DNA of 64,000 bases from Silvibacterium dinghuense (GTDB lineage: Bacteria; Acidobacteriota; Terriglobia; Terriglobales; Acidobacteriaceae). The notes below the pieces were generated by a model. That model had not been told where the DNA came from. It saw only the letters and a program-made list of their open reading frames with translations, and made no database searches. The first letter of the stretch is position 1, and every line of letters begins with the position of its first letter. Positions 1 to 64,000 of the stretch are shown here, piece by piece. The translations under genes were made by a program, and so were the position numbers. Location: contig NZ_SDMK01000002.1 of NCBI RefSeq assembly GCF_004123295.1, forward strand, positions 248,001-312,000. The letters run 5' to 3'.

Positions 1-1
1 T

Positions 2-112
2 CTTCGCTACAGGCCTGTGCGCGATTCCGTGGAACTCCTTGCGGCCGTGCCGGCAGGCACGAAGTATTTCGGCGCGCTGGCCTGGAGCCCGGTGAAGGGA
101 GAAGCTCGATGA
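2..112 (+). CDS. 3' end of an unidentified CDS
   Basis: The frame beginning at base 2 is open and ends at a TGA whose first two bases lie inside the ATG of the next gene (ATGA overlap at 109-112). It encodes 36 residues ending WSPVKGEAR. No domain can be recognised from so short a tail. The 4-nt overlap implies co-transcription and translational coupling with the CpsD-like ATPase that follows, so a role in exopolysaccharide assembly (for example a Wzz/GumC-type chain-length protein) is a reasonable guess but is not shown here. Confidence 0.6.
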   Translation, partial: LRYRPVRDSVELLAAVPAGTKYFGALAWSPVKGEAR

Positions 113-846
113 GCGCATTCGCCTTAAGCGACAGGGAAAGGATCGAAATGGGGCTGCTGATTCGCGGCGGCCCGCGGCAGAAAGTGCCGCTGAATCGTCA
201 GAGCCTCGATCCGGCGCTAGTGTTCGCGGATGTTTCGCAGTCTGCGCGCCTGCAAAGCTATCTGGAGCTGGCAGAAAAGCTGGAAGCGGCTGAAGAATGG
301 AAGCAATCGCATACCGTTTTTCTTACCAGCGCTGAACCCGGGGATGGCAGGACGAGTACCGCCTTCAACCTGGGATGGGCTTTGGCGAGCCGGCTCGCGG
401 AAGGAGCGAAACCAGTGCTCGTCGCAGAGTTTGAGCTGGAGCGGCCGGCCATGCGACGGATGCTGGGAAGCCCCCGGCTCCGCTATGGGATCGATTGCGC
501 GTTGCGAAACATCGCATCGGAAGAAGAAAGCGCCTTCACACTGGTGAATGACCGTCTGCATGTGTCGGCAGTGCGCGACCGGATGAGCAGGCGAAAGACG
601 CAGCAGCTGCTTTCCAGAGCGGAATCGTTTCTGGAGTGGGCGGTAAAAGAGCACTCCTGGGTGGTGGTGGATTGCCCGCCGGTGCACTCCCGCCGGTGGA
701 CGAAGTGGTACCGGGAACACGCAAAGGATGTGCTGTTGCTGGCTAGAGCCGATTGGACGCCGCAAGTGCGTCTGCGGAGTGCTGCGAAGAAGTTGGGCAG
801 CGCACTGCGCGGAGTCACGATGAACCGCGCAGCCGTTTTAGAGTAA
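109..846 (+). CDS. CpsD/BY-kinase-like P-loop protein with degenerate motifs
   Basis: A 245-residue cytoplasmic protein that looks like the ATPase half of bacterial tyrosine kinases (CpsD, CapB, Wzc C-terminus). Seen in the sequence: a Walker A-like SAEPGDGRTS at residues 74-83, a Walker A'-like VLVAEFELERP around 103-113, and a Walker B-like VVVDCPP at 185-191. In active family members the first reads roughly GEGKTT and the second carries Asp-x-Asp; here the catalytic Lys is Arg81 and the Walker A' acidic residues are Glu. There is no C-terminal tyrosine cluster. It overlaps the preceding gene by 4 nt, so it probably partners that product. I infer a role in polysaccharide export or its regulation, possibly without kinase activity. 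Confidence 0.75.
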   Translation: MSAFALSDRERIEMGLLIRGGPRQKVPLNRQSLDPALVFADVSQSARLQSYLELAEKLEAAEEWKQSHTVFLTSAEPGDGRTSTAFNLGWALASRLAEGAKPVLVAEFELERPAMRRMLGSPRLRYGIDCALRNIASEEESAFTLVNDRLHVSAVRDRMSRRKTQQLLSRAESFLEWAVKEHSWVVVDCPPVHSRRWTKWYREHAKDVLLLARADWTPQVRLRSAAKKLGSALRGVTMNRAAVLE

Positions 847-879
847 AGCGGAAGCAGGCGAGCAAGACCTGCTCCCGCT
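847..879. terminator. Hairpin between convergent genes
   Basis: Bases 847-858 pair with 868-879 with one internal mismatch (11 of 12 pairs) around a 9-nt loop. It fills the 40-nt gap between the CpsD-like gene and the convergent M19 peptidase gene. There is no clear T-run, so intrinsic termination is likely but not certain. Confidence 0.5.
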
Positions 880-886
880 GGTGAGA

Positions 887-2161
887 TTATTCGTGTCCCG
901 CCTGCATTTCGTGGCTGACGCGTTCCACGTCGCGCAGAACCCGGAGCAGATTCCCGCCGAGAATCTTGCGGCAGTCTTCCGGTGAATAGCCGCGGGCGAG
1001 CAGCGCCGCCGTGATCTTCGGCAGGTCGGCGGCTGAGTCGATGCCCTGGGGCAGCTGGCCGCTCACGCCGTCGAAGTCCGAACCGAGGCCGACGTGGTCA
1101 ATGCCGGCAACCTTTGCGATGTGGTCGATGTTGTCGATCAGCGCGCTGAGCGGCGGCCGCGGAATGCGGTCGGCATAGCTGCGCTCAAGCTTTTCAAGGT
1201 CGCCATAGGTGACCTGCTTGCCCTCGGCGGCGTATTTCGCCTTGAGGTCGTCCTTGGCTTTGGCCACTTCCGCGGATTGAGCGTTCGAGGCATTGCGGTA
1301 GTCCTGGGAGATGAAAGCCGAGTAGTAGTTCACCTGCACCACGCCGCCATTCTTCGCGACCGCGCGCAGCATGTCATCGGTCATATTGCGGGGTGCGTCG
1401 GCGATGGCGCGCGCGTCGGAGTGAGAGGCGATCACCGGAGCCTTCGTCGTCTGGATCGCGGCCCAGAAGGTGTCGTCGGCGACATGGGAGATATCGACCA
1501 TCATGCCGAGGCGGTTCATCTCCAGGACAACCTGCTTGCCGAAGGGAGTAAGGCCGTCCGGATTATGCGGCGCGCCGGGCTTGTTCTGATCCCCGGAGGA
1601 GTTGGCCCAATCGAGCGAGTTTGACCAGGTAAGGGTCATGTAGCGGACGCCGAGGCGGTAGTAGTCGCGCAGCAGCGGGATCGAGTTTTCGATGGAGTGG
1701 CCGCCCTCGATGCCCATGAGCGCGGCAAGCTTATGCTCGCGATGGGCGCGCTCGATATCGTCAGCGGTGAAGGCCATCATCATCTGGTCGGGATGCTTCG
1801 CGGCCTGCTGGTAGACGGCATCGATCAGCTCCAGCGTGCGGTGCGCGTCACGGCCCTTGTAGAGATCGGGCTCGACCCAGATGGAGAAGAACTCGGCGCC
1901 GAGATTGCCCTTTTTCGCGGACTCGAAGTTGAATTGCCCGCCATTCAGTGGACCGACAAGGTCGAAGTTTTCATCGACCAGCCGTTGCGTGACGTCGCAA
2001 TGGGTATCGATCACAATGGCGGAGTCGTGGACCTTGAGGGCCTCGGCGGAGACGGTATCTGCGTTCACCTGTGGGTTCCTGGGCTGGGGGGATGAAAAGG
2101 CGGGAACGGCTGCCACGGACACAAATCCCAGAAGCAGCGCGGAAGAGATGAGGGTCTTCAT
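887..2161 (-). CDS. Membrane dipeptidase, peptidase family M19
   Basis: A 424-residue zinc dipeptidase of the renal dipeptidase family, expected to split dipeptides outside the cytoplasm. The start at 2161 follows a GGAGG SD with 6-nt spacing and gives a signal peptide, MKTLISSALLLGFVSVAAV; the frame stays open upstream but without such a signal. Metal-site motifs of the family are present in order: IDTHCD near residue 51, GIEGGH, DISHV, ASHSDAR and GSDFDG near the C-terminal end. It is the last gene of a leftward group after a beta-propeller protein and a MoaD-like protein, with 126 nt separating it from the latter. It probably serves peptide scavenging, since D,L-dipeptides and other dipeptides are typical substrates. 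Confidence 0.93.
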   Translation of the reverse strand: MKTLISSALLLGFVSVAAVPAFSSPQPRNPQVNADTVSAEALKVHDSAIVIDTHCDVTQRLVDENFDLVGPLNGGQFNFESAKKGNLGAEFFSIWVEPDLYKGRDAHRTLELIDAVYQQAAKHPDQMMMAFTADDIERAHREHKLAALMGIEGGHSIENSIPLLRDYYRLGVRYMTLTWSNSLDWANSSGDQNKPGAPHNPDGLTPFGKQVVLEMNRLGMMVDISHVADDTFWAAIQTTKAPVIASHSDARAIADAPRNMTDDMLRAVAKNGGVVQVNYYSAFISQDYRNASNAQSAEVAKAKDDLKAKYAAEGKQVTYGDLEKLERSYADRIPRPPLSALIDNIDHIAKVAGIDHVGLGSDFDGVSGQLPQGIDSAADLPKITAALLARGYSPEDCRKILGGNLLRVLRDVERVSHEMQAGHE

Positions 2162-2287
2162 AGCGTGCCTCCATAGTACTCGTGCCTGTCTGCGGCGCCG
2201 ACCGAAAACAGCTGCGCCGCGGTGATTGAGAGCAACCTCGCGGCGCAGATGCAATGCCGGGAGAACGGGCAGGGTGAGCCGAAAGGA

Positions 2288-2590
2288 TTATCCGCCGGCG
2301 ATAGCGCCGAGGATAAGGAACGGCTCGCGGCCCGTCGCAACTGCTTCCGGTAGCGGATCGTCAGGCGAGAGGTGCGAGAGGTCTTGCTCGCAAGCGAAGA
2401 AGCGCAGGTATGGACGGCGGAGCTTCGTGGTGTGATCGCGGATGGTGCCTGCGAGCATGGGGTAGTGATCCTCGACGGTATCGAGGATGGTGCGCTGGGT
2501 AACCGGGCCGGTGATCTCAATGGAAATCTCCAGCGGCGTGCCGGCAAGGCGGCGCAGGCCGGCGGGAAGTTCGATGCGGATCATGGGCAT
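2288..2590 (-). CDS. MoaD/ThiS-like ubiquitin-fold sulfur carrier
   Basis: A 100-residue protein starting MPMIRIELPAG and ending LILGAIAGG. A C-terminal Gly-Gly is the defining feature of MoaD/ThiS proteins, where it is adenylated and turned into a thiocarboxylate to donate sulfur. It is longer than typical ThiS (about 66 residues) or MoaD (about 80). The ATG at 2590 was preferred over a TTG at 2605 that overlaps the end of the upstream gene; an ATG at 2584 is also possible. It lies 7 nt downstream of the beta-propeller gene, so the two are surely co-transcribed. No E1-like activating enzyme or molybdopterin gene is close by. The client pathway is unknown. Confidence 0.8.
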   Translation of the reverse strand: MPMIRIELPAGLRRLAGTPLEISIEITGPVTQRTILDTVEDHYPMLAGTIRDHTTKLRRPYLRFFACEQDLSHLSPDDPLPEAVATGREPFLILGAIAGG

Positions 2591-2597
2591 GGTGGAA

Positions 2598-3713
2598 TCA
2601 CGCAATGGTCTGGGCTTCTACCGAGAGTACCGGCGGCAGATCATGCACAATTGCCTGCCAATGATCGCCGCCGTCGGGCGAAACATACACCTGGCCGCCG
2701 GTCGTGCCGAAATAGATGCCGCAGTCGTCAAGACGGTCGACCGACATGGCATCCCGCAGGACATTCACGTAACAGTTGGCCTGTGGCAGACCGCTGGTGA
2801 GCGGTTCCCAGTCGTGGCCTCCTGACCGGCTGCGATAGACGCGGAGCTGGCCGTCGATAGGGAAGTGCTCGGCATCGCTCTTGATCGGTACGACATAGAG
2901 CGTCTCCGGTTCATGGGCATGCACGTCGATGACAAAGCCGAAGTCCGTCGGAAGGTTGCCGCTGATCTCGGTCCAGGAGTCGCCGGCATCGTCCGAGCGC
3001 ATCACATCCCAGTGCTTCTGCATGAAAAGTGTCGAAGGGCGCGAGGGGTGGAGCGCGATGTGATGCACGCAGTGGCCAACCTCCGCCGTTGGGTTGGGAA
3101 TGTACTTCGAGTAGAGGCCGCGGTTGATCGGTTTCCACGACTGCCCGCCGTCGTCGGTGCGGAAGGCGCCGGCGGCGGAGATTGCGACAAAGATGCGCTT
3201 CGGGTCGGTCGGATCGAGAAGGATGGTATGCAGGCACATGCCGCCGGCGCCGGGTTGCCAGTCCGGACCGGTGCCATGGGTACGCAATCCTGACAATTCG
3301 TGCCAGCTCTGTCCGCCGTCGGTAGAAGTGAAGAGCGCGGCATCCTCGATGCCGGCGTAGAGGATGTCTGGCGAATGAAGCGAGGGCTCCAGGTGCCAGA
3401 CTCGCTTGAACTCCCACGGATGCGGTGTGCCGTCGTACCACTGGTGCGTACCGGGTGTGCCGTCATAGGAGAACTGGTTATTGACCGCATTCCAGGTTAA
3501 GCCTCCATCGTCGGAGCGCTGGATGACCTGGCCGAACCAGCTGGAAGATTGCGAAGCGTAGATGCGGTTGGGATCGGCAGGGGAGCCTTTCAGGTGATAG
3601 ACCTCCCATCCGGCGAAGTGAGGACCAGAGACCTGCCAGTCGCGGCGGCTGCCGTCGGAGGTAAGAAGAAACGCGCCTTTGCGGGTTCCGACGAGGAGAC
3701 GGATTGTGCTCAA
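2598..3713 (-). CDS. BNR/sialidase-like beta-propeller protein
   Basis: A 371-residue protein with repeated sialidase-type Asp-box blades, for example [32 protein letters not shown] and SPDGGDHW, spaced roughly 50-60 residues apart. This predicts a beta-propeller of the exo-alpha-sialidase/WD40-like group, often annotated as a glycosyl hydrolase without proof of activity. The start chosen is a TTG at 3713 (reading [15 protein letters not shown]), which has a GAGAGG SD 7 nt upstream; a TTG at 3773 would add 20 poorly motivated residues. No signal peptide is seen, so it is probably cytoplasmic. It is followed after 7 nt by the MoaD-like gene, so the two may work together. Confidence 0.85.
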
Positions 3714-3862
3714 GTAGGTACCTCTCTGCGGGAAAATGAGCGCCGGGGAGCAGGCGCGAGGACAGATCGGCAAGCGGGCTCATGGTATCGCGGTGTAGGG
3801 ACATGGGGGTAGGGGAATGCCGGAAAGGGGTGCCGGTCGAGTAAAATGGAGATGAGGACTTT

Positions 3863-5113
3863 ATGCCGGAGATTCATCGCAGGAAGACCGTCACGGTCAA
3901 GGTAGGAAACGTTCGAGTGGGTTCGGAGGCGCCGGTGGTGGTGCAGTCGATGACCAACACGGACACAGCCGACGTTGCGGGCACGATTCAGCAGGTCGCA
4001 GCGCTGGCTGCAGCCGGTTCGGAGCTGGTTCGTGTGACGGTGAACAATGACGAAGCGGCGCAGGCCGTGCCGCATATCGTGGAGGGCCTGGATAAGCTGG
4101 GCATCCACGTGCCGATCATCGGGGACTTCCACTACAACGGGCACCTGCTGCTGAAGAAATATCCGGATTGCGCCAGGGCGCTGGCGAAGTACCGCATCAA
4201 CCCCGGCAATGTCTCCGTAGGCCGCAAGAACGACGACAACTTCCGCATCATGATCGAGTGCGCGGTTGAGAACGACAAGCCGGTGCGCATCGGTGTCAAC
4301 TGGGGCTCGCTCGACCAGGCATTGCTGACGCGCATGATGGACGAGAACTCAAAGCTGGCCGAACCGGCAGATACCCGCGACGTGATGATGGAAGCGATGT
4401 GCCGCTCGGCGCTCGACTCCGCTGCTGCTGCCGAGCGTTATGGCCTCGGTCACGACAAGATCATCATCAGTGGCAAGGTCAGTAACGTCCGAGACCTGAT
4501 CGACGTGTACGAGATGCTTGCCGGCCGCTGCGACTACCCGCTGCATCTGGGTCTGACTGAAGCGGGCATGGGCATGAAGGGCATCGTGGCTTCGACCGCG
4601 GGCCTCTCGCCGCTGCTGCTCAAGGGCATCGGTGACACCATTCGTGTTTCGCTCACCCCCAAGCCGGGCGGCGACCGTACCGAGGAAGTGCTCACCGGCC
4701 AGCAGATTCTGCAATCGCTCGCCATTCGCAGCTTCACCCCGCAGGTCACCGCCTGCCCGGGTTGCGGACGTACGACGAGCACCTACTTCCAGGAGCTGGC
4801 CGAGCAGATTCAGAACTACCTGCGCGACTCGATGCCGGTATGGCGTCAGCAGTACCCCGGCGTGGAAGAGTTGAAGCTGGCGGTAATGGGCTGCGTGGTC
4901 AACGGGCCCGGCGAGTCGAAGCACGCGAACATCGGCATCTCGTTGCCGGGCACCTTCGAGGAGCCCAAGGCGCCGGTCTACGTGGATGGCCGCCTGATGA
5001 CGACCCTGCGCGGCGACACCATCGTGGCCGACTTCCGGAAGATTCTCGATGAGTACGTACAGAATCGCTACGGTTCAGGTGAACCGGTAGAGCAGCTGGT
5101 GGAAGTGCATTAG
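3863..5113 (+). CDS. ispG: 4-hydroxy-3-methylbut-2-enyl diphosphate synthase IspG
   Basis: A 416-residue enzyme of the non-mevalonate isoprenoid pathway. It reductively converts 2-C-methylerythritol 2,4-cyclodiphosphate to HMBPP using a [4Fe-4S] cluster and an external reductant. The N-terminal barrel begins [14 protein letters not shown], with [12 protein letters not shown] matching the family. The cluster motifs CPGCGRTTS (around residue 297) and [17 protein letters not shown] (around 341) lie in the C-terminal domain. The length fits the bacterial two-domain form. The ATG at 3863 is preceded by a TGAGGA-type SD. A strong terminator follows at once, so it appears to be monocistronic. It is transcribed divergently from the beta-propeller gene. 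Confidence 0.97.
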
Positions 5114-5134
5114 CCTTGGCGGCAAATAGAAAGC

Positions 5135-5166
5135 AAGGGAGACGCAGAAGCGTCTCCCTTTTATTT
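5135..5166 (+). terminator. Intrinsic terminator after ispG
   Basis: A perfect 11-bp stem (5135-5145 with 5150-5160), an AGAA loop and a following TTATTT tract. It lies 21 nt after the ispG stop codon. Confidence 0.9.
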
Positions 5167-5204
5167 GTGTCGGCATTTGGAAACAAAGTAGAAAAGGAAC
5201 AGAG

Positions 5205-5867
5205 ATGAGCGAAAAGCGCTGGGCAGAAGTGGATTCTTATCTGGATAGGCTCCTGGTGGGCGATGATGCTGTTCTCGAGGCTGCGCGGGCAGCCGGTCTG
5301 GAGGCCGGTTTACCGGATATCGCCGTGTCTCCGAGCCAGGGCAAGCTGCTGTATCTGTTGGCTCGGATGCAGAAGGCTGCCAGGATCCTCGAGATCGGAA
5401 CACTCGCCGGATACAGCACGCTGTGGATGGCTCGCGCTCTGCCTGCGGACGGACGTCTGATCACGCTCGAGGCGGATGCGACGCATGCTGCCGTGGCGCG
5501 TGCCAATTTCAAGGCCGCAGGATATGCGGATCGGATCGAACTGAAACTTGGAAGAGCCATCGAGACACTGCCAAAGCTCGCGAGTGAAGCGCCGTTCGAC
5601 CTGGTGTTCATCGACGCGGACAAGGCCAGCATGCCCGAATATTTCCAATGGGCGTTAACGCTGTCTCGCCCCGGAGCTGCGCTGATCTTCGACAACGTAG
5701 TGCGCGACGGCCGCGTAATCCATGCGAAAAGCAGCGATCCGAACATCCTGGGTGTGCGGCGTTTGAACGAGATGCTGGCTGCCGAGAAACGTGTGTCCGC
5801 GACCTGCATCCAGACCGTGGGCGGCAAGGGTTACGACGGCTTCACGCTGGCAATTGTCGAGGGATGA
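5205..5867 (+). CDS. Class I SAM-dependent O-methyltransferase, family 3
   Basis: A 220-residue protein of the caffeoyl-CoA/catechol O-methyltransferase-like family, which transfers a methyl group from S-adenosylmethionine to small hydroxylated acceptors. The SAM-binding motif ILEIGTLAGYST lies at residues 61-72, Glu89 in LITLEAD should bind the SAM ribose, and FIDADK at 135-140 carries the metal-binding Asp typical of this Mg-dependent group. The length is normal. An AAGGA SD stands 7 nt before the ATG. The gene sits between the ispG terminator and a convergent alcohol dehydrogenase gene only 7 nt away. The natural acceptor cannot be told from sequence. Confidence 0.9.
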   Translation: MSEKRWAEVDSYLDRLLVGDDAVLEAARAAGLEAGLPDIAVSPSQGKLLYLLARMQKAARILEIGTLAGYSTLWMARALPADGRLITLEADATHAAVARANFKAAGYADRIELKLGRAIETLPKLASEAPFDLVFIDADKASMPEYFQWALTLSRPGAALIFDNVVRDGRVIHAKSSDPNILGVRRLNEMLAAEKRVSATCIQTVGGKGYDGFTLAIVEG

Positions 5868-5874
5868 GCGGACA

Positions 5875-6873
5875 TCAGGGCACGACGACCGCGGCTCCAT
5901 CCACCGCGTCGTTACGCACAGCGTCGAGGGCCCGATTTACTTCGGTGAGGGAAAAGACCGTGGTCCGGGGTCGAATGCCGATCCGGTGAGCGAGAGTGAC
6001 AAAGTCCGTTGCGTCCTGCCGCGTCATGTTGGCTACGGAACGGATCTGTCGCTCTCCCCAGAGGAGTTTGTCGTAGTCGAACGGAGGAATGCGGTCGAGG
6101 TGAATGGCATTGATTGCGACAATGCCGCCCTTGCGCAGAGAACCGAGTGCGGAGATAACCACGTCTCCGCTCGGAGCGAAGGTGACGGCGCGGTCGAGTG
6201 GAACAGGCGGATATGCGAGGGCATCTCCAACCCAGGTGGCACCGAGTTCGCAGGCGAGTTGGCGGTGGGATTCGCCACGCGTAGCAACATAAACCTCGCA
6301 ACCCCAATGCTTCAGAACTTCAATGGCAAGATGCGCCGAAGCACCGAAGCCATAGAGTCCGACGCGGTCGCCAGGTTCGACTTCGGCGACCCGCAGACTG
6401 CGAAATCCGATGATGCCGGCACAGAGCAGCGGGGCGAGATGGATGGCATCCACTTCTTCGGGCAAAGGAATGCAGAAGTCGGCGCGGGCAAGCGTATATT
6501 CCGCATAGCCTCCGGGCACGGAGTAGCCGGTAAAGGTCGGATTGTCGCAGAGGTTTTCGTGACCTTTCCGGCAGAGAAGGCATGTCCCATCGATGCCGCC
6601 CATCCACGAAACGCCGACACGGCGACCAATAAGATTTGGGTCTGCACCGGAACCGGCTTGCTCAACGCGGGCGACAATCTGATGTCCGGGCGTGATGGCA
6701 TTATGCAGTGGCGGCAGTTCGCCGGCAGTAATGTGCAAATCCGTGCGGCAGACGCCACAGGCTTCGACGCGTAGCAGAAGCTGCCCCGCAGCAGGAACAG
6801 GAATGGGGATTTCTTCAAGAGCGAGCGGTTCGCGATTGACGGGATCGGGATGGTGAAGAACGGCGGCTCGCAT
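5875..6873 (-). CDS. Zinc-dependent alcohol dehydrogenase, MDR family
   Basis: A 332-residue medium-chain dehydrogenase that oxidises alcohols or reduces aldehydes with NAD(P). Catalytic-zinc ligands are visible in ACGVCRTDLH (Cys42) and TPGHQ (His64). The structural-zinc loop reads DGTCLLCRKGHENLC, with Cys98, Cys101 and Cys109; Asp stands where the first Cys of the usual four is expected, a variation I believe also occurs elsewhere in this subfamily. The Rossmann motif is GLYGFGASAH. The start MRAAVLHHPDP at 6873 fits the family; a longer frame to 6930 would run into the tRNA gene. No SD is evident. The tRNA-Arg gene lies 34 nt upstream on the same strand. Confidence 0.9.
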   Translation of the reverse strand: MRAAVLHHPDPVNREPLALEEIPIPVPAAGQLLLRVEACGVCRTDLHITAGELPPLHNAITPGHQIVARVEQAGSGADPNLIGRRVGVSWMGGIDGTCLLCRKGHENLCDNPTFTGYSVPGGYAEYTLARADFCIPLPEEVDAIHLAPLLCAGIIGFRSLRVAEVEPGDRVGLYGFGASAHLAIEVLKHWGCEVYVATRGESHRQLACELGATWVGDALAYPPVPLDRAVTFAPSGDVVISALGSLRKGGIVAINAIHLDRIPPFDYDKLLWGERQIRSVANMTRQDATDFVTLAHRIGIRPRTTVFSLTEVNRALDAVRNDAVDGAAVVVP

Positions 6874-6907
6874 GGGATTTCGATACGCCAACAGGGAAGT
6901 GGTGATG

Positions 6908-6984
6908 TGGTGACCGGGGCAGGATTCCAACCTGCGACCTTGGCGTTAGGAGTGCCCTGCTCTATGCAACTGAGCTACCCGGCC
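6908..6984 (-). tRNA. tRNA-Arg (CCT anticodon), CCA encoded
   Basis: Read on the minus strand: a 7-bp acceptor stem (6984-6978 with the stretch before the discriminator A, including one G-U pair), a D-arm with GCTC/GAGC, an anticodon loop CTCCTAA giving CCT, a T-stem GCAGG/CCTGC, discriminator A and an encoded CCA at 6910-6908. A20, C35 and U36, known arginyl-tRNA identity elements, are present. Oddities: D-loop position 19 is C rather than G and T-loop position 56 is G rather than C, so the usual G19-C56 tertiary pair would be reversed. The anticodon stem has G27/A43 and A31/C39 mismatches. It is likely a real gene because the acceptor and T stems are intact. Confidence 0.85.
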
Positions 6985-7017
6985 ACATAGAGTCAAGTTT
7001 ACAACGAGATGCAGGTG

Positions 7018-7221
7018 CTATCGACGTTGCTCGGCAAGGTAGACAATCACGGTGATCGCTGCCGTGAGCAATACCCAGGCAACCTGGTACCAGTAGAAGA
7101 ACGGGAAGCCGAAAAGCTCGGGCGTGGCGCGGCTGTAAAGCGCGGGGAAGAGAAGACCCGCTAAGGGCAGCAGGAGCAGCAGATACCAGGGAGAAAAACG
7201 TTTCCGAGGTGTGGAGTTCAC
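7018..7221 (-). CDS. DUF3311 small membrane protein
   Basis: A 67-residue protein with two predicted membrane helices (WYLLLLLPLAGLLFPALY and YQVAWVLLTAAITVIVYL) separated by ELFGFPFFYW, a motif typical of DUF3311 proteins. In other bacteria these small proteins often sit beside sodium:solute symporters, but no symporter is present here. It starts with GTG at 7221 and overlaps the stop of the upstream diguanylate cyclase gene by 4 nt (GTGA), so it is translationally coupled to it. Its function is unknown; an auxiliary role at the membrane is an inference. Confidence 0.85.
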   Translation of the reverse strand: MNSTPRKRFSPWYLLLLLPLAGLLFPALYSRATPELFGFPFFYWYQVAWVLLTAAITVIVYLAEQRR

Positions 7222-8369
7222 GCGTCGATTGTACTCGACGGAACAGGGGGCTGCGGATGAAGCGGGAGCAGGTCGAGAGGCGCCTCCTGTGCGCCTTGAT
7301 TGCGACTTCCGGCCATGCGTTTGCTGGCGTACATCGCAGCATCGGCAGCCATTTCCAGCTCCTGGAAGGTACGGCCGTCTTCCGGGAAGAACGCGATGCC
7401 AAGGCTGGCTGTGCCCACAAGCAGATGATCGTAGATGGGGAAGGGAGCATCGAAACAGCCGGCAAAGCGATGGACCACTTCTTCGACTTCGCTGCGGTCG
7501 TTGACCTGGGTAATCAGCGCCAGGAACTCATCCCCTCCGACGCGCGCCAGCGTATCTCGCCGGCGCAGACGTTCGGAAAGACGCCGCGCTACGGTTTGTA
7601 GGTAGGCATCCCCGGTGCGATGCCCATAGCGGTCGTTGATCTTCTTGAAGTGATCGAGATCGATGTAGATGAGGGCAAAGCCCTGGGCATGGCGTTCGGC
7701 CGTCGCCATGGCCTGCGCGACTCTCTGCTCCAGCAGAATTCGATTGGGAAGATCGGTAAGGGCATCGTGTTCGGAGCGGCGTACCAGGTCTTCGTGCATC
7801 TGGCGATTCCGAATCGCAAGTGCGGCCAGTGCTGTACCGATCTCGAGCACCGTATCGTCCTGCGCGGACCACGTGCCTTCGAGCAGGAAGAAGCCGAGCC
7901 ATTCCTTGTCCTGGGTATAAATCTCGTGTCGGAACTGCGGTATCTCTGCTCCGGGATATTCCAGCTCCATGGCCGTGGCGGAGGGGGCAGTGATGCCGCG
8001 GGCCGTGATGCACCAGCAGCGGAGTTGATGGCGGTGGCCGCTGATGAAATCCGCGATCGACTCGAGAAGCTGCTTGAGAGGAAGTGTCTGGCCGATGGCT
8101 TCGAGAATGAGGCTGCGTTCACGCTCAAGGAGTGCCTGGCAATGCTGACGGGCGGTTTCCTCCTCGATGCTCTGGCGGAGCGGCTGCGCGGGGCCATGCA
8201 TGCAGAAGCGGTAGATAGCGCCCCACAGAAGCGACGCCAGCAGGGCTCCGCCGAGAGCGCTGGTGCCTGCGGCAAACCGGGACAGATGCGGATCGAGCAG
8301 CATGAGAACGAGTGAGAGCGAATGGGCCGCGATCAAACTGAATTGGGATGGGATAGCGTTCATCAGCAT
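7218..8369 (-). CDS. Membrane-anchored diguanylate cyclase (GGDEF)
   Basis: A 383-residue protein predicted to make cyclic di-GMP from two GTP. Two N-terminal membrane segments lie at about 9-26 and 34-53, then a region of roughly 90-190 that may be a GAF-like sensor. The GGDEF domain starts at DALTDLPNR (202-210); the active-site loop GGDEF is at 278-282, with metal/GTP residues in YIDLDHFKKIND. RRRD at 269-272, five residues ahead, fits the RxxD inhibitory site, so feedback inhibition by the product is likely. There is no EAL domain. ATGs at 8369 and 8363 are both possible starts. Its stop overlaps the start of the DUF3311 gene. Confidence 0.93.
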   Translation of the reverse strand: MLMNAIPSQFSLIAAHSLSLVLMLLDPHLSRFAAGTSALGGALLASLLWGAIYRFCMHGPAQPLRQSIEEETARQHCQALLERERSLILEAIGQTLPLKQLLESIADFISGHRHQLRCWCITARGITAPSATAMELEYPGAEIPQFRHEIYTQDKEWLGFFLLEGTWSAQDDTVLEIGTALAALAIRNRQMHEDLVRRSEHDALTDLPNRILLEQRVAQAMATAERHAQGFALIYIDLDHFKKINDRYGHRTGDAYLQTVARRLSERLRRRDTLARVGGDEFLALITQVNDRSEVEEVVHRFAGCFDAPFPIYDHLLVGTASLGIAFFPEDGRTFQELEMAADAAMYASKRMAGSRNQGAQEAPLDLLPLHPQPPVPSSTIDA

Positions 8370-8644
8370 CCGGGTAATGAGAAAAACTTTGCCTCATCAT
8401 GCCAGTGAAGTTGCATGGAGCAACGAGATTTTCTGGAAGCTCTAAGGTACTTTTGTCACTTTGAAACATCTGTGATCGAAATTGGTACAAATCGGAACGG
8501 CGCACTCAGTTTTTTGCAGATTCCTCGGCATGGATTCATGGGATGTGATCTTCCTAAACACCTGGGAGAGATTTCCATCGCAACTCATATCCACGGCCTG
8601 TGTCTATTCCGTGCGTGATCACAGATCGCAAGCAGGAGAGAGGC

Positions 8645-8938
8645 ATGAAAAAGAAGTGGATTCTTACTCTGGCAGCCGCCGCGCTGTTGAGTACCAGTGC
8701 TGCATTCGCCCAAATGGTGGTCCGTGTTGCTCCCCCGCCGCCAGTGGTGGAGAGACGGCCGATAGCTCCGGGACCGCGCTACATCTGGGTCGATGGATAC
8801 CATCGCTGGGTCGGACAGCGTTATGTCTGGGTTCCCGGCCGGTGGACGCTCCCGCCCCGCCCAGGCGTAATGTGGGTGCCGGGACATTGGGATGCCCGTC
8901 CTGGCGGATGGGTCTGGATTCCAGGACATTGGCGGTAA
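8645..8938 (+). CDS. Secreted YXWGXW-repeat protein
   Basis: A 97-residue protein with a signal peptide (MKKKWILTLAAAALL, cleavage probably after AFA) followed by a Trp/Pro/Gly-rich mature part containing repeats such as RYVWVPGRW, VMWVPGHW and WVWIPGHWR. This matches the YXWGXW repeat family, small secreted or envelope proteins of unknown role. The ATG at 8645 has a GGAGAG SD 5 nt upstream; an earlier ATG at 8600 lacks these features. A bidirectional terminator follows the stop directly. The 275 nt upstream, towards the divergent GGDEF gene, hold no further gene that I can support. Confidence 0.88.
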   Translation: MKKKWILTLAAAALLSTSAAFAQMVVRVAPPPPVVERRPIAPGPRYIWVDGYHRWVGQRYVWVPGRWTLPPRPGVMWVPGHWDARPGGWVWIPGHWR

Positions 8939-8946
8939 AACAAACG

Positions 8947-8985
8947 CAGGGCGGAGTCATCAATGACTCCGCCCTGTTTCTTTCA
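8947..8985. terminator. Bidirectional terminator
   Basis: A perfect 13-bp stem (8947-8959 with 8964-8976) with a short loop and a T-rich tail. It separates the YXWGXW gene from the convergent zinc-ribbon gene and even reaches the latter's stop codon. Confidence 0.88.
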
Positions 8986-9189
8986 TCCGCGATCGGTAGC
9001 GGAGTCCTGGGAAGGCTTTCGGTATCGTATGCCCCGGGTCTTGAGCAGGAAGATGTTGCGGCACTGTCCGCACTCCCACGGATACAGTCCGAATCTGGGA
9101 TATACCCTTTCCTGAAGAAATCCACGCCGGGCGATCCGGATCAATTCGACTTCTTGACACTTAGGACAAGTCTTTTTTGCCTTTCTCAT
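8983..9189 (-). CDS. Small zinc-ribbon-like protein
   Basis: A 68-residue basic protein with two CxxC pairs, CPKC near the N-terminus and CGQC about 30 residues later, the spacing of a zinc ribbon. YPRFGLYPWECGQC lies between and around them. No enzyme domain is visible. The ATG at 9189 (MRKAKKTCPKC) has an AAGG SD-like element; the frame extends to an ATG at 9246 with no SD. The function is unknown; nucleic-acid or protein binding would be usual for such a fold. It converges on the YXWGXW gene. Confidence 0.65.
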   Translation of the reverse strand: MRKAKKTCPKCQEVELIRIARRGFLQERVYPRFGLYPWECGQCRNIFLLKTRGIRYRKPSQDSATDRG

Positions 9190-9405
9190 TGCGACCTTCA
9201 GGGCAGAATTTGGGCTACAGGCTGAAGATAGAGCTTGTTTCGTCATCTGGTTGGAAGTCTGAATTCAGTACTGCTCAGACATCCCGGAATGGAATGGGAT
9301 TCGGAGAGTAAATCACAGGATGGACTAAAACGGGAAGGTTCCGGGGGAGCGTTCTGAACTCATTGCAGTTACGTTACTAGGATGCAAGCTGTTTGCAAAA
9401 GGATT

Positions 9406-9411
9406 TACACT
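9406..9411 (+). promoter_or_regulatory. Putative -10 box of a leaderless mtnA transcript
   Basis: TACACT ends 7 nt before the mtnA ATG, and no SD precedes that ATG. This spacing would place the transcription start at or near the A of the start codon. No convincing -35 box was found. Confidence 0.4.
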
Positions 9412-9418
9412 GGCAGCA

Positions 9419-10471
9419 ATGATTCCCACACTGGAATGGACCTCTGAAGGCGTTCGGTTTCTCGACCAGACACGCCTGCCGCTGGAAGAAACCTATGTTC
9501 TGGCTACCACCTACGAGCAGGTGGCCGATGTCATCGTGACGATGGTGGTGCGCGGCGCGCCGGCGATCGGCGTTTCGGCGGCCATGGGCGTGGCTCTGGG
9601 CGTGGAGCGGAGCAAGGCAACGACGGTCGAAGCTCTGGAGCCGGAATTTCAGACGATCTGCAAGACCCTGGCCGGCACGCGGCCGACGGCGGTGAACCTG
9701 TTCTGGGCGATCCGGCGGATGGAAGACCTGTTTGCCGAGCTGAAGGCGAAGCCGGGCATGACCGTCGAGGCGATCCGCGAGGCGATTACGGCCGAGGCGC
9801 TGAAGATGTATGACGAGGACATCGAGGCCTGCAAAACGCTCGGTGCGCACGGCGCGGACCTGCTGCCGAAAGAAGGCGGCGTGCTCACGCACTGCAACGC
9901 CGGAGCTCTTGCGACCTGCGGTTACGGCACGGCGCTGGGTGTCATTCGCGCGGCGGTCGAGCAGGGCAGCAAGATTGAGGTTTATGCCGACGAGACGCGG
10001 CCGTTTCTGCAGGGTGCACGCTTAACAGCGTGGGAACTGATGCATGACGGCATTCCGACGACGGTGCTTTGCGACAACATGGCGGCCAGCCTGATGCGTC
10101 GCGGAAAAATCCAGGCCGTGGTGGTCGGCGCGGACCGTATCGCCGCCAATGGCGACGTGGCGAACAAGATCGGCACCTACGGCGTAGCGGTACTGGCGAA
10201 AGAGCATGGGATTCCGTTCTACGTAGCAGCTCCGTGGTCGACGATCGACCTCGAAACCGCACATGGCGACGATATTCCGATCGAAGAGCGCGCCGCGGTA
10301 GAAGTGACCCACCATGCCGGCAAGCAGCTGACCCCGCACAACGTGGGCATCGTAAACCCGGCCTTCGATGTGACCCCGGCAAAATACGTCACCGCGATCA
10401 TTACAGAACGCGGCGTGCTCCGCGCTCCGTACGAAGAGTCACTGGCGGGTCTGGAAACGGCCAAGGCGTAA
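9419..10471 (+). CDS. mtnA: S-methyl-5-thioribose-1-phosphate isomerase MtnA
   Basis: A 350-residue isomerase of the methionine salvage pathway that converts methylthioribose 1-phosphate to methylthioribulose 1-phosphate. Family signatures are [16 protein letters not shown] near residue 40, [13 protein letters not shown] with the catalytic Cys, and [20 protein letters not shown] with the catalytic Asp. The length is typical. No other salvage genes (mtnK, mtnB and so on) are in the window, so this step is not clustered here. The ATG at 9419 lacks an SD but has a -10-like hexamer directly upstream. A strong terminator follows. Confidence 0.96.
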
Positions 10472-10494
10472 GACAACAGCATGACGAAAGAACG

Positions 10495-10535
10495 ATCGCC
10501 CGGCATCTTGCAGAAGATGCCGGGCGATTTGCTTT
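10495..10535. terminator. Bidirectional terminator after mtnA
   Basis: A perfect 15-bp stem (10495-10509 with 10514-10528) with a GCAG loop and a T-rich tail, between mtnA and the convergent membrane-protein gene. Confidence 0.9.
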
Positions 10536-10600
10536 GCTGCTCAGGGCATCAGCGGCATGCAGAAAGCGCGATGCACAATCGCCTGGACGGCCACCAGCTC

Positions 10601-10909
10601 CTATTCCACCCGGCTGAAATAGGAGCCAGCATAGGGATAGAGGAGAAGGAAGAAGATCATGGCGATGGCCATCACGTCCATGTAGAGAAGCATGAGCACG
10701 CCGCCGTGATAGAAGCTCCAGCGCAGGCGCAGGCAACGGAGCGTCTCCCAGGTTCCCCAGAGCGCGGTAAGCGCGGGAATGGCGACGTACCAGGTAGGAC
10801 GCGGATGAGGAAATCCCGAGAGGACGAGGGCCAGGGCGAGGCTGGCGAGAACGAGGAGCGTTCCGCGCAGCAGCGAGCGGGAGCGGAGGTGAAAAAACGC
10901 CAGAAGCAT
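10601..10909 (-). CDS. Hypothetical integral membrane protein
   Basis: A 102-residue hydrophobic protein with three predicted helices (LLRGTLLVLASLALALVLSG, WYVAIPALTALWGTWETL, and VLMLLYMDVMAIAMIFFLLL). I recognise no family. A basic N-terminus (HLRSRSLLR) suggests an N-in topology. It is divergent from the CoA-transferase gene with only 26 nt between start codons and converges on the mtnA terminator. The coding potential is supported by consistent hydrophobic segments and clean boundaries, but the function is unknown. Confidence 0.65.
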   Translation of the reverse strand: MLLAFFHLRSRSLLRGTLLVLASLALALVLSGFPHPRPTWYVAIPALTALWGTWETLRCLRLRWSFYHGGVLMLLYMDVMAIAMIFFLLLYPYAGSYFSRVE

Positions 10910-10935
10910 GACGATCCTGCTAGGATGCGAACGCC

Positions 10936-11643
10936 ATGCATACTAACGCAGCAGGAACAGGACTTGCAGCTACCGGTAAAAGCAGCGACGCGATGAAACG
11001 GGAACGAATTGTACGCCGGGTGGCGCGTGAGCTGCAGGATGGATTCTACGTAAACCTTGGCATCGGGATGCCGACTCTGGTGGCCAACCACGTGCCCCCG
11101 GGAATCGAAGTAGTGCTGCAGTCGGAAAACGGCATGCTTGGGGTGGGGCCGTATCCCTTCGAAGGCGAGGAAGAGCCGGACCTGATCAACGCAGGCAAAG
11201 AGACGATCTCCGAGCTGCCGGGTTGCTCCTACTTTTCAAGCGCGGAGTCGTTTGCCATGATCCGCGGCGGCCATGTGGACCTGAGCATCCTCGGCGCAAT
11301 GGAGGTCGATGAGCAGGGCAATCTGGCCAACTGGATGATCCCTGGCAAGATGGTGAAAGGGATGGGCGGCGCGATGGACCTGGTGGCCAGTGCGCGGCGA
11401 GTCATCGTGGCTATGGAGCACACGACGCGCGACGGGCAGCCGAAGATCCTCAGGCAATGCACGTTGCCCTTGACCGGACTGCGTGTCGTGGATGTGATCG
11501 CAACCGAGATGGCATGGATGCGCGTGACGCCCGAGGGCCTGCTGCTCGAGGAAATTGCTCCTGGGCTCTCCGTCGATGCAGTGCAGGCGGCGACCGGCGC
11601 GAAGCTGCGGGTAAGCTCCGCGCTCAAGGAGATGCGAACATAG
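10936..11643 (+). CDS. 3-oxoacid CoA-transferase, beta subunit
   Basis: A 235-residue beta subunit of a class I CoA-transferase (ScoB/AtoA-like), which moves CoA between succinyl-CoA or acetyl-CoA and a 3-oxoacid. The catalytic glutamate lies in [11 protein letters not shown] (Glu64), and [13 protein letters not shown] and [17 protein letters not shown] match the family. It normally acts with an alpha subunit, usually encoded next door, but no alpha gene is present on either side. The start could be the ATG at 10936 or at 10993 ([11 protein letters not shown]); neither has a good SD. The next gene starts 5 nt after its stop codon. Confidence 0.9.
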
Positions 11644-11648
11644 AGAGA

Positions 11649-11978
11649 ATGGCTCTGACAGGAAAGAAGCTGCCGTTTGCCGTCCTGAGCACGGCTGTAT
11701 TGTGCGGAGTGGCGTTTGTGGGCTCGGTTTACTATCTCCGTGCGCAGGGACTGCCATGCAGTCACCTGACGCCGCTGACGGTATTGGCAACCATGGCCGC
11801 ATTCCTGATGTCGATTTGTTTCCGGCAGATGGCGCGCTACAAGGAGCGGCCGCAGCGTTGGATTCTTGCCGCATGCCTGGCGGTGGCGGCCCTGGCGCTG
11901 GTGCTGGACTTCCGCTATGTGCGTCACTATCGCGATGCATGCGATGGGCTGGGGCAGGGAGTTCCACTGTTGAAATAG
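11649..11978 (+). CDS. Hypothetical membrane protein
   Basis: A 109-residue protein starting MALTGKKLPF, with three predicted transmembrane helices (AVLSTAVLCGVAFVGSVYYL, LTVLATMAAFLMSICF, WILAACLAVAALALVLDF). It begins 5 nt after the CoA-transferase stop, so it is probably in the same operon. A GAGAG stretch immediately upstream may act as a weak SD. I do not recognise the family. Confidence 0.6.
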   Translation: MALTGKKLPFAVLSTAVLCGVAFVGSVYYLRAQGLPCSHLTPLTVLATMAAFLMSICFRQMARYKERPQRWILAACLAVAALALVLDFRYVRHYRDACDGLGQGVPLLK

Positions 11979-12017
11979 CCTGTGACGACGGACACGTCCG
12001 CAGTGTGCAATGCGCTC

Positions 12018-12023
12018 TACAAT
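12018..12023 (+). promoter_or_regulatory. Putative -10 box of a leaderless thiG transcript
   Basis: TACAAT is followed by exactly 6 nt and then the thiG ATG, with no SD in between. The arrangement predicts a transcript beginning at or next to the start codon. No good -35 match was seen. Confidence 0.45.
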
Positions 12024-12029
12024 AGAACC

Positions 12030-12800
12030 ATGGAACCACTGGTAATTGCGGGCAAGGCTTTCCAGTCGCGGCTGATTGTAGGCACGGGAAAGTACAAGGA
12101 CGGAGCGGAGACGCAGGCGGCGATTGAGGCCTCGGGCGCGGAGATGGTGACGGTGGCGGTGCGCCGCGTGAACCTGGACCGCTCGAAGGAGTCGTTGCTG
12201 GACTTCATCGATCCGCAGCGGTATTTCCTGCTTCCGAATACGGCCGGCTGCTACACCGCCGAAGAAGCGATCCGCGCAGCACGTCTGGGGCGTGAAGTCG
12301 GACTTTCGGACTGGGTGAAGATCGAGGTGATCGGCGACCAGGCGACGCTCTATCCCGATGTTCAGGCAACACTTGAAGCCACGGCGACGCTGGTCAAGGA
12401 AGGCTTTACTGTTCTGCCTTATACCTCGGATGACATTGTGTTTGCGCGGCGTCTGATCGATGCTGGCGCAGCTGCGGTCATGCCCCTGGCGGCGCCCATC
12501 GGCAGCGGTCTCGGTATTCAGAACCGGGCGACGCTGCAGATTCTTCGCGAGAAGATCACCGAAGTACCGCTGATCGTCGATGCGGGCGTAGGCACAGCCT
12601 CCGACGCAGCCCTGGCGCTCGAGCTGGGCGCGGATGGCGTGCTGATGAACACCGCCATCGCTGCCGCGGCGAACCCCATCCTGATGGCCGAAGCCATGCA
12701 GCACGCAGTGCTCGCGGGGCGACAGGCCTACGTAGCCGGGCGTATGGCGCGCAAGCTCTACGCGACGGCAAGCTCGCCGCTCGAAGGCATCTCGCGGTAA
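12030..12800 (+). CDS. thiG: Thiazole synthase ThiG
   Basis: A 256-residue TIM-barrel enzyme that builds the thiazole phosphate of thiamine from deoxyxylulose phosphate, dehydroglycine or iminoacetate, and ThiS thiocarboxylate. Signatures: [12 protein letters not shown] at the N-terminus, [10 protein letters not shown] with the Schiff-base lysine, [14 protein letters not shown], and [20 protein letters not shown]. The start [15 protein letters not shown] at 12030 matches the family; an in-frame ATG at 11982 would add 16 unrelated residues. thiS, thiO or thiH are not adjacent, and thiE is 46 kb away, so thiamine genes are scattered here. No TPP riboswitch was seen upstream. Confidence 0.96.
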
Positions 12801-12837
12801 AAGAAACCACAAAAGCCTCCCCACGCATGTCTGGACA

Positions 12838-12882
12838 GTGCCCGACCCGAGCCTCTGTTGCTCCGGTCGGGCACAACCCTTT
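12838..12882 (+). terminator. Terminator-like hairpin after thiG
   Basis: A perfect 10-bp stem (12838-12847 with 12865-12874) and a 17-nt loop, followed by AACCCTTTT. It is the only clear feature of the first part of the 266-nt gap before the lyase gene. Confidence 0.65.
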
Positions 12883-12998
12883 TCACCAAAGGGAGCAACA
12901 GCCTCCGACAGTGAGTCTCGCAGCCACGTTCTGTCATGAGTGAGCGCGAAGAAATTCTCTAAAGCCTGAATATCCCCTGAGAGGCGGTCACCTTTTCC

Positions 12999-13027
12999 TT
13001 GACAGCCCTATATCGCATTCGTACATT
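12999..13027 (+). promoter_or_regulatory. Sigma70-type promoter for the lyase gene
   Basis: TTGACA at 12999-13004, a 17-bp spacer, and TACATT at 13022-13027. The predicted start lies about 35 nt before the ATG at 13067, leaving room for the AGGGG SD. Confidence 0.8.
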
Positions 13028-13066
13028 TGTTCCGCATTTGCAACTTGTTCAATAGGGGATGTAATC

Positions 13067-15565
13067 ATGCGCACGCAGCAATTCCTCCTCCGCATGCGAT
13101 GGAGCAGCCTGCTCCTCGCCGCCTTCTCGCTCTCCTCCACCAGCGCAGTTTTTGCCCAGAACGCCGCATCTCCGTTACAGCTTTCGAGCAGTGCATTGAA
13201 GTTTTCTTCGATTGCCGCCGGCTCTACGAGCCTGGCCTCGCTCACGCTCAAGAACACTGGTCACGCCTCGATCAGCATCGATTCGATTGCTCTGCACGAG
13301 GGAGATGAGAATGCGTTCTCGCTGAGCAGTGCGTGCGGGCAGGCGTTGGCCGCAGGGGCTTCGTGCACGGCGTCGGTCACCTTTTCTCCGCTGACTCCCG
13401 GCCAGTACGCGGCTGAACTCGAAGTGACCTCGAGCGACGGCTCTGCGCAGGTGCCCATGGAGGCTACGGCCACGCCGCCCACCATCACCATCGATACCAG
13501 CAGCGCGACCGACTGGAAGATCAACAACGGCGTCTTCGCGATCGACTTCAATCCGGGTGCTGGCAACATCTACAGCATGACCATGAACAGCACCGGTGAC
13601 CAGATGGTGGATACGACAAATCTGAATTCGAATGGTCAGCCCAAGGGCTTCTACATGGATAACTCCGGCTTCGGCACCGCATCGGCGACCACCACGGGTT
13701 ATGCGAATGTGCCGGCCGATGGTGATATGCCGGGGTATCTCGACTGGTGGGTGACTTATACCTCGGGCTCGACGCTGGCTTATACCTACTCCGAGCACTG
13801 GGTGGTGACGGCCGGCGATCCGGGGCTGCACGTGTACTTTGTCGCGAACCATTCCACCTCCGACATCGCCGGGAGCATCGGCCAGGTGCAGTGGGTCTTC
13901 CGCGATTCGCTGACCGCCTTCACAAACACCTATAGCGTGGATGCCTCGGTGAACAACCCGGGCGTAACGACGGTGCCGCTGCCCTCGAGTTCGGAGATGT
14001 TTTCCACCGATCCGGGGCGCGACGTGCAGGATGCCACCGTCGACCTGCACGGCTTCGCGCTGCCGGCCGGTTTCACCCGCGAGTTCTACACCAAGTACGA
14101 CCACGCCGGTTATGAGTACCTGCATCGTGCGCATGGCCTTTACGGCGGCAAGTATGGCATCTGGGCCGTGTTTCCGAGTAAGGAGTCGATGGTGGGGGGC
14201 CCGACCAAGCAGGATCTCTACTTCACCGGCAACCTGCTGATGATCGAGGCCTATTCCGACCACCTGGACAACCCGATGACGCTGACGACGGCCGAGGGCA
14301 CGGCGAGTACGCGGCTCTTCGGGCCGTTTTATGTGCGCTTCAACCAGTTAGGGCGCTCGTGGAGCCAGCCTGGCAGGCAACTGGCGACGGCCGATGATCT
14401 CTATGCCGATGCGCTGCGCGCCTCGCATGGCTTCCGCTCGTTTTACGATCACGAGACGCAGCTGCTCGACGCCGGTTATGTGCCGAGCGATAGCCGCGGC
14501 GGCGTATCGGTCCAGGTGAAGGGGCTGGCGCGGCTGGGCTCGACACCCACCAAGGCCGCGTGGGCCGTGCTAAGCGATCCGGAGAAGAATGTGCAGCTTT
14601 CGAGCGCGGGCGCGCAGTACTGGGCCGACATCACGCAGAGCGGCCGCGCCGAGTTCAAGGGCGTGATTCCCGGCACCTATCGGCTGAGCGTGTTTGTGCT
14701 GGGGCAGTTCGGTGAGTATCGCCAGGACGGCATCGTGGTGACGGCGGGCCAGACCACGGCGGTGCCTGCGGTGCAGTTTACACCGGAGAATTTTGGCGAG
14801 ACGGTCTTCCGCATTGGCATTCCCGACCGCTCCTCGCACGAGTTTCTGCATGGACACGACAGCCGCGGCTTCGACTACAAGGACTACTGGGGCTCCTATA
14901 ACTACTGGGAGGATTTTGCGGCGAACAGCGGCTCAGTGGTCTACAACGCGACGGCAGGACCGGCCGGCGCGGCGACCAATAACTGGGAAGCATGGAATTA
15001 CGACCACTGGGGCGTCTTCGATCCCGGCCTGTACGACGCGACCAACGACACCACGGATAACTACGAAAACACAATTCCGAGCTATGTGGCGAGCCTGAGC
15101 GGCGCCAGCGGCAGCAACGGCGTGAGCACGCGGACTCCGGTGTGGACGGTGCACTTTGCCACGCCGGCCGATGCGGCGAACTATAGCTACGCCGTGCTGT
15201 CGGTGGCGCTGGCCTGCGACTACGGCAGTTACGTGGTGAAGTTGAACGGGACCACGCGCACCTGGGGCTACCGCTCGACTGTGGCCTCCGATTGCTCGGT
15301 GCGCAGCGGGCTCTCCGGCTACTATCAGTGGGTGGTCTTCCAGTTCCCGGCGAGCGCGCTGAGTGCGGCAGGCGCCGACAACGTGATGACCATCGGGGTG
15401 AGCCAGACCTATGGCGCAATGGACGACGCGCTCCGGCTGGAACTGACGAATACCTCGGCCGCGCCCACCTCGACAAACTGGTACGACTACGAGTACGTGA
15501 GCACCTCGAGCACCTCGAGCACGTCAAACAATGTCGCGGCTGATGATGCGGTGAACAATCCTTAG
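13067..15565 (+). CDS. Secreted rhamnogalacturonan lyase, PL4-like
   Basis: An 832-residue exported protein predicted to cleave the rhamnogalacturonan I backbone of pectin by beta-elimination. Order of parts: signal peptide (1 to about 30), an ASH/choice-of-anchor-D-type immunoglobulin-like domain (about 31-140), the catalytic beta-sandwich (about 143-440, starting ITIDTSSATDWKINNG), a fibronectin-like domain (about 460-570, GTYRLSVFVLGQFGEY), and a carbohydrate-binding jelly roll (about 575-810) starting FRIGIPDRSSHEFLHG, typical of PL4. A Ser/Thr-rich tail ends the protein. The extra N-terminal domain is not part of classical PL4 enzymes. An AGGGG SD and a strong promoter precede it. It probably acts on plant litter. 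Confidence 0.88.
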   Translation: MRTQQFLLRMRWSSLLLAAFSLSSTSAVFAQNAASPLQLSSSALKFSSIAAGSTSLASLTLKNTGHASISIDSIALHEGDENAFSLSSACGQALAAGASCTASVTFSPLTPGQYAAELEVTSSDGSAQVPMEATATPPTITIDTSSATDWKINNGVFAIDFNPGAGNIYSMTMNSTGDQMVDTTNLNSNGQPKGFYMDNSGFGTASATTTGYANVPADGDMPGYLDWWVTYTSGSTLAYTYSEHWVVTAGDPGLHVYFVANHSTSDIAGSIGQVQWVFRDSLTAFTNTYSVDASVNNPGVTTVPLPSSSEMFSTDPGRDVQDATVDLHGFALPAGFTREFYTKYDHAGYEYLHRAHGLYGGKYGIWAVFPSKESMVGGPTKQDLYFTGNLLMIEAYSDHLDNPMTLTTAEGTASTRLFGPFYVRFNQLGRSWSQPGRQLATADDLYADALRASHGFRSFYDHETQLLDAGYVPSDSRGGVSVQVKGLARLGSTPTKAAWAVLSDPEKNVQLSSAGAQYWADITQSGRAEFKGVIPGTYRLSVFVLGQFGEYRQDGIVVTAGQTTAVPAVQFTPENFGETVFRIGIPDRSSHEFLHGHDSRGFDYKDYWGSYNYWEDFAANSGSVVYNATAGPAGAATNNWEAWNYDHWGVFDPGLYDATNDTTDNYENTIPSYVASLSGASGSNGVSTRTPVWTVHFATPADAANYSYAVLSVALACDYGSYVVKLNGTTRTWGYRSTVASDCSVRSGLSGYYQWVVFQFPASALSAAGADNVMTIGVSQTYGAMDDALRLELTNTSAAPTSTNWYDYEYVSTSSTSSTSNNVAADDAVNNP

Positions 15566-15568
15566 GCT

Positions 15569-15798
15569 GTATCGACCTATTGAGCTTTTGACGTTTTTCT
15601 TCTGCATGCGATTGTCATCTCGACCAGAGCGAGACAGGTTTATCGTCTCGCGGAGTGGAGAGACCTGCTTTTTTCTGTTCGCGCCGGAGGCTTCCAGCCG
15701 CAAACAGGCAAACCGCAGGTTCCTCCACTGCGCTGCGCTCCGGTCGGGATGATGACAATTTCACTTAGAAAAGTGCTTGCTTGCGAATAGGTCGATAC
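15569..15798. repeat. Nested palindromic intergenic repeat, copy 1
   Basis: Outer arms of 13 bp (15569-15581 and 15786-15798, reading GTATCGACCTATT and its exact complement) enclose an inner imperfect inverted repeat (15611-15760) whose arms begin TTGTCATC and contain GGAGTGGAG near the centre. A second copy with the same inner arms lies at 21426-21545. It occupies most of the 417-nt gap between the lyase gene and ruvC; no gene is present in it. Confidence 0.85.
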
Positions 15799-15970
15799 CG
15801 CTTGGTCCACCCGTCTCTAAGCTATGAAAACAACGCCGCGGACCGAATGAAGAATTCGGTTCGCGGTTTTGTTTGAAAAACCGGCTTGGTGTGATGCCGG
15901 GGGAGAGCATTTCCCTCCTTATGTCGATTGTCGTCCTGTGCGGTCACGTACAACTTCAGGCAAACTGCTC

Positions 15971-15976
15971 TAAACT
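15971..15976 (+). promoter_or_regulatory. Putative -10 box of a leaderless ruvC transcript
   Basis: TAAACT is followed by 6 nt (TCCACC) and then the ruvC ATG. There is no purine-rich SD, so a leaderless message is plausible. Confidence 0.4.
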
Positions 15977-15982
15977 TCCACC

Positions 15983-16486
15983 ATGCGGGTCTTTGGTATT
16001 GACTGTGGCACGGAGTGCACCGGCTACGGCGTGGTGGAATGGAACGACGCGGCGCGGAATCCCGAGCTGCAATGGCGCGACGCCGGTGGTATCCGGCTTT
16101 CTAAAAAAGACACCACGCCGCAGCGGCTGGCGCAGGTCTATGCCGAGCTCTGCGCCCTGATCGCGCTCCACCAGCCGGACATCGTCGCGATCGAAGAGGT
16201 CTTCTACTCGGTCAACGCCAAGTCGGCGCTGAAGCTGGGCCAGGTGCGCGGTGTAGCGCTGCTGGCGGCTGCGACGGCCGGGCTTCCGGTGGCCGAATAC
16301 GCTCCGCTCAAGATCAAATCCACGGTGACCGGCTACGGCCTCGCGCAAAAGGAGCAGGTGCAGTTCATGGTGGCCCGTCTGCTGCGCCTGGACGTAGTGC
16401 CGGAGCCCGCCGACGCCGCAGACGCGCTGGCGATTGCCATCTGCCACATTCACCACGCCCAGACCCTCGAGGCGGTGCGGCGGTGA
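15983..16486 (+). CDS. ruvC: Holliday junction resolvase RuvC
   Basis: A 167-residue endonuclease that cuts Holliday junctions with symmetric nicks, working with RuvAB in recombinational repair. The RNase H-like fold is recognisable: FGIDCGTECTGYGVV with the first catalytic Asp (Asp7), VAIEEVFYSVN with the catalytic Glu, and PADAADALAIAICH near the C-terminus with the final acidic residues. The length is normal. ruvA and ruvB are not adjacent. Its stop overlaps the GTG start of the next gene (GTGA), so the two are translated together. Confidence 0.96.
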   Translation: MRVFGIDCGTECTGYGVVEWNDAARNPELQWRDAGGIRLSKKDTTPQRLAQVYAELCALIALHQPDIVAIEEVFYSVNAKSALKLGQVRGVALLAAATAGLPVAEYAPLKIKSTVTGYGLAQKEQVQFMVARLLRLDVVPEPADAADALAIAICHIHHAQTLEAVRR

Positions 16487-17166
16487 AAGCGGTTGCGGCG
16501 GCATGGCTGTTTGCCGTGGGATCGGCCGTAGCACTGGGCCAGCAGGCAACAATCACTTTTTCCTTTGAAAATCCGCAGTTGCAGCCCCCGCAATACAGGA
16601 TCACGCTCCACGAGGATGGAAGCGGCCAATATGAGTCCGCGGCCACGCCTGCGACGGCAGGCGTAGATGTTCCAACCAGCGATGCAGCCGCCCTGAATCT
16701 TCCCGCAATGAAGCGCGAGATCCGGATTGCCGACCCACTTCTGGAACAGGTATTCGCTCTGGCGCGCTCCCACCACTTCTTTGACATGGCGTGCGAGGCT
16801 CCCAAGGAGCACACGGCGTTTACCGGCAAAAAACTGTGGAGTTACGAGGGAACGGATGGCCACGGTGCCTGTACCTATAACTTCTCGAAGGATCCGCAGG
16901 TGAACGCTCTGGGGGAGCAGATGGAGGCGGTCGCCTATACGCTGGCCGAGGGGCAGCGGCTGGATTTGCAGCACCTGCACAGCCGGCTTGCTCTCGATGC
17001 GGAGCTCGAGAATCTGCAGGATTCTTTCCGGGAGCATAGAGCGGCGGAAATCGCGAATATCGCGCCAACGCTCAAAGCCATTGCTGGCGATCAGGAGGTC
17101 ATGGAGCGTGCCCGGAAACGTGCTCTGTCGCTTCTGGCTGCATCTGAGAAAGAGGGAGCGCAGTAA
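16483..17166 (+). CDS. Hypothetical secreted protein coupled to ruvC
   Basis: A 227-residue protein starting with GTG at 16483, overlapping the ruvC stop by 4 nt. The N-terminus MKAVAAAWLFAVGSAVALG looks like a signal peptide, so the product is probably exported although it is coupled to a cytoplasmic DNA-repair gene. The middle (TITFSFENPQLQPPQYRITL, then a polar region) shows no motif that I recognise; the C-terminal 70 residues are helical and charged. Two Cys (in DMACEAP and HGACTYN) could form a disulfide. The function is unknown. Confidence 0.75.
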   Translation: MKAVAAAWLFAVGSAVALGQQATITFSFENPQLQPPQYRITLHEDGSGQYESAATPATAGVDVPTSDAAALNLPAMKREIRIADPLLEQVFALARSHHFFDMACEAPKEHTAFTGKKLWSYEGTDGHGACTYNFSKDPQVNALGEQMEAVAYTLAEGQRLDLQHLHSRLALDAELENLQDSFREHRAAEIANIAPTLKAIAGDQEVMERARKRALSLLAASEKEGAQ

Positions 17167-17317
17167 ACCTTTCGACAAATGGATCATTTGCCGGGGGTGA
17201 TGCGTCTGAATATCAGCAGGTGTCCGGCAGGAACGAAACTCTCGGTCGAGTTTCGGGGTTTTGCAGAGGTTGGACACAGGGTTGGGCGCGCTGTGCGCCG
17301 GCTAAAAGGAGGTGTCT

Positions 17318-18904
17318 ATGGGGCACCTGGGAAATCAAGCATTGAAGCGTTGGCTGCCGATTCGAGGAATTTTTTCAGGTCTGGTTCTTTCCGTACTGTT
17401 CTCCGGTGCCGTTGCCTTGGCACAGGATCAGGACTCCGTGCCTCCGCCGCCTGCGGACTCGACGGTACAGACGCCTGTGACAGGGAGCGCTGTCCGCGCG
17501 GTACGGCTCAGCGATGTCGAGGGCAAGGTCCAGATCTCCTCTGACGGGCAGTCAGACTTCGATCAGGCGCAGCAGAATATGCCGGTCATGCAGGGGATGC
17601 GGCTGCATACCGGAGACGACGGCCGGGTAGAAATCCAGTTTGAAGATGGTTCGGTCGTCCGCGTGACGCCGAACAGCGCCTTGACACTGACGGAGCTGCG
17701 GCGCGATGCCGACGGGCACACAGTCACCGCGATCACCGCGGACGGCGGCCTGACCTATTACGAGCTCAATGGGCAGGCGGGGCAGTACACGGTCCATCTG
17801 GGTGGCGAGACGCTGACGCCTGCCGATAGCAGCGTCTTCCGCGTGAATCTCGACCAGAATCCTGAAGTTGCCGTGATGCATGGCACCGTGAAGGCAGTCG
17901 ACAGCGCGAACGGAAGCATCGACGTACACACCAACCAGACGGTGAAGTTCGCCGCGGCCAACTCCTCACAATATGACCTGGTGCCGAGCATCGATTCGGA
18001 CAGCTGGGACCAGTGGAACAGCGACCGCGATCAGGCTTTGGCGATGCTCGATCAGAACGCCACCACCGCGCGGGCTGGTTCCGGAAATCCGGATGACCCG
18101 GCCTGGAATGATCTCGATTACTACGGCGACTGGTATGACGTGCCGGGTTACGGGCAGGGATGGGCTCCGGCAGGAGTGGACGCCAGCTGGGATCCCTTCG
18201 GCGTAGGCGCCTGGGGTTACTACTCGGGTGTCGGCTATACCTGGATCTCCGGCTATTCCTGGGGTTGGTGGCCTTATCACTGTGGCGCCTGGGATTACTT
18301 CGACAGCTTTGGCTGGATGTGGTTCCCGGGAAACTGCGGATGGGGCAGCGTAGGCGTGGGCTGGTATCCCTATGCGACCGTATGGCGGACGCCTCCGGGG
18401 TACAAGCTGCCGATCCGGCCGACGAACCCCGGTCACGGGCTGCCGCCGCATGGACCTGGCAAGCATCCTGAACCGCTGGTTGCGGTGAATCGTACACCGC
18501 AGGCGCTAAACCAGTTCCGGACAGCGGGACAGGCGAAGCCGACGGCGCGTGCCTTCAACTTTAACGGCAATGCCGTCCATGCGGAGCAGGCAAGCGTGCA
18601 TCCGCAGCAGTCGGGTCCGCTCGGAGAAAGCTTCACGAATTCTCTCGTCCGGACCAACCCGACGTACCTGAGTGTGGGCAATAATCGGAGCGGCGTGATT
18701 CCAGGCAGCTTCGGCTTCAGCAACCAGAGCCGGACCGCCTACACCGGCAGCCGTGGCGGTTATGTGCCGCCTTCGAGCGGAGCGCGATTTGCAGGCTCCG
18801 GAGCTTCGGAATCGCACTTTTCCTCTGCTCCTGCGGCGCCGCATTTCTCCGCTCCGGCCTCGGCTCCAGCAGGTGGCAGCCCAGGCGGAGGTCGTCCTCA
18901 CTAG
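17318..18904 (+). CDS. FecR-domain secreted protein with Trp/Gly-rich region
   Basis: A 528-residue exported protein. The ATG at 17318 follows AAAGGAGG with 5-nt spacing (a GTG two codons earlier lies inside the SD). A signal peptide ends near VALAQ. A FecR-like domain covers about residues 60-200 (RLSDVEGKVQISSDG, VEIQFEDGSVVRVTPNSAL). It is followed by a Trp/Tyr/Gly-rich part resembling DUF6600 (WDPFGVGAWGYYSGVGYTW, GWMWFPGNCGWG), then a Pro/His-rich and Ser/Ala/Gly-rich tail. FecR domains often bind anti-sigma partners, but here no sigma factor is near. It is probably an envelope or matrix protein. Confidence 0.85.
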   Translation: MGHLGNQALKRWLPIRGIFSGLVLSVLFSGAVALAQDQDSVPPPPADSTVQTPVTGSAVRAVRLSDVEGKVQISSDGQSDFDQAQQNMPVMQGMRLHTGDDGRVEIQFEDGSVVRVTPNSALTLTELRRDADGHTVTAITADGGLTYYELNGQAGQYTVHLGGETLTPADSSVFRVNLDQNPEVAVMHGTVKAVDSANGSIDVHTNQTVKFAAANSSQYDLVPSIDSDSWDQWNSDRDQALAMLDQNATTARAGSGNPDDPAWNDLDYYGDWYDVPGYGQGWAPAGVDASWDPFGVGAWGYYSGVGYTWISGYSWGWWPYHCGAWDYFDSFGWMWFPGNCGWGSVGVGWYPYATVWRTPPGYKLPIRPTNPGHGLPPHGPGKHPEPLVAVNRTPQALNQFRTAGQAKPTARAFNFNGNAVHAEQASVHPQQSGPLGESFTNSLVRTNPTYLSVGNNRSGVIPGSFGFSNQSRTAYTGSRGGYVPPSSGARFAGSGASESHFSSAPAAPHFSAPASAPAGGSPGGGRPH

Positions 18905-18920
18905 GGCAGAACAAGCCGCA

Positions 18921-18958
18921 AAGCAAAAGCCGGTTCTCACAAGAACCGGCTTTTGCTT
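18921..18958. terminator. Bidirectional terminator
   Basis: A perfect 17-bp stem (18921-18937 with 18942-18958) with a 4-nt loop. A and T tracts at the two ends let it serve both the FecR gene and the convergent rsmA gene. Confidence 0.9.
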
Positions 18959-18982
18959 GGTCGGAATGCGGGCTCTCGATGC

Positions 18983-19801
18983 CTATCGAGACTCCAGCTG
19001 TTTCCAGAGGCGGGCCATCGTAGCAAGATCTAGCTCTTCGGCGCGAGCCATCGCAGGGATGCCCGCTGCTTCCAATGCCTGTTGCGCTATGTCGGATGCC
19101 AGCCCTGCGGCGCGTAGATTGCTGGCCAGGGTTTTGCGCTTCTGGGCAAAGGCCTTCTTGACGAAGCCGAGAAACGCATCGGGCTCGACCCCGAGGGCTG
19201 CGAATTGCGGCTGCATGGTGAGGCGCAGGACTGAAGAGTGCACATCCGGCGGCGGCATGAACGCCTCCGGTGGCAGGGTGAGAATGCGTTCGACGCGCGC
19301 GTAGAGCTGCGCGGTAGCCGAGAGAACGCCATAGTCGCGCGTGCCGGGATGCGCGGCAACACGATCGGCAACCTCCCGCTGCACCATGATGACGGCGCGG
19401 TCCACATCCGCATGAAAGCGGAACAGGTGGAGCAGGATGTCCGAGGTGATGTAGTAGGGCAAGTTTCCGATGATCAGAAGCGGAGGCCCATCGGCGCGCA
19501 GATCATGCAGATTAACGCTGAGCACGTCGGCAGAGATCACTTCGAACGAAGGCGTGGAGGCATGCTGCTCGGTGAGCCGCTGCGCAAGAACGCGGTCGAG
19601 CTCGATCGCAATCAGGCGCTGTGCGCGCGGAAGGAGCAGCTCGGTAATGGCGCCGGCGCCGGGTCCGATCTCGACGACAGTGCGTTGCGAAAGATCGCCC
19701 AATGCGTCGGCAATGGCGAGTGAGGCATGCGGATCGATAAGGAAGTTCTGCCCAAGCTTTGGCTTCGAGCGTGGTCCGGGACGAGTTCCTGAGCGGCTCA
19801 T
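18983..19801 (-). CDS. rsmA: 16S rRNA dimethyladenosine transferase RsmA (KsgA)
   Basis: A 272-residue methyltransferase that dimethylates two adjacent adenines near the 3' end of 16S rRNA during late 30S assembly. Motifs: KLGQNFLIDPH at the N-terminus, the SAM site VVEIGPGAGAITELL, IAIELDR, and the adenine-methylating motif IGNLPYYITSDILLH. PPPDVHSSVLRL is also family-specific. The length is normal. A GGGGGAAGAAGG SD lies directly ahead of the ATG. It ends at the shared terminator with the FecR gene, and glgA is divergent upstream. Confidence 0.97.
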   Translation of the reverse strand: MSRSGTRPGPRSKPKLGQNFLIDPHASLAIADALGDLSQRTVVEIGPGAGAITELLLPRAQRLIAIELDRVLAQRLTEQHASTPSFEVISADVLSVNLHDLRADGPPLLIIGNLPYYITSDILLHLFRFHADVDRAVIMVQREVADRVAAHPGTRDYGVLSATAQLYARVERILTLPPEAFMPPPDVHSSVLRLTMQPQFAALGVEPDAFLGFVKKAFAQKRKTLASNLRAAGLASDIAQQALEAAGIPAMARAEELDLATMARLWKQLESR

Positions 19802-19936
19802 GCCTTCTTCCCCCTGAGACCGGGTAAGGCGTATAGACTTGCTTTGGACTGTGGTTCAAGCGGCCGGATGCTCGCGGCCGGATGCGACGTAACTGCCATC
19901 TTTGCATCATATAGACGAGTACGGAGTCAGCGCACA

Positions 19937-21394
19937 ATGCACATTGTTTTTGCCGCCTCGGAATGCGTTCCTTTTGTGAAAACCGGCGGTCTCGCCGACG
20001 TGATGGGCGCCTTGCCCGCGGAGATCGCCAGGCTCGGCCATCAGGCCACGGTGTACCTGCCGTATTACCGCCAGGTACGGGAGAAGTCTCCGGAGAAGAA
20101 GCCGGTGATCGCCAGCCTCACGATCCCGTTCACGTACTACAACCGTTTCGTCTCGGTGCTCGATGGCGGCAAGCGGGATGGAGTGCAGTTTTACTTCGTG
20201 GATTGCCCCGAGCTCTTCGATCGCGAATCGCTCTATGCGACGCAGAGCGGCGATTATCTCGATAACTGGGAGCGGTTCGGACTCTTCAGCCGAACAGTGC
20301 TCGAGGCATCGAAGCAGCTCGGCGTGCCGGATATTTTCCATGTTCACGATTGGCAGACAGCGATGATCCCGGTGTATCTGCGGTCGGTGTACTACTTCGA
20401 TCCGGCGCTGCGGAACGCAGGCGCGATTCTGACCATTCACAACGCCGGCTACCAGGGATGGTTTCCGCCGCAGACCACCGAACGGCTGCTGCTGCCATGG
20501 GATCTCTTCACCATGGATCGTGTCGAGCAGTATGACACCTTCAATTTCCTGAAGGGTGGAATGGTGTACTCCGATGCGCTGACGACGGTGAGCCCGACCT
20601 ACGCGAAGGAAATCCAGACCCCCGAGTTCGGCTATGGCCTCGATAGCACGCTGCGCAAGCGCGCCGCGGATCTGCACGGCATTCTGAACGGCGTGGATTA
20701 CACCAAGTGGAACCCGGCTACGGATCACAACATCGCGGCTCACTACACACCGGACAGGCTGGAGGGGAAGTCTGCGTGCAGAAAGGACCTGCTCCATGCC
20801 TTCGGCGCCTCGCACGTCAGCGCGGAGACAGCGGTGCTGGGCATCGTTTCACGGTTTGCGACGCAGAAGGGCTTCGATCTGATTGCGCAGATTGCGCACC
20901 GCCTCTTGAACGAGGATGTCTACCTCGTTGTGCTCGGTACCGGCGAGCCGTATTACGAAAATCTCTTCCGCTCCCTGCAGGAGCAGTACGCCGCAAAAAT
21001 GTCGGTGAAGATCGCCTACGACGATGCGCTTGCGCACAAGGTCGAGGCGGGTGCGGATATTTTCCTGATGCCGTCACGCTATGAGCCTTGCGGCCTGAAT
21101 CAGATTTACAGCCTGAAGTACGGAACGGTGCCGGTGGTGCATGCCACCGGCGGTCTGGAAGACACGGTTGCCGAGTGGAATGGCGAAACGGGTGAGGGAA
21201 CAGGTTTCAAGTTCCCGCACTACGATGCGAATGAGTTCTATGCCGCAATCGAACGGGCTCTCGGGCTCTTCCGCTCCGACAAAAAAGCATGGACGAAGCT
21301 CATGCAGAACGGCATGAAGCAGGATTATTCCTGGTCCGAGCCCGCCAAGGAATACGCCGCGCTCTACGAAGAGGTCGCGCGCCGGCGGAGCTAG
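19937..21394 (+). CDS. glgA: Glycogen synthase GlgA
   Basis: A 485-residue ADP-glucose-dependent glycosyltransferase (GT5) that elongates alpha-1,4-glucan chains. Signatures: MHIVFAASECVPFVKTGGLADV at the N-terminus carries the KTGGL ADP-glucose loop, HVHDWQTAMIP, TIHNAGYQGWFP, and SRYEPCGLNQIYSLKYGTVP with the catalytic acidic residue in the C-terminal domain. The start at 19937 matches the family exactly; the frame continues upstream to 19844 without homology. No SD is clear. The other glycogen genes are not adjacent, although the truncated gene at the right edge may also act on alpha-glucans. Confidence 0.96.
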   Translation: MHIVFAASECVPFVKTGGLADVMGALPAEIARLGHQATVYLPYYRQVREKSPEKKPVIASLTIPFTYYNRFVSVLDGGKRDGVQFYFVDCPELFDRESLYATQSGDYLDNWERFGLFSRTVLEASKQLGVPDIFHVHDWQTAMIPVYLRSVYYFDPALRNAGAILTIHNAGYQGWFPPQTTERLLLPWDLFTMDRVEQYDTFNFLKGGMVYSDALTTVSPTYAKEIQTPEFGYGLDSTLRKRAADLHGILNGVDYTKWNPATDHNIAAHYTPDRLEGKSACRKDLLHAFGASHVSAETAVLGIVSRFATQKGFDLIAQIAHRLLNEDVYLVVLGTGEPYYENLFRSLQEQYAAKMSVKIAYDDALAHKVEAGADIFLMPSRYEPCGLNQIYSLKYGTVPVVHATGGLEDTVAEWNGETGEGTGFKFPHYDANEFYAAIERALGLFRSDKKAWTKLMQNGMKQDYSWSEPAKEYAALYEEVARRRS

Positions 21395-21398
21395 ATCA

Positions 21399-21591
21399 TA
21401 TCCCCATAGAGCGATCGTAAAAGGCTGTCATTTCGACCGGAGCAGGACAGTTTCACCGTCCTGCGGAGTGGAGAAACCTGCGGTTCTCCCTGTACCGGCA
21501 AAACCGCAGGTCCCTCCACTGCGCTACGCTCCGGTCGGGATGACAACGATATGGGTATGTTCTTTAGTCTCAGACCAGCTATAGGTGGATA
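21399..21591. repeat. Nested palindromic intergenic repeat, copy 2
   Basis: The core at 21426-21545 is an imperfect inverted repeat of the same family as 15611-15760: both arms start TGTCAT, then CGACCGGAGC, and hold GGAGTGGAG and CCTGCGG further in. Imperfect outer arms (21399-21409 and 21579-21591) resemble the GTATCGACCTATT arms of copy 1. It fills most of the gap between glgA and the secretin gene. Confidence 0.8.
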
Positions 21592-21628
21592 CAACCTAGG
21601 TCGTATTCACATATATCCCTGACGCAAA

Positions 21629-21660
21629 TTGTCATCCCGAGCGGAGTGGAGGGACCAGCT
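21629..21660. repeat. Single arm of the same repeat family
   Basis: TTGTCATCCCGAGCGGAGTG followed by GAGGGACC matches one arm of the palindromic family at 21426-21545, here without a partner arm. It is probably a decayed copy. Confidence 0.65.
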
Positions 21661-21690
21661 GTTTTGTTTAGTCCTGCCACATCCCAACTC

Positions 21691-21743
21691 GCGACCAAAG
21701 GGAGCGGGTGCCGAAGGCAGATTCGCCCTGCGCGCAGCAGTTA
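21691..21743. repeat. Dispersed 52-nt repeat, copy 1
   Basis: This segment closely matches 58800-58851. Shared blocks include GGGAGCGG, CCGAAGGC and TCGCCCTGCGCGCAGCAGTT. The repeat ends within the stop codon of the convergent secretin gene. Confidence 0.75.
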
Positions 21744-23630
21744 CTCGTGCACGGGTAGGAAGAGCATCTTTCCGGCTTCTTCCCGGTGCGCGATGCGCAC
21801 GACGTGCGGCGTCATCACGATGAGAAGGTTCGTGATATCAAGCTGGACATCTTGATTCGTCGTGTTTCCCATCCCAGGCAACTCGCTCAGCCCGGGAAGG
21901 CCGCTGACGGCCTTGGATTGCTGTTTGCTCAGGCTGCTCACGACCATGGCCGTAGCTCCCGGCTTGAGCGTGGTGATCGCCTTGTATTCCTGGTTGTCGA
22001 GAACAGGAATGTCGTTGAGCGTCTGGCCGGCCAGTGAGCTGATTGTAAAGTCAATATCCAGAGTGACATCGCTATCTTTCTGAATGTGTGGCTTTATCTT
22101 CAGCGTCAGGCCGATATCCTCATATTGCACCTGCGGAATCGTCTCGCTCGTCGAGGTGAGCGAGGAAGCGCTGAGCCCGAGGCTGGCCAGCGTGCTCGAT
22201 ACGCCAGCGGTCGAAAGGCCGGCTATGCTGGTCGTGGAGCCGGAGAGGCTCGAATAGGACGAGGTGATGATCGGGTAGCGGGTGCCGCTCTTGAGCGTCG
22301 CGTCCTCCAGGTCGCCGGCCCGGATCTGTACATGATCCAGAATGCGTGTATCGGAGGAGTTCAGCGCAAGGTTGGCGGTAATGCTGCCCGGCGCGATGCC
22401 GGTGAGCGTGTCGCCGCCGCCGAAGTAAGCGAAAGGCTGGTTGAGCACTGAGCCCGTCACCTCGCCCGAGGCGATGAGAATGGCGGCAATGGCCGCATAG
22501 TCGCCGGCGCTGGCCAGGCCGCTCGAGATGATCTCCTGCACCAGGCTCGAGTTGTTCTGCAAAACAGAATTGAGCTGGGTCGGGATATTGAAAACAGTGG
22601 TCTGTGTCGGTAGCTGAAGACCAATGTTCTGCGTCCGCGTCTTCGCGATCTGGTACAGACGGACGTCGAGCACCACCTCGCTCTTCCCGTCGAGCAGTCC
22701 GGAGATGGTCTGGTTGAGGGCCTTCATCTGCGTGGCGGGAGCACGCACATTGATGGCCGAGGAGCCCGGAACCAGCTGTACATGCACCTGATTCGGATCG
22801 AAGATGGCCTTGACCATCGACACGACCTCGTTCGTTTCCTTCTCATCGAAACCGGGGAAGTAGATGTTTTCAAGGGCCAGCCGCTCGAATTGGGCGCGGT
22901 TGTCCTTGGTGTCGGCGGCTACCAGCGCGCGGTGAGGATCGAGCGGCACCAGGAAGGTGTTGGTGACCAGGTTTACCATCTGCCGCGCCTGCTCAAAGTT
23001 GATGTCATCGGCGTCGAAGCGCACGGGGAGATTCTTGACCGAGCTGTCGAAGGTCGGAGTGATGCCATATGCAGTGAGCACCTGGCGGAGGAGTTCCTGG
23101 CCGGTGGTGCGCAGGTGAAAGCTCTGCTTCTTGTCTGCAGGTGCAAAGACAACGGGTGGCGCGAGCGTAGTGTCTTCGGGATAGAGTGCGACCGGATCAG
23201 GCGCCGCGGCGCGCGTAATGTCGTCGAGATGCTGCACCAGCATGGGATTGCGTGGATCGAGGCGGAAGGCCTGACGCAGATCGGCATTGGCCTCGTCGAG
23301 ATGATCGAGTATCTTCGCCTTCTCCGCGGCCTGAATCAGCTCCGTGACCTCATTCTGGATAGTGATCTCGTGCGCGGTCTGGTAGCGCTGGTTGGCGGGG
23401 TCGAGCTTGAGGGCGCGGGAGAACTCATCCTCGGCCTTATGCAGGTTCTCCTGCTCGACGGCCTTTGCGCCCGCGAGATAGTGCTTTTCCGCCTCGGCGC
23501 GGTCATGCGCCGAAGGCCGATGCTGCGATGCCGCCGGCTTCTGCGCAGCAGGCGCGGTGTCCTGCGCGGAGCAGAGCAAAGAAGAGCTCAGCAACGCAAG
23601 AACGAGAGCGGATTGGCGGTGAAAAGACAA
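21741..23630 (-). CDS. Secretin-family outer membrane protein with TPR N-terminus
   Basis: A 629-residue protein of the GspD/PilQ secretin superfamily, which forms outer-membrane rings in type II secretion and type IV pili. A signal peptide (to about residue 22) precedes TPR-like helices (about 45-130), N-domains containing VPGSSAINVRAPATQ, and the secretin core whose end carries GLPGLSELPGMG and LDITNLLIVMTPHVV. It starts with TTG at 23630 because the signal peptide needs it. The gene stands 13 nt after the HAD phosphatase gene in a leftward run; no other secretion or pilus genes are present, so its partners must be elsewhere. Confidence 0.88.
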   Translation of the reverse strand: MSFHRQSALVLALLSSSLLCSAQDTAPAAQKPAASQHRPSAHDRAEAEKHYLAGAKAVEQENLHKAEDEFSRALKLDPANQRYQTAHEITIQNEVTELIQAAEKAKILDHLDEANADLRQAFRLDPRNPMLVQHLDDITRAAAPDPVALYPEDTTLAPPVVFAPADKKQSFHLRTTGQELLRQVLTAYGITPTFDSSVKNLPVRFDADDINFEQARQMVNLVTNTFLVPLDPHRALVAADTKDNRAQFERLALENIYFPGFDEKETNEVVSMVKAIFDPNQVHVQLVPGSSAINVRAPATQMKALNQTISGLLDGKSEVVLDVRLYQIAKTRTQNIGLQLPTQTTVFNIPTQLNSVLQNNSSLVQEIISSGLASAGDYAAIAAILIASGEVTGSVLNQPFAYFGGGDTLTGIAPGSITANLALNSSDTRILDHVQIRAGDLEDATLKSGTRYPIITSSYSSLSGSTTSIAGLSTAGVSSTLASLGLSASSLTSTSETIPQVQYEDIGLTLKIKPHIQKDSDVTLDIDFTISSLAGQTLNDIPVLDNQEYKAITTLKPGATAMVVSSLSKQQSKAVSGLPGLSELPGMGNTTNQDVQLDITNLLIVMTPHVVRIAHREEAGKMLFLPVHE

Positions 23631-23643
23631 TGGATTAACCAGC

Positions 23644-24408
23644 TTAAGCGGAGGCCTTCGAGGTCACACGCAGCAGAGCAGAGAGCGAGGTCGCGCAGAC
23701 CTCGGGCTCATATTGCATCAGATCGTCAAAACTGAAGCTGCCTGTAGCCACGGCAATGGTGGGCAGGCCGTTGGCGCGTGCCGCCGAGATGTCGGAAGGC
23801 GTATCCCCGACGACGCAGACGGTAGCTTCGGGGCCGGAATGCTCACGGGCGAGCTTTGCGGCGTGCGCGATCATATCGGCGCGGAGAGCGAAGTTGTCAC
23901 TGAAGCCGCCGAAGGTGAACCAGTGCCGCAGGCCGAGGAACTCGATTTTGAGCCAGCCGATCGCTTCGAGATTGCCGGTCGCGACACCGAGCGCTGCACC
24001 CTTCTTCTGGAGGTGAGCGAGCGTGTCTTCGACACCGGGCATCATGGCAATCTGCATCTCGTGGCGGCGGCTGGCCACTTCGACGCGCATGTTTTCGAGG
24101 ATGGCTTCCAGATGCGGCTGCCAGAGGTGTTCTTCAAGCTTGGCGAGGCGAAATGCATCGTGGAGGATGCCGGGATCGGTATTGCCGCTCAGGATGACGC
24201 CATCGAGCACCAGTTCCTGTCCCATGACTGCGCGGACGCCGGAAAAGAAGGAGCCGACATGAATGCGGTCGCGGCAGCGCAGCAGGGTGCCGTCGATATC
24301 AAAGAGATAGGCGGCCTGCTGGTCCCAGAGAAAGCCGGGCTGAATATGAACGCGATCGTCAGTTTGCGTCGTCGCGGCGAGAGGCTGCTGCGTGGAGGGA
24401 AGAGTCAC
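23644..24408 (-). CDS. HAD-superfamily phosphatase
   Basis: A 254-residue hydrolase resembling phosphoglycolate phosphatase or beta-phosphoglucomutase. Motif I, YLFDIDGTLL (Asp37/Asp39), supplies the nucleophile; GVATGNLEA is motif II; VVGDTPSDISAARANG is motif IV. The helical cap lies between motifs I and II. The GTG at 24408 has an AAGGA SD about 8 nt upstream; a GTG at 24447 is an alternative start. It lies upstream of the secretin gene with 13 nt between, so the two are co-transcribed. The substrate is not predictable. Confidence 0.87.
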   Translation of the reverse strand: MTLPSTQQPLAATTQTDDRVHIQPGFLWDQQAAYLFDIDGTLLRCRDRIHVGSFFSGVRAVMGQELVLDGVILSGNTDPGILHDAFRLAKLEEHLWQPHLEAILENMRVEVASRRHEMQIAMMPGVEDTLAHLQKKGAALGVATGNLEAIGWLKIEFLGLRHWFTFGGFSDNFALRADMIAHAAKLAREHSGPEATVCVVGDTPSDISAARANGLPTIAVATGSFSFDDLMQYEPEVCATSLSALLRVTSKASA

Positions 24409-24483
24409 TGAAAAGATCCTTGCTTCCAGATTAAAGCAGGAGAGCACAGGAAATCGGCGCAGGCCTCTTCCTGGGAGAACAGT

Positions 24484-24762
24484 TCAGCGGGCAACCTGAC
24501 GGCTTTCCAGCATGGGGCGCTCGCTGCGCGGCGGCCGCTTGAGGCCGAGACGGATTTCGGCAGGGTTGATGTCAAGCTCGGCGATGGTGCGGCTCAGCGT
24601 GTTGCGGTGCATGCCAAGCTCCTTGGCCGCCTTGCACTGGTTGCCCTTGTGATGTGCGAGGACCTCGATGAGGAAGCGCCGCTTGAATTCGCGCACGGCT
24701 TCGTCATAGGTAATACCCCCGGCATGCATCTGTGTCACAAGGTTTTCCAGTTCACGCTTCAC
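24484..24762 (-). CDS. Fis-type helix-turn-helix regulator
   Basis: A 92-residue DNA-binding protein. The C-terminal half carries a Fis-family helix-turn-helix: FLIEVLAHHKGNQCKAAKEL followed by GMHRNTLSRTIAEL. There is no AAA+ or receiver domain, so it is a stand-alone HTH rather than an NtrC-type activator. The GTG at 24762 follows GAAAGAAAGAGG with 6-nt spacing; an ATG at 24819 would add 19 residues. It lies in a leftward run between cvpA and the HAD gene. Two small hairpins (around 24828-24850 and 24859-24878) lie upstream of it, so it may have its own promoter or attenuation signals. Confidence 0.85.
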   Translation of the reverse strand: MKRELENLVTQMHAGGITYDEAVREFKRRFLIEVLAHHKGNQCKAAKELGMHRNTLSRTIAELDINPAEIRLGLKRPPRSERPMLESRQVAR

Positions 24763-24900
24763 ATTCAACCTCTTTCTTTCGCCTTGCAGGGCGCTGATCG
24801 CCCTGGTGCGCTTCATCATTCCAACCCACTCACGCTGTTCTGTGAGTGTGCAACCTGCTGCCTTTTCTGCAAAGGCAAAACTTGCGCCGTAGACCTGATC

Positions 24901-25443
24901 CTAAGCCGAAGGCCGAATCCAGGACGGCTGCGCATGGCGGAGAATCGTCACCCCTTGGCGAATGCGCTCGCCGAACTCCGTGGGCGTCACGATCGATGCC
25001 TGGTGGGCCGCGCTCAGGAAATACGGAATGAGACGCGACTCACGAAACCACGTGGCCTGAGGCAGGAACGCGGCAACCGCCAGCACCGCAACCGTAATCA
25101 GAGCGCACCCTTTCACCAATCCAAAGACTGCGCCGACCAGCCGGTCTGCCCAGCCCAATCCTACCGAATGCACTGACCAGCGGATGAGGCGGCCGATGAG
25201 TCCAGCGGCAATCATCACCCCCAGGGCAATGGCCAGAAAACTGAGAGCCTGATCGGCTACGGCGTTGTTGATCCAGCGCCCGAACCAGGGAACCAGCTTC
25301 TGATAATTCCAGCTCGCGAGGAGCAATCCCAGAATCACACCCGCGAGCGAGAAGACTTCAAGAAAAAAACCCTTCTTGGCTGCCGACAGGATCGAAACAA
25401 CAAGGATAACGACAATGACCCAGTCGATCAGCGCCATGAACAT
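24901..25443 (-). CDS. CvpA-family membrane protein
   Basis: A 180-residue inner-membrane protein with four predicted helices, beginning MFMALIDWVIVVILVVSILS. The pattern AAKKGFFLEVFSLAGVILG after the first helix is characteristic of CvpA, a protein known in E. coli for colicin V production and later linked to envelope stress. Its stop-to-start gap from purC is only 6 nt, so it belongs to the purC operon; in E. coli cvpA also accompanies a purine gene (purF), a similar partnership. ATGs at 25443 and 25437 are both possible. Confidence 0.9.
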   Translation of the reverse strand: MFMALIDWVIVVILVVSILSAAKKGFFLEVFSLAGVILGLLLASWNYQKLVPWFGRWINNAVADQALSFLAIALGVMIAAGLIGRLIRWSVHSVGLGWADRLVGAVFGLVKGCALITVAVLAVAAFLPQATWFRESRLIPYFLSAAHQASIVTPTEFGERIRQGVTILRHAQPSWIRPSA

Positions 25444-25449
25444 CCCGTT

Positions 25450-26343
25450 TTAAAGAGAAAGTGACTTGCCGGTAAGCAGCCGGTAGGCCTCGAGATACTT
25501 CTCCTGCGTACGCTTGACCACATCCTCCGGCAGCGACGGCGCAGGGGCCTGCTTGTTCCAGCGGATGCTCTCGAGATAGTCGCGTACGAACTGCTTGTCG
25601 AACGAAGGCTGCGCGCCGCCCGGCTTGTACTGGTCCTGCGGCCAGAAACGCGAGGAGTCCGGCGTGAGCACTTCGTCCGCCAGGATAATACCTTCCGCGG
25701 TGGTGCCGAACTCGAACTTGGTGTCGGCCAGGATGAGGCCGCGCTCTTCCGCGTAAGCCGAAGCCTTGGTGTAGATCGCGAGCGTGAGGCTGCGCAGCTT
25801 CTCGGACTTGGCCGCGCCCACGCGCGCCACCATCTCGTCGAAGCTGATGTTGATATCGTGCTCGCCGTCCAGGCTCTTGGTCGCGGGAGTGAAGATCGGC
25901 TCGGGTAACCGGTCGCTCTCGCGCAGGCCGGCAGGCAGCGGAATGCCGCAGACGGCGCCGGTGGCCTGGTAGTCCTTCCAGCCGGAGCCGGAGAGGTAGC
26001 CGCGGACCACGCACTCGACCGGGAACATCTGCGCCCGCTTCACCAGCATGGAGCGGCCTCCGAGCTCCGCGGCAAAGGGCTGAAGCTCGGCCGGATACTG
26101 CTTCACATCGGCGGTGATGAGGTGATTCGGAACGACATCCTTGAGGAAGTCGAACCAGAAGAGCGAGAGCTGCGTGAGCACCTTGCCCTTGCCCGGGATG
26201 CCGGTGCCGAGGACGTGATCGAAAGCGGAGATGCGATCGGTGGCGACAAGTAGAAGATGCTCGCCAACGGCATAAAGATCGCGCACCTTTCCGCGCGCGT
26301 GAAGGACGAGATCGGCAAACTCGGTTTCGATAAGAGCGGGCAA
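25450..26343 (-). CDS. purC: SAICAR synthase PurC
   Basis: A 297-residue phosphoribosylaminoimidazole-succinocarboxamide synthase, joining CAIR and aspartate with ATP in purine synthesis. Clear motifs: [60 protein letters not shown], and [17 protein letters not shown]. The length fits the roughly 300-residue form of the enzyme. The start chosen is a TTG at 26343, preceded by AGGAAGG with 8-nt spacing and matching the family N-terminus. The frame stays open to 26556, which would add 71 residues without homology. It heads a leftward run with cvpA 6 nt downstream. Confidence 0.93.
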
Positions 26344-26619
26344 CGGGAGAGCCTTCCTGGTTGGGACTGACGATGAGACTGAACTTCGATTTTCAGTCGC
26401 AGGAAGAGCTTTGTCAACGCGCCGTGAGCGCTCTCGAGGGGAGAGGATACCGGTCTTGATACGGTAGAAATGCAGGGCCAAGGTTGCGTTATCCGGAGAA
26501 CGCAACGGCAGAATACGGTGGCCGCGTGTTCCCCAAGAGCGCCCGGCCTGCTTCATGCCTACCCCGCTTTTGGGTGAAGATGCCGCGTCAATTTAATCTG
26601 CTGACGGGGGAAGATCGAT

Positions 26620-27012
26620 ATGTCCGGGATCAGGCGATTAGGCGATGGGTATGAGCCGCATGTCGATGAATTGGCCGACAAGTTGACCTACTCGCTGCCG
26701 GTTGATTCAGGCTTCTTCAGTACGAGCTTTTCATTCGACATTGCGAGAGCTGATCTGAACGTTCTTCTTTCAGATCCATACCGCCGCGCTGCGCTTGAAA
26801 TCATAGCGCACACGGTACTTCAGAGATCCCTCCTTCCAGGTGCCGAGCGTGTAACCCAGCCAGCATTCGATGCTCTTGTATCACAAGTTTTGCACTCTAC
26901 GCCGACGCTGCTGGAAAATTACATCGCCGAGATAAGCCAGGATTACCACATCGCCATTCGTGTATTTATCGAGCGGGCAATGGCTCGACGGTCTGAGAAT
27001 CGAACTCTCTAG
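26620..27012 (+). CDS. Hypothetical protein, orphan gene
   Basis: A 130-residue protein starting MSGIRRLGDGYEPHVDELAD with a good SD (GGGGGAAG, 8 nt before the ATG). It has no signal peptide or membrane helix and appears largely alpha-helical. No family is recognised. The base composition is unlike its neighbours: the 60 nt at 26701-26760 hold 27 G or C (45%), well below surrounding genes. It is followed by another orphan gene and lies between purC and smc, both core genes, so the pair may be a recent insertion. The function is unknown. Confidence 0.7.
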   Translation: MSGIRRLGDGYEPHVDELADKLTYSLPVDSGFFSTSFSFDIARADLNVLLSDPYRRAALEIIAHTVLQRSLLPGAERVTQPAFDALVSQVLHSTPTLLENYIAEISQDYHIAIRVFIERAMARRSENRTL

Positions 27013-27060
27013 TTGGCGATACGAGCGCCCGCTTTCAAGCTTACAGGTGAACCCACACCG
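26983..27060 (-). other. tRNA-like sequence, possibly a remnant
   Basis: Read on the minus strand, GGGCGCTCGTATCGCCA resembles the anticodon arm of the tRNA-Arg at 6908-6984, and GTTCGATTC nearby resembles a T-loop, with CCA further on at 26985-26983. The acceptor stem, D-arm and outer T-stem pairs do not form, so this is not a working tRNA. It spans the junction of two AT-richer orphan genes, where a tRNA remnant could mark an old integration site. It may also be chance. Confidence 0.25.
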
Positions 27061-27105
27061 CAGCCGGCCTGGTATACGGCGCGACGAGAAACCGGACGAA
27101 GAACC

Positions 27106-27567
27106 ATGACTAGGTATGTCGAAGGAAAGGTATTGCGAATGCGGTGTAGCACCTGCGCCGTGACTTTTCCATCATTTGAATTTTCCGGTGACACCGACAT
27201 GGCCACGGACGGGTTTGTCGCAGCGACATCGATGGATACAGACGCGGTAGCACTTGGGGTGGCAACTGTCGAGGAATATCGCGCTGGTTATTCCAGCGGG
27301 CAGCACCTTTTTGCGGCGCGAGTGAGGCAGAAACTCGATCTCAATATGGTCGCCATCGATTTTGTGCGCTATGAAGACCACCGCCCTTCATCTCCGGGCA
27401 GAAGTTTCCAGCTTTTCCAGGAGAGCTATAGGCCGCCTGAAGCAATCTACGCCTGTCCGATTTGTGGCGGTGATGCTCATGTTGAGCAGAAGCTAACGCC
27501 GGAAGTTTTCAGAGATGCGGGCGGGCAACTGATCCTGGTAGATGGTTTGACCTTGAGATCCACCTGA
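27106..27567 (+). CDS. Hypothetical protein with two CxxC pairs
   Basis: A 153-residue protein with CSTC near the N-terminus (Cys14, Cys17) and CPIC about 100 residues later, a split arrangement that could bind one zinc. The region between is acidic and polar. The ATG at 27106 is used because MTRYVEGKVLRMRCSTC looks like a natural start; a TTG directly after the upstream stop (27013) would add 31 residues. I recognise no family. It follows the orphan gene at 26620 on the same strand and shares its lower GC. A hairpin overlaps the stop codon. Confidence 0.65.
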   Translation: MTRYVEGKVLRMRCSTCAVTFPSFEFSGDTDMATDGFVAATSMDTDAVALGVATVEEYRAGYSSGQHLFAARVRQKLDLNMVAIDFVRYEDHRPSSPGRSFQLFQESYRPPEAIYACPICGGDAHVEQKLTPEVFRDAGGQLILVDGLTLRST

Positions 27568-27596
27568 ATGCCATAACGCCTTCTTCGGCATTCAGG
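27563..27596. terminator. Hairpin at the end of the orphan gene
   Basis: A perfect 10-bp stem (27563-27572 with 27587-27596) around a 14-nt loop, starting inside the stop codon of the preceding gene and facing smc. There is no strong T-run. Confidence 0.55.
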
Positions 27597-27644
27597 TAGA
27601 TCGATAAGATCAACGCATCTCGCACATGAGGTAGAGCGCGAGGA

Positions 27645-30600
27645 TTATGCGGTAGCGCGCCGGTCGCCGGTGTTTTGCTGGCCGCCGAGCTTCACGCTGA
27701 CGACCTTCGAGACGCCCGGCTCTTGCATGGTAACGCCGTAAATCATGTCGGCAGCGGTCATCATGCGTTTGGAGTGCGTCACGATGACGAACTGCGTGTC
27801 GTTCGACATGCCGCGCAGCATGTCGGCGAGGCGGCCGACGTTGGTTTCGTCGAGCGGGGCATCGACTTCGTCCAGCACGCAGAAGGGGCTCGGCTGGTAC
27901 TGGAAGATGCCGACCAGCAGCGAAAGAGCGGTCAGCGCTTTCTCACCACCGGAGAGCAGCAGCACATTTTGCAGCTTCTTGCCCGGCGGCTGCGAAACGA
28001 TATCGATGCCGCTGTCCGCGCTGTTCTCCTCATCCGTAAGCCGCATGAAGGCCTGACCGCCGCCGAAGAGCTTCGAGAACGTCGCACTGAAGTTCTCATT
28101 GATGCGCACAAAGGCTTCGTCGAACTTGGTGCGCGAGATCTGGTCGATTTCGCGGATGGTCGCCGTGGTGTTCTCGATCGAGTCGAGCAGGTCCTTACGC
28201 TGCGTTTCGAGGAACTCGTGGCGCTGTGAGGTCTCCTGGTACTCCTCGAGAGCCATCATGTTCACCGGACCCATGCCCTCGAGCTTCTGCTTCAGGCCGC
28301 GGCAGGCCTCGTCTTCGGTCGACAGCGCCTCGCCGTCGATGCGGACGATCTCCTGGTCCTCGCGCAGCACCGAGGCTTCGACGGCGAGATCGTTCATGCA
28401 GGTCTCTTCGAGGTGCGTGAGCTCGGCCGTGAGCGTTGCCGAGCGCGAACTGCGGACACTGCGGGTTTCGCGCAGGGTATCGGTCTCAGCACGGAGGCTC
28501 TTGAGCTGTTGCTCGATCTCGGTCACCTGGGCGCGCAGCTGCGTGGCTTCGGCGGTGAGGCGGGCAATCTCCGCGAGTGCCTGCTCCCGCGTGCCGGCAA
28601 GCTGTTCGCGGCTGGCGGCGAGCTGTTCATTCTCGCGCTCACGCTGCTGTTTCTCCGACTGCGCTGCGACAAGCTGTGCCTCGATCTGGCCTACACGCTG
28701 GCGCACGTCGTTGAACATGCGGTCGATGCGCGCGAAGTTCGCTTCGGCGCCGCGGCGGCGTTCTTCGAGTCCGGCCAGCTCCGCCGAGACCTGAGCAGCC
28801 TGCATCTGCGCCTCTTCACGCTGACGGCGCAGGTTTTCGAGCGTCTTCTGTAGTTCTTCGATGCCGGCTTCGGCGGCAAGGTGCTGCGACTCGATGCGGC
28901 TGGCCTCTTCGCGCTTCTGCTCGATGAAGGTCTGCTTCTGGTTGCGCTGATCCTTGTTGCGCTCGCCCTGCAGAACCCACTCCTGCAGCCGGCGTTCCAG
29001 GCGCTGGACTTCCGACTCTAGCTGCCGGAGAGCAGCCGACTGGTTCGCGCTCTCACGCTCGGCCACGCGGCGCTCTTCGCCCAGAATCTCGAGCTGGCGA
29101 TTGATCTCCGAGAGTTCTTTCGCAAACGTAGCCGCGGCCATCTCGGTCTGCGCCAGTTCCGTCTCGACCTTCTGCAGCTTCTCCTGTGTCTCACGCAGTT
29201 CGCGCTTCAGCGTAAGCGGACCGCCGTTGCGCGGCTTGCCGCCGGTCACGGTGACGTTGTGGAAGCATTCGCCCGAAGGCGCGAGGAAGAAAGCCTGCGG
29301 GTTCTCGAGCGCAAGCGAGCGAGCCGTCTCGGAATCCGGTGTCACATAACCGTCGCGCAGCTTGGGCAGGATCACTTCAAGCGAGCGACCGAAACCGTCC
29401 AGCACGCGGATGCACTTCTTGAGCGGCACCACGCCCTGATGCTGTTCGTGGCGATTCTGCGAGTCGTCGCCGGCAAACGAGAAGCGGGCCTGCGAGTCCT
29501 CGGGATGCACGAGGAAGGTCGCGCGGCCATCGACGTCGGTCTTGAGCAGGCGCATGCCTTCGTGCGCGGCATCCCAGCTCTTCACCACGATGTAGTTCAG
29601 CTCGTCGCGCAGAAATTCGTCGACGACGCTTTCGTACTGGTCGTTGACTTCGAGAAAGTCAGCCAGCGTGCCCACGGGCTTAAGACCGCCGGCGAGCGCA
29701 TGCGAGCGGAATAGCTTCTTGACCGTGTCGGTGGAGTAGCTGTGCTCTCGGATGAGCGATTCGAGCGAATTCTTACGCCCGGCCAGCGTGGCGCGTTCGC
29801 CGCGCAGCTGATCGCCGCGGCGCTTGGCCTCGGCTTCTTCGCTGCGCTTCACGTTGATCTGCGCGCGAAGCGTCTGAATCTCGGCTTCGAGATTCTTCAA
29901 GCGTTCGGTGACGGATTCGAAGGTGAGCGATGCCTGTCCGCGTTCGGCTCCGAGCGATTCCAGATCCTTGCGGGCCGTGTTCATCTCCCCGGCAAGGCGT
30001 TCGGCTTCGCGCTCGAGCGAGGCAAGCGACTCTTCGGCCTGCGTGGCTTGGTTGCGAATGTTGCCGACCTGCGAGAGCAGCTGCATGGCCTGGCGGCGGG
30101 CATTTTCGGCACGCTGCTCGCCGGACGACACAGCGGCGAGTGCCTCACGGGCCTGCTGCTGGCGTACCTGCGCCTCTTCCTTGAACGCCTGCGCCTCGGA
30201 GGCCGCAGAGTCGAGGAACTTGCGCTGCGCATCGCGCTCGGCGGTGAGGTTCGCAAGCTGTGCGCGCGTCTGTTCGAGCTCGGCAGCGCCGGCAGTAGCG
30301 CGGGCATCGAGATCGATGATGCGTTCTGCGTTCGCATGGTGGCGCGAAGCGGCGCGTTCGAGCTCGACCGCAGCCTGGTTGGCGCTGGTCTGTGATTCCT
30401 TGGCGGCAGTGTCGATCTCGTAGCCGCGGGCGCGAAGCGTCGAGTGCTGCGCGTCCATCTCCTCGATCGCGGCAGAGTGCTGGTCGATGCTGGTCGTCAG
30501 TGTGCCGATCTCTTCGGTCACCGCAGCCTGTTCGGTGTCGAGCTGCGAGATGCGGCTGGCGAGCACCACGCGCAGGCGTGCGCGCATCTCGTCGCGCAGT

Positions 30601-31532
30601 TGGCCGTAGCGCTCGGCCTTCGCGGCCTGGCGCTTCAGCGAGGCCATCTGCCGCGTAATTTCTTCGAAGATATCGTTGACGCGCGAGAGGTTCTGTTTCG
30701 ACTGCTCGAGGCGCAGCTCGGCGAGGCGCTTCTTGGTCTTGAAGCGGGTGATGCCGGCGGCCTCTTCGATGATCGAGCGGCGGTCGTGCGGCTTCGAGCT
30801 GAGCAGCTGGCCGATGCGCTCCTGCCCGATGATTGCGTAGGACTCCGGCCCTAGGCCGGTGCCCATAAAAATGTCCTGAATGTCGCGCAGGCGGCAGAGC
30901 TTGCCGTTGAGCAGGTATTCGCTGTCTCCGGTGCGGAAAAGCCGGCGCGTGACGACGATTTCGCCCTTCTGCGGCGTCTTCTGGAACTTGCGGCGCCGGA
31001 TCTTGAGAACGACGGGGCTGCCGCCTTCCACCGACGCTTCAGCCTGCTCACCCTCGGGCTGCTCTACAGACGGATTCACAGCGGACGGGTTCGCGGCTGG
31101 AGCCGCGCCTTCGACGGCGACCGGACCGGGCTGGGCCTCGGCGATGATCTCTTCCACTTCGGCGGCACGTTCGGCGCGGATCTTCTCCTCGTCCCAGTCG
31201 GCCTCCATCTCGTCCTCGATCACGATCTCCGGCTCGTCGAGCAGCGGGCCGCCGACATAGGCTTCCGGATCGATGAGGGTGATGGTGACCTCGGCCATGC
31301 CGAGGGCCTTGCGGTCGCGCGTACCCGCAAAGATGACATCTTCCATCTTGCCGCCGCGCAGGGTCTTGGCGCTCTGTTCGCCCAGCACCCAGCTGAGGCC
31401 ATCGAGAATGTTGGACTTGCCGCAGCCATTGGGGCCGACGACGATGGCAATGCCGGATCCGGGGAGCGCGACCTCGGTACGGTCACAGAATGACTTGAAG
31501 CCCAGGATCTGGATCTTTTTCAGCTTCAGCAT
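27645..31532 (-). CDS. smc: Chromosome segregation protein SMC
   Basis: A 1295-residue ATPase that, with ScpAB, organises and separates the chromosome. The N-terminal head has Walker A GPNGCGKSN (33-41). Two long coiled coils flank a hinge around residues 600-740 (KPVGTLADFLEVNDQYESVV). The C-terminal head has the signature LLSGGEKALTALSLL and Walker B FCVLDEVDAPLDE. The protein is about 100 residues longer than typical SMCs because of an acidic, Ala/Pro-rich insert at about 92-189 in the N-terminal head, between TITLIDPEAY and EIVVTRRLFRTGDSEYLLNG. A GGAAGGAG SD precedes the ATG. scpA and scpB are not here. Confidence 0.97.
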   Translation of the reverse strand: MLKLKKIQILGFKSFCDRTEVALPGSGIAIVVGPNGCGKSNILDGLSWVLGEQSAKTLRGGKMEDVIFAGTRDRKALGMAEVTITLIDPEAYVGGPLLDEPEIVIEDEMEADWDEEKIRAERAAEVEEIIAEAQPGPVAVEGAAPAANPSAVNPSVEQPEGEQAEASVEGGSPVVLKIRRRKFQKTPQKGEIVVTRRLFRTGDSEYLLNGKLCRLRDIQDIFMGTGLGPESYAIIGQERIGQLLSSKPHDRRSIIEEAAGITRFKTKKRLAELRLEQSKQNLSRVNDIFEEITRQMASLKRQAAKAERYGQLRDEMRARLRVVLASRISQLDTEQAAVTEEIGTLTTSIDQHSAAIEEMDAQHSTLRARGYEIDTAAKESQTSANQAAVELERAASRHHANAERIIDLDARATAGAAELEQTRAQLANLTAERDAQRKFLDSAASEAQAFKEEAQVRQQQAREALAAVSSGEQRAENARRQAMQLLSQVGNIRNQATQAEESLASLEREAERLAGEMNTARKDLESLGAERGQASLTFESVTERLKNLEAEIQTLRAQINVKRSEEAEAKRRGDQLRGERATLAGRKNSLESLIREHSYSTDTVKKLFRSHALAGGLKPVGTLADFLEVNDQYESVVDEFLRDELNYIVVKSWDAAHEGMRLLKTDVDGRATFLVHPEDSQARFSFAGDDSQNRHEQHQGVVPLKKCIRVLDGFGRSLEVILPKLRDGYVTPDSETARSLALENPQAFFLAPSGECFHNVTVTGGKPRNGGPLTLKRELRETQEKLQKVETELAQTEMAAATFAKELSEINRQLEILGEERRVAERESANQSAALRQLESEVQRLERRLQEWVLQGERNKDQRNQKQTFIEQKREEASRIESQHLAAEAGIEELQKTLENLRRQREEAQMQAAQVSAELAGLEERRRGAEANFARIDRMFNDVRQRVGQIEAQLVAAQSEKQQRERENEQLAASREQLAGTREQALAEIARLTAEATQLRAQVTEIEQQLKSLRAETDTLRETRSVRSSRSATLTAELTHLEETCMNDLAVEASVLREDQEIVRIDGEALSTEDEACRGLKQKLEGMGPVNMMALEEYQETSQRHEFLETQRKDLLDSIENTTATIREIDQISRTKFDEAFVRINENFSATFSKLFGGGQAFMRLTDEENSADSGIDIVSQPPGKKLQNVLLLSGGEKALTALSLLVGIFQYQPSPFCVLDEVDAPLDETNVGRLADMLRGMSNDTQFVIVTHSKRMMTAADMIYGVTMQEPGVSKVVSVKLGGQQNTGDRRATA

Positions 31533-31918
31533 GGGAATTGACTCCTTCCTTCGCTGAGGGGAGGCGAAATGCAGGCGAAATACGCCGGACCAGGCCTGAA
31601 AACAAGCTGGTCAGAGTCGAATGTAGCGGTCAGCCGGGGCAGGGTCAACATGGCAACCCCAAGATGTTGTGGATAAGGCGTCCCAAACTCAACCTTTAGA
31701 CATCGAATGCAGATTTCGAGGCTGCAGAGGATGCCTTTCAGGGCATTCCACCCAAAAACAGCCGCCATTCGTCAAAAAGAAGCAGGAGAACCCCGCCAGA
31801 CGATTTCAGGGTAGAACGCACGGCGGAGCGTCGCAAGCGGAAAGCAGGCGGGTAACCGCAAGAGGCAAGAGGGAAGCGGCCATGTTGGAAAAACAAGTCC
31901 GCGCACTCCCAGGCAGGG
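31533..31918. other. Intergenic region without a recognised gene
   Basis: 386 nt between the start of smc and the end of the SDR gene, both on the minus strand. Apart from the smc SD at its left edge, I see no gene, repeat or clear promoter. The smc promoter should lie here. Confidence 0.6.
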
Positions 31919-32659
31919 TCAGGACTTCTTCTTTTGCAGCGGACGGACTTTGATCTCGCTGATAAAGGAGCTATCGGCCTGCGTGACGATAAGCTCGACC
32001 GCGGCGGCAATGTCCTCCGGCTGGATCTTCCAGCTGCCGTCTTCGGTGTGGCCAAAGGAGGTGTTGACGGACCCCGGAGCGATGGCAGAGACGCGGACAC
32101 CATAGTCGCGAAGCTCTTCGGCGACCGAATAGGTAAGGCCATTCAGGCCCCACTTGGAGGCGGCGTAGGCTGCCCCGTTTTTGAGCGGATTGTGTCCGGC
32201 GAGCGAGGCGATGTTGAGGATGTGGCCCCTGCGGGCAGCGATCATCATGGGAGCAAAAGCCCGGATCATCAGGTAGGGACCGCGCAGGTTGGTGGCCATC
32301 AGGTCGTTCCAGGCGCCGGGATCCATCTCATGCAACGGGTGACCGAGCGAGCCGATGCCGGCGTTGTTGACAAGGATGTCAACGCGGCCGTGACGCTCCT
32401 TTAAGGCCTGCATAAGCGCCGTGATGGATTCCTCGCTGCGCAGATCGAGGGCATGCGCTTCTGCCTTTCCGCCGGCAGCACGAATAGCCTCTGCCAGCTC
32501 TTCCAGCTGTCCGGCGGTGCGCGAGGTCAGGACTACGGTTGCGCCAAGAGCCGCCAGGCGATGGCTGACAGCGGCACCGATGCCGCGGCCGGCTCCTGTG
32601 ACAATCGCGATCTGCGAAGCAAGGGGAAGAAAATTTTGGGAACAATCGGGTGTCGTCAT
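31919..32659 (-). CDS. Short-chain dehydrogenase/reductase
   Basis: A 246-residue NAD(P)-dependent oxidoreductase of the classical SDR family. Cofactor motif TGAGRGIG (21-28), structural NNAG, catalytic Ser in NIASLAGHN, and catalytic Tyr/Lys in AAYAASKWGLNGL are all present. The start MTTPDCSQNFLPLASQ at 32659 is typical of the family; the frame remains open to 32854 with no homology. VAEELRDYGVRVSAIAPGSV after the active site fits 3-oxoacyl-ACP reductase-like members, but the substrate is not predictable. The C-terminus ends in a Lys-rich KVRPLQKKKS. It is divergent from the TPR gene at 33113. Confidence 0.9.
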   Translation of the reverse strand: MTTPDCSQNFLPLASQIAIVTGAGRGIGAAVSHRLAALGATVVLTSRTAGQLEELAEAIRAAGGKAEAHALDLRSEESITALMQALKERHGRVDILVNNAGIGSLGHPLHEMDPGAWNDLMATNLRGPYLMIRAFAPMMIAARRGHILNIASLAGHNPLKNGAAYAASKWGLNGLTYSVAEELRDYGVRVSAIAPGSVNTSFGHTEDGSWKIQPEDIAAAVELIVTQADSSFISEIKVRPLQKKKS

Positions 32660-32948
32660 GGTGTCTATGGTGTCTGAAGTGTGATGACGAAAGAGTACCC
32701 TAAGCGACATGGTCAACGCTTCACGGCAGTCGCGCATCACAAGGGGCGTAAGTGAGATGAAAATCTCGCAAAATCCGTAGCTGGAACAGTTCTTTTCCAA
32801 TACGGAATTCAATGCCTGGCGTAAGACGAGTCGAATTTCGTCTCCTCGTGCCATCTGCTTCCGGGCTGCTGTTCATCCTGTTCTCAAAGGGATGGGCGGT
32901 TGAAAGGAAGAGCGGGGAGGGGAATGGAATCGTTGAGGAAACTCTTAC

Positions 32949-32978
32949 TTGTCATGGAAAGGAACTGGTTTCTATAAT
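32949..32978 (+). promoter_or_regulatory. Sigma70-type promoter for the TPR-protein gene
   Basis: TTGTCA at 32949-32954, an 18-bp spacer, and a perfect TATAAT at 32973-32978. The predicted transcription start falls inside the palindrome at 32980-32993, leaving a leader of about 125 nt before the ATG at 33113. The remainder of the 453-nt gap from 32660 shows no gene. Confidence 0.75.
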
Positions 32979-32979
32979 C

Positions 32980-32993
32980 CAGCCACGTGGCTG
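32980..32993. promoter_or_regulatory. Operator-like palindrome at the transcription start
   Basis: CAGCCACGTGGCTG is a perfect 14-bp palindrome that begins 2 nt after the TATAAT box. Its place over the predicted start site is that of a repressor operator; the binding protein is unknown. Confidence 0.5.
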
Positions 32994-33112
32994 TAGTGTA
33001 GATGCATGGCATGGACGGGATTCCGTCTGGTTCGGACAGGTTCCGCGTTTTATCCGCACTTGGCTCGCACTCGCGAATGCAATTAATAAGGAAAATTCCT
33101 TAGGAGCGTTGA

Positions 33113-34432
33113 ATGAAGAAGGTCGTTTTTGCATCCTTGCTGGCGTTTGCCACCAGCACCCTCTGCACCATGAGCGCCACGCCGGTCGCGCTGGCACAGG
33201 ATGCTTCGGGGTCCCAATCCAGCTCGATCACCATTAAGGATCCAGCCGAATACAACGCTTATACGAATGCGATTGGGCAGACGACTCCTGCCGCAAAAGC
33301 CGCTGCGATCGAAGCTTACCTGCAGCAGTATCCGAACAGCGTGGTCAAGAAGGAAATGCTCGCGCAGCTCGTAGGCGCCTACCAGGCGACCGGCGATACG
33401 GCGAAAACTTTTGATGCCTCCAAGCGGCTGCTCGAGGTCGATCCGACCAACCTGCGTGCGCTGACCTTCATCGTCTACGTGGAAAAGGCACAGGCTGCCG
33501 GGGATCAGGCAAAGCTTGACCAGGCCGCTGCCGATGCGCAGAAGGGGCTGTCCGCAACCAAGCCCTCGGACATGAGCGATGCCGACTACCAGAAGCTCAA
33601 GGATGTGGCGACGCCGATCTTCTACAGCACCGAAGGTGCCGACGATACGGCCAAGAAGGACTACAAGGACGCCATCGATGCTTACACGAACGAGCTGAAG
33701 TCGACCAAGGACCCGGCAGGCACCACCCAGGGTTTTGAGCTGGCCGATACCTACTACCTCGGTAACGCCTACCTTCAGCAGGACCCGAAGGATCTGGTCA
33801 ACGCGATCTGGTACCTGACGCGCGCCGCGCAGTACCTGCAGGAGCCGTACAAGTCCAATGCTGAGAAGGCCGCCGAGTATTGGTACAAGAAGTACCACTG
33901 CGCGCAGAACGACGCGAACTGCCAGAACACGCTCGAAGGCTTCGATGCGATCAAGCAGCTGGCGCACGACAACATCTTCCCGCCCGACTCCTACAAGCCC
34001 GTAGCGGCGCCTCCGCCGCCGTCGCCTGCCGATCTGGCGCACCAGGCTATCGTCAGCACGCCTGACCCCAGCAAGCTGGCTCTGGCCGATCAGGAGTACA
34101 TCCTGGCCAATGGTAATGACGACGATGCGGCCAAGGTGTGGAACGCCCTGAAGGGCCAGACCTCGCAGATTCCGGGTGTCGTGGTCCAGGCCACGGCGGA
34201 TTCGGTGCAGCTGGCTGTCTCCGACGACGCCAAGCAGTCGCAGAAGGCCGACTTCACCATCAACATGAAGGAGCCGCTCAAGGAAGTTCCGGCGGTTGGC
34301 TCGAACCTGACCCTGATCGGTACCTTCGACTCGTACACGAAGAATCCGGCAATGATCATCCTGAAGGACGGCGAGCCCAAGCCCGCGGCAAAGGCTCCTG
34401 TACACCACACGCATCGCACCACCGGTAAGTAA
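33113..34432 (+). CDS. Secreted protein with TPR-like repeats
   Basis: A 439-residue exported protein. The ATG follows TTAGGAG with 7-nt spacing. A signal peptide (MKKVVFASLLAFATSTLCTM, ending near ALAQ) precedes an Ala-rich helical region of TPR type, for example AYLQQYPNSVVKKEMLAQLV, KTFDASKRLLEVDPTNLRAL and GNAYLQQDPKDLVNAIWYLT. A Pro-rich linker (VAAPPPPSPADL) leads to a C-terminal beta-domain of about 110 residues ending in a His/Lys tail. No enzymatic motif is seen. It is probably periplasmic and involved in protein interactions. A strong promoter with an operator-like palindrome suggests regulated high expression. Confidence 0.82.
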   Translation: MKKVVFASLLAFATSTLCTMSATPVALAQDASGSQSSSITIKDPAEYNAYTNAIGQTTPAAKAAAIEAYLQQYPNSVVKKEMLAQLVGAYQATGDTAKTFDASKRLLEVDPTNLRALTFIVYVEKAQAAGDQAKLDQAAADAQKGLSATKPSDMSDADYQKLKDVATPIFYSTEGADDTAKKDYKDAIDAYTNELKSTKDPAGTTQGFELADTYYLGNAYLQQDPKDLVNAIWYLTRAAQYLQEPYKSNAEKAAEYWYKKYHCAQNDANCQNTLEGFDAIKQLAHDNIFPPDSYKPVAAPPPPSPADLAHQAIVSTPDPSKLALADQEYILANGNDDDAAKVWNALKGQTSQIPGVVVQATADSVQLAVSDDAKQSQKADFTINMKEPLKEVPAVGSNLTLIGTFDSYTKNPAMIILKDGEPKPAAKAPVHHTHRTTGK

Positions 34433-34450
34433 GGCGAAACGCAGGAAACA

Positions 34451-34482
34451 AACGGGCAGCCAGCTGGCTGCCCGTTCCTGTT
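34451..34482 (+). terminator. Intrinsic terminator
   Basis: Bases 34451-34476 form a perfect palindrome (AACGGGCAGCC and its complement), followed by CCTGTTTG. It ends the TPR-protein gene 18 nt after the stop. Confidence 0.85.
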
Positions 34483-34507
34483 TGCGGCGATGGTAGAGTG
34501 GGATGCA

Positions 34508-35389
34508 ATGAGACGCGCTCGCTATCCTTTCTGGATGATGGTCCTGCTCTGTGCAGGATTCCTGCGTGGCACGGCCCAGGAGCATGGCCCAGGGCCGTGT
34601 GAAAAAGGGACAGACGCGTCAACCCAGGGTTGCGGCGCATACGTTTCGCTCGAGCATCGCTCGCTTGACGCGATGACGCCGGAAGACCGGGAGCTTTGGT
34701 CCTCCCGCACGCGGGATATCGCGCAGGCTGCGGCGATTCACGGTTACAACATCGAAGGCACGGCAGCCTCCGGCAATCCAGAGTGGATGGTCTCGCAGAG
34801 CCTGTGTCTGCACTGCGGGGATACACTGCTGCTGCAATACCGCCTGATCCACGCGGACAGGGCGGTCTCTGCGTTTACCGTGCTCGTGCCGCGCAGCGGC
34901 GGACCGGTGCGTGTTGTCTCCGTGCTCCACCACAATGCGTGGGATTTCCTGCCGTCCATCCAGAGTCCGGGCAGCTTTGCGCTGTTCGATACATGGCTTC
35001 CGGAAGAGGAGCGCCGGCGCGCGCTGGAGCAACGGGCCGCTGCTCCCTGGCTCGGACTGGGGCTGGATTATGCCGAGTTGACTGGAAACCGGCCGATCGT
35101 TCCAATCGAACCGAGCCTGGATAACGCTACGATTCTGGCGCCTGAAGTTATCCTGCAAATCGACGATATCCGCCTGAAACGAGAGCTGATCTTTTCCGAT
35201 CGCGAAGGGCCGGAGGCGTATCGCGTCTGGAATATCCGCATGGACAGGAATGGAAAGATTTTGCAGGTGAAGACCAGGGCGCATGCGGCTTACACCGCCC
35301 ATCTTCTGCCGACTGCGGCCCCTGCCGGCAAACTCATCCAGCCGACCGAGCAGCCGCAGGGGAAGAGCATTCCTGATGTGGCACCGTAA
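34508..35389 (+). CDS. Hypothetical secreted protein
   Basis: A 293-residue exported protein. The ATG at 34508 gives MRRARYPFWMMVLLCAGFLR, a good signal peptide ending near GTAQ; an ATG at 34490 adds six residues. The mature part has paired Cys (CEKG/QGCG and CLHCGD), suggesting disulfides, and an alpha/beta mix. I see no catalytic motif and recognise no family. It lies just downstream of the terminator of the TPR-protein gene and 61 nt ahead of the two-component genes, so it could be expressed with either group. Confidence 0.72.
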   Translation: MRRARYPFWMMVLLCAGFLRGTAQEHGPGPCEKGTDASTQGCGAYVSLEHRSLDAMTPEDRELWSSRTRDIAQAAAIHGYNIEGTAASGNPEWMVSQSLCLHCGDTLLLQYRLIHADRAVSAFTVLVPRSGGPVRVVSVLHHNAWDFLPSIQSPGSFALFDTWLPEEERRRALEQRAAAPWLGLGLDYAELTGNRPIVPIEPSLDNATILAPEVILQIDDIRLKRELIFSDREGPEAYRVWNIRMDRNGKILQVKTRAHAAYTAHLLPTAAPAGKLIQPTEQPQGKSIPDVAP

Positions 35390-35450
35390 CGGGTTCTGAG
35401 GCGCGCAGGAGATTCAGCGCGGATTAAGCTTCTTCTGGCAAGCTGTAAAG

Positions 35451-36137
35451 ATGCGGGTCCTGTTGGTGGAAGACGAAGTGCGTCTGGCGGAGAATGTGGC
35501 AGCAGCGCTGCGCGAAGGGCCGGGCTACGCCGTGGATGTGGCGGAAGACGGAGAGACCGCTGTCGATCTGGCCGGAAACCGCTGCTACGATCTCGTCATC
35601 CTGGATCTGATGCTGCCGCGCATCGATGGCGGCGGTGTCCTGCGGCGCATTCGCGCTGCGGGGGATAAGACGCCCGTGCTGGTATTGACGGCACGCGCCG
35701 AAAAAGATTCGATCATCCGGCTGTTGAACGACGGCGCGGATGACTACCTGAGCAAGCCGTTTGATCTAGGCGAATTGATTGCGCGCGCCAAGGCGCAGAT
35801 CCGGCGCGGCAAAGGTGCGGCCCATCCGACCATCCGGGTTGGAGACATCGAGATTCATAGCCTCGAGCAGCAGGTGACGCGCGGCGGCCGTCCTATCGAT
35901 TTGTCGCCGATGGAGTATCGCATTCTCGAGTATCTGGTCTATCGGCCGCGAGTGATCGTCTCGAAGCGGGAGTTGCTGGAGCATCTCTACGATTACAACT
36001 GGGAGCACCACTCCAATGTGATCGAGGCCCATGTGTCGAATCTGCGCCGCAAGCTCGACGCGGATGCGGCGCACCCAAGCATCGAAACGCTGCGCGGCCG
36101 GGGATACCGGCTGGCCATCGTGCGTGAGGTCGGATGA
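35451..36137 (+). CDS. OmpR-family response regulator
   Basis: A 228-residue regulator with a receiver domain (MRVLLVEDEVRLAENVAAAL; phospho-acceptor Asp52 in LVILDLMLPRIDGG; Lys in DYLSKPFDLGEL) and a C-terminal winged helix (LSPMEYRILEYLVYRPRVIV, then VIEAHVSNLRRKLD and TLRGRGYRL). It would be phosphorylated by the kinase encoded directly downstream, whose ATG overlaps this gene's stop by 4 nt. Targets are not known; neighbouring candidates are the YVTN protein gene and the RND efflux operon. Confidence 0.95.
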   Translation: MRVLLVEDEVRLAENVAAALREGPGYAVDVAEDGETAVDLAGNRCYDLVILDLMLPRIDGGGVLRRIRAAGDKTPVLVLTARAEKDSIIRLLNDGADDYLSKPFDLGELIARAKAQIRRGKGAAHPTIRVGDIEIHSLEQQVTRGGRPIDLSPMEYRILEYLVYRPRVIVSKRELLEHLYDYNWEHHSNVIEAHVSNLRRKLDADAAHPSIETLRGRGYRLAIVREVG

Positions 36138-37603
36138 AGCGCTACTCCCTTACGCGACGGCTGGTGGCGACAGTGCTGCTCGTGGAGTTGCTCTCCGCAG
36201 TGGCTGTGACAGGGCTGGCATGGGCCTATGAACGGCATGCGCATTTCCGCGCCTTCGACGTGCTGCTGCGCGGGCATGCAGACTCCATTCTCGGGGCAGT
36301 GCAGGACGCAGAAGATCCAGGAGACAACGTATTTCTGGACAGGACAGTCCTGAATCAGGGAGATCTGTCGCTTCCGCGCGACGATGTGTACGAGGTGCGC
36401 GATGAGAAAGGGCGCATCCTTGGCCGGTCTACGAACTGGAGCGGCGCGACGGACGCCCAGATGGCAGAGCCGGAAGATCATCCCGTAAAGCTGATGATCG
36501 GGCACCGGCATTATCACGGTCTGCTGCTGCATGGCACGCGGCGGGTGGACCCGAACGACAAGGGCGGCGGCGGCACGCTGCATCACCTCACGGTGATCTA
36601 TGCCTCGCCGGTCGATCATGTCTGGCACGCCGTGGCGGGCGCCGTGCAGTTCTATGCCATCGCAAGCGTTGCGCTCATGGCCGTAACTGGCCTGCTGATG
36701 GCGTGGCTGCTGCGCAGGGGATTGAGCCCGCTGAGAGATCTCGCGGACGAAGCCTCAAAGGTGACGGCAACCGCGTGGAGCTTCCATCCTTCGGAGCAGG
36801 CGCGCGCGATGGCGGAACTGGCTCCTCTGGCGCTGGCCATGGAGCAGACGCTGACCAGGCTGGAAGACGCCTTCGCGCAGCAGAGGCGTTTTACCAGCGA
36901 TGCGGCTCATGAGTTGAAGACTGCGGTTGCCGTAATCAAGTCGTCGCTCCAGTTGCTGAGCATGCGGCCGCGTGACGTAGAGGAGTACCGAGCCGGTCTG
37001 GAGCGTTGCCAGCTGGATTGCTCGCGCCTGGAAGAGATCGTTTTAAGAATGCTGCTGCTGGCCCGTTATGAGGCAGGCGCGTCATCTTCCGATACCGGCG
37101 TGGCGGAATGCAACCTGCGCTCCGTGATCTTTTCCGTGCGGGACGAGTTCATGCCGGTGGCACTGGCGCGCGGCCAGCGGCTTGAAGCAAAGGCAGAAGA
37201 AGATAGCTTCGTACCGCTCGTGCATGCGGATGCGACCATGCTACTGGCGAATCTGGTGATGAATGCCCTGCAGCACAGCCCGTCGCATGCCGTTACGCGG
37301 GTTACGGTCTGTGAGGACAGCGCAGGGACGCTGCTGACGGTCAGCGACGAAGGAGAAGGGATGTCCGCTGAGGTTCTGGCGCATGTCTTCGAGCGCTTTT
37401 ACCGGGGCGATCCTTCGCGCGACCGCCACACCGGCGGCACAGGCCTGGGGCTCTCCATCTGCAAGGCCATCGCAGAAAGCGCCGGCGGCAGGATCGAGAT
37501 TCGAAGCGAAACGGGCAAGGGAACCGCGGTGGAAGTATGGCTGCCTAAAATTCATAAAGAGCTGGAAGTATCTTCAGCGGGCCTTCAGGATCGCCTGCCA
37601 TGA
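36134..37603 (+). CDS. Membrane sensor histidine kinase
   Basis: A 489-residue kinase that should sense an extracytoplasmic signal and phosphorylate the upstream OmpR-type regulator. Two membrane helices (about 10-32 and 168-193) bracket a periplasmic domain rich in His (HRHYHGLLLH at about 124-133 and LHHLT at 149-153). A HAMP-like linker precedes the dimerisation box FTSDAAHELKTAVAVIKSSL with phospho-acceptor His259. The ATP-binding boxes follow: LLANLVMNALQHSP, VSDEGEGM, FERFYRGD and GGTGLGLSICK. The His-rich sensor could bind a metal, which is an inference. Confidence 0.94.
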   Translation: MKRYSLTRRLVATVLLVELLSAVAVTGLAWAYERHAHFRAFDVLLRGHADSILGAVQDAEDPGDNVFLDRTVLNQGDLSLPRDDVYEVRDEKGRILGRSTNWSGATDAQMAEPEDHPVKLMIGHRHYHGLLLHGTRRVDPNDKGGGGTLHHLTVIYASPVDHVWHAVAGAVQFYAIASVALMAVTGLLMAWLLRRGLSPLRDLADEASKVTATAWSFHPSEQARAMAELAPLALAMEQTLTRLEDAFAQQRRFTSDAAHELKTAVAVIKSSLQLLSMRPRDVEEYRAGLERCQLDCSRLEEIVLRMLLLARYEAGASSSDTGVAECNLRSVIFSVRDEFMPVALARGQRLEAKAEEDSFVPLVHADATMLLANLVMNALQHSPSHAVTRVTVCEDSAGTLLTVSDEGEGMSAEVLAHVFERFYRGDPSRDRHTGGTGLGLSICKAIAESAGGRIEIRSETGKGTAVEVWLPKIHKELEVSSAGLQDRLP

Positions 37604-37652
37604 TGCATCCCGGGGGGATATGCATCTGCCCCACATCAGGAGGAACAATTCT

Positions 37653-38699
37653 ATGCCCCGTATGTCTCGACGCCTGCACTGGCTTTCTGTCGGCGCGATG
37701 GCGCTTGGTGCCTGCTCACTGAGCACGGTTGCCCTGGCGCAGAACCCTTACAAAATTGTGGACCACTGGAAGATTGGCGGCGAGGGCGGCTGGGATTACC
37801 TCAAGGTCGACTCTGCGGCTCACCTGCTCTATATCACGCATGGGCCTGCCGTTGAGGTCGTGAGCACCGAGACCGGCAAGGTCATCCATACCATCACCGG
37901 GCTGAAGGGCACACACGGCGTGGCCTTCGATGCGAATGGAAAGTACGGCTATATCTCCGACGGCGGCGCGAATGAAGTCGTCGTCTTCGATCGCCATAGC
38001 TTTGAAAAGGTGGCCGAGATCCCTGCGGGGACCAATCCGGACGGCATCACCTACGACCCTTCGACCAACACGGTGTGGGCCTTCAATGGCCGCAGCAGGA
38101 ACGCGACGGTCATCGACGTGGCTTCGCAGAAAGTCATCGGCACCGTGGCATTGCCGGGCAAGCCGGAGTTTCCTCAGGCCGACGGCAAGGGCAACGTTTA
38201 CGACAACATTGAGGATAAGAACGAAGTTGTCCGTATCGATGCAAAGACGTTGAAGGTGACGGCGGAGTGGCCGCTGGCAGGCTGCGATTCGCCTTCGGGC
38301 ATGGCCATCGACATCGAGCATCACCGCCTCTTCTCCGTCTGTGACGGAAAGAAAATGGCGGTCGTGGACACCGAAAGCGGTAAGGTCCTGGCGACGCCGG
38401 CAATCGGAGATGGTCCGGATGCAGCCAGCTACGATCCCACGCTGGAGTTGGCCTTCAGCTCGAACGGAGATGGCACGCTGACGGTGGTCGATGCGAAGGG
38501 TGACAGCTATGGCGTGCTCCAGACGCTGCCGACGCAGCACGGCGCCCGTACCATGACTTATGATCCGATAGCCAAGCGCGCCTACCTGGTCACGGCAGAG
38601 TTCGGTCCCATGCCGGCGGCAGTCCCGGGGCAGACTGGGCACCGCCGTCCTCCCGTCATTCCGGGAAGCTTTACGGTGATTGTGGTGGGACGCGAATAG
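37653..38699 (+). CDS. Secreted YVTN/NHL-type beta-propeller protein
   Basis: A 348-residue exported protein. The ATG at 37653 follows AGGAGG with 9-nt spacing; the open frame upstream overlaps the kinase gene and is not used. A signal peptide (MPRMSRRLHWLSVGAMALGA, ending near ALAQ) precedes YVTN-like blades such as KVIHTITGLKGTHGVAFDAN, GYISDGGANEVVVFDRHSF and NTVWAFNGRSRNATVIDVAS. Such propellers are widespread in soil bacteria with binding roles mostly unknown. It lies 49 nt after the kinase gene on the same strand, so it may be part of the sensory unit or its target. A shared terminator follows. Confidence 0.88.
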   Translation: MPRMSRRLHWLSVGAMALGACSLSTVALAQNPYKIVDHWKIGGEGGWDYLKVDSAAHLLYITHGPAVEVVSTETGKVIHTITGLKGTHGVAFDANGKYGYISDGGANEVVVFDRHSFEKVAEIPAGTNPDGITYDPSTNTVWAFNGRSRNATVIDVASQKVIGTVALPGKPEFPQADGKGNVYDNIEDKNEVVRIDAKTLKVTAEWPLAGCDSPSGMAIDIEHHRLFSVCDGKKMAVVDTESGKVLATPAIGDGPDAASYDPTLELAFSSNGDGTLTVVDAKGDSYGVLQTLPTQHGARTMTYDPIAKRAYLVTAEFGPMPAAVPGQTGHRRPPVIPGSFTVIVVGRE

Positions 38700-38717
38700 T
38701 CCACAGCACTTCAGAAG

Positions 38718-38754
38718 AAAACGGCCGGAGCCCAGTACGGGTTCCGGCCGTTTT
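38718..38754. terminator. Bidirectional terminator
   Basis: AAAACGGCCGG at 38718 pairs with CCGGCCGTTTT ending at 38754, with a few further pairs towards a short loop. A and T tracts serve both the YVTN gene and the convergent RND operon. Confidence 0.9.
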
Positions 38755-38779
38755 GTATCTGTAACTGTGACGAAATCCT

Positions 38780-41700
38780 TTAGTGCGCGTTACGGGTCAG
38801 CAGGTAATAGACCGCCGGGGTGACGATCAGGCTGAGCAGCATGGAGATTGTCAGGCCGCCAATGACGGCAATCGCCAGCGGCTGGAGCATCTGCGATCCC
38901 GAGCCGAGTGCGAAGGCCAGGGGAAGCATGCCGCAGACGGCAGCGAGAGCGGTCATCAGGATGGGACGCAGACGGCGCTGTGCCGCGTGAACCATGGCAT
39001 CCTCCGCCGTACCACCTTCTGCGCGGTAGTTCTCGTCTGCCTCGAGCAGCAGGATGCCGTTCTTAGCGACAATACCGATCACCATGATGAGGCCCATGAA
39101 GGATGCCACGTTGAAGGTGGTGTTGGTGATGAGCAGGGCCGCTACCACGCCGGAGATAGAGAGCACCGACGAGGTGAGGATGGCGATGGGCGCGGAGAAA
39201 TTGCGGAACTCCGCAAGCAGAACACCGAAGACCAGGGCCAGGGCAAGCACAAGGACGCGGACCAGGTCATGGAAGGACTTCTGCTGCTCCTCGTAGGTGC
39301 CGCCGTATGTCACATGCACGCTGGGCGGCAGGTGCATGCTGGCAATCGTCTTCTGCACCTGCTGCATCGTGCCTCCAAGGTCTGAACCTTCGAGCCGCCC
39401 GGTGACAGTAATCAGTTGTTGCAGGTTTTCGCGATGGATTTCATTTTGCGGCGGCAGCTGCTCGACCTGCGCGACGGCACCGAGCGTTGCCGTGCGCCCT
39501 GAACTGCTGTTGAAGACTGTGTTTTCGATCGCATCGAGCGAGCTGCGGGTTTCGTCACCGAGACGGATACGAATGGTGTACGGGCGTCCGTTGGCAATGA
39601 GCGGATCGCTCGTGGTCACGCCATCAAGGATGCTGGTGGCGTCGACAGCGAGCTCCTGCGGAGTGAAGCCGGATCGGGCCGCAACCTCGGGATGGATGCG
39701 GAAATTTGTCGCCGGACCACTGATGGTGTTGTCGACACCGTTTTCGACATCGACGACTCCAGGGATCTTGCCGATCGCGTCGGCGACGCGCGGACCGAGC
39801 TGATTCAGCAGCGTCTGATCGTTGTTGTAGAGCTTGATCTGGATCGGTTCCGGAGAGTTCGAGAGATCGCCGATCATGTCTTGCAGAACCTGTGTGAACT
39901 CCACGTCCAGCTCAGGTTCGGTCGAACGAATCTTCTGTCGCACATCGTTCATGACTTCATCGATGCCGCGATCGCGATCGGCCTTGAGCCGTACGGTGAA
40001 GTCGCCGGTGTTGGCCTCGGTGACAGCGGCCAGACCCATCTGCAATCCGGTGCGCCGCGAAGTGCTCTCTACCTCCGGTGTAGCGCTAAGGATGCGCTCG
40101 ACGTGATCGAGCACACGGTTGGTCTCGGTAAGCGAACTGCCCGCGGGCATGATGTAGTCCAGAACAAAGCCGCCCTCATCCATTTCCGGCAGCAGATCGG
40201 AACCGAGATTCTGGTAAGCAAACCAGCTGACGCCAACCAGCGCGAGGCACGCAATGCCAAGAACCAGCGGACGGGCGAGGCAGAACTGCAGCAGGTGGCG
40301 ATGGCCGCTCATGATGCGGGTGAGAAGGCGCCCGGCCTGATGAGCTTCTCCGGCCGGCTGTTTGGTATGACGTTCCCGGAGGAGTGTGAGGCTGAGGCCC
40401 GGCGTCCAGGTAAGCGCGAGCACCAGTGAGGTGAGGAGTGCGACCGTCATCGCGACGGCAAGGGCCCGGAAAAAGCTTCCGGTAACACCGCTGACAGAGA
40501 TGAGCGGCAGAAAGACGACGACCGGCGTGAGAGTCGAGTAGACGAGGGGCTTTGTGATCTCTCGGATGGCTTTCCGAACAGCATCGACGCGGTTTTCGCC
40601 GGAATCGCGATGCATGACGATGTTTTCGACGACAACGATGGCGTCGTCGATGACCAGGCCGATGGCCGCTGCAAGGCCGCCGAGCGTCATCAGGTTGAAA
40701 CTTTCGCCGGTGATCCAGAGGAAGAGAATCGTAACTGCCACGGTGACAGGAATCACCAGGCCAGCGATCAGCGAGCTGCTCCAGTCGCGCAGGAAGAGAA
40801 AAAGAATGCCGCAGGCCAGAACAAGACCGATAAGGATGGCATCGCGCACGCTGCGGATGCTGTCGCGGACCAGCTGGGACTGGTCATAGAACGGCTTGAC
40901 GGTAACGCCCGGGGGGAGATTCTTTTCAAGCTGCACCATCTCGGCAGCGACGGCATCCGCAACAGCCACCGTGTTGCCGCTCGACTGGCGCGAGATGTTG
41001 ATGAGCACGGCGGGCTTGCCATCTGCGGTGACAGCCGTATAGGCGGGCATGGTTGCCGCCTCCACGCGCGCGATGTCGGAGACCCGGATAGGCGCACCGG
41101 AGGCTGTGGTCTTGATGACGAGCTGCCCAAGCTCTTCCAGGCTATGTGCCTGCGCGCCGACGAGCGCGAGGTTGAGCATGTGGTTCTCTTCGTAGAGACC
41201 GGGCGAATCGATGAGGTTGGAAGCCTGCACCGCGTTGACAATATCCGAGATCGTGATTCCGGCGGTCTGAAGCCGCGCGAGGTTCGGAATGATGTGATAC
41301 TCCGGCACCTTGCCGCCCTGCACTACGACGGTGCTTACGCCGGGAAGCCGGTTAAGTGGCGGCTTGATATCGTAGGTAGCCAGCTCCCAGAGACGAGTCT
41401 GCGATACCGTGTCCGAGGTGAGGCTGTAACCGAGGATGGGGAAGGTTGCAAAGGTCAGGCGGTTAGTGGTGATCTTTGCCGTCGCGGGCAAAGTCTGTTC
41501 TACCTTGGAGAGCGCAGCGTCGACCTGCTGCAGCGTGCGGAACATGTCGACATTCCAGTCGAAGAAGAGACTGACTTCTGCCGATCCACGGCTGGTGTTC
41601 GAGCGCACGGTGGCGAGGCCGGGAACGCTGTTGACCGCATCTTCGATAGGCCGCGTGATCGTGACCTGCATCTGCTCGACAGGCATGACGCCGTTATCGA

Positions 41701-41857
41701 CGCCGATGACGACGCGCGGGAAGCTCGTCTCTGGAAAGACGGAGATGGGGAGCTGAAAGGCGAAGTACACCCCGGCCATCGTGAGCACCAGGACAAAGAA
41801 AAAGATGGTGCGCGTAGAGCGGGCAAGCCAGAAGGAAGAGGAGTTCTGCTCGGCCAT
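38780..41857 (-). CDS. RND efflux transporter, inner-membrane permease
   Basis: A 1025-residue proton-driven pump of the AcrB superfamily. It has the duplicated RND layout of 12 helices and two large periplasmic loops, starting with WLARSTRTIFFFVLVLTM and LPISVFPETSFPRVVIGVDN. The TM4 motif AIGLVIDDAIVVVENI carries the Asp pair of the proton relay; it differs from the heavy-metal (CusA-type) version as I know it, so an organic or unspecified substrate is more likely. Its start ATG shares one base with the stop of the adaptor gene (TAATG), so it is translationally coupled. It is the last gene of a TolC-adaptor-permease operon. Confidence 0.95.
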   Translation of the reverse strand: MAEQNSSSFWLARSTRTIFFFVLVLTMAGVYFAFQLPISVFPETSFPRVVIGVDNGVMPVEQMQVTITRPIEDAVNSVPGLATVRSNTSRGSAEVSLFFDWNVDMFRTLQQVDAALSKVEQTLPATAKITTNRLTFATFPILGYSLTSDTVSQTRLWELATYDIKPPLNRLPGVSTVVVQGGKVPEYHIIPNLARLQTAGITISDIVNAVQASNLIDSPGLYEENHMLNLALVGAQAHSLEELGQLVIKTTASGAPIRVSDIARVEAATMPAYTAVTADGKPAVLINISRQSSGNTVAVADAVAAEMVQLEKNLPPGVTVKPFYDQSQLVRDSIRSVRDAILIGLVLACGILFLFLRDWSSSLIAGLVIPVTVAVTILFLWITGESFNLMTLGGLAAAIGLVIDDAIVVVENIVMHRDSGENRVDAVRKAIREITKPLVYSTLTPVVVFLPLISVSGVTGSFFRALAVAMTVALLTSLVLALTWTPGLSLTLLRERHTKQPAGEAHQAGRLLTRIMSGHRHLLQFCLARPLVLGIACLALVGVSWFAYQNLGSDLLPEMDEGGFVLDYIMPAGSSLTETNRVLDHVERILSATPEVESTSRRTGLQMGLAAVTEANTGDFTVRLKADRDRGIDEVMNDVRQKIRSTEPELDVEFTQVLQDMIGDLSNSPEPIQIKLYNNDQTLLNQLGPRVADAIGKIPGVVDVENGVDNTISGPATNFRIHPEVAARSGFTPQELAVDATSILDGVTTSDPLIANGRPYTIRIRLGDETRSSLDAIENTVFNSSSGRTATLGAVAQVEQLPPQNEIHRENLQQLITVTGRLEGSDLGGTMQQVQKTIASMHLPPSVHVTYGGTYEEQQKSFHDLVRVLVLALALVFGVLLAEFRNFSAPIAILTSSVLSISGVVAALLITNTTFNVASFMGLIMVIGIVAKNGILLLEADENYRAEGGTAEDAMVHAAQRRLRPILMTALAAVCGMLPLAFALGSGSQMLQPLAIAVIGGLTISMLLSLIVTPAVYYLLTRNAH

Positions 41858-43161
41858 TACTTGCCCTCTTTTCCGGCTGCGGGCTTCGCATCAGAATCGT
41901 CATCGCTGGCGGCGCCGACAGTCACCTTGGTGCCGTCATCAAGCCCGTAGGCTCCGGTGGTGATGACGTTGTCGGCGGCGGTAAGGCCGCTGCGAATTTC
42001 GACGTCGGCATTGTCCTGGATGCCGGTTGTGACCGCGCGCTTATGTGCGATGCCATCCGCGCCAACAACCATGACGTAGTGGCTTCCGCTGTCGTTCACA
42101 AGTAACGCGGAGAGAGGCAGGGAGAGGATGTTCTTCACCGTGTGACCGGCAATCGCGACGTGGACCGGCGTGCCGACTTTGAGCGAGGAGTCTTGATTGG
42201 CGAGCGTCAGCCAGACTTCGACCGTCGTGCTTCCGGGATCGAGCGCAGGGCTGACCAGAGAAACCTTTGCCTGCACCGGATCATCGAGGCCGGGCACGGT
42301 CACAGTCGCATCGTCGCCGACTTTGATCTGCTGGGCGAGGCTCTGCGCAAGATGGACCTTGGCGAGCAGCTTGGCCGTCTCCATCACCGTGATGAGCGGT
42401 GCACCGGAGGCCGCGGTCTCACCGGCAAAGAGCGGCCGGTCCGTAACAATGCCGTCGATCGGGCTGCGCAGCTCGGAGTAGCTGACCTGCGCCTCGGCGC
42501 CAAGATACTTACCCTTCGCAGAGGCAAGCTGGCCCTCGGCGGATTGCACGGCTGCGCCGCGGCTGACCTTCTGCATCGACTCGAAGTGCTGGTCGGCAGT
42601 GTCGTAAGCAGCCTGCGCCTGCACCAGGGCCGCGGTTGCGGTGTCGAGATCGCGACCGGGAATCGCGCCCTCGGCAAAGAGCTGCTTGCGCGCGGTGACA
42701 ATGGACTTGTTCAGATCGAGATTCGCCTTGGCCTGCGCGAGGTCGAGCTCCGCACGCTGATAGTCTTCAGGAATCTGTGCCTTGGTAGAGGTAGCGTAGG
42801 CTGCCTTCGCGGCGTCGTAGGCTCCGCGATTGTCGAGTGCGGCAGCTTCCAGGTCGCTGTTCTCAAGGGTGGCGAGCAGCTGTCCTGTCTTCACCCGCGA
42901 GCCGCGCTGGACATAGAACTTCTTCACCGGCGCGGTGATCTTGGGTGAGATCGCGGCCTGTGCGATAGGCGCGAGCACCGCATCCGCGGTGATCTGCTGC
43001 GTGATGGAGCCAAGCTCGGGATGGGCAGCCTGCACGCTGACCGAGACATCGGGCTCCGCTTCTTTCTTCGTGCAGCCGATAACGAAAGAAAGCGCGAGCG
43101 CGGCAGTGAGCGGAGCAGTAAGACGAAGGCTCTTCAGGGCGAGAGGAAGGACGTTCGGCAT
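41857..43161 (-). CDS. RND efflux periplasmic adaptor, lipoprotein
   Basis: A 434-residue membrane-fusion protein linking the permease to the TolC-like channel. The signal ends in a lipobox, ALSFVIGC, so it is probably lipid-anchored. A barrel-sandwich hybrid (ISPKITAPVKKFYVQRGSRV and YSELRSPIDGIVTDRPLFAG) flanks a long alpha-hairpin (about 110-220). Beta-barrel and membrane-proximal domains follow (VEVWLTLANQDSSLKVGTPV). A short acidic/Lys tail ends the protein. It starts 3 nt after the outer-membrane gene and overlaps the permease gene by one base. Confidence 0.94.
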   Translation of the reverse strand: MPNVLPLALKSLRLTAPLTAALALSFVIGCTKKEAEPDVSVSVQAAHPELGSITQQITADAVLAPIAQAAISPKITAPVKKFYVQRGSRVKTGQLLATLENSDLEAAALDNRGAYDAAKAAYATSTKAQIPEDYQRAELDLAQAKANLDLNKSIVTARKQLFAEGAIPGRDLDTATAALVQAQAAYDTADQHFESMQKVSRGAAVQSAEGQLASAKGKYLGAEAQVSYSELRSPIDGIVTDRPLFAGETAASGAPLITVMETAKLLAKVHLAQSLAQQIKVGDDATVTVPGLDDPVQAKVSLVSPALDPGSTTVEVWLTLANQDSSLKVGTPVHVAIAGHTVKNILSLPLSALLVNDSGSHYVMVVGADGIAHKRAVTTGIQDNADVEIRSGLTAADNVITTGAYGLDDGTKVTVGAASDDDSDAKPAAGKEGK

Positions 43162-43164
43162 GAT

Positions 43165-44559
43165 CTAGAGAGTTCCTGTCAGGGTCTGGAGCGCAGCGAG
43201 AGCTGTCTGGTAGCGGAGAACGCCGTCTTCGCGGGCATTTTCCGCCGTGGTGAGCGAGTTCTGTGCATCGATGACTTCGAGTACGGTCGCTTCTCCGCCG
43301 GTATAGCGGAGACGGGTGAGACGAAGACTCTCCTGCGCAGTCGTGACACTCTGATCGAGTGAGGCGAGGAAGTCGCGTGCGGCCGCGGCCTCGGAATAGG
43401 ACTCTTCGAGGTCGGCGATGGCGCGTCGTTGAGCGGCAGAGAGTGCAACCTTCGTCGCATCGCGGCGAATCTCGCTCTGCTTCACCTTGTGCGCGGTGGA
43501 GAGCCAGTCCCACACGGGAATATCCAGCGTGACACTCGCCGAATAGCCAAGATTCTTCGCGCCATCCGGTCCATTGGTCGCGAACTGTGGCGCATCGATG
43601 CCGTAGGTGAAATTGAGGCCGAGATCGGGCAGATACGCGGCGCGAGCGGAGAGCACGTCCGCATCGCTTTCCTTCATAGCTGCCATGGCACTGCGCAGCT
43701 CCGCATTGTTCTTCGCGGCAGCGGCTTCGATATCGGCTTTCGAGGCGAGCGGCGGCGGCATCGCAGGCGTATCGAGCGTATATGGTGTGCGCGGATCAGG
43801 GAAGAGCAGCACGCCGAGCTCGAGACGAGCCTTCTCGGCGGTAAGCTCGGCATCTGTCAGGTCACGGTGGCGCTGCTGCTGCTCAAGCTGGGCGCGGATG
43901 ACGTCAGCGTGAGCAGCCTCGCGCGCCGTCTCACGGTTTCCGGTAAGGCTCACAAAGCTGTCTGCCTCATCGGCGGCTCGATGACTGACAGCCACCTTGC
44001 GGTCCGTGCCGAGAAGCGTGTAGTAGAGCTGGACGACCGTAGCGACCAGGCCTCGGCGTGCAATCTCGGCTTCGGCCTCGGCGCGAGCGGCGGCGGCATT
44101 CGCGTGCGCGACAGCCGCGGTCTGCTGCAGGCCGATGGTTTCCTGGATAGCGCCCTGGCTGGCATATTCCCGAACCGCATTGTTGGCGATGAAGCGCGGA
44201 GAAGGCTGTGAGCCGATGCCTTGTCCGGCCTGGTTGTCGAGACCGTTAGGCTGCGTGTAGAGCACCTGGTTGTGGTAGACGACCGAGGGCAGCAGCGCGG
44301 CCTTTGCCACCCATCGGTCTGCCTGTGCAGCGCGGCCTTCGGCGCCGGCTGCGGCAAATACCGGTTCGTTGGCTTCGGCTCGCTTGATAGCCTCATCGAG
44401 CGTGATGGTTATAGGATGAGACGCTCCGTCGGGATCATTGGCGGCAGGCATCACCGCCTGCTGCCCGCATGCGCGCGGAAGAAGACCGATAAAGGAGGCT
44501 CCGAGCAGAGCAGAGGTGCTCAGAGACACCAGGAGGCTGACCGTGTGTGTGCGTTCCAT
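43165..44559 (-). CDS. TolC-family outer-membrane efflux protein
   Basis: A 464-residue outer-membrane channel component. An N-terminal signal (to about ACGQ) is followed by PITITLDEAIKRAEANEPVF, the usual first helix of outer-membrane efflux proteins. Two long coiled-coil repeats follow (about 130-240 and 330-450), the second ending in LRLTRLRYTGGEATVLEVID and AQNSLTTAENAREDG. It is the first gene of the efflux operon; its promoter should lie in the AT-rich stretch 44560-44710, although I could not point to a clear -35/-10 pair. Confidence 0.93.
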   Translation of the reverse strand: MERTHTVSLLVSLSTSALLGASFIGLLPRACGQQAVMPAANDPDGASHPITITLDEAIKRAEANEPVFAAAGAEGRAAQADRWVAKAALLPSVVYHNQVLYTQPNGLDNQAGQGIGSQPSPRFIANNAVREYASQGAIQETIGLQQTAAVAHANAAAARAEAEAEIARRGLVATVVQLYYTLLGTDRKVAVSHRAADEADSFVSLTGNRETAREAAHADVIRAQLEQQQRHRDLTDAELTAEKARLELGVLLFPDPRTPYTLDTPAMPPPLASKADIEAAAAKNNAELRSAMAAMKESDADVLSARAAYLPDLGLNFTYGIDAPQFATNGPDGAKNLGYSASVTLDIPVWDWLSTAHKVKQSEIRRDATKVALSAAQRRAIADLEESYSEAAAARDFLASLDQSVTTAQESLRLTRLRYTGGEATVLEVIDAQNSLTTAENAREDGVLRYQTALAALQTLTGTL

Positions 44560-44710
44560 GCTTTATCCGTAAAGTAGCCGCAAGACCTTAAATGCCGCTG
44601 AAGATGCTTGTAACGATACAGACGAAAGTTTTCGGCAGGGTGGAATCCCTGCATGAAGCTCCGCGATGCGCGATTTTCGCCAAAACAATCAAATATCTGC
44701 ATATATATGA
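44560..44710. other. Divergent regulatory region of the efflux operon and cutC
   Basis: About 150 nt, noticeably AT-rich near 44690-44710. It must hold the leftward promoter of the TolC-adaptor-permease operon. No gene or repeat is seen. Together with the cutC promoter and its leader it makes up the 395-nt gap. Confidence 0.5.
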
Positions 44711-44740
44711 TTGACAGTTGAGCGCTTAACGCCATATTCT
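44711..44740 (+). promoter_or_regulatory. Sigma70-type promoter for cutC
   Basis: TTGACA at 44711-44716, an 18-bp spacer, and TATTCT at 44735-44740. It faces cutC and would give a leader of about 200 nt, in which I see no known riboswitch. Confidence 0.65.
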
Positions 44741-44954
44741 CTAATAGAATGTGGTACTTGGCGGAAGTCAGGATGCATTCCAGCAAGTTGCCGAAACCTC
44801 TCAAAAGCCGGATCGAATCACCTAGAGGTTTTCGCTTGTCGGACTGCACCATACAACCGCGAACCCACCGGAAGGTGGACGGCACAGGCTTATCCTTTTT
44901 AGGATCGCGCGTGCAGTGTTCCCCGAGCAAAAGATCAGTAACCCACGAGGCAGT

Positions 44955-45704
44955 GTGACAGGAAAGCAGGAGATTGTGTTTGAGCTCTGCGCCGAAAGCG
45001 TAGAGGCTTGCGTCGCTGGAGAAGCAGGAGGCGCGGATCGCATCGAGCTATGCACCGCTCTGGTGGAAGACGGTCTGACGCCGAGCCATGGCCTGGTGCG
45101 GGTAGCGTTGGAGCGCTGCAATCTCCCCATCCATATTCTGGTGCGTCCCCGGGCCGGCGATTTTGTCTACTCTGAAGCCGAGTTCGTCACAATGAAGGAA
45201 GACATCGCGCATTTCAAGCAGATGGGAGTGGCCGGATTTGTCATCGGCGTGCTCCACGCTGACGGGACGGTCGATAGGGAGCGTACCCGTGAGCTGGTCG
45301 AACTGGCGGCTCCGTTTGAAGTCACATTCCATCGTGCCTTTGATGTGACCCCTTCGCTCGAGCAGGCGCTCGAGGATGTGATTGCCATTGGCTGCAAGCG
45401 GGTTTTGACTTCAGCCGGTGCACCGGACGTGGTAACGGGTGCACCAATGCTGGCCACCCTGGTGGAGCAGGCTGCAGGACGGACAGAGATCGCGCTCGGC
45501 GGCGGCCTGCGCATCGAAGATGCGGAGTGGCTGGTGCGCGTGACCAAGGCGCGGCATTACCATGGCTCGCTGCGGCAATCCGAGCCGGCCCCAGTGCTGG
45601 CGGTGGGCGATGAGGGAATGGAAGCAGTGGCGTCTCGTCGGGGACGCAGCATCGTCAACCCGAAAGATGTGCAGACCATGGTGGCGAAATTACGCAACTC
45701 CTGA
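44955..45704 (+). CDS. cutC: Copper homeostasis protein CutC
   Basis: A 249-residue TIM-barrel protein of the CutC family. Family hallmarks are FELCAESVEACVAGEAGGAD, RIELCTALVEDGLTPS, VRPRAGDFVYSEAE, FHRAFDVTPSLEQALED and LTSAGAPDVVTGAP. CutC was linked to copper tolerance in E. coli, but its biochemical role remains debated. The GTG at 44955 (reading MTGKQEIVFEL) follows GAGG; GTGs at 44916 and 44976 are alternatives. The efflux operon is divergent upstream, and a MITE-like element begins 7 nt after the stop. Confidence 0.92.
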   Translation: MTGKQEIVFELCAESVEACVAGEAGGADRIELCTALVEDGLTPSHGLVRVALERCNLPIHILVRPRAGDFVYSEAEFVTMKEDIAHFKQMGVAGFVIGVLHADGTVDRERTRELVELAAPFEVTFHRAFDVTPSLEQALEDVIAIGCKRVLTSAGAPDVVTGAPMLATLVEQAAGRTEIALGGGLRIEDAEWLVRVTKARHYHGSLRQSEPAPVLAVGDEGMEAVASRRGRSIVNPKDVQTMVAKLRNS

Positions 45705-45710
45705 GAGTCT

Positions 45711-45979
45711 AGAGCCTGTTAGGGATTTTCCGGTGGTCGTCGTTGCTGGGGAAAATCGGCCCAGACGAGGCGGAGGACGAAGGCTTTGGTCATTCCAAGG
45801 CGAGGCCGACAACGAAGTATGGGCCGATTTTCCCCGCAACCCGAAGGGCTGGGGCCAATTTTCCCGATCTCTTCGTCGTTCGCTGCTCGGAGATAACCCG
45901 ATATCCGTCGCAACTCGCTCCTCGACCTCGAAAAAATTGTCGCCCAGCGACGGCCGCCGGAAAATCCCTAACAGGCTCT
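45711..45979. mobile_element. MITE-like element with perfect 23-bp inverted termini
   Basis: The ends 45711-45733 (starting AGAGCCTGTTAGGGATTTTC) and 45957-45979 are exact inverted repeats of 23 bp, and the similarity continues imperfectly inwards. Inside, 45748-45763 (GGGGAAAATCGGCCCA) and 45820-45835 form a second perfect 16-bp inverted pair, and 45851-45866 is a near-copy of that arm. Total length is 269 bp. No transposase is encoded; only short frames cross it. No clear target duplication flanks it. It fills most of the 360-nt gap between cutC and the S9 peptidase gene. A non-autonomous transposon is the best reading. Confidence 0.75.
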
Positions 45980-46064
45980 TGATTTCGCCGCATCTACTTT
46001 GCTGCGGCGTAATCAAGACGAATCGCGTAGAGCCTTCGCCAGAAGGCTTACGCGTGGAGGATGG

Positions 46065-48407
46065 ATGCGCAGGCTGCCTTTGATCTTTCTTCTCGCCGCA
46101 ACCGGGGCATTCGCGGCGGATCGCGCGGTCCCCGCAGACCCGGTCACGCGCGCCGATTATGAGCGCGCGGCCCAGCTTCAGGACAAATACAAAGGACTGG
46201 CTCTGAACGTAGCCGAGATGCCGGCATGGATCGGCTCGACGGATATGTTCTGGTACCGGCGCAGCGTGGAAGGCGGCCATGACTTTGTACTGGTAAACGC
46301 GGAGACGCAGGAGAAGAAGCCGGCCTTCGACCATGCTCGGCTGGCTACAGCGCTTTCTTCTGCAACAGGCAAGACCTACAACCCGCGCGAGCTGCCGTTC
46401 CGTCGCATCGAACTTACTGAAAAACTGGATACAGTGCGTTTCGAGCTGGATGCTGCGCGCTGGGAATGTAACCTCGGCAGTTACGTATGCAGCAAAGAGC
46501 CTGCCCCGGATCAGTCTGCAAAGGATCCGGAGGACGAGGGGTACGACGATACTCCCAAGGCGATCAACGGCGACAAGACCACGAAGTGGTCACCGGACGG
46601 CAAATGGGAAGCCTTCGTAGAGAATTTCAACCTCTGCATCCGCGCCAAGGGCGAGACAGAGAAGGTCTTTCTGAGCATGGATGGCTCGGAGGGCAACTAC
46701 TACGCCTTCGACACGATTACCTGGGCCCCGGATTCGAAGCACCTTGTGGCCTATCGCGTGCGGCCCGGCTACAAGCGGCTGGTGCACTACGTCGAATCAT
46801 CGCCTGCGGATCAGCTGCAGCCCAAATACTCGGCCATGGTTTATCCCAAGGCCGGTGATGTGCTCACGCTCGAGCAGCCGGTGCTCTTCGAGGTATCTCC
46901 CAACAAGGAGATGCCGGTGGCGAACGATCTCTTCCCGAATCCCTACAGCATCAGCGATCCGGTGTGGTGGAAGGACAGCCGCGGCTTCACCTTCGAATAC
47001 AACCAGCGTGGTCACCAGCTCTACCGCGTGATCGAAGTGTCTTCGACGAACGGAGAGGCGCGCACGCTGATTGACGAGCGTGCGACGACCTTTGTGAACT
47101 ATGAGCCTCTGACCGCGGACCAGTTCGATACCGGCAAAATCTATCGGCACGACCTCGAAGATGGCAAGGAGATCCTCTGGGCATCGGAGCGCGACGGGTG
47201 GGAGCATCTTTATCTCTACGACGGCCAGACCGGCAAGGTGAAGAACCTCATCACCAAGGGCGATTGGGTGGTGCGCGCCGTCGATCACGTGGATGATGCC
47301 AAGCGCCAGATTTACTTCGAAGCAAGCGGCATGGAGGCGGGTAAAGATCCTTATTCCATGCATCCGTACCGTATCAACTTTGACGGCACCGGCCTGACTC
47401 CGCTCTCGACGCAGGAAGCCGATCACAGACTGAGTTTCTCGCCCGACGGCAAGTACTACGTGGATCTCTATTCCACGCTGGAAGTGCCTCCGGTTCTCGA
47501 ACTGCACAGCACCGCCGGTGATAAGGCGACGGCGACAATCGAGCAGGCCGACGTGCGGCATCTGCTCGAATCGGGATGGCGTCCGCCGGATGTCTTCACC
47601 GCCAAGGGACGTGACGGCAAGACAGATATCTGGGGTGTGATCTACAAGCCGGCAAACTTCGATCCACACAAGAAGTATCCGGTCATTGAGGATATCTACG
47701 CCGGGCCGCAGGGCTCATTCGTCCCGAAAGACTTCGGTGTCTACACGCAACCGCTGACAGAGCTGGGCTTCGTCGTGGTGCAGATCGACGGCATGGGCAC
47801 GAACAATCGATCACGCGCCTTCCACGATGTGACCTGGCAGAACATCAAGGATGCGGGCTTCCCCGATCGCATCCTGTGGCATCAGGCCGCGGCGAAGCAG
47901 TTCCCGTGGTACGACATCACGCGCGTAGGCATCTTCGGTACGTCATCTGGCGGACAGAGCGCGATGGGGGCGCTGTTGTTCCACCCGGAGTTCTACAAGG
48001 TGGCTGTCGCCAACAGCGGCTGCTATGACAATCGGATGGACAAGATCTGGTGGAACGAGCAGTGGATGGGTTGGCCGGTGGGACCGCAGTATGCGGCCTC
48101 CTCCGACGTGGACAACGCACATCTGCTCGAAGGCAAGCTGATGCTGGTCGTCGGCGAGATGGATAAGAACGTCGATCCATCGAGCACCTACCAGGTGGTG
48201 AATGCGCTCATCAAGGCGAACAAGACCTTCACGCTGCTCACCGTGCCCGGCGGCGATCACGGCGCGGGCGGAGCCTATGGACAGCGGGCGCTCGAAGACT
48301 TCTTCGTGCACAACCTGCTCGGCCAGGAGACACCGGACTGGAATGCTCCGGAACCGGAAACCCCGGATAAAAACAAGCCGGACACGGCAACCAGGACTGC
48401 GAAGTAG
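46065..48407 (+). CDS. Secreted S9 prolyl oligopeptidase/DPP IV-like peptidase
   Basis: A 780-residue exported serine peptidase. The ATG at 46065 follows GGAGG and gives a signal peptide MRRLPLIFLLAATGAFA. An N-terminal beta-propeller of the DPP IV type (about 60-520) precedes an alpha/beta-hydrolase domain. The nucleophile lies in GIFGTSSGGQSAMG (around residues 622-635), the catalytic Asp is probably in VVGEMDKNVDPSS, and the His is in PGGDHGAGG. It would remove dipeptides from peptide N-termini, often after proline. The MITE-like element lies directly upstream, so its promoter may be affected by or lie within that element. Confidence 0.93.
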   Translation: MRRLPLIFLLAATGAFAADRAVPADPVTRADYERAAQLQDKYKGLALNVAEMPAWIGSTDMFWYRRSVEGGHDFVLVNAETQEKKPAFDHARLATALSSATGKTYNPRELPFRRIELTEKLDTVRFELDAARWECNLGSYVCSKEPAPDQSAKDPEDEGYDDTPKAINGDKTTKWSPDGKWEAFVENFNLCIRAKGETEKVFLSMDGSEGNYYAFDTITWAPDSKHLVAYRVRPGYKRLVHYVESSPADQLQPKYSAMVYPKAGDVLTLEQPVLFEVSPNKEMPVANDLFPNPYSISDPVWWKDSRGFTFEYNQRGHQLYRVIEVSSTNGEARTLIDERATTFVNYEPLTADQFDTGKIYRHDLEDGKEILWASERDGWEHLYLYDGQTGKVKNLITKGDWVVRAVDHVDDAKRQIYFEASGMEAGKDPYSMHPYRINFDGTGLTPLSTQEADHRLSFSPDGKYYVDLYSTLEVPPVLELHSTAGDKATATIEQADVRHLLESGWRPPDVFTAKGRDGKTDIWGVIYKPANFDPHKKYPVIEDIYAGPQGSFVPKDFGVYTQPLTELGFVVVQIDGMGTNNRSRAFHDVTWQNIKDAGFPDRILWHQAAAKQFPWYDITRVGIFGTSSGGQSAMGALLFHPEFYKVAVANSGCYDNRMDKIWWNEQWMGWPVGPQYAASSDVDNAHLLEGKLMLVVGEMDKNVDPSSTYQVVNALIKANKTFTLLTVPGGDHGAGGAYGQRALEDFFVHNLLGQETPDWNAPEPETPDKNKPDTATRTAK

Positions 48408-48425
48408 AGAAAGCAAAAAGGCCGG

Positions 48426-48453
48426 CAGCAATGCCGGCCTTTTCGTTTGCCAT
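48426..48453. terminator. Bidirectional terminator
   Basis: A 12-bp perfect stem (48426-48437 with 48442-48453) with a GCAA loop. A and T tracts on both sides serve the S9 peptidase gene and the convergent DUF885 gene. Confidence 0.92.
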
Positions 48454-48464
48454 GGAAGGAGTTG

Positions 48465-50219
48465 TTACTGCGCCTTCTTCTGCGCGTCCACCCAGCCGCG
48501 GATGCGTGCATCGAGAACATCGAGCGGCAGCGGTCCTTCGGCAAGCACCGCATCGTGGAAGCTGCGGATGTCGAACTTCGCGCCGAGCTGCTCTTTTGCA
48601 TAGGCACGCAGTTCGAGAATCTTCATCTGTCCAAGCTTGTAGGCAAGTGCCTGCCCGGGCCATGCGATGTAGCGATCGACTTCGCTCTCGATGTTCTTTT
48701 CATCCATCGCCGTGTGATCGCGGAAGAACTGGATCATCTGCTCACGCGTCCAGTGATCCTGATGCACGCCGGTATCGACGACCAGGCGGATGGAGCGCCA
48801 CATCTCGTTCTCGAGGCGGCCATATTCGCTGTAAGGGTCCTGATAAAAGCCCACCTCTTTGCCCAGCCGCTCGGCATAGAGCGCCCATCCTTCGGAGTAG
48901 GCGTTGTAATCGGCAAACTGGCGGAAGGTGGGCAGATCGCTCCGCTCCTGTGCGATGGAGAACTGCATGTGATGGCCGGGAATGCCCTCGTGATAGGCGA
49001 TTGCCTCCACGTTCAGCAGCAGGCGATGCGTCGGATCATACTCATTCACATTCACGCGGCCTGGACGATTCGCAGCACCAGGTGAGTAGTCGGCCGGCAC
49101 AGCATCGGGTGCACGAAAAGCATCCATGGGCACAACTTCGAGCTTGTTCTTCGGCAGGCGATGGAAGAGCTCCGGCAGCTTGGCGACCATCTGGTCTTCG
49201 TAATGCTGATAGAGGCCGAGCACCTGTTCACCGGATTTGCCGTAGAGATCGCGATCATTGCGGATGTGCTCGTTGAAGCTCTTGAGATCGGAATAGCCCT
49301 GCGATTTTGCAAGCGCAAGCATCTGCTCGTCGATCTCTTTCACCTGCTTCAAGCCCATGGCGTGGATGGCATCGGGCGAAAGCTCTGTCGTGGTGTTGTC
49401 CTTGATCGCCTGGCGATACCGCGCGGCGCCATCGGGCAGTGACCAGATACCATCCTCGGTGCGGCCGTGCGGCGCATAGTCGTTCTTCACGAAAGCCTCG
49501 AACTTCGCATACGCAGGTGTCACATCCTGCGCGATCGCATCGAGGATTCCTTTGCGCAGGCGGTCCTGATCCGCTGCCGAGATCGATGCGGGAAAGCTCT
49601 TGATCGGTGCGGCGAAGGGGCTTTCTTCCGGACTCTTGTCCGCAATGTCGTGAATCTCGGTGACGGCGATTGCCAGCAGGGAACGCGGCGGCATCAGGTG
49701 ATCGCGCAGGCCAAGGCGCATATCTTCGGTGATCTGCGCAAAGGCCGTGGGCAGTGCATGCAGGCGGGCGATGTAGTTCTCATAGTCCTGCACCGTGCGA
49801 AAGGGCATCTGCGAAGCAAGCGCGGCATAGTCGAGATGCGGGCCGTTCATCTGATCGACGGGCATCTCCCACTTGCGGAAGGGCGCATCTTCGATCTTCC
49901 GCTCCAGGCTGCGCATGATGAGCGTGCGGTTGAGCTGCGCTTCGTTGCTGAGCGTCTTCGGATCGATAGCATCGAAGCCTTGAAGCGCGGCCTTCGCATG
50001 CTCCGTGTCGCGGGCAAAAGCGGCTGCGGAGTAGTCGGTGAGGCGATCGTTGTAGCGCGTGTCGCCCACATAGGTTGCCATCTCAGGGTTGGCGCGAAGC
50101 TCGTACTGCCATTCGGCGTCGATGGCGGCCTTCAGGCGCGCATCGCCGGTAGGAGCAACGGTCTGGGCAAGAGCCGTGGTAGCCAGGGCGAGCAGGATAG
50201 CAAGAGAGGCGGTGCGCAA
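48465..50219 (-). CDS. Secreted DUF885 metallopeptidase-like protein
   Basis: A 584-residue exported protein of the DUF885 family. The zinc-binding motif HEGIPGHH (around residue 409) and a downstream Glu in YSEGWALYAERLG match the gluzincin-like core of these proteins, which are thought to be carboxypeptidase-like but are poorly characterised. The TTG at 50219 follows AGGAG with 6-nt spacing and gives the signal peptide MRTASLAILLALATTALA; the frame continues upstream to 50270 without such features. It shares a terminator with the S9 peptidase gene, so two secreted peptidases face each other. Confidence 0.9.
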   Translation of the reverse strand: MRTASLAILLALATTALAQTVAPTGDARLKAAIDAEWQYELRANPEMATYVGDTRYNDRLTDYSAAAFARDTEHAKAALQGFDAIDPKTLSNEAQLNRTLIMRSLERKIEDAPFRKWEMPVDQMNGPHLDYAALASQMPFRTVQDYENYIARLHALPTAFAQITEDMRLGLRDHLMPPRSLLAIAVTEIHDIADKSPEESPFAAPIKSFPASISAADQDRLRKGILDAIAQDVTPAYAKFEAFVKNDYAPHGRTEDGIWSLPDGAARYRQAIKDNTTTELSPDAIHAMGLKQVKEIDEQMLALAKSQGYSDLKSFNEHIRNDRDLYGKSGEQVLGLYQHYEDQMVAKLPELFHRLPKNKLEVVPMDAFRAPDAVPADYSPGAANRPGRVNVNEYDPTHRLLLNVEAIAYHEGIPGHHMQFSIAQERSDLPTFRQFADYNAYSEGWALYAERLGKEVGFYQDPYSEYGRLENEMWRSIRLVVDTGVHQDHWTREQMIQFFRDHTAMDEKNIESEVDRYIAWPGQALAYKLGQMKILELRAYAKEQLGAKFDIRSFHDAVLAEGPLPLDVLDARIRGWVDAQKKAQ

Positions 50220-50303
50220 GGGCAGCTCCTGAGAGGCAGATGAAGGGAATGAAAAATATGTGCCCGTCACGGTGACAAATCCGCAACGGGCGGTGAGATG
50301 AGA

Positions 50304-51893
50304 CTATGCCTGGATGGCATCCCGGGTAAAGACACCGTTGACAAGGCGCTGGACACCGAGCGGATTCGCATTCTGAAGCTCCGCAGGCAGCAGGCTCTGC
50401 GGATAGCCCTGGAAGCAGACCGGCCGCGCGAAGCGGAAGATGGCCATGCTGCCCACCGAGGTGGTGCGGCTGTCGGAGGTCGCAGGATACGGACCGCCAT
50501 GGACCATCGCATGGCTCACTTCGACGCCAGTGGGATAGCCATTGAAGATAAGCCGGCCGACCTTCTGCTCAAGAATGGCGATGAGGTCCGTGTTGGCGGC
50601 AAGATCCTCTTCCGTGCCGAGGATCGTTGCAGTCAGGTGCCCGCGCAGGCCGCGAGCAGCCGCGAGCATCTGCTCACGCTGCTCGTAGTGGACGAGCAGC
50701 GTGCTCGGTCCGAAGATCTCATCCGCCAGCTCGGGCTTGCTCAGCAGCTCAGCCGCGGTCGTCTCCAGCAGCGCCGCGGTTGAGGCCGCTCCGGTGCTCT
50801 CGTTCTCCGTGCGATAAAGCGTGTTCACGGATGCATCGCCTGCGCGCTTCTCGATGCCGCTGCGATAGTGCTTCGCAATGCCCGGCGTGAGCATGGAGAA
50901 CGTCGCGACGCCTGCGGCCTTTGTCTTGAGCTCTTCGACGAGGCTCGCAGCATCGGCCGAGCGGTCGAGGAAGACAAGGCCCGGCTTGGTGCAGAACTGT
51001 CCCGCGCCGAGCGTGTAGGAGCCGGTAAGATCCGCAGCCACTTTCTCATGCTGCTTGAGTGCGCCGGGCAGGATGAAGACCGGGTTGGTGCTGCTCATCT
51101 CGGCATAGCAGGGGATAGGCTCGGGGCGCGCATGGCAGAGATCGACCAGCGCCTTGCCCGCGGCGAGCGAGCCGGTGAAGCCGACCGCCTTGATGAGCGG
51201 ATGCTGCACCAGCTGCACGCCAATCTCAATACCCGCGTCGAAGAGCAGGGAGAAGACGCCGGGGTGCAGACCGCAGTCCTTCACCGCCTGCTGAATCGCG
51301 CCAGCAACGAGCTCGCTGGTGCCGGGATGCGCCGGGTGCGCCTTGACCACCACAGGATTGCCGGCCGCAAGCGCCGAAGCCGTGTCGCCACCGGCGACCG
51401 AAAAGGCCAGCGGAAAGTTGCTTGCTCCAAAGACAGCAACAGGCCCGAGCGGCACGAGCACGGTGCGTAGATCGGGGCGGGGAAGCGGCTTGCGCTCGGG
51501 CAGCGCCGTGTCGATGCGCGGGCTGGTCCACGAGCCTTCCTCTACCACATCGGCAAACAGCCGCAGTTGGCCTGTGGTCCGGCCCACCTCGCCCTGCAGG
51601 CGAGGCAGAGGCAGCGCCGTTTCAAGATGCGCGCGTTCGACAAGCTGCTCGGTAATCGCCTGGATGCGGTCAGCGACAGCGCGCAGGAATGCGGCGCGTT
51701 CCTTGCCCGAGAGTTTGCGATAGCTCGCAGAGGCTTCCTGCGCCAAAGTGACAGCGCGATCGACATCCGCCACGGAGGCGGGGAAGAAATCTCCGGGAAG
51801 TGTTTCACCGGTAACGGGATTGATGCCGTGAAAAGGTGCCGACGAAGCGGCAGCGCGATCTGCGCCCAGGAACGATACACCGAGTAGAGTCAA
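50304..51893 (-). CDS. NADP-type aldehyde dehydrogenase, KGSADH-like
   Basis: A 529-residue aldehyde dehydrogenase resembling alpha-ketoglutaric semialdehyde dehydrogenases, which act at the end of sugar-acid or hydroxyproline breakdown. FHGINPVTGETLPGDFFPAS is typical of that subgroup. Catalytic Glu lies in YAEMSSTNPVFILPG and catalytic Cys in AGQFCTKPGLVF; the cofactor site includes GASNFPLAFSVAGGDTASAL. The TTG at 51893 follows GGAGG with 4-nt spacing; a TTG at 51926 would add 11 residues. TACAAT at 51931-51936 on the minus strand may be its -10 box. No partner catabolic genes are adjacent. Confidence 0.88.
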   Translation of the reverse strand: MTLLGVSFLGADRAAASSAPFHGINPVTGETLPGDFFPASVADVDRAVTLAQEASASYRKLSGKERAAFLRAVADRIQAITEQLVERAHLETALPLPRLQGEVGRTTGQLRLFADVVEEGSWTSPRIDTALPERKPLPRPDLRTVLVPLGPVAVFGASNFPLAFSVAGGDTASALAAGNPVVVKAHPAHPGTSELVAGAIQQAVKDCGLHPGVFSLLFDAGIEIGVQLVQHPLIKAVGFTGSLAAGKALVDLCHARPEPIPCYAEMSSTNPVFILPGALKQHEKVAADLTGSYTLGAGQFCTKPGLVFLDRSADAASLVEELKTKAAGVATFSMLTPGIAKHYRSGIEKRAGDASVNTLYRTENESTGAASTAALLETTAAELLSKPELADEIFGPSTLLVHYEQREQMLAAARGLRGHLTATILGTEEDLAANTDLIAILEQKVGRLIFNGYPTGVEVSHAMVHGGPYPATSDSRTTSVGSMAIFRFARPVCFQGYPQSLLPAELQNANPLGVQRLVNGVFTRDAIQA

Positions 51894-52070
51894 AGAGCCT
51901 CCGTTGCTGCTGGTCCGTAAGTTCAATTTGATTGTATGCGAAATTGAATCCGAAAAACTCTGGCTCTTGCAGTCATCCTGTAAGCAGCCGAACAGCTACA
52001 GGATATTTGGCAGCGCGGATGGTGGCCGGTATGATGCCAGCGTTGCAAATTTGCAGAGGAGACGGTAGCG

Positions 52071-53105
52071 ATGCGAGTGGGTCTGTTGACGGGCGGCGGT
52101 GATTGCCCTGGGTTGAATGCGGTCATTCACGCGGTGGTCAAGAAGGGCATCATTCACTACGGCGACGAGTTCGTCGGATTCCTCGAGGGCTGGCGCGGTG
52201 TGCTCGACAACAACACCATTCCGCTGACCCTGGCCACGGTCGACGGCATCCTGACCAAGGGAGGCACCATCCTCAGAACCTCGCGCACCAATGTGCGGAA
52301 GATCGAGGGCGGCATCCAGAAGTGCGTGGAGACGCTGAAGGCCAACAAGCTGGACGCGCTGATCGCCATCGGCGGCGACGACACGCAGTCGGTAACGAAT
52401 GCGCTCATCGAGGCGGGTGTGCCCGGAGTCGGCGTGCCCAAGACCATCGACAACGACCTGAACGGCACCGATGTCTGCTTCGGCTTCGACACCGCCGTTG
52501 GTATTGCTACCGAGGCGATTGACCGCCTGCACACCACGGCCGAAGCGCACAATCGCGTCATCGTCTGCGAGGTGATGGGCCGCGATGCGGGATGGATCGC
52601 GCTGACGGCAGGCGTGGCTGGCAATGCGCACGTCGTACTGGTGCCGGAAAAGCCGATCGATCTCGATCACGTATGCGCACTCCTCAAGTACAACCACGAC
52701 CATGGCAAGAAGTACGGCATTGTCGTAGTCGCAGAGGGCGCAAAGCTGCCGAGCGGGGCTCAGACTACGGTTGGCAGCAAGGTCGACTCTTTCGGGCATG
52801 CGCGGCTGAGCGGCATCGCCCAGGCGCTGGCCGAGGCCATCGAAGAGAAGACCGGCTATGAAACACGTTCGGTGAATCTGGGGCATACGCAACGCGGCGG
52901 CACGCCTTCGGCCTATGACCGCATGCTGGCTACCCGCTACGGCCTGGCAGCGATCGACATGGTCCACAAGGGCGAATTCGGACGCCTGGTGGTGCTGCGC
53001 GGCACCGAGATCCAGAGCATCCCGTTGGCCGAGGCCATCTCGAAGAACCGCACCGTGGACGATCACTTTCTGGAGATCCTGACCGGACTGGAACCGAAGG
53101 TGTAA
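52071..53105 (+). CDS. 6-phosphofructokinase, probably PPi-dependent
   Basis: A 344-residue phosphofructokinase that phosphorylates fructose 6-phosphate at C1. The phosphate-donor site starts MRVGLLTGGGDCPGLN. Two donor-specificity positions point to pyrophosphate: Asp104 in AIGGDDTQS (ATP enzymes have Gly) and Lys124 in VPKTIDND (E. coli ATP enzyme has Gly). Substrate residues TIDND, MGRDAGWIAL and LGHTQRGGTPSAYDRM are intact. With PPi the reaction is reversible and could serve both glycolysis and gluconeogenesis. A GAGGAG SD precedes the ATG and a strong terminator follows. It is usually annotated pfkA/pfp; donor use is inferred, not shown. Confidence 0.93.
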   Translation: MRVGLLTGGGDCPGLNAVIHAVVKKGIIHYGDEFVGFLEGWRGVLDNNTIPLTLATVDGILTKGGTILRTSRTNVRKIEGGIQKCVETLKANKLDALIAIGGDDTQSVTNALIEAGVPGVGVPKTIDNDLNGTDVCFGFDTAVGIATEAIDRLHTTAEAHNRVIVCEVMGRDAGWIALTAGVAGNAHVVLVPEKPIDLDHVCALLKYNHDHGKKYGIVVVAEGAKLPSGAQTTVGSKVDSFGHARLSGIAQALAEAIEEKTGYETRSVNLGHTQRGGTPSAYDRMLATRYGLAAIDMVHKGEFGRLVVLRGTEIQSIPLAEAISKNRTVDDHFLEILTGLEPKV

Positions 53106-53124
53106 AGACCGGCTTCCGCAAGAG

Positions 53125-53157
53125 AAAAGCGGCAGAGCATAGGCTCTGCCGCTTTTT
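53125..53157 (+). terminator. Intrinsic terminator after phosphofructokinase gene
   Basis: A 14-bp perfect stem (53125-53138 with 53143-53156) with an ATAG loop, ending in TTTTT. It begins 19 nt after the stop codon. Confidence 0.93.
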
Positions 53158-53339
53158 GTTTGAAAAGGAACCGGAAAGAGTACGAGATAGGACGGAAATT
53201 CCTTGAAAGACGCGGTAAAAACAGGATATAAGCAGGGCGGCTGGCCTAATTTCAGGAAATTCGTCCCGTTTTCCTGCATACCCTGGTAATGGACTTCATT
53301 CGGGCCGGACAGAAGCACGCTGCAGGTCAGGAGCCATAC

Positions 53340-53654
53340 ATGAAATCGTCGACGGTGCGTACGCATGAAACGCGCGAAGTGATGGATATACGGCAGGCGT
53401 CGGATTATCTCGGCATCAGCCCGGACACGCTCTACAAATACGCATCGGAGTCCTTCATTCCTGCCTTCAAGCTGGGAAACCGGTGGCGCTTCAAGAAGTC
53501 GCGGCTGGATGAGTGGATGGATCAGCAGTCCGGAGTCTCCATTGCGCCGGAGCCCATGGCGGAAGCGAAGACAGCAAAGCCTCGCCAGAAGAAGCCGGTG
53601 CGCGGCACGCGCGTGGCGTCGCGTGGCAAGAGCGCGGTGCTGAAGATTTCCTGA
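53340..53654 (+). CDS. Excisionase-type helix-turn-helix DNA-binding protein
   Basis: A 104-residue protein with a MerR/excisionase-like winged HTH: MDIRQASDYLGISPDTLYKY followed by AFKLGNRWRFKKSRLDEWM. The C-terminal tail is very basic (PRQKKPVRGTRVASRGK) and resembles an AT-hook or histone-like extension. The ATG at 53340 follows AGGAG with 6-nt spacing. No integrase or recombinase is near, so despite the family name it is probably a chromosomal regulator rather than part of a mobile element. It precedes an acetyltransferase gene by 94 nt. Confidence 0.83.
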   Translation: MKSSTVRTHETREVMDIRQASDYLGISPDTLYKYASESFIPAFKLGNRWRFKKSRLDEWMDQQSGVSIAPEPMAEAKTAKPRQKKPVRGTRVASRGKSAVLKIS

Positions 53655-53748
53655 TCCGTTGTCATCGTTTTCCTTGCCGAGGCCGGAGTGCTCCGCGGAT
53701 GCTTTTCTCCGCATTCATGGATAGGCTAGAGGCTCTAGGGAAAAAGCG

Positions 53749-54420
53749 ATGAGCGAGAGCGAGACAAGCACCATCACGACTTCCAACATCGATGTGCCAG
53801 GGTCTCATCGGGCGGATGCAGCAGGGGGTGATCCGACACTGATCGCAGCCTTCCCGCTGCAGGATCGGCTTCGTCGGCTTGCCTGGAATCTCTGTTACAT
53901 CCTGCTCTACCGGACCTCTCCACGTCCCCTGCATGGGTGGCGCTCGCTGCTGCTGCGGGCCTTCGGCGCAAAGATGGGCGCGGCCTGCCATTTCTACCCG
54001 AAGTCTAAGATCTGGGCGCCGTGGAATCTGGTCTGTGAGGACCGTGTAACAGTGGCCGATGACGCGGAGCTCTACAATCCGTCACTGCTCCATCTCGATT
54101 CGCATGTCATCGTTTCGCAGGGCGCGTATATCTGCGGAGCAACGCATCGCTACGACGAGCCTTCCTTCCGTCTCGTATCCTTTCCGATGCGGCTCGGAGC
54201 CTATAGCTGGATCTGCGCGCGCGCCGCAGTGAATCCCGGCGTGAACGTAGGCAACGGCGCGATCCTCGCTCTCGGCTCTATCGCGACAAAGGACCTTGAG
54301 CCCTTCGGTATCTACGCTGGTGCTCCGGCGAAGAAGGTGAAGGAGCGCTCGCGCGAGGCGGTGCCCGCACCTTACAATCAGAACGCGTATGGTCAGAACG
54401 CATACGCAGGCCGGAGTTGA
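53749..54420 (+). CDS. WcaF-like acetyltransferase (left-handed beta-helix)
   Basis: A 223-residue acyltransferase similar to colanic-acid acetyltransferase WcaF. Hexapeptide repeats begin around residue 75 (FGAKMGAACHFYPKSKIWAP, VTVADDAELYN, VIVSQGAYICGATH) and end with VNPGVNVGNGAILALGSIAT and YAGAPAKKVKER, the usual CoA-site region. His in GATHRYDEPSF is a likely catalytic base. The N-terminal 40 residues are extra and polar; the tail has a short repeat, YNQNAYGQNAYAG. It probably acetylates a polysaccharide precursor, but no other sugar genes are adjacent. An AGGG SD is present. Confidence 0.87.
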   Translation: MSESETSTITTSNIDVPGSHRADAAGGDPTLIAAFPLQDRLRRLAWNLCYILLYRTSPRPLHGWRSLLLRAFGAKMGAACHFYPKSKIWAPWNLVCEDRVTVADDAELYNPSLLHLDSHVIVSQGAYICGATHRYDEPSFRLVSFPMRLGAYSWICARAAVNPGVNVGNGAILALGSIATKDLEPFGIYAGAPAKKVKERSREAVPAPYNQNAYGQNAYAGRS

Positions 54421-54430
54421 TGGGATCAGC

Positions 54431-55516
54431 ATGAAGGAAGTTGAGCGGTTACGCGCTCTGCGAAAGAGCGCAGCCTCCCTGGAAATAGAAGCGATCCTGA
54501 TCACACATCTTCCGGATGTGCGTTATCTGACCGGCTTCACGGGCTCGAATGCGGCCCTGGCGGTGACCGCATCGAAGGCCGTCCTGTTTACCGACGGCCG
54601 CTACACGGCGCAGGCGAAAGAAGAAGTAAAGGGTGCACGTGTGGTCATCGCGAAGGGCTCGGCGCTGAAGGAAGCCTGCGCATGGCTTGAGGAATCGGCA
54701 GCCGCAGCTGGATTTGATCCGGCAAACACCACCGTCTCGCAGTTGGAGATGATGCGCAGTGCGCTCAGCGGCAAGCGGCGGCGGAGCTTCTTTCAGCCCC
54801 TTACACAGCCTCTGGCCGCCGATCTGCGCATGGTGAAGGATGAAGACGAGCTGCGTGCCATGACCGCAGCCGCAAAGCTTGGCAACCGCGTCTTCAAGGC
54901 GGTGCTGCCGCATCTGAAGCCGGGCGTGCCGGAGACGGAGATCGCCGCTGGACTCGAGTTCTTTGCGCGCAGCATGGGCGCGGAGGCCATGTCCTTTGAG
55001 ACTATCGTGGCCTCAGGCGAGCGTTCGGCACTGCCGCACGGCCGGGCGAGCAGCCGAAAGCTACCCCGCAAGGGCTTTGTAACGTTAGACTTCGGTGTTA
55101 TTCTTAAAGGTTATTGTTCGGATATGACACGTACCGTTCACCTGGGCAAGGCAAACCCGGAGGAACGGCACGCGTATGAAGCGGTTCTGGCTGCGCAGGA
55201 AGCTGCGGTATCGGCAATCAAGCCGGGAGTAACCTGCGGCGAAGTAGATGAAGCTGCGCGGTCGGTGCTCCGCAGCGCAGGGCTGGCAAAGTACTTCACG
55301 CATTCGACCGGGCATGGCGTAGGGTTGGAGATTCATGAGAATCCTCGCGTTGCCGCGGCCCAGGCGCAGATACTTCAGCCGGGCATGGTCGTGACGGTAG
55401 AACCTGGCGTCTATATGCCAGGGAAGTTTGGTATACGCATCGAAGATATGGTGGCAGTCACCGGTCGCAGCCGCAAAGTACTGACGCCGGTGGACAAGAA
55501 ACTGATAGAACTGTGA
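54431..55516 (+). CDS. Xaa-Pro aminopeptidase-like peptidase, family M24
   Basis: A 361-residue metallopeptidase of the creatinase/aminopeptidase P fold, which removes N-terminal residues preceding proline. The creatinase N-domain (ILITHLPDVRYLTGFTGSNA) is followed by the pita-bread domain with the five metal ligands in order: Asp in TLDFGVILKG, Asp in CSDMTRTVHLG, His in STGHGVGLEIHENP, Glu in VTVEPGVYMPG, and Glu in IRIEDMVAVTG. The ATG at 54431 (MKEVERLRALRKS) is favoured; an ATG at 54389 would overlap the acetyltransferase gene. It lies 48 nt before accB on the same strand, an arrangement also common in other bacteria. Confidence 0.94.
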   Translation: MKEVERLRALRKSAASLEIEAILITHLPDVRYLTGFTGSNAALAVTASKAVLFTDGRYTAQAKEEVKGARVVIAKGSALKEACAWLEESAAAAGFDPANTTVSQLEMMRSALSGKRRRSFFQPLTQPLAADLRMVKDEDELRAMTAAAKLGNRVFKAVLPHLKPGVPETEIAAGLEFFARSMGAEAMSFETIVASGERSALPHGRASSRKLPRKGFVTLDFGVILKGYCSDMTRTVHLGKANPEERHAYEAVLAAQEAAVSAIKPGVTCGEVDEAARSVLRSAGLAKYFTHSTGHGVGLEIHENPRVAAAQAQILQPGMVVTVEPGVYMPGKFGIRIEDMVAVTGRSRKVLTPVDKKLIEL

Positions 55517-55564
55517 CCGGTGCCGAAGTAAAGGCACGGCAGGAATACGACAGGCAGATAAGGG

Positions 55565-56089
55565 ATGAATCCGGAAGAGATGAAAGAGTTACAGGAACTG
55601 ATTGCGTTCCTGAAGGAAAACAAGATCGCGGAGTTTGACCTGGAGCGCGGTGAGCTCAAGGTTCGCCTGAAGTTTCAGCAGGAGGGCGGGGTAAGCCCTG
55701 ACCTGGCGACGCTGGCGCGCCTGTTTGCCGCGCAGGGAACCGCGGCTGCGGCTCCGGTCGTGCTTCCGCAGGTACACGCGGCCACAGCAGTAGCACCCGC
55801 ACCGGTTGCGGCGCCTCCCGCAGCGGCTGAGCCCGCCGAGGATGCTTCGCTGCACATCGTGAAGTCGCCGATCGTGGGCACGTTCTACGAGTCGCCGTCA
55901 CCGGGCTCAGCGGCCTTCGTGAAGGTGGGCGATACGGTTTCGAACGGTCAGACGCTTTGCATCGTGGAAGCGATGAAGCTGATGAACGAGATCGAATCGG
56001 ACTCCGCAGGCGAGATCGTCAAGCGCTTTGTCGACAATGGCCAGCCGGTGGAATACGGACAGGCGCTGTACGCCCTGCGCACCCGCTAG
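55565..56089 (+). CDS. accB: Biotin carboxyl carrier protein AccB
   Basis: A 174-residue carrier of acetyl-CoA carboxylase. The N-terminus is a short helix-rich segment, then an Ala/Pro-rich flexible linker (about 58-92), and the biotinyl domain: HIVKSPIVGTFYESPSPGSA and CIVEAMKLMNEIESD, where Lys138 in the EAMKLM motif carries biotin. The length is typical. It is followed after 31 nt by accC, the biotin carboxylase, so the two form an operon with the M24 peptidase gene probably upstream in it. Confidence 0.97.
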   Translation: MNPEEMKELQELIAFLKENKIAEFDLERGELKVRLKFQQEGGVSPDLATLARLFAAQGTAAAAPVVLPQVHAATAVAPAPVAAPPAAAEPAEDASLHIVKSPIVGTFYESPSPGSAAFVKVGDTVSNGQTLCIVEAMKLMNEIESDSAGEIVKRFVDNGQPVEYGQALYALRTR

Positions 56090-56120
56090 GCATAGCTGCG
56101 TTTTTTATTGATCGGAAGAT

Positions 56121-57476
56121 ATGTTTCGAAAAGTATTGATCGCGAATCGCGGCGAGATTGCGCTGCGCGTCATTTGCGCGTGTAAGGAACTGGGAATCCG
56201 CACGGTGGCCGTCTACAGCGAGGCGGATCGTCACTCGCTGCACGTGCGCTTTGCGGATGAGGCCATCTGCATCGGGCCTCCGCGCTCGGCAGAGAGCTAC
56301 CTCAACGTGCCGGCTGTCATCAGCGCCGCGGAGATCGCCGACGTCGATGCGATCCATCCGGGTTACGGACTGCTCAGCGAGAATGCCAACTTCGCCGAAG
56401 TCTGCCGCGCCTCGAACATCAAGTTCATCGGGCCTCCACCCGAGGTGACGCGCCTGATGGGTGAGAAGGAAAAGGCTCGCCAGGCGATGAAGCGCGCCAA
56501 GGTGCCGATCCTTCCCGGCTCGGATGGTGTAATTGCCTCGGCTGAAGATGCGCTCGCATGGGCGCAGCAGGTCGGCTATCCGGTCATCCTGAAGGCGACA
56601 GCGGGCGGCGGCGGACGCGGCATGCGTGTGTGCCGCACGGCCGAGGAACTGCCCGCGCTCTTCCATGCGGCGTCGACCGAGGCAGCCAATGCCTTCGGCA
56701 ATGGCGACCTCTACATGGAGAAGTTCATCGAGCGGCCGCGCCACATCGAGTTCCAGGTACTGGCGGACCAGCACGGCAACGTGATCTCGCTCGGCGAGCG
56801 CGAGTGCTCCATCCAGCGCCGCCACCAGAAGCTCATCGAAGAGGCGCCCTCGCTCCAGGTCACGCCCAAGATGCGCGAGGAGATCGGCAAGACCATCAAG
56901 CGCTCGCTCGAAGCGGTCGGCTACCAGAACGCGGGCACCATCGAGTTTCTGATGGACGAGGACGGCAAGCTCTACTTCATCGAGATGAACACCCGCATCC
57001 AGGTGGAGCATCCGGTGACGGAGATGGTCACCGGCATCGACCTGGTGAAGGCGCAGATCCGCATCGCCGCAGGCGAGAAGCTCTCCGACATCCTGCCCAA
57101 GGAAATTCCCATCCGGGGCCACTCCATCGAGTGCCGCATCAACGCCGAGCATCCGGAGAAGTTCACTCCGTCTGCCGGCAAGATCACGGCCTTCAACGTG
57201 CCCGGCGGCAACGGCGTGCGCGTGGATACGGCGCAGTACGGCGAGGGCGTCGTGCCTCCGTATTACGACTCGCTGATCGCCAAGCTTATCGTGCATGGCA
57301 AGGATCGCGAAGAGGCCATGCAGCGTATGCAGCGAGCCCTGGGCATGTTCGTCGTGCAGGGCATTCACACCACGATTCCGCTGCACGAAAAGATCTTCCA
57401 GGACGAGGAATTCCGCAAGGGAGACTTCGACACGAAGTTCATGGAGCGCTTCTTCGAGCGCCAGAAACAAAAGTAA
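56121..57476 (+). CDS. accC: Biotin carboxylase AccC
   Basis: A 451-residue enzyme that carboxylates biotin on AccB using ATP and bicarbonate, the first half-reaction of fatty acid synthesis. Order of motifs: [38 protein letters not shown], the ATP-grasp glycine loop [13 protein letters not shown], the active-site region [40 protein letters not shown], and [20 protein letters not shown]. The length is normal. The ATG follows GGAAGAT. A terminator lies 16 nt after the stop. The carboxyltransferase genes accA and accD are not in the window. Confidence 0.98.
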
Positions 57477-57492
57477 AGCTTGAAGTTGTACT

Positions 57493-57519
57493 AAAAGGTC
57501 CGCCTCGTGCGGGCCTTTT
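57493..57519 (+). terminator. Intrinsic terminator after accC
   Basis: An 11-bp stem (57493-57503 with 57509-57519, one G-U pair) with a 5-nt loop; the right arm ends in CCTTTTG. Confidence 0.85.
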
Positions 57520-57597
57520 GGCTTATGCGCCGAATGTATGCCAGAAGTGCTTTAATGGTCGGCGCGCGTTGCGCAGCGCGGCATAACGGAGGTGCGG

Positions 57598-58743
57598 ATG
57601 AAGCGGTTTCTGCCATGGCTCTTGTTCATCGCGACGACATTTGCTTTGCGAGGCTTCGGACAAACAGCCTTTCCCGACCTGACGCAGCAGCAGACCTATA
57701 CGCTGCATCGCGCCTCGAGCATGGAGAAGACGGGCGGAAACATAGACTCGCGAGCAGTGACGCCAGGGGAGACGCTGACCGTGCTCGATACGGATGGCCC
57801 GGGGATGATCTCCCATCTCTGGTTCACCATCAACGATCCCGAGCCCTACCACCTGAAGCGGATCGTGCTGCGCATTTACTGGGACGGAGAGACCAGTCCG
57901 AGCGTGGAGACGCCGATCGGCGACTTCTTCGGCCTGGGCTTCGGCGAGTACTTCAACTGGCAGTCGGAAATGCTGTCGGTGGGCAGCTCGCGCGCGCTGA
58001 ATTGCTTTTTTCCCATGCCGTATCGCAAGCATGCGCGCATCACCATTACGAATGAGGGCAAGGAGCCGATCGTAAACTTCTACTACAACATCGACTACCG
58101 GGCGTATGCGCATCCGCTGCCCGCGGACACGCTCTACTTTCACGCCGAATACCGTCAGGCGCAGCCCAATCACGGCTGGACCAACCAGTGGTATGAGAAC
58201 GGCGACCCGAATGTGAACTATCGCAGGAACCTCGACGGCAAGGACAACTACGTCTGGTTCGAGGCCAAGGGACACGGGCAGTATGTCGGTGTGACGATGT
58301 CCGTGCTTCAGAACCAGGACGGCTGGTGGGGCGAAGGCGATGACATGTTTTTTGTCGACAACGACACCACGCCGACCATTGTAGGCACGGGCGCCGAAGA
58401 CTATTTCCTCGGCGCCTGGGGATTCGGCTCACCCTTTTCGTATCAGCTCTACGGCGCGCCGGTGGTGAACCGGGACCTCGCCGGCGAACGGCAAAGTGTC
58501 TATCGCTTTCATCTCGATTCGCCCATCCCGTTCACGAAATCGATGAAGGCAACCATCGAACATGGCCACGCCAATCATCGCTCGGACAACTTCTACTCGG
58601 TGGCCTACTGGTACCAGGCTGAGCCGCATGATCCATTTCCGCCTCTGCCCCCGATGGACGATCGCATTCCCACGCTGCAGGTAGTGGGAGGCCCCGGCAA
58701 CACCGGCATGACCGAGCATCCGGCAAGCCTTTCGCCAAAGTGA
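57598..58743 (+). CDS. Secreted DUF2961/GH172-type glycoside hydrolase
   Basis: A 381-residue exported protein of the DUF2961 family, now classed as GH172, whose known members act on difructose anhydrides or on D-arabinofuranosides. The ATG at 57598 follows GGAGG with 5-nt spacing, and MKRFLPWLLFIATTFALRGF serves as signal peptide. Typical stretches are GMISHLWFTINDPEPYHLKR, LRIYWDGETSPSVETPIGDF, FFGLGFGEYFNWQSEM and VGTGAEDYFLGAWGF, the last with conserved acidic residues. It stands alone after the accC terminator. The sugar substrate in this organism is unknown. Confidence 0.88.
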   Translation: MKRFLPWLLFIATTFALRGFGQTAFPDLTQQQTYTLHRASSMEKTGGNIDSRAVTPGETLTVLDTDGPGMISHLWFTINDPEPYHLKRIVLRIYWDGETSPSVETPIGDFFGLGFGEYFNWQSEMLSVGSSRALNCFFPMPYRKHARITITNEGKEPIVNFYYNIDYRAYAHPLPADTLYFHAEYRQAQPNHGWTNQWYENGDPNVNYRRNLDGKDNYVWFEAKGHGQYVGVTMSVLQNQDGWWGEGDDMFFVDNDTTPTIVGTGAEDYFLGAWGFGSPFSYQLYGAPVVNRDLAGERQSVYRFHLDSPIPFTKSMKATIEHGHANHRSDNFYSVAYWYQAEPHDPFPPLPPMDDRIPTLQVVGGPGNTGMTEHPASLSPK

Positions 58744-58799
58744 ATCCCCGGGCGCCCCAGATCTCGCTTTTGAGACCTGGGTTCGCAGAACACCTGAGC

Positions 58800-58851
58800 G
58801 CGACCAACGGGAGCGGAAACCGAAGGCGAGTCGCCCTGCGCGCAGCAGTTA
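58800..58851. repeat. Dispersed 52-nt repeat, copy 2
   Basis: Matches 21691-21743 in the same orientation, with shared blocks GGGAGCGG, CCGAAGGC and TCGCCCTGCGCGCAGCAGTT. It ends where the presumed thiE -10 box begins, 10 nt before the thiE start codon. Confidence 0.75.
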
Positions 58852-58855
58852 GACT
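58850..58855 (+). promoter_or_regulatory. Putative -10 box of a leaderless thiE transcript
   Basis: TAGACT, 5 nt before the thiE GTG, with no SD between. It overlaps the last base pair of the dispersed repeat, so the repeat may supply part of the promoter. Confidence 0.35.
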
Positions 58856-58860
58856 GATCT

Positions 58861-59529
58861 GTGACTCGTACGGACTTTCCTCGTCTTTATCCGATCCTCG
58901 ATGCGTCATTTCTTCCCGTGGAGCGCCAGGCGCGAGAGGCAATGCTGTCCAGCCTCGTGACCGGGCTGGCTGATGCAGGCGTCGGCATCCTCCAGTACCG
59001 CAACAAGACTGGCGACATGGCCGCGCTGGCGGCGGATGCGCGGGTGATGCTGTCGGCCCCGCATGGCGCGATGCAGCTGATTCTCAATGACCATCCAGAG
59101 CTGGTGAACGAGCTTGGCTTCGACGGCGTGCATGTAGGCCAGACGGATGCATCTCCGGCAGAGGCCCGGGAACGAATCGGTCCGGCGCGGATTCTCGGCA
59201 TCTCCACGCACAACGACGCGCAGCTGCGTGCAGCTTCTACGGCGCCGGTCGATTACGTGGCCATCGGCCCGGTGTATGCGACTTCGTCGAAGGCCAATCC
59301 CGATCCTGTCGTAGGACTCGAAGGCGTGCGCCTGGCGCGGGCTCTCACGGAGAAGCCGATTGTCGCCATCGGCGGCATTGGGCGCGAGCAGGCTCGAGAG
59401 GTGTTCACAGCTGGAGCGGATTCGATCGCGGTGATCTCGGCCGTCTTTCCGCAGCATGCCGGAACGGATGCGCAACGGGTGGAGAGCGCTATTCAGCGAG
59501 CCCGCGCGTTCCTTGCCTTCTGTGGATAG
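58861..59529 (+). CDS. thiE: Thiamine phosphate synthase ThiE
   Basis: A 222-residue TIM-barrel enzyme that joins the hydroxymethylpyrimidine and thiazole phosphate units into thiamine phosphate. Signatures: LYPILDASFLP, ILQYRNKTGD (diphosphate and Mg site), ILNDHPELVNELGFDGVHVG, QTDASPAEARERIG, DYVAIGPVYATSSKANPDP and IVAIGGIGREQAREVFTAGA. It starts with GTG at 58861 and has no SD. thiG lies 46 kb away, and no other thiamine gene is beside it. A permease gene for amino acids follows 121 nt downstream. Confidence 0.94.
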   Translation: MTRTDFPRLYPILDASFLPVERQAREAMLSSLVTGLADAGVGILQYRNKTGDMAALAADARVMLSAPHGAMQLILNDHPELVNELGFDGVHVGQTDASPAEARERIGPARILGISTHNDAQLRAASTAPVDYVAIGPVYATSSKANPDPVVGLEGVRLARALTEKPIVAIGGIGREQAREVFTAGADSIAVISAVFPQHAGTDAQRVESAIQRARAFLAFCG

Positions 59530-59650
59530 ACAGGTTTGCACACAATCTTGTATACGAGCTAGAAAAGATTTCTATGGGAAGCGGATCGAAGTCCTTATGT
59601 GCGAGAAAGTTATGGCACAGGGAGTGAAATTCCGGTAGAACAGACAAAAC

Positions 59651-61240
59651 GTGGCTATCCGTACCGAGTCTTCAGGCAGTTCCGTGACCTCATCCAGCGC
59701 TTCTCAGCCGCGTCTGGTTCAGGGTTTAGGCCTCTTCAGCGCTACCGCCATTGTGATGGGCACCATGATCGGCTCAGGAATCTTCATCGTTCCTGCCGAT
59801 ATCAGCCGGGGTGTCGGCTCACCGGCCTTGCTGGTGGCCGCGTGGCTGATCACCGCGGTCATGACCATCATCGGCGCATTGAGCTACGGCGAGATGGCCG
59901 CGATGATGCCCAAGGCAGGCGGCCAGTATGTCTTCCTCCGGGAAGCGCTCGGTCCCATGTGGGGCTTTCTCTACGGATGGACGCTCTTCGCCGTGATCCA
60001 GTGCGGCACGCTGGCTGCGGTCGGTGTCGCCTTCGGCAAGTTTCTCGGCGTCTTCTTTCCCAGCGTCTCCGCCTCGCACTGGCTGTGGCATATCGGCCAT
60101 GTGCCGGCAGTGCGTATCGGCTCCATGGTGCTCGGCAACATGGAGATCGGCCTGAGCACAGCGAACCTGGCCGGCATCATCGTGGTCGTCCTGCTCTCCG
60201 TCGTGAACATCTTTGGCGTGAAGCTCGGTGCATTGGTTCAGAACGTCTTCACGACGGCCAAGACCGCGGCGCTGCTCGGGCTGGTGCTCTTCGGCTTCTG
60301 GCTCGGCCGCAATCCTGCGGCCATTCACGCCAACTTCGGCGCAAACTTCTGGCAGGGAGCATCGCTGCACACCCTGCATCCGCTGCAGATCGGCGTCGGT
60401 GGTCCGATTGCGATGGTAAGTATCTTCGCCATCCTTGCCGTAGTGCAGACCGGATCGCTCTTCTCCGCCGACTCGTGGAACAACGTCACCTTCGCCGGCG
60501 GCGAGATCAAGAATCCGAAGCGCAACCTTCCGCTCTCGCTGGCATTGGGTACGGGCATCGTGCTGCTGCTCTACATTGCAGCCAATTTTGCATACATGAT
60601 GGCGCTTCCGCTGCATGGCGATCCGCACGGTACGACGGTATTCTCGCGCGGTATCCAGTACGCGTCGGAAGACCGTGTGGCGACAGCCGTGCTGCAGCAG
60701 ATTTTTTCCTCACGCGGTGCGGAGCTGATGGCCGCGGCCATCCTCGTCTCGACCTTTGGCTGCATCAACGGCCTGGCGCTGGCCGGTGCTCGCGTTTACT
60801 ACGCGATGAGCCAGGACGGATTGTTCTTCCAGTCCGTAGGCAAGCTGCACCCGAAGTACAAGACCCCGGCAGCTGGGCTGATCGTGCAGGCAGTCTGGAC
60901 CTGTGTGCTGTGCCTCTCCGGTTCTTATGGCCAGCTGCTGGACTACACCATGTTCGCGCAGCTGCTCTTTTACATCCTGACCATCGGCAGCCTGTTCGTT
61001 CTGCGCAGGAAGAAGCCGGATGCCGAGCGGCCCTACCGGGCAATCGGATACCCTGTATTGCCGGCCATCTATATCGCGATGGCCGCCTGGATCTGTATCG
61101 TACTATTGCGATACAAACCTCAGTACACTTGGCCGGGGCTGATCCTGGTGCTGCTGGGAGTTCCTGTATTTTTGTTCTGGTCGAGGCGGAAGCCTGCGGA
61201 ACCGGCACACGGAAATGAGCTGGGAGGAAGTGCCTCATAA
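59651..61240 (+). CDS. APC-family amino acid permease
   Basis: A 529-residue inner-membrane transporter with about 12 helices, related to LAT/serine-threonine exchangers. The first helix holds the substrate-binding unwound motif GTMIGSGIFIVPADISRGVG; other family segments are SYGEMAAMMPKAGGQYVFLR (helix 3 region), SADSWNNVTFAGGEIKNPKR (helix 6-7 region) and GARVYYAMSQDGLFF. It starts with GTG at 59651 after a Ser-rich N-terminus. The downstream permease gene begins 1 nt after its stop codon, so both are expressed together. Confidence 0.92.
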   Translation: MAIRTESSGSSVTSSSASQPRLVQGLGLFSATAIVMGTMIGSGIFIVPADISRGVGSPALLVAAWLITAVMTIIGALSYGEMAAMMPKAGGQYVFLREALGPMWGFLYGWTLFAVIQCGTLAAVGVAFGKFLGVFFPSVSASHWLWHIGHVPAVRIGSMVLGNMEIGLSTANLAGIIVVVLLSVVNIFGVKLGALVQNVFTTAKTAALLGLVLFGFWLGRNPAAIHANFGANFWQGASLHTLHPLQIGVGGPIAMVSIFAILAVVQTGSLFSADSWNNVTFAGGEIKNPKRNLPLSLALGTGIVLLLYIAANFAYMMALPLHGDPHGTTVFSRGIQYASEDRVATAVLQQIFSSRGAELMAAAILVSTFGCINGLALAGARVYYAMSQDGLFFQSVGKLHPKYKTPAAGLIVQAVWTCVLCLSGSYGQLLDYTMFAQLLFYILTIGSLFVLRRKKPDAERPYRAIGYPVLPAIYIAMAAWICIVLLRYKPQYTWPGLILVLLGVPVFLFWSRRKPAEPAHGNELGGSAS

Positions 61241-61241
61241 C

Positions 61242-62771
61242 ATGGCGAATCTTTTGGCGGTTAAGCCGCTTTCACAACTGAAGCAGGAGGCCGTCGAAGA
61301 GGGCGAGCACACGCTCAAGCGTTCGCTCGGGCCCGTAAATCTGATCACGCTCGGCATTGGCGCGATCATCGGGGCTGGCATCTTCGTGCTGACAGGACAG
61401 GCGGCCGCGCTTCATGCCGGGCCTGCCGTCGCTCTGAGCTTCATTTTTGCAGGGATCACCTGCGCCTTTGCCGGCCTCTGCTATGCCGAGTTCGCATCGA
61501 TCATTCCCATTGCAGGTTCGGCCTATACCTACGGCTACGCCACGCTGGGCGAGTTCGTGGCCTGGGTCATCGGTTGGGATCTGGTTCTCGAATACGCCTT
61601 TGGCGCGGCCACTGTCGCCTCGGGATGGTCAGGCTACCTGCTCAGTCTGCTCGAACAGATAGGATTCACCCCGTCGCCGTCGCTGGCTCGCTTCACAACC
61701 ACCTACGGGAATCCGCTTTACTTCTTCCACGGCAAATGGGTGTCGGCCGCGGCGTTGCCGATGGGGACATCCACCGCTGGTCTCCAGCACGTGACCGGGA
61801 TCTTCAACGTGATCGCCTTTGTGGCTATCCTGGTCATCACGACCATCCTGGTCATCGGCATCAAGGAGTCGGCGAACCTCAACTCGGCGATTGTGATCGT
61901 GAAGCTGGGTGTGGTTGCGATCTTCCTGGTGCTCGGCGTCGGTTTCCTGATGCACCATCACGAATTGCTCCAGGCCAACTGGCATCCATTTATCCCGCCG
62001 CACCAGGGAACGGGAGCCTTCGGCCTCCAGGGTATCGTCGCCGGAGCCTCCTCGGTCTTCTTCGCGTACATCGGCTTCGATGCCGTTTCGACCGCGGCGC
62101 AGGAGGCGAAGAATCCGCAGCGCGATATGCCGATCGGCATTCTCGGCTCGCTGGTGGTCTGCACCATCCTCTACATTCTGGTCTCGCTCACGCTGACCGG
62201 CCTGGTCAATTACCACTCGCTGGATGTGGCCGAGCCGGTAGCGCTGGGCATCGACGTCACAGGTGTGACCTGGGGCAGTCTGCTGGTAAAGATTGGCGCG
62301 GTCTTCGGCCTGGGCACAGTCATGCTGGTGATGCTCCTCGGTCAGTCGCGTGTCTTCTTCTCCATGTCGCGTGACGGGCTGCTGCCCAAGTGGGCCAGCT
62401 CGATCCATCCTAAGTTCCGTACGCCGTGGATCTCGAACATCGTCGTCGGCACCATCGTGGCCTTTCTGCCCGCGCTGCTGCCCATCGACAAGCTCTCCGA
62501 GATGGTGAACATGGGCACGTTGCTCGCTTTTGCCATCGTCTCGGCCGGCGTGTGGATTCTGCGTCGCCGTCACCCGGATCTCGAACGTCCCTTCAAGACG
62601 CCGTTGGTGCCGCTGGTGCCGATCCTCGGCGTGCTGAGCGCGGGATATCTGATGCTCAACCTGCCCATGCTCACCTGGATCGTGGTGGGCGCGTGGCTGG
62701 TGATCGGCCTAATCATTTACTTCACCTATTCGACGAAGCACAGCAAGGTGCAGGCAGGTCTGCTCAAGTAA
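61242..62771 (+). CDS. APC-family cationic-type amino acid permease
   Basis: A 509-residue transporter resembling cationic amino acid transporters (YfnA/CAT type) with 12-14 predicted helices. Helix 1 carries GIGAIIGAGIFVLTGQAA; CYAEFASIIPIAGSAYTYGY, YIGFDAVSTAAQEAKNPQRD and GQSRVFFSMSRDGLLPKW are family features. The ATG at 61242 (MANLLAVKPLSQLKQE) fits homologues; an ATG at 61215 inside the previous gene is an alternative. Starting 1 nt after the stop of the other permease gene, it is a tandem, but diverged, family member, so the two probably differ in substrate. Confidence 0.92.
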   Translation: MANLLAVKPLSQLKQEAVEEGEHTLKRSLGPVNLITLGIGAIIGAGIFVLTGQAAALHAGPAVALSFIFAGITCAFAGLCYAEFASIIPIAGSAYTYGYATLGEFVAWVIGWDLVLEYAFGAATVASGWSGYLLSLLEQIGFTPSPSLARFTTTYGNPLYFFHGKWVSAAALPMGTSTAGLQHVTGIFNVIAFVAILVITTILVIGIKESANLNSAIVIVKLGVVAIFLVLGVGFLMHHHELLQANWHPFIPPHQGTGAFGLQGIVAGASSVFFAYIGFDAVSTAAQEAKNPQRDMPIGILGSLVVCTILYILVSLTLTGLVNYHSLDVAEPVALGIDVTGVTWGSLLVKIGAVFGLGTVMLVMLLGQSRVFFSMSRDGLLPKWASSIHPKFRTPWISNIVVGTIVAFLPALLPIDKLSEMVNMGTLLAFAIVSAGVWILRRRHPDLERPFKTPLVPLVPILGVLSAGYLMLNLPMLTWIVVGAWLVIGLIIYFTYSTKHSKVQAGLLK

Positions 62772-62784
62772 GCCGCATTTTCAG

Positions 62785-62832
62785 AAAGCAGAAGCCGCAA
62801 TGGGATCGCCCCCATTGCGGCTTTCGCTTTTT
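62785..62832 (+). terminator. Intrinsic terminator after the permease operon
   Basis: A perfect 13-bp stem (62792-62804 with 62811-62823), extended by AAAGC/GCTTT further out, with a T-rich tail at 62826-62832. Confidence 0.9.
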
Positions 62833-62913
62833 ACGGCAGCGCAACAGAATGCATCTATCTGCAGAGGGCGTGGTCTTGGAAGAATATTTGCCCGCGCAGC
62901 AGGTTGCGATTTG

Positions 62914-63020
62914 AGCATTTCTCCTGAAGGTGTAGAGTACGGCGAGATCGCCAGTGCCGTTTTCTATCAAGGGAAACGGGATGGAACGTCTGAGGACTCC
63001 ACAGTATCAGGAGAAATGCT
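62914..63020. repeat. Long-range inverted repeat in an intergenic region
   Basis: AGCATTTCTCCTGA at 62914-62927 is the exact inverse complement of 63007-63020, with partial pairing inwards. The arms are 79 nt apart. It lies in the 373-nt gap before the last gene, where I see no coding sequence; a small hairpin (63085-63091 with 63096-63102) follows. Confidence 0.6.
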
Positions 63021-63144
63021 TTAGAGTTTGTGCAGTCATTGGCGCGCACGCGGGAGAAAACGCGTTCGCCGGTAGCGGAAAGCGCCAGCCCCGAAGGGCT
63101 GGCCGGGACACGAGGGAGTGCGGCAAGTGAGAAGATGTCCGGCC

Positions 63145-64000
63145 ATGGAGTTCCATATCTCGCGTGAGGCGCGGCAGAAGTACGACGTCGACGAGACGCT
63201 GTTCAGCTACACCGGCAACGTAGTCTTTGCCAACCTTGCGGCCAGCAGGGAACTGGCTGCGAAGGTGAATAAGGTACGAGGCGCCGATCTCGCGCCTGAG
63301 CGGGCCATACACGCAGCGGCGCTCTTTGCCATGGGACTCATCGACGAGCTCAGCCACGCGATCATCGCGCGCTTCCGCACCATGCAGGACCCGGGCGTAT
63401 TGACTGAAGCGCTTCGCTGGTTCGGCGAACGGCAGAATCAGCCCGAAGTGGAAAAGCTGCTGCGCACCTTCACCAGCCAGTTTCCGAATACGCCGATTTA
63501 TCGCGGCGAGATCACCGTGGAGCAGTGGCTGGATGGCGTCACGGAGGATCTGCCCAATCGCGAGGCGGCTTTCGAGGAGCTGGTGCTGCTGTGGCTGGCG
63601 AACGTCAATCCCGCATTCCGCCCCTTCCGCGAATTCTTCGATGATCGGAAGCTGAGCGAGCAAACCGTCTATAAGGAAGTGACACCGGAGCTCGATACGT
63701 ATTTCGCGACACGCCCGCGGATCACCCTGGAAGGCGGGACACTGCTCGAAGCGCTGAAGGCGCCCATGCTCGCTTCGCCTGATTCGCTCAGCGGACAACT
63801 TTCCTACATTGGCGAGCACTGGGGGGAACACCTGGGCCCGGAGCTGGACAAGGCCCTCCGGCAAACATTGCTGGCCATGGATGTGCTCAAGGAAGAAGAG
63901 ATCGCCATCTGGCTGCAGTTTCATCCCCCATCTGCTTCGAAGTGGCATGAGTACCGCGCCGACCAGGGCTGGGGCGCGGAGGGTTTCGAAGGCGACGAGT
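63145..64000 (+). CDS. 5' part of a large gene, possibly an alpha-glucan enzyme
   Basis: An open frame of 285 codons runs from the ATG at 63145 through the window edge without a stop. It begins MEFHISREARQKYDVDETLF and continues FSYTGNVVFANLAASRELA, AALFAMGLIDELSHAIIARF, EELVLLWLANVNPAFRPFRE and LSYIGEHWGEHLGPELDKAL. There is no signal peptide. From memory, similar N-terminal regions occur ahead of GH13 alpha-amylase domains in some bacteria, but the catalytic part is beyond the window, so this is a weak identification. No clear SD is present. A 313-codon minus-strand frame covering the same bases is rejected as antisense. Confidence 0.7.
   Translation, partial: MEFHISREARQKYDVDETLFSYTGNVVFANLAASRELAAKVNKVRGADLAPERAIHAAALFAMGLIDELSHAIIARFRTMQDPGVLTEALRWFGERQNQPEVEKLLRTFTSQFPNTPIYRGEITVEQWLDGVTEDLPNREAAFEELVLLWLANVNPAFRPFREFFDDRKLSEQTVYKEVTPELDTYFATRPRITLEGGTLLEALKAPMLASPDSLSGQLSYIGEHWGEHLGPELDKALRQTLLAMDVLKEEEIAIWLQFHPPSASKWHEYRADQGWGAEGFEGDE

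Follow-up and report, generated by a model that had tools for sequence, protein, structure and literature searches.

A tRNA-Arg(CCU) with C19 and G56 in place of the G19-C56 elbow pair in Silvibacterium dinghuense

The tRNA-Arg(CCU) gene and its elbow bases

The stretch of DNA analysed here, referred to as the window, comprises 64,000 nucleotides of the Silvibacterium dinghuense genome (contig NZ_SDMK01000002.1, positions 248,001 to 312,000), and the coordinates below are counted from its first letter. ARAGORN predicts a tRNA-Arg gene with the anticodon cct at 6908-6984 on the minus strand, and the Rfam tRNA model RF00005 aligns to 6911-6984 (-) and scores 53.5 bits, above its gathering threshold of 29, which assigns the gene to the tRNA family. 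Read on the minus strand and divided into its structural parts, the sequence is GGCCGGG TA GCTC AGTTGCATA GAGC A GGGCA CT CCT AA CGCCA AGGTC GCAGG TTGGAAT CCTGC CCCGGTC A CCA, in which AGTTGCATA is the D-loop and TTGGAAT the T-loop. The features of the gene and its surroundings are the following.

3863-5113, plus strand: a gene that we take to be ispG from its protein sequence; tRNA-Arg(CCU) lies near ispG in several relatives
5205-5867, plus strand: O-methyltransferase gene, used as synteny context
5875-6876, minus strand: zinc alcohol dehydrogenase gene directly downstream of the tRNA, used as synteny context
6908-6984, minus strand: tRNA-Arg(CCU) gene, 77 nt including the encoded CCA (ARAGORN and Rfam); no other CCU tRNA was found in the genome
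6928, minus strand: G56 (ordinarily C56), T-loop partner of the tertiary pair, from the sequence, Rfam and comparison with the genome's tRNAs
6941 and 6957, minus strand: A43 opposite G27 (6957), a mismatch
6945 and 6953, minus strand: C39 opposite A31 (6953), a mismatch, A.C or A.G in all 9 distinct Acidobacteriaceae-type C19-G56 sequences
6948-6950, minus strand: anticodon CCU (ARAGORN), which reads AGG and includes the arginine determinants C35 and U36 (PMC9976931)
6965, minus strand: A20, the main bacterial arginine determinant (PMC9976931), which is kept
6966, minus strand: C19 (ordinarily G19), D-loop partner of the tertiary pair, on the same evidence as G56
6996-7001, minus strand: TAAACT, a hexamer resembling a -10 element a short distance upstream of the tRNA, noted by eye and unscored
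7218-8369, minus strand: gene of a GGDEF protein, upstream of the tRNA

By eye, TACACT, TAGACT or TAAACT is found at a similar upstream distance in several relatives, though it is absent in some.

The window tRNA lacks the canonical elbow of G19 and C56, a pair that PMC6337575 and PMC11996679 call invariant or rank with the best conserved features of tRNA, and carries C19 and G56 instead, so that the initial annotation, which had read both exchanges from the sequence, is borne out by ARAGORN and Rfam as well. The two bases are complementary, as they are in all 33 distinct sequences of this type, and would be expected to pair in the RNA. The residues associated with arginine identity are present: A20 is described as the main determinant in bacteria, with C35, U or G at 36 and A or G at 73 as further determinants (PMC9976931), and the window tRNA has A20, C35, U36 and A73, together with the CCU anticodon of bacterial tRNA-Arg(CCU).

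The genome yields 46 Rfam tRNA matches, among which the arginine anticodons are ACG, CCG and TCT in addition to the CCT of the window. All 44 other distinct tRNA sequences combine a D-loop GG with C56; a 72-nt "tRNA-Pro" predicted by ARAGORN only, outside the Rfam matches, was excluded from this comparison. A normal second tRNA-Arg(CCT), which would have spoken against the first interpretation of the locus, was found neither among the 46 matches nor in a scan for a CCU anticodon with a T-arm. The N-terminal domain of ArgRS has one match in each of the nine genomes of the genus, that of the window included, which implies that a single enzyme must charge tRNAs with both types of elbow. The codon AGG is rare, accounting for 8 of the 3897 codons in ten window ORFs, and the genome also contains a tRNA-Arg(UCU), which can read AGG through wobble.

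A decaying or silent gene could be suspected from this rarity of AGG, from the Rfam score, the 41st of the genome's 46 matches, and from the two anticodon-stem mismatches, G27/A43 and A31/C39, to which attention had been drawn at the outset. Both mismatches are present as described, and only the second sets the gene apart. Among 71 distinct sequences (33 of the C19-G56 type and 38 ordinary ones), positions 27 and 43 are non-paired in 17 of the 33 and in 28 of the 38; being often unpaired in both types, 27-43 is a loose pair of tRNA-Arg(CCU). The 31-39 mismatch occurs in 9/9 Acidobacteriaceae-type sequences and in 0/38 ordinary ones, the other 24 C19-G56 sequences being paired there, and judged from this comparison it is a conserved feature of the Acidobacteriaceae C19-G56 clade and no sign of decay. 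Outside these two positions every stem pair is formed in all 33 C19-G56 sequences, with compensatory variation such as that at 28-42, which is C-G in eight of the nine Acidobacteriaceae-type sequences and G-C in the window, and A20 and U20a are kept in 71/71 distinct 73-mers. The window gene is, moreover, the only CCU tRNA found in its genome, and its type is conserved across genera. We therefore rejected decay as the main reading and consider it highly improbable, in agreement with the initial annotation; the stems and arginine determinants are those of a gene that is not decaying.

Coupling of positions 19 and 56 and distribution of the C19-G56 type

The 74 distinct full-length tRNA-Arg(CCU) sequences that we collected comprise 41 with G19/C56, 33 with C19/G56 and none with a mixed combination; they represent 253 loci from overlapping collections, which are non-independent and from which truncated and 3'-half copies were left out. 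Many of these loci (120 from genomes and 23 viral) were retrieved with a search for C19 and G56, and the absence of mixed sequences is an unbiased count only for loci from scans blind to position 19, to position 56 or to both. One such scan used a D-loop pattern that places no constraint on position 56. It matched in 36 of the 396 genomes of Acidobacteriota covered (in 9 of 210 genera); of the 30 loci inspected among these 36, 29 are complete, and every complete one has G56 and the anticodon CCU.

Viral contigs contain C19/G56 in 23 stretches and G19/G56 in none. C19/C56 occurs there in 45 stretches, 42 of which have either a shifted D-loop register (GGC) or a G following C19, a potential partner of C56, as judged by reading the viral D-loops listed; what is left are L302 and L307, which share one sequence, and L297, whose D-stem is unpaired. 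The combinations A19/U56 (at least 120 stretches) and U19/A56 (46 stretches) are frequent there too, which shows that pairing is kept, rather than base identity. Two viral contigs (L145 and L156, with 25 and 22 ARAGORN genes, respectively) each carry a tRNA-Arg(UCU) with C19/G56 and a tRNA-Arg(GCG) with U19/A56, and L156 additionally carries a tmRNA.

Taken together, these sequence comparisons indicate that pairing at 19-56 is under selection, whereas its orientation is able to flip. The claim that the two changes compensate each other is upheld by the absence of mixed forms in the 74 distinct sequences and by the viral counts (23 C19/G56, 0 G19/G56), and none of the relatives read shows independent, unpaired changes at 19 and 56. 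The stronger proposal of the initial annotation, selection on an altered elbow, is retained in part: the data speak for selection for a paired 19-56, while they do not indicate that the inverted orientation itself is favoured, and the flip may be neutral.

Within the Acidobacteriaceae, the scan for a CCU anticodon with a T-arm covered 398 genomes, 270 of which gave a match, with G56 in many of the matches listed for three genera (g51, g81 and g83). In the genus of the window, seven of the eight other genomes have a CCU match, and all seven have C56. Twenty regions of the family were fetched, and all 12 full-length G56 copies in them carry C19, the others being five 3'-half copies, one copy truncated by the end of its contig and two regions with other matches. 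The same C19-G56 tRNA is thus common to several genera of the family, and the pair also occurs, on different frameworks, in tRNA-Arg(CCU) of Blastocatellia and Brevundimonas. Six further genomes, themselves picked for C19/G56 (Terriglobus roseus, Edaphobacter modestus, Acidobacteriaceae KBS 146, two Brevundimonas and one Blastocatellia MAG), have G56 in all of their CCU matches; five have a single match, and Brevundimonas albigilva has two, one being a 3'-half copy beside an integrase. A sample of Caulobacteraceae gave a CCU match in 91 of 99 genomes, with G56 in 10 of these. The presence of the same pair in many separate assemblies rules out chance or an assembly error behind C19/G56.

A scan of 84,980 species for C19 with G56, under any anticodon and with one D-loop geometry, found at least 120 stretches, and the 120 matches listed are 116 tRNA-Arg(CCU), 3 tRNA-Arg(CCG) and 1 tRNA-Gly. 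They are spread over Caulobacteraceae (45), Acidobacteriaceae (31), Blastocatellia of several ranks (17), other Acidobacteriota (14) and other Alphaproteobacteria (7), and the remaining six, mostly MAGs that may be contaminated bins, are isolated records from other groups or without placement. In three Acidobacteriota loci (L175, L176 and L237), a tRNA-Arg(CCG) combines C19/G56 with A57 (TTGAAGT).

An enrichment of arginine tRNAs among inverted pairs, suggested by 119 of the 120 listed genome loci, was considered and set aside, as the search pattern itself fits many arginine tRNAs. Three of the six ordinary tRNAs that fit it in the genome of the window are tRNA-Arg, and so are 63 of 124 distinct ordinary tRNAs in the viral control, among the matches listed; against this control, viral C19/G56 sequences (9 of 18 distinct) are not enriched, while A19/U56 (78 of 101 distinct, among the matches listed) and U19/A56 (27 of 31 distinct) are richer in arginine tRNAs. 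The weight on CCU within arginine in genomes (116 of 119 among the matches listed) stands, though few origins may underlie it. We found no report of a natural bacterial C19-G56 pair in the open-licence PMC literature, as far as its texts were covered; a mention elsewhere is possible, and this lack of prior reports is weak evidence of novelty.

Origins of the type and possible drivers of the inversion

The C19-G56 sequences have distinct frameworks, namely GGCCCGG with A31 in Acidobacteriaceae, GCTCCCG in Blastocatellia and GGCCCCG in Brevundimonas. A tree of the 71 distinct sequences with columns 19 and 56 removed needs at least five changes of state, three of which are forced by well-supported branches, and a single C19-G56 clade is weakly rejected (AU p 0.0345); the tree was built on 71 columns and is poorly resolved, 29 of its 68 inner branches being open. 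Three origins, one in each of the groups named, are likely on these alignments, and the 19-56 flip has probably happened more than once.

The gene order in the window is ispG, O-methyltransferase, alcohol dehydrogenase and tRNA. A congener (G006) has the same three genes followed by an ordinary tRNA-Arg(CCU) beside the dehydrogenase gene on the opposite strand, and in another (G004) the ordinary tRNA lies 1.4 kb from the dehydrogenase; in three more (G001, G003 and G008), none of nine window proteins was matched in the stretch around the ordinary tRNA. Outside the genus, the C19-G56 tRNA immediately precedes ispG at five loci (L377, L378, L379, L381 and L389) and lies within about 0.6-1.4 kb of it at four (L380, L383, L384 and L390), and at one (L382) no ispG was found within 7 kb. 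The window ispG is 87-93% identical to those of the five congeners compared and 76-82% identical to those of other genera; unlike its ispG, the window tRNA groups with the C19-G56 type of other genera. The neighbourhood of the tRNA looks old, and the allele in it differs from that of the congeners. The window copy belongs to the Acidobacteriaceae C19-G56 type with its A31 mismatch, and this type either arrived by transfer or was retained here, the ordinary tRNA being present in the other congeners examined.

A mosaic origin would account for both the flip and the 31-39 mismatch: an integrative element brings a foreign 3' half with G56 and a different 39-43 strand, which would be mismatched with the 5' half of the host, and position 19 then adapts. 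Integration at tRNA-Arg(CCU) is seen in both Acidobacteriaceae and Brevundimonas, and in lineages with the ordinary as well as the C19-G56 elbow; 3'-half copies lie 16-26 kb from the intact gene in five cases (L424, L425/L426, L427/L428, L429 and L430/L431); since such elements supply a 3' half that includes position 56, they offer a route for a coupled change at 19 and 56. All five copies start in the anticodon stem, those of the first four cases lie 16-25 kb from the intact gene and carry G56, tyrosine recombinases (PF00589) adjoin the partial copy in all three C19-G56 cases tested (L424, L427 and L429), and the restriction of the 31-39 mismatch to the Acidobacteriaceae type, with 0/38 in ordinary sequences, points the same way. 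The sets read contain, however, no full-length G19/G56 chimera, the inner anticodon-stem pairs match, positions 31 and 39 are paired in the other 24 C19-G56 sequences, and the genome of the window has no 3'-half copy, with a single match in the CCU-anticodon and T-arm scan. We consider a mosaic origin unlikely on this balance.

One congener locus (L053:1501-1546; G001 C1:5125933-5125978) contains the 3' portion of a tRNA with a CAU anticodon, to which no 5' half could be recognised; ARAGORN makes no prediction there, and the fragment has the appearance of an attachment-site copy.

We regard it as rather improbable that the inverted face is under positive selection through an altered contact with a reader of the elbow that benefits the cell. 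Candidate readers would be RNase P RNA, the L1 stalk, enzymes that modify the T-loop, a nuclease that binds the elbow, or an integrase for which the T-loop sequence is required. The likely recurrence of the flip on at least three frameworks and the predominance of tRNA-Arg(CCU) among the listed genome matches would fit it, as would the contact of Arg130 of L1 with G19, which stacks on A2169 according to PMC3602588, and the existence of enzymes that read C56 itself (PMC5039416, PMC7912444). It is opposed by the richness of the search pattern in arginine tRNAs, described above, and by the dozens of G19-C56 tRNAs that the same partners must also handle in the same cell. Only tentatively can it be put forward that bacterial tRNA-Arg(CCU) has acquired the inversion repeatedly and under selection, either because integrative elements that use the gene as attachment site exchange its 3' half or because some reader of the elbow profits from the reversed face.

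Probable tolerance of the inverted pair and comparison with known tRNAs

The reading that we favour, and to which we give good though not full confidence, is that the window encodes an intact, probably working and sole tRNA-Arg(CCU) whose 19-56 pair is inverted but still Watson-Crick, the flip being tolerated. Its expression, folding and charging are inferred from the sequence, and on this basis it probably works in the cell. A C19-G56 pair would be isosteric with G19-C56 and preserve the L-shaped fold and the flat elbow surface, which RNase P, the 23S rRNA of the ribosome and T-box RNAs are described as using (PMC4810234). The single ArgRS would charge the inverted tRNA through A20, C35 and U36, and the tRNA would read AGG, with tRNA-Arg(UCU) partly redundant by wobble. 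Tolerance of the flip would follow from the reliance of arginine charging on A20 and from this partial redundancy; AGG being rare and readable by tRNA-Arg(UCU), an unpaired intermediate could have been tolerated as well. Charging through A20 and redundancy explain permission for the flip, not a preference for it, and redundancy leaves unexplained that no other redundant C34 isoacceptors outside arginine appear among the 120 matches listed. The recurrence of the flip may reflect this tolerance and redundancy, or the exchange of tRNA halves by integrative elements.

Work on individual enzymes is pertinent to how far such tolerance extends. A plant protein-only RNase P, an enzyme other than the bacterial one, is given as cleaving 0% of a C56G pre-tRNA and 90% of a G19C pre-tRNA (PMC5039416), G19C is described as having next to no effect on human ELAC2 (PMC11996679), and 2-thiolation of U54 in Thermus is reported to require C56 (PMC7912444). 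These results concern other enzymes or organisms and elbows other than the inverted pair; they show that some partners read C56 itself, and pairing alone may be insufficient for every partner. A natural tRNA that is the sole one with its anticodon and has the inverted pair, and whose type is also present in the culturable Terriglobus roseus, makes it possible to test directly whether the machinery recognises base identity at the elbow or only the shape of the pair. It also indicates that the 19-56 pair can flip even though the one-step intermediates, C.C or G.G, are unpaired.

Compared with ordinary bacterial tRNA-Arg(CCU), the window type shares the length, the stems, A20-U20a, the anticodon and the G15-C48, G18-U55 and U54-A58 pairs, and it differs in having C19-G56 for G19-C56, with the A31.C39 or A31.G39 mismatch as a further difference of the Acidobacteriaceae type. 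A G19C/C56G variant with the same inverted pair has reportedly been made on tRNA-Leu. According to PMC3602588, which cites others for it, aminoacylation of a G19C/C56G variant is unchanged; that variant is laboratory-made, whereas the window tRNA is natural and the sole CCU isoacceptor. The unusual tertiary pairs of eukaryotic tRNA-Ala described in PMC7566577 are likewise an isoacceptor-specific departure at conserved tertiary positions, although other positions are affected in them and G19=C56 is called conserved there.
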